23,625 nt of DNA from a bacterium (GTDB lineage: Bacteria; CG2-30-53-67; CG2-30-70-394): positions 1-23,625 of the forward strand of contig JAJRSX010000163.1 of assembly GCA_024278555.1 (NCBI GenBank), given 5' to 3'. How positions within the stretch are numbered: position 1 is the first letter of the stretch; each line of letters begins with the position of its first letter. The notes under the pieces were generated by a model. It searched no databases. It saw only the letters and a program-made list of their open reading frames with translations, and was not told where the DNA came from. The translations under genes were made by a program, and so were the position numbers. This document shows, in pieces, positions 1-23,625 of the stretch.

Positions 1-60
1 CCCCGGCCCCACGGGCCGGCCGCGCCGGCGGCGCGGATCGCGGGTGCAACCCGCTCCTAC
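1..60. repeat. Truncated BIME-like REP pair (right part only)
   Basis: This is the right half of the element seen complete at 15449-15533 and 19072-19156. It has a GC-rich palindromic centre, then ATCGCGGGTGCAACCCGC and the inverted boundary CTCCTAC. The left REP arm lies outside the window. Assignment rests on direct comparison with the two complete copies. Confidence 0.75.
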
Positions 61-358
61 CGCCCCCCCTCCCGGGCGCGCCCTTTCCGTGTCTTTCCGT
101 GGATTCCGTGGCTCAAATGGCCTTCCCTGCCCCGCCATCCCCCGGCCCACCACCGGCGACACCGCCCCCCCCCGCCTGCCTCCCCCTCCCCACCCCCGCC
201 GTTCTCCGCCTCTCCGCGCGTGAATCCAACCGACGATTATGGGTGAGCCGGTGCTGTTGACACCGGGCGCCGGTTTTGTGGGAGGCTTGGCCGGTGTGGC
301 GGCGCGCGGCCGACCACGGGGCGGGAGACGCCAGGGACGGTGGAACGGGAGGTAGGCG
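61..358. other. Non-coding stretch with short interspersed repeats
   Basis: No gene is convincing here. Positions 84-110 hold three closely spaced TTCCGTG units (84-91, 94-101, 103-110). Positions 203-220 match 23378-23395 at 17 of 18 bases (TCTCCGCCTCTCCGCGCG). A TTGACA hexamer at 257-262 has no matching -10 box. A good ribosome binding site (GGGAGGT, about 348-354) serves the PilZ gene that follows. Confidence 0.5.
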
Positions 359-808
359 ATGGGCGGTCAGCAGATGCGAGAGAGTGATCAGGGCCCGCGG
401 CGTCGGCGCGGCTATATCCGCCACCCGGTGGAGATCCCCCTGGCGGTCAATGCCCACGCCTGGGAGCAGCCGGCCACCGCCCACGACCTCGGCCACGGCG
501 GCATCCGTTTTCTGGCGGCGGGAATGGTGGAGCCGGGGACGTGGCTCACCCTCTCCTTCAGCAGCCTCGACGGGGCGCCCCAGGTCCACGCCCGGGTCAT
601 CTGGTGCCAGGCGGTGGAGGGGGACGGCTACGAGGTCGGGGCCGCCTTCCCGGCGGAGGCGGATCGGATGCGCGCCCGGATGATGGAGCAGGTGGTCGCC
701 ATCGAGCGGTACCGCGAACGGGTGGAGAGGGAGGAGGGGCGGGTGCTCGCCCCGGAAGAGGCCGCCCGCGAGTGGGTGAACCGCAACGCGGGCAAGTTCC
801 CGACCTGA
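359..808 (+). CDS. PilZ-domain protein (candidate c-di-GMP receptor)
   Basis: A 149-residue soluble protein. PilZ domains bind cyclic di-GMP and change motility, secretion or polysaccharide synthesis. The two binding signatures are visible: an RxxxR motif (R17-R21, inside RRRRGYIRHPV) and a DLGHGG segment at 43-48, corresponding to the usual D/NxSxxG with Gly in place of Ser. The middle region fits the beta-barrel, and the segment after about residue 100 is a charged helix. The ATG is preceded by GGGAGGT at a good distance. It has no operon partner in the window: the next gene is convergent and only about 90 bases away. The target pathway cannot be told from the neighbourhood. The Ser-to-Gly change is a known kind of variation but leaves ligand binding to be tested. 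Confidence 0.8.
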   Translation: MGGQQMRESDQGPRRRRGYIRHPVEIPLAVNAHAWEQPATAHDLGHGGIRFLAAGMVEPGTWLTLSFSSLDGAPQVHARVIWCQAVEGDGYEVGAAFPAEADRMRARMMEQVVAIERYRERVEREEGRVLAPEEAAREWVNRNAGKFPT

Positions 809-896
809 GCGTCTCTCCCGCCTGTTTCCTCCCGCGCGAGGCGCCGGAGACGCCGGGGCTCGGCAGCGATGAGGCCCTGCTGATCCTCTGGCCGCG

Positions 897-2381
897 CTAC
901 CGGAAGAGGTTGCCCGGGCACAGGAGCCCGTCCGGGTCGAGCGCCTCGCGGGTGCGGCGCATCGCCGCGATGCCCGCCTCGCCCACCATGCGCGCCAGGT
1001 AGCTTCGCTTGAGCTTTCCGATGCCGTGCTCGGCGGAGACGGTGCCGCCGAGGTTGAGGGCGAGGTCGACGAGCTGGTCGTAGACCGCCCGCGCCCGCGC
1101 CAGCTCCCCCTCGTCCTCGGGGAGCAGGTTGTAGTGGATGTGGTTGTCGCCGATGTGGCCGAAGCCGACGGCGCGCACGCCGCCGTCGCGCAGGAGGTCG
1201 CGCGCCCCGTGGAGGTAGTCGAGGAGGCGCGCGTCCGGGACCGCCATGTCGCAGCTCACCTTGCGCAGGCCGGTGCGGGCGATGGTGGCGTTCATCTCGG
1301 TGGGGATCCGGTAGCGCAGGGCCGCCAGCGCCTCCTTCTCGCCGGCGGTGCGGGCCCAGATGTGGGCCCCGTCACAGCCGCCGAGGGCGTCCGTCACCTC
1401 CTGCCACTCGGCGAGGCGCGCGGTGGTCGACGCGCGGGAGGTCGGCTGCTCCACCATCACCGCTGCGGCGCCCGCCGGCAGGGGGGAGAGCTCCGGCCGC
1501 AGGAGGTCCACCGCCAGGGGGTCGAGGTATTCGAGGATGGTGGTCCCCCACCGCTCCTCGATCGGGCCGGTGGCGCCCCGGGCGCGGTCGCGGATCGCCA
1601 CCACCGCCTCCCAGCAGGACGCCTCGTTCGGGAAGAAGAGGAGGCCGGCGAGGGTCTCCTCGGGGGCCGGTGCCAGCCGCAGGGTAGCGCTCGCGATCAC
1701 CCCGAGGGTCCCCTCGGCGCCGACGAAGAGGTCGATGGCATCGCGGCCGGGGCCACCGAGGTAGCCGGCGGCGTGCTTCACCGGCGGCGGCGGGGTGGTG
1801 GGCAGGGGGACGTCGATCCGCCGGCCGGTGGTGGTGGTGAGGGGGAGGATCGCGTTCTCGTCGGCGACGCACCCGCCGCGGGTCAGCTCCAGCCGGTCGC
1901 CGTCGGCGAGGATGACCGTGAGCCCCGCCACCCAGCGCCGCGACGGGCCGTAGTGGAAGCCGTGCTTGCCGGCGGCGTGGGTGGAGAGGTTGCCGCCGAG
2001 GGTCGCCTTCGACTCCCCCGGGTCGGGGGGGTAGAGCCAGCCGGCGGCGGCCGCCGCGCGCTGCACGGTCGCCAGGCGCACCCCCGCCTCCACCGAGAGG
2101 TGCGCCCTCCCTTCCGCCCCCGCTGCCACCTCGATCGGGCCGAGACCGTCGAGGCGGTCGGTGGCCAGCAGCACGCCGCCGTACGGCAGGGCCGCGCCGG
2201 TGGTGGCGGTGTGGGCGCCGGAGAGGGTCACCCCGACCCCGCGCCGTCGCGCCGCCGCCAGGACATCGCCGATCTCCTCGATCCGCTCGGGGCGGTAGAC
2301 CGCCTCGCAGTGGGCGTCGTGGAGCCCCGAGGTGTCGGCGAGGTAGGGGGCGATCTGCTCGGGGGTGCGGAGGATCTCCAT
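897..2381 (-). CDS. GlcD/D-lactate dehydrogenase-type FAD-linked oxidase
   Basis: A 494-residue flavoprotein of the vanillyl-alcohol-oxidase/GlcD class, which oxidises 2-hydroxy acids such as D-lactate or glycolate using FAD. The N-terminal FAD-binding domain (about 20-200) has the segment PDPGESKATLGGNLSTHAAG at 119-138, the typical pyrophosphate-binding loop. The C-terminal FAD-oxidase domain has GHIGDNHIH near residue 410 and SAEHGIGKLKR around 449-459, both hallmark metal or substrate motifs. Length is normal for the family. It starts 9 bases after the radical SAM gene stops on the same strand, so the two are probably co-transcribed. There is no clear Shine-Dalgarno, and coupling to the upstream stop is likely. 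Substrate cannot be assigned from sequence. There is no GlcE/GlcF or iron-sulphur partner nearby, so the electron acceptor is unknown. Confidence 0.85.
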   Translation of the reverse strand: MEILRTPEQIAPYLADTSGLHDAHCEAVYRPERIEEIGDVLAAARRRGVGVTLSGAHTATTGAALPYGGVLLATDRLDGLGPIEVAAGAEGRAHLSVEAGVRLATVQRAAAAAGWLYPPDPGESKATLGGNLSTHAAGKHGFHYGPSRRWVAGLTVILADGDRLELTRGGCVADENAILPLTTTTGRRIDVPLPTTPPPPVKHAAGYLGGPGRDAIDLFVGAEGTLGVIASATLRLAPAPEETLAGLLFFPNEASCWEAVVAIRDRARGATGPIEERWGTTILEYLDPLAVDLLRPELSPLPAGAAAVMVEQPTSRASTTARLAEWQEVTDALGGCDGAHIWARTAGEKEALAALRYRIPTEMNATIARTGLRKVSCDMAVPDARLLDYLHGARDLLRDGGVRAVGFGHIGDNHIHYNLLPEDEGELARARAVYDQLVDLALNLGGTVSAEHGIGKLKRSYLARMVGEAGIAAMRRTREALDPDGLLCPGNLFR

Positions 2382-2390
2382 GGGCGCCGT

Positions 2391-4055
2391 CTATCTGACC
2401 ACGCGGGAAGCCGTGTCGCACCCCTCTGCGAGCCGCCGGGTGAGGTGGAGGCGGACCTCGGCGTCGCGGGTGAGGGTGTGGAGGAGGTGGGGCAGGGAGG
2501 TGGCCGCGGCGGTGAGCGCCTCCCCGTCGTCACGCACCTCCGCGTAGAGCTCCAGGAGCCGCGGCGTCGGACGGCGCAGGGCGGCGAGGAGCGGGTCGCG
2601 CCGGCGGCGGGCGAGGATGCGGTCGATGCCGTCGTCGTAGAGGTTGCCGAAGGCGAGGTGGACGGCGGAGAAGGAGGTGACCCGGCCGTCGTACCAGAAC
2701 ATGAGGTCGCCATCGAACCCCGCGCCGGCCGCCCCGCCGGCGAGGAACCGCTCCAGGTTGGCGCGGTCGTTCAGGTACTCGCTCGCATCGAGGAGCGCCG
2801 CCTGGCCGTAGGCGTCGACCAGGGACGAGGTGAGGCCGATGGGGACCCCGGGGTGGTCGCGCAGGCAGAAGTGGGCCTCGGTGAGGACCGGCGCCGTCTT
2901 TGCCGGGTCGCACGGGTCGCGGCGCGGCCGGGGTACGGGGTGGGCGGCGAGGACTTCGACATGGTGGCCGCGGCGGGAGAGCTCGCGGGCCAGGCGGGCG
3001 AAGACCCCGCGCTCGAAGAGGTGGCGGGAGAAGTTGAGGCGGTTTTGCTTGTGCAGGAGGACCAGGCCGACGCGCGGGTGGACCACCGCCGCCTCGACGA
3101 TGTTCGCGATGTTCGCCACCGGGATCCGCTCGCGCACCGCGCCGTCGGTGGCCACCCGCAGCTCCTGGTGGTGCTCGTCGAAGCTGATCTGGAGGACGAC
3201 CTCGGCGGGCGGGTGGCCTATTGCCGTGCGCCGGTCGAGGGCCGCCTCCAGGGCGGTGAAGGCGGCGGCGGTCGCCTCCGGGGTGGCGGCGAAGGTGCCG
3301 TTGAGGAGGATGGCGAAGGTGGTGATCGCGCCGGTGGTGGCCACCGCGTCGACGAAGTCGTCGAGGTGTCCGGTGAGGTCGCCGCCGGTGTAGAGGAGCC
3401 GGTCGGTGAGCGGGGCGAGGGTGGCGAGGAGCTCCCTCGGCTCGCGCCGACGCTCCACCCGGGGCCGGTAGAGGAAGAGGCAGTGGCGGCAGCCGGCCGG
3501 GCAGCGCATCACCGGGATCACACCGAGCTTGGCGAAGCGGGGCGGCGGCCCCCCCGGGTCGGGGAGGCGGTCGATGAGCTCCAGCCGCGCCTGGTCGGCG
3601 GCGCCGAGGAGCTCCTCGTACATCGCCCGCTCCTCCGCGGCGACCCCACGCAGGGCGATCGGTCGCGGCGGAGGCTCGCCGCCGAGCTGCTCCCAGACGC
3701 TCACGATCTCCCGTGCGGTGGCCGCGGGGTCGCCGGCCAGGCGCGCCTGGGTGGCGGCGGCGTAGCCGTGCGCCACCACCCCGCGGACAAAGGCGGTGGG
3801 GTCGGGGGCGGTGGCCAAGAGGGCGACCAGGGGGGCGAAGGCGGGGTTCTGGGAGACGGCGAGGACCTCGTCGCGCACCGCTTCAGCCACCTCGCGCCGA
3901 AGCCAGGCGTAGGTGTCGAGGAAGGTGAGGGGGGCCACCAGGTCGGCGGGGCGGCCGTCGAGGCGGTGGGCCATGCCGCCGTGGAGGAGCCACCGGACCC
4001 GTCCCTGCATGGCGCGGGCGCGCTGGGTGACGAGGTCGCGGCGGAGGGTGTCCAT
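2391..4055 (-). CDS. Radical SAM protein of unassigned family
   Basis: With the ATG at 4055 this is 554 residues. A canonical CxxxCxxC cluster-binding motif lies at C185, C189 and C192 (MRCPAGCRHCLF), and a GGD segment at 224-226 (LYTGGDL) matches the SAM-binding GGE position. The core of about 175-400 is therefore a radical SAM barrel with a [4Fe-4S] cluster, here preceded by an unusual alpha-helical N-terminal extension of about 175 residues. Further recognisable stretches are QISFDEHHQ and, near the C-terminus, DGDLMFWYDGRVTSFS followed by AFGNLYDDG. The latter is reminiscent of the post-barrel region of SPASM-type enzymes but lacks the cysteine set. The frame is open further upstream, but the extension there is low-complexity, so I reject it. 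The Shine-Dalgarno is poor. It probably forms an operon with the FAD oxidase 9 bases downstream. The reaction is unknown. Confidence 0.75.
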   Translation of the reverse strand: MDTLRRDLVTQRARAMQGRVRWLLHGGMAHRLDGRPADLVAPLTFLDTYAWLRREVAEAVRDEVLAVSQNPAFAPLVALLATAPDPTAFVRGVVAHGYAAATQARLAGDPAATAREIVSVWEQLGGEPPPRPIALRGVAAEERAMYEELLGAADQARLELIDRLPDPGGPPPRFAKLGVIPVMRCPAGCRHCLFLYRPRVERRREPRELLATLAPLTDRLLYTGGDLTGHLDDFVDAVATTGAITTFAILLNGTFAATPEATAAAFTALEAALDRRTAIGHPPAEVVLQISFDEHHQELRVATDGAVRERIPVANIANIVEAAVVHPRVGLVLLHKQNRLNFSRHLFERGVFARLARELSRRGHHVEVLAAHPVPRPRRDPCDPAKTAPVLTEAHFCLRDHPGVPIGLTSSLVDAYGQAALLDASEYLNDRANLERFLAGGAAGAGFDGDLMFWYDGRVTSFSAVHLAFGNLYDDGIDRILARRRRDPLLAALRRPTPRLLELYAEVRDDGEALTAAATSLPHLLHTLTRDAEVRLHLTRRLAEGCDTASRVVR

Positions 4056-4217
4056 GGGAGTGGAGAGGGTAGGGGAGGGGCGGCGGCAACGCTCCGCCAA
4101 CCAGGGGTCTCTGGGCAACCGGCCGGGGCGAAATCTTGTGCGCGGATCTATCGCCCGGGCCGCCCCTTCCGAAAGGGTGGTGTGCACGATGTCGATCCCC
4201 CCTCCCGGAACCCTCCG

Positions 4218-4610
4218 ATGACCCTCCTCTCCTGTGTCCGGCGTAGCCTCCTCGCCCTCCTCCTCTCTGCCGCGCCCCTCATCGCACCGCCCCATGTGGA
4301 GGCCCTGCCCCTGGTGGTGGCGGCGGCAGGGGCCCGTGCCCTGGTGGTGACCGACGTCGCCCTCGCCGCCGCCACCGTCGTCGGGGTGCGCACCGCCGCG
4401 GTCGGCGCCGGCACGATCGCCGCCGGGGCCCGCCTCGCGGCGGCGGGTAGCGTGCCTTTGGTGGCCGGGGGTGTGTTGGCCGGCGCGGCCGGTGCGCCGC
4501 TCGCGGTCCAGGGGGTCGTAGCCGGTCGCGCGGCCATTGCCGGGACGGTGGTGGCCGCGGGCGTCCTCGTGCCGATCATCGCCGCGGCAACCCTTGCCTC
4601 GGGGGGGTGA
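4218..4610 (+). CDS. Small Ala/Val/Gly-rich exported or membrane protein
   Basis: A 130-residue protein of unrecognised family. The start (MTLLSCVRRSLLALLLSAAP) looks like a signal peptide or first membrane anchor. The rest is almost entirely Ala, Val, Gly, Leu, Ile and Thr, with only a few charged residues (mostly Arg) and glycine/alanine spacing typical of glycine-zipper or membrane-inserting segments. I believe it is real because third positions are consistently G/C, the N-terminus is export-like and a strong terminator begins 26 bases after the stop. The Shine-Dalgarno is weak (GGAA). It is transcribed divergently from the radical SAM gene. A pore-forming or structural envelope role is possible but nothing in the sequence proves it. 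Confidence 0.6.
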   Translation: MTLLSCVRRSLLALLLSAAPLIAPPHVEALPLVVAAAGARALVVTDVALAAATVVGVRTAAVGAGTIAAGARLAAAGSVPLVAGGVLAGAAGAPLAVQGVVAGRAAIAGTVVAAGVLVPIIAAATLASGG

Positions 4611-4635
4611 TCCTCCTCCCGTCCCCCCGGGCTTG

Positions 4636-4670
4636 CGCCCTGTCCCCTCCCGGGGGCAGGGCGTTTTTGT
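4636..4670 (+). terminator. Rho-independent terminator after the small hydrophobic protein
   Basis: CGCCCTG (4636-4642) pairs with CAGGGCG (4657-4663). The stem extends through TCCCC/GGGGG around a TCCC loop, giving about 12 pairs, and is followed by TTTTTGT. It lies 26 bases after the stop at 4610. Confidence 0.9.
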
Positions 4671-4823
4671 TCGCCCGGACCGGTCGCCCGCGACGGTTCC
4701 CTCGCACCTCCCTGTGTCACCGTAGAGGTCGCCTGACCTGGATGCGTCATGGGTGAATCGCCGGCGTCCCGATGTCGGCGGTAGGGGCCCTGCGGCGAGG
4801 TCGTGGGGCTTGGGCGGGTGCCG

Positions 4824-5714
4824 TTACCGTAGCCGCATCCAGTACCGCCCGCCGTCGATCTCGCACTCGGCACCGAGCGGCAGGGCCATCTGCCGGTCGC
4901 CGTGGCCGCAGGGGACTCCGGCGACCACCGGGCAGTCGCTCGTTGCGGTCGCCGCGAGGATCGAGGCGCGGATCGTCGCGGCCGCCTGCTCGTCCTCCCC
5001 ACACCGGTGGAAGGTGCCCACCAGCACGCCGGCGAGGTGGTCGAGCTTGCCCGCCTGGCGGAGCTGGGTGAGGCTCCGGTCGATGGCGTACGGCGGCTCG
5101 TTGACCTCTTCGATGAAGAGGCAGCGTCCGGTGGTCTCCACCTCCCACGGGGTACCGATGGAGGTGCACAGGAGGGTGAGGCAGCCGCCGGTGAGCACCC
5201 CCACGCCGCGGCCCGGTCGCCACACCTCGCCCTCGGGGTAGGTGGGCGGCGTGCCGGCGAGCAGCGACCAGAGGGCCGCCTCGTCCTCCGGCACGAGGCC
5301 GCGCGCCAGCCCTCCGGCCACCACCGGCCCGTAGATCGACTGGAGGTCGCAGTGGCGCTGGAGCCACAGGTGCAGGGCGGTGATGTCGCTCATCCCCACC
5401 AGGGGGAGGGGCGCCTGTTGCCACACGGCGGCGTCGAGGTGGTCCACGAGGCGGCCGCTGCCGTAGCCGCCACGGAGACAAAAGAGCGCCCCCACCCGGC
5501 CGCCACGGAGGTAGCGGTGGAGCTCTTGGGTCAGGGACAGGTCATCGGCGACGGACCAGCCGCCCGCGCCTCGCACCACCGCGGGCCGCACCACCGGGTG
5601 GCCGGCCCCCTCGATCGAGACGATCCCGGCGTTGCCGTCGCCCTCCGCCGCCGGGGCGATGACCGCCACCGGGGCGCCTTGGGCGAGGGGGAAAAAGGGG
5701 GTCAACGGGGCCAC
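4824..5714 (-). CDS. ldcA: LD-carboxypeptidase, peptidase family S66 (LdcA-like)
   Basis: Cytoplasmic LD-carboxypeptidases remove the terminal D-alanine from recycled murein tetrapeptides. With the GTG start at 5714 the protein has 296 residues, normal for S66. The catalytic Ser-Glu-His set is visible: the nucleophile S109 in LVGMSD, a glutamate in FIEEVNEPPYAIDR (202/203), and H271 in GVPCGHGD. The glycine-rich LRGGYGSGRL (80-89) is also family-typical. The frame is open back to a TTG at 5771, but the extra 19 residues are proline-rich and run into the operator region, so GTG 5714 or TTG 5705 is preferred; no start has a convincing Shine-Dalgarno. It is transcribed divergently from the large cytochrome. 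AnmK, another murein-recycling enzyme, lies 13 kb away. Confidence 0.85.
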   Translation of the reverse strand: MAPLTPFFPLAQGAPVAVIAPAAEGDGNAGIVSIEGAGHPVVRPAVVRGAGGWSVADDLSLTQELHRYLRGGRVGALFCLRGGYGSGRLVDHLDAAVWQQAPLPLVGMSDITALHLWLQRHCDLQSIYGPVVAGGLARGLVPEDEAALWSLLAGTPPTYPEGEVWRPGRGVGVLTGGCLTLLCTSIGTPWEVETTGRCLFIEEVNEPPYAIDRSLTQLRQAGKLDHLAGVLVGTFHRCGEDEQAAATIRASILAATATSDCPVVAGVPCGHGDRQMALPLGAECEIDGGRYWMRLR

Positions 5715-5772
5715 GGAATCACCGAAGAGGGTGGCTCGGACGGTAGCGAGAGGTGGGGGCGGAATCCACAAC

Positions 5773-5810
5773 CTGTCAATTCTGACAGATGTAATAGTGA
5801 CATTTTGTCA
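5773..5810. promoter_or_regulatory. Two palindromic TGTCA/TGACA elements, candidate operator
   Basis: The first is a perfect 16-bp palindrome, CTGTCA-ATTC-TGACAG (5773-5788). The second is TGACA-TTT-TGTCA (5798-5810), with half-sites in the opposite order. They sit just upstream of the candidate -35 box of the cytochrome promoter. TGTCA-N4-TGACA has the same 14-base layout as FNR-type boxes (TTGAT-N4-ATCAA), so a Crp/Fnr-family activator is one reading. A dimeric repressor is another. The regulator itself is not in the window. Confidence 0.5.
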
Positions 5811-5815
5811 GTGGG

Positions 5816-5844
5816 TTGACGTTCTTTTTGATCGAAACTAAGTT
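5816..5844 (+). promoter_or_regulatory. Candidate sigma-70-type promoter for the 8-haem cytochrome
   Basis: TTGACG (5816-5821) is followed after exactly 17 bases by TAAGTT (5839-5844). The -35 box is near consensus. The -10 box matches only half the positions, which would suit an activator-dependent promoter with the palindromes immediately upstream. Confidence 0.35.
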
Positions 5845-6066
5845 GGTCATCACTGCGCCGCTTAGGAATATCACGAGCAACATATTAAGGCGTATTGCAA
5901 GGAGGAGGTTGGCTCGCCGATTCGCGTCGGCGTACAGGGCAGCGGCACCCGGGGGGGCGTCGTTGCAAGGCAGATCGTTTCCATCGTTCGTGCGGCATCC
6001 GTCCGGATTTCTACCAACCGTGTTGCCTTTTACCCACGCGGGGTGACCCGCAGAGGAGGAACCACC

Positions 6067-9000
6067 ATGGTGAAGTTTCGTCGCTGTACTCCCTGGGCCG
6101 CGCTCCTGGCGCTGCTGATCTCCATCTCTCTCGCCGGTGTCGGTTGTCAGGGCGACGACGGCAGCGACGGCGCCATCGGCGCACAGGGCCCCCCGGGGGC
6201 CTCGTCCACCGACGTCACCGTCACCGGTAACACCGGCTCGGAGCTCTCCAGCGCGGCCCTCGGCTCGGTGAAGAACAAGGACATCACCGTCAAGGCGATT
6301 GACTCCGAGAGCCATGCGGAGCTCGCCTCCACCAAGCCGGGCCAGGACGGCGAGTTCCAGCTCGTCTTCGCCGCCGGTGCCGTGGTGGACATCGTCTTTT
6401 ACGACGGCGCCACCGAGCTCGGCCGCCTGAGCAGCGTGGCGACCGGTGCCGCCGAGAACGGCGTCCTCGCCCTCGGCCTCATCTCCTTCGACGGCGACAC
6501 GGTCACCGCCGAGAACCCCCCGCCACAGAAGGGCGACAGCGACTTCATCATCACCGTCAACTACGAGCTGGGGATGCACTGCACCGGCTTCGACTTCTCC
6601 TACTGCTGCGTCCTGCCCCTCTACAACTCGGTGCAGGCGCAGGTGGTGAAGGTCGGGGCGCTCCCCACCCTGATGCAGAAGTACGCCAAGGACTCCGACG
6701 GCAAGGCGACCCTCCTGGTGGACGGCAGCAAGGCGTACAAGCTCGCCTATGACTTCATCGACAACACCTTCAGCGAGGGGTCGAAGCTCATCGACTTCCG
6801 CGCCCTCTACGACGCCAACGGCGACGGCGACACCGACGACGCCGCCGACAACATCGGCAACGTCCAGTGGACCCACCTCTACATCTACTCCGACGTCGAG
6901 GGGTCGGTGGGTGCGGACACCAAGGAGACGAGCAAGCTCTTCGACGGCCACGACATCGTCCTCTCCACCGACCAGGGCCCCCTGGGCGCTGGCCTCTCCG
7001 GCTATCTGACGAACGCCGGGACCACCGGCACGGTGGTGTGGACGAAGACGCCGGTGGTGGAGAACACCCCCATCGTCCTCACCAACCCGGGGATCTGGGA
7101 CGCGGTGGGGCTCACCCTCACCCCCTTCCTCGACTCGGAGCTCGCCGGCCGCAGCTTCCTCGACATCAACGAGACCGACGTCCAGCCGTACCAGATGGCG
7201 CGGGTGCGCATGATCGACGCGGAGAGCGGTGCCCCGGTGATCAACTCCAAGGGGCAGCCGGTCTCCTTCGTCGGCACCGAGCCCATCGACATCCCCAACT
7301 GCGCCTCCTGTCACGGCATCGAGGTGGACGAGGCCCTCGATACGCCGAACAAGCGGCTGAAGGATGAGGACGAGGCGACCTACGCCAAGGTGGTCGCCGA
7401 GCGGACCTACTGGCAGTCGCTTGGCTCCAGCGACTACATCGACCGGATCAAGTCGGCGGCGATCTCCATCCTCGGTCTCAACGACCTGCGGATCGGTACC
7501 TCCTTCCTCGCCAACTACAACGCCACCGGCGCCGCGTTCGACGCCGACGGCACCTTCCGCGGCGCCGGCTCCACCAACCGCCTCGGCCACGACCCGGTCC
7601 AGTGCCAGAAGTGCCACCCGGACAACGTCGCCGCCTGGCTCGCCGCCGGCGCGGTGATGGACACCACCGCGGAGGACGACGCCGCCATCGCGGCCCGCTA
7701 CGGCACCGGTGCCGACCACACGACCTACAAGGCGAAGGTGGTCGACTACGCCAACATCGACGGCGCCTATAAGCAGGACGAGGGGCGCAACGCGGTGCGT
7801 GACTACCTGAAAAAGGACGTCGCCGAGCTGATCGCCCAGACCGCGGGTCAGCTCGAGGTGCGTAATCTCCCGGGTCGTCCGGCTGACGCCATCCTCATCG
7901 AGCCGATCACCCAGGCGATCCACTTCCGCCACATCAACAACCGGCCGCTCCCCGACACCAACGGCCGCACCGGCGGCTGCCAGGGGTGCCACCCGGCGCA
8001 CCGCCAGGACCGCTCCCTGGACGGCTACCCGATCACCTTCACCGGCCAGAACTTCTACGGCGACACCAACGGCGACGGGAAGATCGACGATGCCGACGGC
8101 GACCAGGTCCACCACGACAACCGCGACGCCGCCGGTGGCTGCTTCGTCGGTCGCGACGTCCACTCGAACCCGCGCAAGGATGAGGACGGTGCGCAGACCC
8201 CGGAGCACCTGAACGCGGTGGGCCGGTGGATCCGCGCCAACGTCTCCCGCGGCCAGGGGTGGCAGGACAGCGACACCTCCAACGTCAACCCGAACGGCGA
8301 GCGCAAGGGGCTGTGGTGCACCAACTGCCACAACATGCTCTCGCGTGTCCTCTACAAGGCGGACAACCTCGGGGCCAGCGGCGGCAACGCCTTCCAGCCG
8401 AACGCGGCGGACACGGTGCGTGACGCCACCGACCTCGACGACCTCGCCGCGCAGCTCAACGCCGCCACGGACGATTTCGGCAACCCCTTGAGCTATCCCA
8501 CCAGCGAGATGATCGGCGGCGGCTCCCCGGTGCCCTTCACCGCCGCCCTCCTCAAGACGATGATCGACCCGCGGACCAACCACACGGACGGTTCCAATGT
8601 TTGGGCGGCGGATGCGGACGGCGACTCGATCGACGACGTCGCCGCCACCTGGCTCGCCCCCTTCCGCCGCGGCGGGTCGCCGGGGATCGCGGTGTTGAAC
8701 GCGTGGACCCTCGATGCCACCGACAGCACCAAGATCGTTGATGTCGGCTTCTCCACCGCCACCACTACGGTGAACGGCATTCCCGTCTCCACCCTGACGG
8801 CGAACACGGATCTGCCCTTCGCCGCCACCGACGAGGACGGCGATATCACGGTGAATATCGAGAACGGCAACCCGCGCGCCACCTCGGCGAAGCCGGACAC
8901 CGCCGCCATCGCCGACTACGAGACCGCCGACGACGCCGGCGACTACTGGCTCGCCGTGGGTGCTCCCCACTGCGCCGACTGCCACGCCCCGCCCTTTGTC

Positions 9001-9720
9001 GAGGGGCAGGGAGGTGTCGCCTTCCCGATCAACCAGCCGGGCAAGTACTCGCTCATGCGCTACTCCAAGGGCCACCACGGCCTCGCCTGCCAGGCGTGCC
9101 ACCAGTCGATCCACGGCCTCTACCCGGTCACCGCGGGGGTCGACCAGACCACCTACGCCCAGGCCGCGGCGCTGAACCCCGACGGCTCCCACGGGCCGCT
9201 CAAGTGCGCCACCTGCCACGGCGAGGCGAACGTCAACGCCTTCGGCGTGCCCACCATCGTGCCGGCCGGCACCACCGTGGCCTACGACCTCGACGGTGAC
9301 GGCGCCATCTCCACGGCGGAGGAGGCGGTGGACATCACCACCAACTTCGACGCCGCGGTGACCTGGATCCACCAGACCGCCGGAGACAACGGCGGTTCCG
9401 ATGACGAGATCGAGGAGGTGGAGAACCCCCTGACCTCCGGTGGCACTACCGGCGGCACGACAGGTGGTGACACCGGGGGAGGCACCAGCGGCCCGGACGC
9501 GACCAACGGCGCGTCGCTGTACAGCTCGAAGAGCTGCACGACGTGTCACGGTGCGGATGGCGCTGGTGTCGGGGAGTTCCCGAATGTTCAGGGTGCTACC
9601 GCGACCGACCTGCAGAGCGCCTGCGATACCGGGGCAACGATGGCGGGTATCTGCACCAGTGACTCCCTTACCAGCTCCGACATCGCCGACCTCGGCGCCT
9701 ACCTGAGCACCCTGCCGTAG
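6067..9720 (+). CDS. Eight-haem c-type cytochrome, probable surface lipoprotein
   Basis: A 1217-residue exported cytochrome with eight CXXCH sites, at C412, C513, C638, C751, C969, C1008, C1047 and C1157. A signal sequence ends near VGC (C27), a plausible but non-canonical lipobox. Six collagen-like GXY triplets follow (29-46, including GPP). A conserved cysteine-rich segment NYELGMHCTGFDFSYCC (165-181) holds non-haem cysteines. Asp-rich loops resembling EF-hands occur at about 249-258, 666-675 and, best formed, at 1074-1085 (DLDGDGAISTAE). After a Gly/Thr linker (about 1124-1141) comes a small mono-haem cytochrome domain (C1157-H1161), with M1192 a possible axial ligand. The first seven haems match those of the 7-haem cytochrome at 12865-15387 one for one. 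The ATG at 6067 has the strong site AGAGGAGGA. It is followed by its own terminator. Electron transfer at or beyond the outer membrane is inferred. Confidence 0.88.
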   Translation: MVKFRRCTPWAALLALLISISLAGVGCQGDDGSDGAIGAQGPPGASSTDVTVTGNTGSELSSAALGSVKNKDITVKAIDSESHAELASTKPGQDGEFQLVFAAGAVVDIVFYDGATELGRLSSVATGAAENGVLALGLISFDGDTVTAENPPPQKGDSDFIITVNYELGMHCTGFDFSYCCVLPLYNSVQAQVVKVGALPTLMQKYAKDSDGKATLLVDGSKAYKLAYDFIDNTFSEGSKLIDFRALYDANGDGDTDDAADNIGNVQWTHLYIYSDVEGSVGADTKETSKLFDGHDIVLSTDQGPLGAGLSGYLTNAGTTGTVVWTKTPVVENTPIVLTNPGIWDAVGLTLTPFLDSELAGRSFLDINETDVQPYQMARVRMIDAESGAPVINSKGQPVSFVGTEPIDIPNCASCHGIEVDEALDTPNKRLKDEDEATYAKVVAERTYWQSLGSSDYIDRIKSAAISILGLNDLRIGTSFLANYNATGAAFDADGTFRGAGSTNRLGHDPVQCQKCHPDNVAAWLAAGAVMDTTAEDDAAIAARYGTGADHTTYKAKVVDYANIDGAYKQDEGRNAVRDYLKKDVAELIAQTAGQLEVRNLPGRPADAILIEPITQAIHFRHINNRPLPDTNGRTGGCQGCHPAHRQDRSLDGYPITFTGQNFYGDTNGDGKIDDADGDQVHHDNRDAAGGCFVGRDVHSNPRKDEDGAQTPEHLNAVGRWIRANVSRGQGWQDSDTSNVNPNGERKGLWCTNCHNMLSRVLYKADNLGASGGNAFQPNAADTVRDATDLDDLAAQLNAATDDFGNPLSYPTSEMIGGGSPVPFTAALLKTMIDPRTNHTDGSNVWAADADGDSIDDVAATWLAPFRRGGSPGIAVLNAWTLDATDSTKIVDVGFSTATTTVNGIPVSTLTANTDLPFAATDEDGDITVNIENGNPRATSAKPDTAAIADYETADDAGDYWLAVGAPHCADCHAPPFVEGQGGVAFPINQPGKYSLMRYSKGHHGLACQACHQSIHGLYPVTAGVDQTTYAQAAALNPDGSHGPLKCATCHGEANVNAFGVPTIVPAGTTVAYDLDGDGAISTAEEAVDITTNFDAAVTWIHQTAGDNGGSDDEIEEVENPLTSGGTTGGTTGGDTGGGTSGPDATNGASLYSSKSCTTCHGADGAGVGEFPNVQGATATDLQSACDTGATMAGICTSDSLTSSDIADLGAYLSTLP

Positions 9721-9754
9721 CACCTTGTAGCCCGCGTTGGTTCCGGGCATAACC

Positions 9755-9792
9755 GGGAGGGGAGCGGCCGAACCGCTCCCCTCCCTTTTTCT
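9755..9792 (+). terminator. Strong rho-independent terminator after the 8-haem cytochrome
   Basis: GGGAGGGGAGCGG (9755-9767) and its exact complement (9773-9785) enclose the loop CCGAA, followed by TTTTTCTTT. The 13-bp perfect stem ends only about 20 bases before the PPIase start, so PPIase transcription needs read-through or a promoter overlapping this region. Confidence 0.95.
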
Positions 9793-9812
9793 TTCCGCTG
9801 TACGAGCGAGCT

Positions 9813-10694
9813 ATGAGAACCCTACCCGCGATCTCCCTCCTGTTTGTCCTTGCCCTCGCCGTGGAGGCGGTGGCCGCCGAGCCCCTCCCGCCGGGGATCC
9901 TGGCGCGGGTCGGCGCCGTCGACATCACCCGCAGCGAGGTCCTCCGGGCGATGGCCAGCTCACCGGTCTCCGGTGCCGACCTCACCACCGCCGGCGGCAA
10001 GCGGATCCTGCGCGAGCTGACCACGGCGATGATCCAGCGCCAGCTCTTGGAGGCGGAGGCGCTCCGCTCGGGCCTCGCGGAAGCGCCCGCCTACCGCGAG
10101 GCGATCGCCACCTTCGAGAAGGGGGTGGCCAACGATCCGCACCGCGAGGCGATGGTCGCCGAGTACCGCCGCACCAAGCTGGTCACCCTTCAACGCGACC
10201 GCCTGCGCCGGCAGCTTGCCCCGACCGAGGCGGAGGCGCGCGCCCACTTCACCGCCCACCGTGCCCGCTACAACATCCCCGAGGAGGCGAACATCCAGCA
10301 GATCGTCGTCGCCACCGAGGCAGAGGCGCGCCGGGTGGCCAAGGAGGCGCGCGACGGCGCCGACTTCAGCGGCCTCGCCCTGCAGCACTCCACCGACCCC
10401 TTCGTGAAGCGCAACTTCGGCATGCTCGGCTGGGTGAAGCGGGGGGAGGGGTTTGCCGAGCTCGACAAGCTCGTCTTCTCCCTGAAGCGGAAGGGGGAGA
10501 TCGGCGGCCCGGTGCAATCTCCGCGCGGCTTTCACGTGGTGAAGCTCATCGACCACCGCGACGGCCACGCGGTCTCCTTTGACGCGGTGCGCACCCGGGT
10601 GGTGGAAGACATCGTCAAGGAGCGCCTCAACAGCCACCTCCTAGACCTGGCGAAGAAGGCCGAGATCACCATCAACCAGGCGGCATTTCAGTGA
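9813..10694 (+). CDS. Periplasmic parvulin-type peptidyl-prolyl isomerase (PpiC/SurA-like)
   Basis: A 293-residue protein. A signal peptide (MRTLPAISLLFVLALAVEAV, then AA before the mature EPLP) is followed by a SurA/PrsA-like helical N-domain (about 28-155) and one parvulin domain (about 158-250). The domain carries the family signatures ANIQQIVVATEAEA, GADFSGLALQHSTD, GMLGWVKRGE, GEIGGPVQSPRGFHVVKL. Such proteins catalyse proline isomerisation and act as chaperones for exported proteins. It starts 20 bases after the terminator of the 8-haem cytochrome and reads toward the second cytochrome, so folding of these proline-containing multihaem proteins is the natural guess. PPIases are also found beside multihaem cytochrome genes in metal-reducing bacteria. 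The Shine-Dalgarno is weak. The C-terminal helix is the usual final SurA-type segment. Confidence 0.9.
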   Translation: MRTLPAISLLFVLALAVEAVAAEPLPPGILARVGAVDITRSEVLRAMASSPVSGADLTTAGGKRILRELTTAMIQRQLLEAEALRSGLAEAPAYREAIATFEKGVANDPHREAMVAEYRRTKLVTLQRDRLRRQLAPTEAEARAHFTAHRARYNIPEEANIQQIVVATEAEARRVAKEARDGADFSGLALQHSTDPFVKRNFGMLGWVKRGEGFAELDKLVFSLKRKGEIGGPVQSPRGFHVVKLIDHRDGHAVSFDAVRTRVVEDIVKERLNSHLLDLAKKAEITINQAAFQ

Positions 10695-10724
10695 ACGCAT
10701 TTCACCGCGAAGGAGCCAGAGAGG

Positions 10725-10917
10725 GGGGATGGCGTCAACGGTGATGGGACGAAGGTTGGCGTGGACCTTGAAGGTCGGATCTCACCACAGAGGCGCAGAG
10801 GGCACAGAGAACTGCATAGGAAGGCAGAGCTGGAGAGGGGTTTGGCGGTGGAATGAAGACGTATAGATGAATGAAATCAGATGGCAGTTCTCTGTGCTCT
10901 CCGTGCCTCTGTGGTGA
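10725..10917. repeat. CACAGAGG repeat unit, copy A (upstream of the GxxExxY gene)
   Basis: Positions 10725-10803 are identical over 79 bases to 11391-11469. The next 34 or so bases are similar (about 27 matches). A final part, 10865-10917, matches 11615-11667 and ends in CCTCTGTGGTGA, the inverse of the TCACCACAGAGG inside the 79-base block. The unit is therefore a direct repeat and also self-complementary. It ends about 30 bases before the GxxExxY start. Confidence 0.85.
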
Positions 10918-10948
10918 ATGAGCAGTTTTGCCTGGCGCCGAGATTCGG

Positions 10949-11326
10949 ATGGAGCAGCGGTTGAACACGGTGACGGAGGAGATCATTGGCGGTGCTATTG
11001 AGGTGCACCGGGCTCTCGGATCTGGTTTGCTGGAGTCCGCTTATGAGGAGTGCTTGTGCCGTGAGCTTTCACTGCGGGAGATCCCCTTTGAAAGGCAAGT
11101 CCCGCTGCCCGAGAGCTACAAGGGAGCAAAGCTGGGCTGCGGCTATCGCTTGGATCTCCTGATCGGGGGTGCCGTGGTGGTCGAAATTAAGGCGGTGTCG
11201 AAGATTGAACCGATCCACGAGGCACAACTGTTGACCTATCTGAAACTGGGCGGTTGGAATGTCGGTCTTCTCTTGAATTTCAATACGGCCGTATTGAAAG
11301 ACGGAATACGGAGGTTTGTACTTTGA
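10949..11326 (+). CDS. GxxExxY protein
   Basis: A 125-residue protein of the GxxExxY family (TIGR04256 type), whose function is not established. The naming motif is seen at 26-32 (GLLESAY). Downstream, D69 in [10 protein letters not shown]79-x-K81 in VVVEIKAV and QLLTYL at 93-98 form a PD-(D/E)xK-like nuclease fold signature. Length is exactly family-typical. The ATG at 10949 is chosen over a TTG 21 bases earlier because homologous proteins begin near this point. Codon use is visibly less GC-biased than the neighbours, with many T- and A-ending codons, which suggests acquisition. It is flanked on both sides by related repeat units, and so looks like a cassette inserted between the PPIase and TPR-like genes. 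Confidence 0.88.
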
Positions 11327-11390
11327 TCCGTTGGGGGGTGTGCTGTTCGCTTCGTTGTTTGCAATAGAGGTGCGAGGGCATTCGTAGGAA

Positions 11391-11667
11391 GGGGATGGCG
11401 TCAACGGTGATGGGACGAAGGTTGGCGTGGACCTTGAAGGTCGGATCTCACCACAGAGGCGCAGAGGGCGCGGAGGGCTGCATCGGATGGCAGAGATGGA
11501 GAGACCCTAGGCGGGTAGACGCGAATCGTAGATAGTTCATAGGTGTCGTCGTGATAAGGTGCCGGTCTATTTAGTGTTTTGAATTATAGTTGTTTTACGT
11601 AAAGAAAAAACTAAAGATGGATGAAATCCAATTGCAGTTCTCTGTCTCCTCTGTGTCTCTGTGGTGA
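11391..11667. repeat. CACAGAGG repeat unit, copy B (downstream of the GxxExxY gene)
   Basis: This is the second copy of the unit at 10725-10917. Positions 11391-11469 are identical to copy A over 79 bases, and 11615-11667 match its closing arm. Between them copy B carries about 85 extra bases of AT-rich sequence (about 11540-11612). The closing arm lies 42 bases before the TPR-like gene. Together with the left end, the stretch 11327-11709 has no gene. Confidence 0.85.
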
Positions 11668-11709
11668 AATTTGCTGTTGCTGTTGACTCTAAATATTCGG
11701 GTTGTCTCC

Positions 11710-12864
11710 ATGAAGATCGGTTTCAGCCACCACGTGCGGTTCCTGTGGCTTGTCCTCCTCTCGGTGGTGATCACGGCGGGAGGGGCTTCAGCGCAGGTGA
11801 CCCATCCGCGTGCTCTGCAGATGGGGGAGTCGCCGGCGATCGTCTCCGGGGGGCAGTTCGTGGCGGGTCCCAACCCGTATCCGCAGCTCCTCAGCGACCG
11901 GGAGCACCAGGCGGTTGGACGGCTCTCGTACTACCTCTTTCGTCGCGACCTGCGGCGGGCGGAGGACTGGGTCGCCCGCCACGACGACCCCCTCGGTGAC
12001 TTGGGCCGCGGTCTGCTCCTCATGGTGCGTGCCGACGGCGGGGAGGCGATCGAGCCGGCGGCGTGGCAGAGGGCGGTGGAGGAGATTCGCGCCCGCCGCC
12101 ACGACGCCCTGAAGGGAGACGACGCCTGGGGGTGGATGGTGCGGAGCTACGGCTACCTCTTCGAGGGGTGGCGCGACGCCGCCACCGGCCACACCATGCG
12201 TGGCTGGTGGGCCCGCTACCAGGCGCGCCGCGGGTTCTTGCGGGTGAAGCGGCTCGCTCCCGATCTCGCCGAGGCGGACCTCGGTGTCGCCCTCCTCCTG
12301 CACCACGCGAAGCCGGCCCTCGCCCGCCGCTTTCTCGACCACGCCGCCACCCGCTCCATCTACGTCGCGCCGTTTGCCGATCTCGTGCGGGTGGCGTGGG
12401 CAACCGACGCCGGGGAGCCGGAGCGGGTCGCGGCGGTGGCACGGCGGTATGCTCTGTCGGTGGTCCACTCCCCCTTCCTCCTCGCCCATGTCGGCGACGC
12501 CTACCTGGCGCTCGGGCGGCCGCGGCAGGCGGGCCAATGGTATCAGCGCCTCTCCTTTGAGATGCGCGGCGCGGGCTGGCCGAAGCTCAAGGTGGCCGAG
12601 GCCCAAGCTGCCCAGGCGCAGGCGGAGCGGAGTGACTTCTGGCAACGGCGGATGCGCCACGAGGCGAAGACGAGCTACGAGGGTTACCTCGCCACCCGCG
12701 ACCGGGACCCGGTCCGCCGCGCCCGCGCCTATGTCGCCCTCGGCGACCTGGAGGCGGTGGACGACCACCCGGCGGTGGCCCGCCGCTACTACCGCCTCGC
12801 CCTGAAGAGCCGCCCGGGCGACGCCACCGCCACCGCCGCCCTCGCCAAACTGGAGGCCAGGTAG
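11710..12864 (+). CDS. Exported TPR-like repeat protein
   Basis: A 384-residue protein with a clear signal peptide (MKIGFSHHVRFLWLVLLSVV, cleavage after ASA before QVTH). The mature part is all-helical and rich in Ala, Arg and Leu. Its last third has two or three TPR-like units, for example AHVGDAYLALGRPRQAGQWYQR and ARAYVALGDLEAVDDHPAVARRYY separated by a charged stretch. Such repeats scaffold protein complexes in the periplasm. The stop TAG (12862-12864) is immediately followed by the ATG of the 7-haem cytochrome, which indicates tight translational coupling. A role in assembly of that cytochrome is inferred from this arrangement only. A start further upstream at a TTG would put extra residues before the signal peptide and is rejected. 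Exact repeat number is uncertain. Confidence 0.75.
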   Translation: MKIGFSHHVRFLWLVLLSVVITAGGASAQVTHPRALQMGESPAIVSGGQFVAGPNPYPQLLSDREHQAVGRLSYYLFRRDLRRAEDWVARHDDPLGDLGRGLLLMVRADGGEAIEPAAWQRAVEEIRARRHDALKGDDAWGWMVRSYGYLFEGWRDAATGHTMRGWWARYQARRGFLRVKRLAPDLAEADLGVALLLHHAKPALARRFLDHAATRSIYVAPFADLVRVAWATDAGEPERVAAVARRYALSVVHSPFLLAHVGDAYLALGRPRQAGQWYQRLSFEMRGAGWPKLKVAEAQAAQAQAERSDFWQRRMRHEAKTSYEGYLATRDRDPVRRARAYVALGDLEAVDDHPAVARRYYRLALKSRPGDATATAALAKLEAR

Positions 12865-15387
12865 ATGGGCCGCTGGCTCCGTTTCGCCGCCGCCCTGGCG
12901 GTGGTCGCCGCCCTCGCCGCCTGCGACAGCAGCTTCGAGCGGTACGCCCCGGCGGTGCAGCCACCCCCACGGGGCCCGGCCGACTACCGGATCTTCATCA
13001 ACTACGAGCTAGGGATGCACTGCACCGGCTTCGACTTCTCCTACTGCTGCATCCTGCCGCCGTACAACTCGATCCAGGCGCAGGTGGTGCGGGTGGGGGA
13101 GGCGCCGGTGCGCCTCGGCGCCGATCCCATGGACCCGACGGTGGTGGTGGAGCCGGACACCAAGCGCCGCTTCCGCCTCCGCTACCGCGTCGTCGACAAC
13201 AGCTTCTCCGAGTTCGCCAAGCTCCTCTACTGGGGGGCGAAGGTCGACATCGATGGCGACGGCAACGACCGCGAGAACGGCGAGACGGTGTCGAACGCGG
13301 AGTGGACCCACCTCTTTCTCTACACCGACCTCAAGGGGTCGAACCCGAAGCAGACCTCGCTGGATCGGGACAAGCAGTTCGTCGGCCTCGGCCCCCTGGC
13401 GCTGAAGCGCGACCACGGCCCCACCGGTGCCTACCTCAAGGGGGGCGATCTGGAGTGGTCGGGGGAGGTGGGCACGGTGGTCTTCACCAAGTCGCCGCTG
13501 CTGGACAACGTCCCCATCCACCTCACCAACCCGGGGGTGTGGGAGGCCCTGGGGCTGCCGCTCACGCCTCTCCTGGACAGCGAGCGCGAGGGCAAGTCGT
13601 TCCGCACCATCGTCGAGGAGGACATCCAGCCGTACCAGGTGGCGGAGGTGACCCTGGTGGACGCGGACAGCGGCGAGCCGGTGCGCGACACCCGCGGCAA
13701 GGTGGTGCGCTACACCGGCACCGAGCCCATCGACATGCCGGCCTGTCTCAACTGCCACGCCGGCCCGCGCCCCAACGCGCCGTACAAGGGGGTGTGGGCG
13801 AAGGTGGAGGCGGAGCGGAGCTACTGGCTCTCCATCGACTCGTCCCCGTGGGTGGCGGACCTGAAGGCGGCGGCGATCTCCATCCTCGCCATCCACGACG
13901 CCCGCCACGGCACCACCTTCACCGCCAATTTCCACGCCGTCTCCTCCGCCAACCGCCTCGGCCGCGACACGGTCCTCTGCCAGAAGTGCCACGCCGACAA
14001 CGTGATCGGTGTCCTCGCCGGCGGCGTCCTGGTGGAGCGTGACCACAAGCTGGTGGTGGTGGACTACGCGGACGTGGACGGCGGCTTCAAACCCGGGGCC
14101 GGGCGCGGCGCGGTGCGCGAGGTCCTCGCCCCGACCGCGGCGCAGGCCGCCGCCTACCGGCAGCGCATCGCCGCCTCCTCCCCCCTGCCGGGGCGGCCGA
14201 AGGGGCTCCTCCTGCCGCCCCTGAGTGAGGCGATCCACGCGACCCACCAGTCCCACTCGCCCCTCGCCGACGGGGTGGGGCGCAGCGGCGCCTGCCAGGC
14301 ATGTCATCCGGCCCACCGCTACGACCGCTCCCTGGCCCGCTTCCCCCTCGACCGCAACGGCCTCAACCCCTTTGCCCACGGTGATAACCGCGACGGCGCC
14401 GGCGGCTGCTACCAGGGGCGCGACGTCCACTCGAACCCGAACCGCAACATTGACGGCGCCGAGACGCCCTCGCACCTGAACGCGATCGGCCGCTGGCTCG
14501 ACACCAACGTGGCGCAGGAGAAGCGGTCCGATGGCACGGCGCGCGGCCTCTGGTGCACCAACTGCCACAGCGAGGTGTCGCGGATGCTCTACCGGACGGA
14601 CCGCCTGCGAAGCGGCCACGTCCGCCTGCCCGAGGCGGGCGACACGGTGCGCACCGCCGCCTCCCTGGCGGCGGTGGCCAAGGGGCTCGGCACGGACCCG
14701 GCCCGGCTTGCTGGGCTGCTCGACCCCATGGTGCGGGTCGATCCCACGACCCACCGCGACCGCGGTCCCACCCCCCTCCCCTGGGCGTCACGGGTAGACC
14801 GGCGCGCGCCGGAGATCGCGGTGATCGCCACCAAAGGGGGGCAGCCGGTGGTCGCGACGGATGGCGACGGCGACCCCAACGTCACCCTCGTCGACGCCAA
14901 CCCGAACCAGGCCGTGGCCCATACGGCGCAGGGTGGGGTGGCGGTCTCCTACGACGTCGCCTCCGACGGGCGTGACTACTGGCTCGCCGCCGGCGAGCCC
15001 CACTGCGCCGACTGCCACGCCCCGCCCTTTGTCGAGTCGGAGGGGGGCGGCGCCTTCCCCATCGACCAGCCCGGCAAGTACTCGCTCATGCGTTACGCCA
15101 CGGGCCATGCCGGCCTGCCGTGTCAGACCTGTCACGAGTCGATCCACGGCCTCTACCCGGTGACCCCGGACGTCGACCCCACCACCTACGGCCAGGCCGC
15201 CTCCCTCAACCCGGACGGCTCGCACGGCCCGATCCGCTGCGGCTCCTGCCACCAGCCGGTGAACGGCAACGGCGTGCCGGTGAAGTATGCGGAGCGGACC
15301 TTCCGCGACATCGACACCGGCAAGGAGGGGAGGGTGGGCGACAGCTACGACCTCGCGGTCCAGTGGATCCACGCGATGGCGCCGTAG
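12865..15387 (+). CDS. Seven-haem c-type cytochrome lipoprotein, paralogue of the 8-haem protein
   Basis: An 840-residue exported cytochrome. The N-terminus MGRWLRFAAALAVVAALAAC has a perfect lipobox (LAAC, C20), so it should be a lipoprotein. Seven CXXCH sites are at C294, C372, C477, C564, C714, C753 and C792, each aligning with one of the first seven haems of the larger cytochrome. The shared segment NYELGMHCTGFDFSYCC is at 46-62. Other shared blocks are TNPGVWEALGLPLTPLLDSE, TEPID(M/I)P before haem 1, PHCADCHAPPFVE and CHxSIHGLYPVT. It lacks the collagen-like tract, most Asp-rich loops and the C-terminal mono-haem domain, which accounts for the size difference. The gene starts directly on the TPR gene stop codon. 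Its redox partner is not visible; pairing or exchange with the 8-haem paralogue is inferred. Confidence 0.9.
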   Translation: MGRWLRFAAALAVVAALAACDSSFERYAPAVQPPPRGPADYRIFINYELGMHCTGFDFSYCCILPPYNSIQAQVVRVGEAPVRLGADPMDPTVVVEPDTKRRFRLRYRVVDNSFSEFAKLLYWGAKVDIDGDGNDRENGETVSNAEWTHLFLYTDLKGSNPKQTSLDRDKQFVGLGPLALKRDHGPTGAYLKGGDLEWSGEVGTVVFTKSPLLDNVPIHLTNPGVWEALGLPLTPLLDSEREGKSFRTIVEEDIQPYQVAEVTLVDADSGEPVRDTRGKVVRYTGTEPIDMPACLNCHAGPRPNAPYKGVWAKVEAERSYWLSIDSSPWVADLKAAAISILAIHDARHGTTFTANFHAVSSANRLGRDTVLCQKCHADNVIGVLAGGVLVERDHKLVVVDYADVDGGFKPGAGRGAVREVLAPTAAQAAAYRQRIAASSPLPGRPKGLLLPPLSEAIHATHQSHSPLADGVGRSGACQACHPAHRYDRSLARFPLDRNGLNPFAHGDNRDGAGGCYQGRDVHSNPNRNIDGAETPSHLNAIGRWLDTNVAQEKRSDGTARGLWCTNCHSEVSRMLYRTDRLRSGHVRLPEAGDTVRTAASLAAVAKGLGTDPARLAGLLDPMVRVDPTTHRDRGPTPLPWASRVDRRAPEIAVIATKGGQPVVATDGDGDPNVTLVDANPNQAVAHTAQGGVAVSYDVASDGRDYWLAAGEPHCADCHAPPFVESEGGGAFPIDQPGKYSLMRYATGHAGLPCQTCHESIHGLYPVTPDVDPTTYGQAASLNPDGSHGPIRCGSCHQPVNGNGVPVKYAERTFRDIDTGKEGRVGDSYDLAVQWIHAMAP

Positions 15388-15448
15388 GCCGTAGGGAGGG
15401 AAAGACCACGAAGGGGGTAGGTGGGGAGAGCGGTGTCGCCGGCGTTGG

Positions 15449-15533
15449 GTAGGAGGGGGTTGCACCCCCGACCCCGGCCCCTGGGGCCGGCCGGCGCCAC
15501 CGGCGCCGGATCGCGGGTACAACCCGCTCCTAC
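15449..15533. repeat. BIME-like REP pair, complete copy 1
   Basis: An 85-bp element running from GTAGGAG to CTCCTAC. It has an outer REP hairpin GGGGGT-TGC-ACCCCC, two central palindromes (GGCCCC-T-GGGGCC and CCGGCGCC-ACC-GGCGCCGG), and a closing REP in reverse orientation, GCGGGT-ACA-ACCCGC. It matches 19072-19156 at about 80 of 85 positions. GTAG at REP boundaries is the guide sequence of REP-associated tyrosine transposases (RAYTs). It follows the 7-haem cytochrome by about 60 bases. Confidence 0.85.
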
Positions 15534-15583
15534 CCATCTCCTCCGCGAGCCCGGCAAACCACCCCAACCCCCGCCCCGCTGTG

Positions 15584-15610
15584 GTAGGAGGGGGTTGTAC
15601 CCCCGACCCC
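15584..15610. repeat. Single REP half-element
   Basis: One left REP arm only: GTAGGAG, then GGGGGT-TGT-ACCCCC, then CGACCCC. It lies 50 bases after the complete pair. The rest of 15388-15729 holds no gene that I can support apart from a possible upstream start of the small membrane protein at 15667. Confidence 0.75.
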
Positions 15611-15729
15611 ATCCTCCAGGCCGAGGCTGTCTCCGGCTCCCCCGTGGTGAATGTTGAAAAGGAAGGATGGTCGCCGGAGAGCTGCTACGGTACGGGCGAC
15701 CGGCCCATCGCGCTGGCCGTGGACTCGCC

Positions 15730-16122
15730 ATGACCATCACCGTCATCCATATCGCCCTCTGCCTCGCCTGCCTGCCCCTCGTCGTGGTGGTCCCCGCCGG
15801 TCTCGTCTATGCCTTCGCCGGGCGGCACTTACCGGAGGAGCGGGGAGCGAGACCACGCTACGAGGCACGCTGCGGGGGGCGCATCGGCCGCCACCGCCAT
15901 CCGATCCCCTTCCTCCGCATCGCCGTCTACGACCACTTCGTCGTCCTCGCCGGGCGCCGCCGCTATCTCCTGTCGATGGAGGCGATCGAGCGGGTGGAGG
16001 TGGCGGGGACGCGCACCCCGCGCACCGTCCGCCTCCACCACCACGCCGCGGCTCTCCCGAAGCGGCTGGAGGTGTGGGCCGAGGAGGTGGAGCCACTCGT
16101 GGCGGCCCTGGCGATCGAGTAA
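15730..16122 (+). CDS. Small membrane-anchored protein of unknown function
   Basis: With the ATG at 15730 it has 130 residues: one N-terminal membrane segment (VIHIALCLACLPLVVVVPAG followed by LVYAFA), then a basic stretch and a soluble part of about 75 residues with alternating beta strands (PFLRIAVYDHFVVLAGRRRY, LLSMEAIERVEV) and a final helix. The soluble part resembles small bacterial PH-like domains, but I cannot confirm this. An ATG at 15667 with AAGGA very close upstream would add a basic 21-residue segment before the membrane helix. The start is therefore uncertain. It stands alone between the cytochrome operon and the convergent peptidase genes. The Shine-Dalgarno for 15730 is weak. 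Confidence 0.5.
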   Translation: MTITVIHIALCLACLPLVVVVPAGLVYAFAGRHLPEERGARPRYEARCGGRIGRHRHPIPFLRIAVYDHFVVLAGRRRYLLSMEAIERVEVAGTRTPRTVRLHHHAAALPKRLEVWAEEVEPLVAALAIE

Positions 16123-16136
16123 TCCTGGGTGACGGC

Positions 16137-16302
16137 TTTACCACGGGGGACACGGGGCGGCGTAGGGGGAGAGCCACGTCCGGCAGTTGGCTGACCTCCT
16201 GGTGGCCCCGTCGCAAGGCCACGGAGCCGCCCTTCGCGGGGCGTGTAAAGAACCACCGCCCCCCTCTGCCCCCCAGCCTTCCCCGTGTCCCCCCGCGGTA
16301 AA
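16137..16302. repeat. Long inverted repeat with GGGGGACACGGGG arms
   Basis: The left arm (16137-16157) begins TTTACCACGGGGGACAC. The right arm (16281-16302) is its complement with one mismatch and one extra base, and ends in GCGGTAAA. The arms enclose about 120 bases with no gene. The right arm stops just outside the peptidase stop codon at 16309. It may act as a bidirectional terminator or be a non-autonomous element. Confidence 0.7.
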
Positions 16303-16308
16303 GGCGGG

Positions 16309-17655
16309 CTACGGCTGCTTGCCCACCGCCACGACGATGAGACCGTCCGGGTCGAGGTGGGCGCGGGCGACGGCGGCGACCTGGTCGCGGGTGACCGCGG
16401 AGACCAGGGCCGGGAAGCGGCGCAGGTAGTCGAGGCCGAGGTGGTGGCGCTCCATGAAGATGAGGTAGGAGGCGATCTTCGCCGAGGTGTCGAGGCGGAG
16501 GGGGAAGGAGCCGGTGAGGTATGCCTCGGCATCGGCCACCTCCGCATCGGTGGGGCCGTCGTCGTGGAGGTGGCGTACCACCTCGCGTACCGCCGTCTCC
16601 GCCTCCTTCGCCGAGGCGTTCTTGGTGGCGAGCTGGATGGTGAAGAGGCCGCGCTCCATCGGCAGGGAGAACCATGAGCCGATGGAGTAGACGAGGCCGA
16701 GGCGCTCGCGCAGCTCGGTGGTGAGTCGCGAGCCGAAGCCGCCGCCGCCGAGGATGTGGTTCATCACCAGGGTGGCGAAGAAGTCCGGGGCGTCGCGGCG
16801 CACCCCGGCCTCGCCGAGGATCAGGGTCGTCTGGGTGAAGGGGCGATCGAGCTGGATGCGCTGGGGGTGGGTGGGCGGTGTAGGCGGGAGGGACGGGAGT
16901 GGCTCCGGCCGCGCGGCCCAGCCGGTCAGGCGCGCGTTCCACAGGGTCGCCGCCTCTTGCGCGTCGATCGCCCCGACCATGGAGACGACCATCGCCTCCG
17001 GGTGGTAGAGGCGCTGGTGGAAACGGCGACAGTCGTCGGCGGTGATCTTGGCCACCGACTCCACCGTGCCGTCGGCCGGGTGGCCGTACGGGTGGTCGCC
17101 GTATGCGGCGTGGCGGTAGGCGCGGCCGGCGACGGTGTTGGGCTCTTGCTCGCCGGCGATGAGGGCGGCGCGGGTCTCCTTCTTGATCCGCGCTACGTCG
17201 TCGTCGCGGAAGGCGGGGGTGCGCAGGAGCTCCACGATCAGGTCCAGCGCCGCCGGGAGATACCGTTTCAGCACGTGGAGGGAGAGGTGGGTCGCGTCGT
17301 GGCTGGTGGAGATGGCGAGCGCCGCCCCCATCGATTCGAGGGCCTCGGCGATCTCCTGGCCGGTGTGGTCGGTGGTCCCCTCGTCGAGGAGGTCGGCGGT
17401 GAGCGACGCCAGCCCGGGCAGCATCGCCGGGTCGCGGGCGGCGCCGGCGGCGAGGTCGATCTCCACCGCCACCACCGGCAGGTGGGGTCGGGAGAGGGTG
17501 AGGAGGGTCGCACCCGAGGGGAGGCGCCGGCGGGTGGGCAGGGGCGACAGGGTGGTCTTCGCCGCGACCGTGGCCGTGGTCGGCCGGGGGTGGGGGAGGG
17601 CGGTGCACGCGGCCACCACGACTATCGCGACAACAAGGAGAGAGAGGCGCCTCAT
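16309..17655 (-). CDS. M16-family peptidase subunit lacking the zinc motif, lipoprotein
   Basis: A 448-residue insulinase-fold protein. The signal sequence ends in VAAC (C17), a usable lipobox. The two M16 halves are recognisable: residues about 40-230, and a second half with GFGSRLTTELRERLGLVYSIGS, the Arg/Tyr substrate-contact motif of the non-catalytic chain. Where the catalytic chain has HxxEH this protein reads SLTADLLDEGTTD, so the zinc site is missing and it should be the partner subunit of an alpha/beta M16 pair. Its ATG overlaps the TGA of the catalytic gene by four bases (ATGA, 17652-17655), so the two are translationally coupled. Together they probably degrade peptides in the periplasm. 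Target peptides are unknown. Confidence 0.88.
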   Translation of the reverse strand: MRRLSLLVVAIVVVAACTALPHPRPTTATVAAKTTLSPLPTRRRLPSGATLLTLSRPHLPVVAVEIDLAAGAARDPAMLPGLASLTADLLDEGTTDHTGQEIAEALESMGAALAISTSHDATHLSLHVLKRYLPAALDLIVELLRTPAFRDDDVARIKKETRAALIAGEQEPNTVAGRAYRHAAYGDHPYGHPADGTVESVAKITADDCRRFHQRLYHPEAMVVSMVGAIDAQEAATLWNARLTGWAARPEPLPSLPPTPPTHPQRIQLDRPFTQTTLILGEAGVRRDAPDFFATLVMNHILGGGGFGSRLTTELRERLGLVYSIGSWFSLPMERGLFTIQLATKNASAKEAETAVREVVRHLHDDGPTDAEVADAEAYLTGSFPLRLDTSAKIASYLIFMERHHLGLDYLRRFPALVSAVTRDQVAAVARAHLDPDGLIVVAVGKQP

Positions 17656-19007
17656 CGTTCCACCCCCTCGCCCTGCCCCACCGTGGCCGGTGCCTTGTCC
17701 GTCTCGGGGATCAGGACCCCGAGGGTGCGGCCCTCCGGCCGCAGGTAGGTGGCGACCACCCGCTGGACGTCGGCGGCGGTGACCGCGCGGATGCGGGGTA
17801 GATAGCCTTCGAGGTCCGCCTTGGTGCGGCCGGTGGTGTAGAGGCGGCCGAGGGTCATGGCGAGGTAGAAGGGGGAGTCCTGGGCAAAGACGAAGTCGGC
17901 CTCCATCTGGGTCTTCGCCTTGGCGAGCTCGGTCGCACCGATCGGTTCGGTGGCGAGGCGCGTTACCTCGTGCTCCAGGGCTCGCTCTGCCTCCGCCGGG
18001 GTGTGGCCCGGCTGGAGGCCGGCGTAGAGGGTGAAGAGGGATGGGTCCTCGGCGTCGCCGTTGTAGCCGGCGCCGGCGTAGAGGCAGAGGCGCCGGCGCT
18101 CTACCAGCTCGCGGGTGAGGCGGGCGCTCTTGCCGCCGGCGAGCACCTGGGCGGCGACTTCCAGGGCGGGGCCGTCGGGGTGGTCGAAGGTGGGGGTGTG
18201 GTAGGCGGCGTAAAGGAAGGGGAGCTTCGCCGGCCGCCGGAGGGTGACGCGCCGTTCGCCCCGCTGGGGCGGCTCACCGGCGGTCCGGCGCGGCGGCGAC
18301 GGCGGCGCGTGGATCCGTCCGAAGGTGCGCTCCACCTCGGGGAGAAGGGCGGCGGTGTCGAAGTCGCCCACCACCACCAGGGTGGCGTTGTCCGGCCGGT
18401 AGTACCGCTCGTAGAAGTCGCGCAGGTCATCGACGGTGAGGCGGTCGAGGTCCTCCATCCAGCCGATCACCGGCCTGCCGTACGGGTGGGCGACAAAGGC
18501 GGCGGCGCGGACCTGCTCCACCAGGGCCGATTCCGGGTTGTCCTCGGTGCGCATCCGTCGCTCCTCCTTTACCACCTGCCGCTCGCGGTCGAACTCGGTC
18601 TCGGTGAGGAGGATGTTGCGCATCCGGTCCGCTTCCAGCTCCAGCCCGAGGGTGAGGCGGTCGGCGGCAAACTTCTCGTAGTAGGCGGTGTAGTCGAAGC
18701 TCGTGAAGGCGTTGTCGTCCCCCCCCGCCTTCGCCACCAGGCGGGAGAAGATGCCGGGGCCGTGGGCGGCGGTGCCGTTGAACATGTTGTGCTCGAGTAG
18801 GTGGGCGAGGCCGGTGCGCCCGGCCACCTCGTCCTTCGACCCCACGTGGTACCAGATCTGCACCACCGCCACCGGCGCGGCGTGCTCCTCCAGGGTGACG
18901 ACGTTGAGGCCGTTGGCGAGCCGGTGGACCGCCACCGGCAGGTGGATCTCCTGGGCGGTGGCAGGGAGGGCGGTGAAGAGGAGGAGGGCAACGAGAAGAC
19001 GCGACAT
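17652..19007 (-). CDS. M16-family zinc metallopeptidase, catalytic subunit
   Basis: A 451-residue exported peptidase. The signal peptide MSRLLVALLLFTALPATA is followed by QEIHLPV. The inverted zinc motif HLLEH is at 69-73, with the third metal ligand in VVKEERRMR (E148/E149), about 76 residues on, exactly as in the family. The conserved N/SFDYTAYYE-type segment is at 100-111 (AFTSFDYTAYYE). The frame is open well upstream of 19007, but that part is low-complexity and overlaps the BIME element, so the ATG giving a signal peptide is chosen. It precedes and overlaps the non-catalytic subunit gene. Proteins of this kind act as heterodimers in the periplasm and clear short peptides. The residues after the first domain match the usual length, with no sign of truncation. 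Confidence 0.9.
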   Translation of the reverse strand: MSRLLVALLLFTALPATAQEIHLPVAVHRLANGLNVVTLEEHAAPVAVVQIWYHVGSKDEVAGRTGLAHLLEHNMFNGTAAHGPGIFSRLVAKAGGDDNAFTSFDYTAYYEKFAADRLTLGLELEADRMRNILLTETEFDRERQVVKEERRMRTEDNPESALVEQVRAAAFVAHPYGRPVIGWMEDLDRLTVDDLRDFYERYYRPDNATLVVVGDFDTAALLPEVERTFGRIHAPPSPPRRTAGEPPQRGERRVTLRRPAKLPFLYAAYHTPTFDHPDGPALEVAAQVLAGGKSARLTRELVERRRLCLYAGAGYNGDAEDPSLFTLYAGLQPGHTPAEAERALEHEVTRLATEPIGATELAKAKTQMEADFVFAQDSPFYLAMTLGRLYTTGRTKADLEGYLPRIRAVTAADVQRVVATYLRPEGRTLGVLIPETDKAPATVGQGEGVER

Positions 19008-19071
19008 GGGCGCGGAGGATCGCAGAGGCGGCGTGGCTCGGGAAGGCGTGGGGTGGTCGAGGATTCCCCCG

Positions 19072-19156
19072 GTAGGAGGGGGTTGCACCCCCGATCCCGG
19101 CCCTTGGGGCCGGCCGGCGCCGAGGGCGCCGGATCGCGGGTACAACCCGCTCCTAC
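19072..19156. repeat. BIME-like REP pair, complete copy 2
   Basis: Same 85-bp architecture as 15449-15533, from GTAGGAG to CTCCTAC, with about five differences. Three of these are in the loop of the second central palindrome (GAG in place of ACC). It lies between the M16 catalytic gene start and the AnmK stop, so it is in the AnmK 3' region and could end or stabilise that transcript. Confidence 0.85.
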
Positions 19157-19210
19157 CTTTCGTTATGGCCATGGCGTCGTGCGGTGTGGCCTCTGCCGGA
19201 CGGCAATCGA

Positions 19211-20338
19211 TCAGCCCAACCGGTCGAGGAGCTGCCGGTAGCCGCGGCCCGGCTGGATCTCGCCGAGGATCGGGAGGCCGGGGCCGCCGGTGATCGGCTC
19301 CATGGGCTGCCCCGCGCCGGAGAGGCAGGCGAGGCCGAGGTGGGCGAAGCCGATCGCCTCCACCGCGTCCGGGTCGACGCCGTGGGCGTCGGTCGTCTCC
19401 ACCGGCAGCGGCGCCACCGCCGCGGTGATCTCCCGGACCAGGGTGCGGTTGTGGCTGCCGCCGCCGCACAGGAGGAGCCGTTGCCAGCCGCCCTCCGGGG
19501 TGGGGGCGCGGCGGAGGTGGTCGGCGACCATCGCGGCGATGAAACTACAGGCGGTGGCCAGGGTGTCGCCGCCGGTGCCACCGGCGGCGGCACAGTCGTC
19601 GGCGAAGGTGTTGGCAAAGGCGGTGCCGAAGAGCTCCCGGCCGGTGGACTTGGGCGGCGGCTGGCGGAGGAAGGGGTGGCCGAGGTGTGCCGTGACCACC
19701 GGGTCGATGCAGGCGCCGGTGGCGGCGAGGCGGCCGTCGCGGTCGAAGCCGGCCTCGCCGGTGGCGCGTTGGTAGAGGGGGTCGAGGAGGAGGTTGCATG
19801 GGCCGAGGTCATGGCCGCGCGGCTCCCCGCCGGCGGGCAGCTCGCTCAGGTTGGCGATGCCGCCGAGGTTGAGGAGCAGCCGCCCCTCCACCGCGCTGCC
19901 AAAGAGGTGGCGGTGGAAGAGGGGGGCCAGCGGCGCCCCCTGGCCGCCGGCGGCGACGTCGGCGTTGCGGAAGCGGCCTACCGCGGTGCAGCCGAGGCCA
20001 CGGGCGAGGGTGGCGAGGTCGCCGAGCTGCACCGAGTAGCCGCGCTCCGGCCGGTGGGCGGCGGTGACGCCGTGGGCGGCGACCAGGTCGGGGCGATCCC
20101 GCACCCCGGAGCGGCGCACCCCATCGACAAACCAGCGCGCCACCGCCACCTCGGCCGCGGCGACCTCCGCCACCGTGGTGGGTTCCCCGGCGAGGAGCGG
20201 CGCGAGCCGCCGCCGGAGGGCGGGCCAGAGGGGATAGGTGGTGAAGCGGACCGTCCGGCCACCACGCACCCACGCCACGTCGGCGCCATCCAGCGAGGTG
20301 CCGCACATGAGCCCGACCACGGTGATCTCTTGTGCCAT
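19211..20338 (-). CDS. anmK: Anhydro-N-acetylmuramic acid kinase
   Basis: A 375-residue cytoplasmic sugar kinase of the ASKHA fold. AnmK opens the anhydro bond and phosphorylates 1,6-anhydro-MurNAc to MurNAc-6-phosphate during murein recycling. The N-terminal signature GLMCGTSLDGAD (9-20) is the ATP-binding phosphate loop, with Cys where Ser is usual. Further family motifs are LLLNLGGIANLSEL, DLGPCNLLLDPL (Cys where Gly is usual) and LLCGGGSHNRTL near residue 275. Length is family-typical. The ATG at 20338 has AAGG eight bases upstream. It is transcribed away from the selenoprotein gene. MurQ or other recycling genes are not adjacent; the only related gene here is the LD-carboxypeptidase. Confidence 0.92.
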   Translation of the reverse strand: MAQEITVVGLMCGTSLDGADVAWVRGGRTVRFTTYPLWPALRRRLAPLLAGEPTTVAEVAAAEVAVARWFVDGVRRSGVRDRPDLVAAHGVTAAHRPERGYSVQLGDLATLARGLGCTAVGRFRNADVAAGGQGAPLAPLFHRHLFGSAVEGRLLLNLGGIANLSELPAGGEPRGHDLGPCNLLLDPLYQRATGEAGFDRDGRLAATGACIDPVVTAHLGHPFLRQPPPKSTGRELFGTAFANTFADDCAAAGGTGGDTLATACSFIAAMVADHLRRAPTPEGGWQRLLLCGGGSHNRTLVREITAAVAPLPVETTDAHGVDPDAVEAIGFAHLGLACLSGAGQPMEPITGGPGLPILGEIQPGRGYRQLLDRLG

Positions 20339-20419
20339 GGGTGGACCTTATCGCGCCGCCGGGTTGGGGGGCGACATCGGCTTACCCCCCCTCCGGCGAG
20401 ACGGTAGAGCGGCGAGACG

Positions 20420-20506
20420 GTAGGGGCGAACTCCCGCTCGCGATCCGCGCCCCGGGCGCGGCCGGCCCTGCGGGCCGGAATCGCCGGTGGGAGCCGGTTC
20501 CCAGCC
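20420..20506. repeat. Diverged BIME-like element
   Basis: It begins GTAGGGGCGAACTCCCGC and has the same layout as the 85-bp elements: two central palindromes (CCGCGCCC-C-GGGCGCGG and CCGGCCC-TGC-GGGCCGG), then a closing arm GGGAGCCGGTTCCC. The sequence differs so much from copies 1 and 2 that it must be an older copy or a different subfamily. It occupies much of the 282-base gap between AnmK and the selenoprotein. Confidence 0.55.
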
Positions 20507-20620
20507 AATATCCGCGATCCGCGATCCGTGGCTGCGTGTCTGGGTCGAAGGCGCAACCCCCTCCTCCAACCGTTGGGAGCCGACTGGTAGGATGGGCGCT
20601 CCCCTGCCCGTCGGCCTGCA

Positions 20621-21355
20621 ATGCCCCGCCTCAGCGACCTCCCCCTCTCCCTGCGTGCCACCCTGAAGCTCTACCGGTGGCGGCGGTTGGGGAACCGGGC
20701 GTGGGCGCGTCTGGCGCGGCCGCTCGGCGAGTGTCGGGTGGCGATCTGCTCGACCGCCGGCATGGTGGAGCCCGGCCAGCCCCCCTATGACAGCTCGGTG
20801 AAGGGGGGCGACTTCTCCTATCGGGTGATCGACGGGGAGACGGCGGTGGCGTCGCTGATCGATAGCCACCGCAGCGCCGCCTACGACCACGCCGGCATCG
20901 AGCGCGACGCAAACCTCGCCTTCCCCCTCGATCGCCTCCGAGAGCTGGCCGCCGCCGGTCGCATCGGTTCGGTGGCGCCGCGCCACCTCTCCTTCATGGG
21001 GTCGATCACCGCCCCCAACCGGCTGCTGCGCCGGAGCGCGCCGGAGGCGGCGGCGCTGCTGGTGGCGGACCAGGTGGACATTGTCCTGCTGGTCCCCGTC
21101 TGACCCTTTTGCCATCAGACGGTCGGTCTGATTCAGGGGGTGCTGGAGGAGCGCGGGATCGTCACCTGCTCGATTACCGCCCTGCCGGAGATCACCGCGA
21201 AGGTGGCGCCGCCGCGCACCCTCGCGGTGCCGTACCCCCTCGGCTACCCGCTCGGGGCGCCCGGCGACCCGGGGCTCCAGAGTCGGATCATCGAGGCCGC
21301 TCTCACCCTCTGCGAGGGCGAACCGGCGACCGAGCCGGTCGCCTTTGTCGCGTGA
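20621..21355 (+). CDS. Selenoprotein of the glycine/betaine/proline reductase B type (in-frame UGA = Sec161)
   Basis: A 244-residue protein if the UGA at 21101-21103 is read as selenocysteine. The first part includes AICSTAGMVEPGQPPYD (41-57), GGDFSYRVI, RHLSFMGSI and a final VDIVLLVPV before the UGA. In the same frame the sequence goes on PFCHQTVGLIQGVLEERG, then a conserved-looking PYPLGYPLGAPGDP, to TGA at 21353. Both halves read as one GrdB/PrdB-like fold, and the Sec falls in a UxxC redox pair (Sec161, Cys164). The usual cysteine version of this small family has a CPxCHQT-like motif there. A SECIS hairpin follows the UGA (21104-21138). These relatives reduce or bind small substrates through a redox-active selenol. 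The substrate here is unknown, and no grdA, grdE or thioredoxin genes lie nearby. The start ATG has no strong Shine-Dalgarno. Confidence 0.85.
21101..21140 (+). promoter_or_regulatory. Bacterial SECIS element after the in-frame UGA
   Basis: UGA is at 21101-21103. ATCAGAC (21114-21120) pairs perfectly with GTCTGAT (21126-21132) around the loop GGTCG (21121-21125). CCCT (21104-21107) can pair with AGGG (21135-21138) as a lower stem across an internal loop. The apical GGUC matches the loop of the E. coli fdhF SECIS bound by SelB. The 17 bases between UGA and loop are close to the 18 of fdhF. Confidence 0.85.
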
Positions 21356-21359
21356 CGGT

Positions 21360-21387
21360 GGCCGGGGCGGCGTCCGCCGCCCCGGCC
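21360..21387. terminator. Bidirectional hairpin between convergent genes
   Basis: GGCCGGGGCGGC (21360-21371) pairs exactly with GCCGCCCCGGCC (21376-21387) around the loop GTCC. It separates the selenoprotein stop (21355) from the converging Hsp20 stop (21402). There is no T-run on either side, so it may stabilise or slow transcripts rather than terminate by the intrinsic route. Confidence 0.6.
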
Positions 21388-21401
21388 GCTCCGATTCACG
21401 G

Positions 21402-21911
21402 TTACGCGGCCTTCACCTCGATGTGGTGCCGCTCCTTCCGCGCCTGCTCGCTCTTCGGCAGGGTGACGGTGAGGACGCCGCGCTTGAAGGTGGCGGTGGC
21501 ACCCTCATCCTTTACCTCACAGGGGAGCTGCAGGGTGCGCCGGAAGGAGCCGAAGCTACGCTCGGTGCGGACGTAGTCCTTCTCCTTGGTCTCCCGCTCC
21601 ATCTGCTTCTCCCCCTTGAGGGTGAGGAGGTCGCCGGCGACGGAGATGTCGATATCCTTCTCCTCCATGCCGGGGAGCTCGGCGGTAACCACCACCGTCT
21701 CGTCGTCTTCGCTCACGTCCACATGGGGCAGATACCCCGCGCCGGCAGGGGTGAAGCGCTCCATCGGCCACCACCCCTCGACGCTGCGGAAGAAGTCGTC
21801 AAACAGGTGGTCCATCTCATCGCGCAGGGCGGCGAAGGGAGAGGCCTCTTCGCGCCGTACCGCGAGTGGACGGGTGGTGTGACGTCGTGGGATCAGATCA
21901 CGAAGTGCCAT
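21402..21911 (-). CDS. Hsp20 small heat-shock protein (third of three)
   Basis: A 169-residue ATP-independent chaperone that holds unfolding proteins. An N-terminal arm (1-60: MALRDLIPRRHTTRPLAVRR, then FAALRDEMDHLFDDFF, the classic amphipathic helix) is followed by an alpha-crystallin domain (about 62-155), with LPHVDVSEDDE, AELPGMEEKDIDI, and the hallmark RGVLTVTLPK. The C-terminal IEV in HHIEVKAA is the IxI/V anchor used for oligomer assembly. A perfect AAGGAGGT lies just upstream of the ATG. It is the last gene of a three-gene minus-strand set, 44 bases after the middle gene. The strong ribosome site suggests it may be the most highly made of the three. Confidence 0.95.
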   Translation of the reverse strand: MALRDLIPRRHTTRPLAVRREEASPFAALRDEMDHLFDDFFRSVEGWWPMERFTPAGAGYLPHVDVSEDDETVVVTAELPGMEEKDIDISVAGDLLTLKGEKQMERETKEKDYVRTERSFGSFRRTLQLPCEVKDEGATATFKRGVLTVTLPKSEQARKERHHIEVKAA

Positions 21912-21955
21912 GGTAAACCTCCTTTCTTTCTCTATCCTGGCGGGTGGGCCGTGCC

Positions 21956-22369
21956 CTACTCGCCGTGGACCTCGATGTGCCGCGCCTTGGCCGGACCCGC
22001 CTTCGGGAGCGACAGGCGGAGGACGCCGTTCTTCACCGTCGCCTTGATGTGGTCACGGTCGATCTCGTCGGAGAGGGTGAAAGCGCGGTGGTAGTCGCCG
22101 GCCTCGTACTCCGTGTAGGTGGGGGTCATCTCCTTGGGCGCGGTCACCTTGGTGTGGCCGTCGAGGGTAAGGACGTTGCGCTCCAGGGTGATCTCCACCG
22201 AGGACTCATCCACCCCCGGCATATCCGCCACCACCTCGATGGTCCCGTCGGTCTCGAAGACGTCCGCCGGCGGCGTGTAGGTCCACCGCCGTGGCCTCGA
22301 TTCCTGCGCCTCGACCACCTCACGGGTGGGGCTCTCTTTGGTCTGCATGGTCTTGGTTGCCTGTGTCAT
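21956..22369 (-). CDS. Hsp20 small heat-shock protein (second of three)
   Basis: A 137-residue member. It has a short polar N-arm (MTQATKTMQTKESPTREVVE), lacking the amphipathic FxxLRDEMDxLF-type helix of the third protein. The alpha-crystallin domain spans about 30-125, with PPADVFETDGTIEVVADMPG, the hallmark NGVLRLSLPK and a C-terminal IEV (HIEVHGE). The short arm suggests it makes mixed oligomers with its neighbours rather than large ones alone; this is inference. The Shine-Dalgarno GGAGG is six bases from the ATG. It lies 51 bases downstream of the first hsp20. Confidence 0.93.
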   Translation of the reverse strand: MTQATKTMQTKESPTREVVEAQESRPRRWTYTPPADVFETDGTIEVVADMPGVDESSVEITLERNVLTLDGHTKVTAPKEMTPTYTEYEAGDYHRAFTLSDEIDRDHIKATVKNGVLRLSLPKAGPAKARHIEVHGE

Positions 22370-22420
22370 CTCTGTCCTCCAGTTCTTGCGAGGGTTTTGG
22401 TGTCCATCGTGTGGGTCGGA

Positions 22421-22852
22421 TCACGCGGCCGCCACCTCGATCCGCCGGCGCCGGTCCTCCGCCGCCCGCGGCAGGTGGACCACCAGCACCCCGTGGTTCA
22501 TCTTCGCCTCCACGTGGTCACCGTCGATGCGGAAGGGGAGCTGGACGGTGCGCACGAAGTCACCGAAACCGCGCTCGCGGCGGTGGTACCGCTCGCCCTT
22601 CTTGAGCTCCTCCGCCTTGCGTGCGCCGCGCACAGTGAGGGTGTCGTTGACCACCGAGATATCGATGTCGGCGGGGTCGATGCCCGGGACCTCGGCGGTG
22701 ACCACCACCGCCTCATCACCGCTCCACACATTCATCGGCGGGTAGTCTCGACCGGTTCTGCCGCGACCACCCAGGGCGCGGCTCACCTCATCCTGCAGCC
22801 GCTCCATCTCTCGCCACGGATCCCACGGTCCGGTCAGCTCATGCCACAACAT
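22421..22852 (-). CDS. Hsp20 small heat-shock protein (first of three)
   Basis: With the ATG at 22852 it has 143 residues. The N-terminal arm WDPWREMERLQDEVSRAL is the classic amphipathic helix. The alpha-crystallin domain is about 38-131, with AEVPGIDPADIDISVVND, the hallmark NHGVLVVHLPR and a C-terminal RRIEVAAA anchor. The frame is open to 22921, but AAGGAGG lies just before the ATG at 22852 and the extra N-terminus is not family-like, so the shorter form is chosen. As the promoter-proximal gene it sets expression of the group. The only candidate heat-shock control elements lie upstream, at 22870-22891 and 22936-22964. Confidence 0.93.
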   Translation of the reverse strand: MLWHELTGPWDPWREMERLQDEVSRALGGRGRTGRDYPPMNVWSGDEAVVVTAEVPGIDPADIDISVVNDTLTVRGARKAEELKKGERYHRRERGFGDFVRTVQLPFRIDGDHVEAKMNHGVLVVHLPRAAEDRRRRIEVAAA

Positions 22853-22869
22853 AGGGGCCTCCTTTCGTG

Positions 22870-22891
22870 GGCGAGCACCCATTCGCTCGCC
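22870..22891 (-). promoter_or_regulatory. Inverted repeat in the hsp20 leader
   Basis: GGCGAGC (22870-22876) and GCTCGCC (22885-22891) are perfect complements separated by eight bases, within the 5' untranslated region and about 10 bases upstream of the AAGGAGG site. It is not a CIRCE box. A regulator site or an RNA hairpin are both possible. Confidence 0.4.
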
Positions 22892-22935
22892 ATGGGGTTG
22901 CTCACTTTCCGAGAGGCTCATCGCCTCCCACAGCG

Positions 22936-22964
22936 AACGAAGGGACGCCTCCTCGGGGTGTCAA
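22936..22964 (-). promoter_or_regulatory. Candidate promoter of the hsp20 operon
   Basis: On the minus strand a perfect TTGACA (22959-22964) is followed after 17 bases by TTCGTT (22936-22941). The preceding CC and C-rich spacer faintly recall heat-shock sigma promoters, but the -10 does not match CCCCAT. Spacing favours a sigma-70 reading. The distance to the start at 22852 leaves a leader of about 80 bases. Confidence 0.35.
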
Positions 22965-22999
22965 GGGGGGGCTGTGGCCCTTCATCGTCGGGTGGGAAT

Positions 23000-23397
23000 C
23001 TCGCGCAGAGAGGCAGGGGTGGCGTCTCGCTCCACGGGTGGAGATGTGCGCAACCGCGCGCGTCTGCAGGTCGCATCACTCACCGCGAAGAGGCAAAGGG
23101 CGCGACGGATTTGTTCGTCAGACTCCTGCCCCCGATCGCGATCGAGGCCGACCGGGGGACCGAGAGGCTGCGGTAGAAGTTGGGGGTGCCGGAGCAGGGT
23201 CGCGATCCCCGTGGATGCCGGCCGACGGTGTCACTCGTGGTTGGGACCATTGGCGGCGCCTATGCCTCGGCCCCTCTTGGCGCTCTTCGCGTCTTTGCAA
23301 TGACCCCGCTTCCATCCCTCCACAACCTCGATCAGCACCCCCTATGACGCCGATCCCCAGTCTCCCGCCCCGCTGCGTCTCCGCCTCTCTGCGCGAG
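23000..23397. repeat. Outer inverted repeat with CTCGCGCAGAGAGGC arms
   Basis: CTCGCGCAGAGAGGC (23000-23014) and its exact 15-base complement (23383-23397) enclose about 370 bases. The right arm continues into TCTCCGCCTCTCTGCGCG, a sequence also seen at 203-220 with one difference. The interval contains the inner inverted repeat at 23080-23303, so one element may have inserted in another. Confidence 0.6.
23080..23303. repeat. Inner imperfect inverted repeat (CGCGAAGAG type)
   Basis: TCACCGCGAAGAGGCAAAG and following bases (23080-23105) match the reverse complement of 23278-23303 at about 19 of 26 positions, including TCA, GCGAAGAG-like and GGCGC segments. It lies wholly inside the outer repeat. 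The interval between the arms has no gene. Confidence 0.5.
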
Positions 23398-23498
23398 TCC
23401 ACGCCTTCCGGTACAGATGGATCCCACCTCGGGCCGTCTTCGGCCCTCAGCGGATCAGCGGAAAGAGCCCCGAGCGTTCCGCCATCCTTCACACCGCT

Positions 23499-23585
23499 GG
23501 AACACGAAACCACGAAAGGGGGAAAGCACGAAAAACAACCGATTGAATTCTTTCGTGTTTTGAACTTTTCGTGCTTTCGTGTTCC
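23499..23585. repeat. Inverted repeat with CACGAAA arms
   Basis: GGAACACGAAACCACGAAA (23499-23517) matches the reverse complement of 23567-23585 at 18 of 19 positions. The space between is AT-rich. It is clearly less GC-rich than the surroundings and resembles interspersed CACGAAAG-type repeats. Confidence 0.75.
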
Positions 23586-23625
23586 CACTCCCTCGAGGTC
23601 TCGGGAACATCGACTTTCTCGCCAG

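Follow-up and report, generated by a model that had tools for sequence, protein, structure and literature searches.

The window analysed here, a stretch of DNA of 23,625 nucleotides taken as a whole, carries a gene whose product, judged by sequence, is a selenoprotein of 244 residues that belongs to the PrdB/GrdB superfamily. The explanation that best fits the evidence, and which we hold to be probable, is that this protein is a selenol/thiol reductase containing Sec161 that works independently of PrdA and is not a D-proline reductase. PrdB-type selenoproteins with a UxxC motif were already known outside the clostridia, and what is added here is the systematic lack of PrdA, together with a separate clade and its motif. 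For the window itself the outcome is an annotation correction, in which a single gene of 244 codons takes the place of a truncated one of 160. The positions of the open reading frame and UGA given in the original prediction were exact (Table 1).

Table 1. Features of the selenoprotein locus and its immediate neighbours (window coordinates).
Feature	Position	Strand	Evidence and remarks
PrdB-like selenoprotein gene	20621..21355	+	244 residues with Sec161; TIGR04483 match across the UGA; TGA in 82/83 homologues
In-frame UGA, read as Sec161, first residue of UxxC (U-P-F-C)	21101..21103	+	Conservation, hairpin, Sec machinery in genome
Bacterial SECIS-type hairpin	21114..21132	+	7-bp stem, loop GGUCG with invariant G-U at 21122-21123
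Cys164 codon, putative resolving partner of Sec161; begins helix 164-177	21110..21112	+	Invariant in 41-row alignment; AlphaFold model
AnmK (anhydro-N-acetylmuramic acid kinase), upstream, divergent, outside the system	19211..20338	-	PF03702, 258 bits
Hsp20 small heat-shock protein, downstream, convergent, outside the system	21402..21911	-	PF00011, 78 bits

The frame opens with an ATG at 20621 and ends at a TGA at 21353-21355, and readthrough of the internal TGA yields a product of 244 residues that includes ...LLVPV-U-PFCHQTVGLIQ... The gene lies outside any prd operon and stands alone between the anmK and hsp20 genes; no neighbour is conserved across phyla, synteny being local to the Thermoanaerobaculia and their relatives, and the context therefore indicates no substrate. 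Elsewhere in the window there is a multihaem c-type cytochrome of 840 residues (12865-15387), adjoining a TPR protein and a PPIC rotamase, and a pair of neighbouring M16 (insulinase-type) peptidase genes (16309-19469, minus strand).

The pattern of an internal UGA followed by a hairpin is not rare in this window, which is about 70% GC: 42 TGA codons have open frames of 60 codons or more both before and after them, and three of these are also followed by a 7-bp hairpin at much the same spacing, so that the pattern is unconvincing by itself and comparative evidence has to decide. This was obtained by scanning 84,980 species, each represented by one genome, with residue 161 masked as X so that the search had no bias towards TGA; 472 relatives were recovered and 80 kept, which with the window and two relatives from its own phylum make 83 loci. 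The codon for residue 161 is TGA in all but one of these, across many phyla. The exception, in a member of the Nitrospinota (L091:2354-2941), has TCA, encoding Ser; SelA is still present in its genome, and the change may represent a loss of Sec. Within the window's own phylum, five of eight genomes examined have a match and every match contains one TGA, while a family member elsewhere (G658:C91:14938-15615) has two TGA codons within the match and possibly two Sec residues.

The sequence beyond the TGA is conserved among the homologues, and the window's clade showed no case of a non-redox residue at 161 followed by loss of conservation. Compared with the protein of the genus mate, amino acid identity is 80% after the TGA and 75% before it, and dN is 0.12 against a dS of 0.41 (dN/dS about 0.29), indicating that selection continues past the TGA.

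The hairpin, which begins 11 nt after the UGA and consists of a fully Watson-Crick 7-bp stem (ATCAGAC with GTCTGAT) closing the loop GGTCG, is conserved along with the codon. Six or seven of the seven stem pairs are kept in all 73 distinct TGA-containing sequences, a degree of pairing that other codons of the same genes reach in 1.6% of cases, and the G-U of the loop is invariant in the same set. Compensatory switching was found at the pair 21119/21127, which joins the third base of a Gly or Ser codon to the first base of a Thr, Ser or Ala codon and occurs as A-T, T-A, G-C or a G-T wobble; it is paired in 73/73 sequences, where permutation gave a mean of 35 and a maximum of 53. Among 16 scorable relatives without TGA (L162-L183), the number of pairs formed, out of seven, is only three to five in 15 and six in the remaining one (L164). 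A scan of the window with Rfam gave no match, which we do not take as evidence against a SECIS element.

The machinery for selenocysteine is complete in the genome of the window, with SelB at 326 bits, SelA at 541 bits, tRNA-Sec at 77 bits and SelD at 357 bits. The selD gene (L129, G000:C210:5886-6809) has one in-frame TGA, and SelD is probably a selenoprotein itself. SelA was found in all 41 carrier genomes tested, above the cut-off in 39. The features expected of a bacterial selenoprotein, namely a conserved UGA codon with Cys forms elsewhere, a downstream hairpin with an unpaired loop G, and SelA, SelB, SelC and SelD, are thus found together, and four independent lines of evidence (TGA in the homologues, selection past it, a covarying hairpin and the sel machinery) lead us to read the UGA at residue 161 as selenocysteine. 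In this the original prediction of a selenoprotein behind an in-frame UGA, with a UxxC pair and a SECIS-like hairpin, is borne out; its description of the selenoprotein as hidden is not, as proteins of this kind have been counted as PrdB in ocean surveys since 2005 and an NCBI product name, given to Cys-containing members, exists for the wider family.

The membership of the superfamily follows from profile matches. The Pfam GRDB model (PF07355) matches residues 33-158 with its C-terminal part only, at 41 bits against a gathering score of 22, and the best NCBIfam match is the PrdB model TIGR04483 (144.8 bits, E 2.7e-42), which spans residues 26-231 and so runs across the UGA; the GrdB models, at 41-50 bits, fall far below it. 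An alignment of 41 members matches the same five families throughout, with PrdB again giving the best E-value. The predicted relationship to GrdB and PrdB therefore stands, whereas the peculiarity that had been seen in a small stand-alone protein of this type does not, since authentic PrdB is itself a UxxC selenoprotein of about 240 residues.

The AlphaFold model (mean pLDDT 96.1, pTM 0.93) predicts one compact alpha/beta domain, in which the strand 154-158 leads to Sec161, a helix starts at Cys164 and runs to residue 177, and the chain then continues through more strands and helices, so that a product ending at residue 160 would be without a third of a single domain. The redox pair suggested for Sec161 and Cys164 gains from the invariance of Cys164 and from relatives in which Cys replaces Sec. 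A sequence search of the PDB found no relative, and Foldseek and VIA-align returned only background-level matches (best Foldseek E 0.014), for which reason we claim no solved relative and draw no function from the fold. The best Z, 8.6 to microcystinase C, lies near the value that models with no clear match usually reach, and microcystinase C was rejected as a fold relative.

The Cys forms looked for at residue 161 occur among more distant relatives. In the Acidobacteriota, 105 of 396 genomes have a family match when Cys and Ser paralogues are included; every match above 226 bits contains TGA, and many of those between 170 and 226 bits do not. The low-scoring relatives that were read have Cys/Cys, Ser/Cys, Cys/Ser, or Glu or Asp/Ser at positions 161 and 164. 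CSVC occupies the UPxC site in L172 and CPxC in L178, L182 and L183, the last two being plasmid genes; the plasmid Cys forms adjoin unrelated genes. Distant stand-alone relatives with Ser at 161 (PASRLC; L167, L168, L173 and L179-L181) and with Glu or Asp (PGEVLSHQ, PGDALSHH; L162, L163, L174 and L175) were also seen. The sequence after position 161 is conserved in all of the distant relatives read. As far as these sequences can tell, the Ser, Glu and Asp relatives have kept the remaining sequence but lost the redox pair in part or in full, and the superfamily is not exclusively redox. A further arrangement was noted in Blastocatellia and related Acidobacteriota (L103 and L104, in genomes G037 and G038), where a grd-type operon combines an alpha subunit resembling GrdG/GrdE with two TGA-containing genes resembling GrdB/GrdF, whose motifs are UGTC and UATC.

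Considering how such a protein might act, SelB with Sec-tRNA-Sec would recognise the hairpin downstream of the UGA and insert Sec at position 161, as the conserved signal and the machinery suggest. Sec161, which follows a central strand, and Cys164, with which the next helix opens, would form a selenol/thiol redox pair, in which by analogy with PrdB and GrdB the selenolate would attack an electrophilic substrate, Cys164 would resolve the selenoether or selenenyl adduct to give an Se-S bond, and a cellular dithiol, for example thioredoxin, would reduce that bond. As PrdA is missing from the genome and the gene is not part of a prd operon, the protein would act without a pyruvoyl partner, the substrate being activated in another way, and it would not be a D-proline reductase. 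That it works without any partner subunit is something we infer, and another locus of the genome may encode a partner unrelated to PrdA. The candidate substrates are small carbonyl, amino or halo compounds, or a peroxide, among which we weakly favour a small organic electrophile over a peroxide. The original prediction had assigned neither substrate nor redox partner, a position that is strengthened by the lack of PrdA.

An alternative that we regard as possible but unlikely is that the protein is an antioxidant-type thiol/selenol peroxidase or disulfide reductase, which does not act on a C-N, C-S or C-halogen bond. A UxxC between a strand and a helix, as placed by the model, is the geometry of general redox motifs, and the family is present in lineages not known as amino-acid fermenters, such as Acidobacteriota, Gemmatimonadota and Neomarinimicrobiota. 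However, the characterised members of the superfamily, GrdB and PrdB, are proposed to form carbon-selenium intermediates, according to the mechanisms reviewed in PMC10298544, and the motifs GDxSxR, DxN and HxxFMG, which are conserved with PrdB outside the redox pair, suggest a substrate site.

That the protein instead belongs as PrdB to a genuine D-proline reductase, working with PrdA to convert D-proline to 5-aminovalerate, is very improbable and largely refuted, even though PrdB (TIGR04483) is the best curated family match and published surveys name such genes proline reductase. The score does not reach half of the 300 bits that the PrdB model sets as its cut-off. PrdA, the pyruvoyl subunit, gave no match in the window's genome, which is estimated to be 100% complete, and none above the cut-off in the 40 other carriers; most carriers are MAGs, in which a single absence is weak, but absence from 41/41 is not. 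The PrdA model recovered its positive control, 16/398 Bacillota at 789-1009 bits, and is sensitive enough to detect the paralogous grd alpha subunits. Weak PrdA matches did occur in three carriers, and the one that was read (L103) is such a grd-type alpha subunit.

Phylogeny points the same way. Using the family HMM, 18 PrdB domains beside or fused to PrdA were gathered, all 18 being found; they have AGUGTCHRS-type motifs (17 with Sec, one with Cys) and a hairpin unlike that of the window. In two loci, L125 and L126, PrdB follows a PrdA-like part without N-terminal region as a fusion within a single frame of about 650 residues. In a maximum-likelihood tree, the root of which is not fixed and which therefore gives no order of age between the two PrdB forms, the PrdA-linked PrdBs group in a separate clade (100/100), and the window protein falls within another clade of 51 sequences (97/100) from Acidobacteriota, Gemmatimonadota, Myxococcota, Planctomycetota, Neomarinimicrobiota and others; a few UPxC proteins from Nitrospinota and Bacillota lie nearer to PrdB. 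As for the TIGR04483 equivalog, the window protein scores below 300 bits, has no PrdA and lies outside the PrdA-linked clade, and it fits the stand-alone UPxC PrdB-like clade in its UPxCxQ motif (compared with UGTCHRS), in a SECIS hairpin in the same register and in the lack of PrdA. This absence, the separate clade and the different motif make the label 'proline reductase' doubtful, and on sequence grounds the window protein is most likely not a D-proline reductase.

It is highly improbable that the protein serves glycine, sarcosine or betaine reductase as a subunit of the GrdB/GrdF/GrdH type, as the above-threshold Pfam GRDB match could be taken to mean: the N-terminal part of GrdB, about 220 residues, is missing, the match beginning at profile position 220, TIGR01918 scores 44.4 bits against a cut-off of 65.45, and the PrdA model, able as it is to detect alpha subunits of this kind, finds nothing in the genome. 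Least probable of all, with hardly any chance, is that the UGA is a genuine stop, giving a 160-residue product followed by a relic or a separate open reading frame, for although TGAs between long open frames are common in this GC-rich window, the codon and the protein beyond it are conserved, the hairpin covaries, the Sec machinery is complete and the single compact predicted fold requires the C-terminal part.

If the PrdB-family UxxC proteins that are so frequent in ocean metagenomes do not reduce D-proline, then their name misleads, and why bacteria other than amino-acid fermenters invest selenium in them becomes a testable question. The usual functional name, 'proline reductase', is probably wrong for the window's selenoprotein. 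On balance we lean towards the wider view that the PrdB-like clade, spread across many phyla and including the 'proline reductase' counted in the oceans, acts without PrdA as a selenoenzyme on some other substrate still to be discovered, and that a common environmental selenoprotein has been misnamed. In the open-access literature we found no discussion of a PrdB-like family without PrdA.

Among known systems, GrdB, GrdF and GrdH (PF07355) have a C-terminal half homologous to the window protein, with Sec at the equivalent place, but are about 435 residues long with an extra N-terminal part, contain UxxCxxC, and work with a pyruvoyl alpha subunit and GrdA/GrdC. The NCBI 'glycine/sarcosine/betaine reductase selenoprotein B family protein', for example of Haematobacter and Roseomonas plasmids, is likewise stand-alone and homologous over 89% of the query, at about 38% identity, but it has CPxC at the UPxC site, with Cys for Sec, and no hairpin. 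PrdB, the 26-kDa subunit of D-proline reductase, resembles the window protein in being a single domain of about 240 residues with the UxxC Sec in the same place, and the two share the GDxSxR, DxN..FP and HxxFMG motifs; PrdB, however, adjoins PrdA, has AGUGTCHRS, another hairpin and a separate clade, whereas in the window protein the motif reads VPVUPFCHQT and PrdA is missing from the genome. PrdB-type selenoproteins have also been described in Anaeromyxobacter and Geobacter (PMC1794560). Finally, the sequences named 'proline reductase PrdB' in the Sargasso Sea data of 2005 (42 UxxC selenoproteins; PMC1088965) and in the GOS survey of 2008 (235 with Sec and 110 with Cys; PMC2398784), which are among the most frequent selenoproteins of ocean metagenomes, are PrdB-family UxxC selenoproteins as well; marine Neomarinimicrobiota loci (L067-L069) lie within the window's clade, and the ocean sequences likely belong there too.
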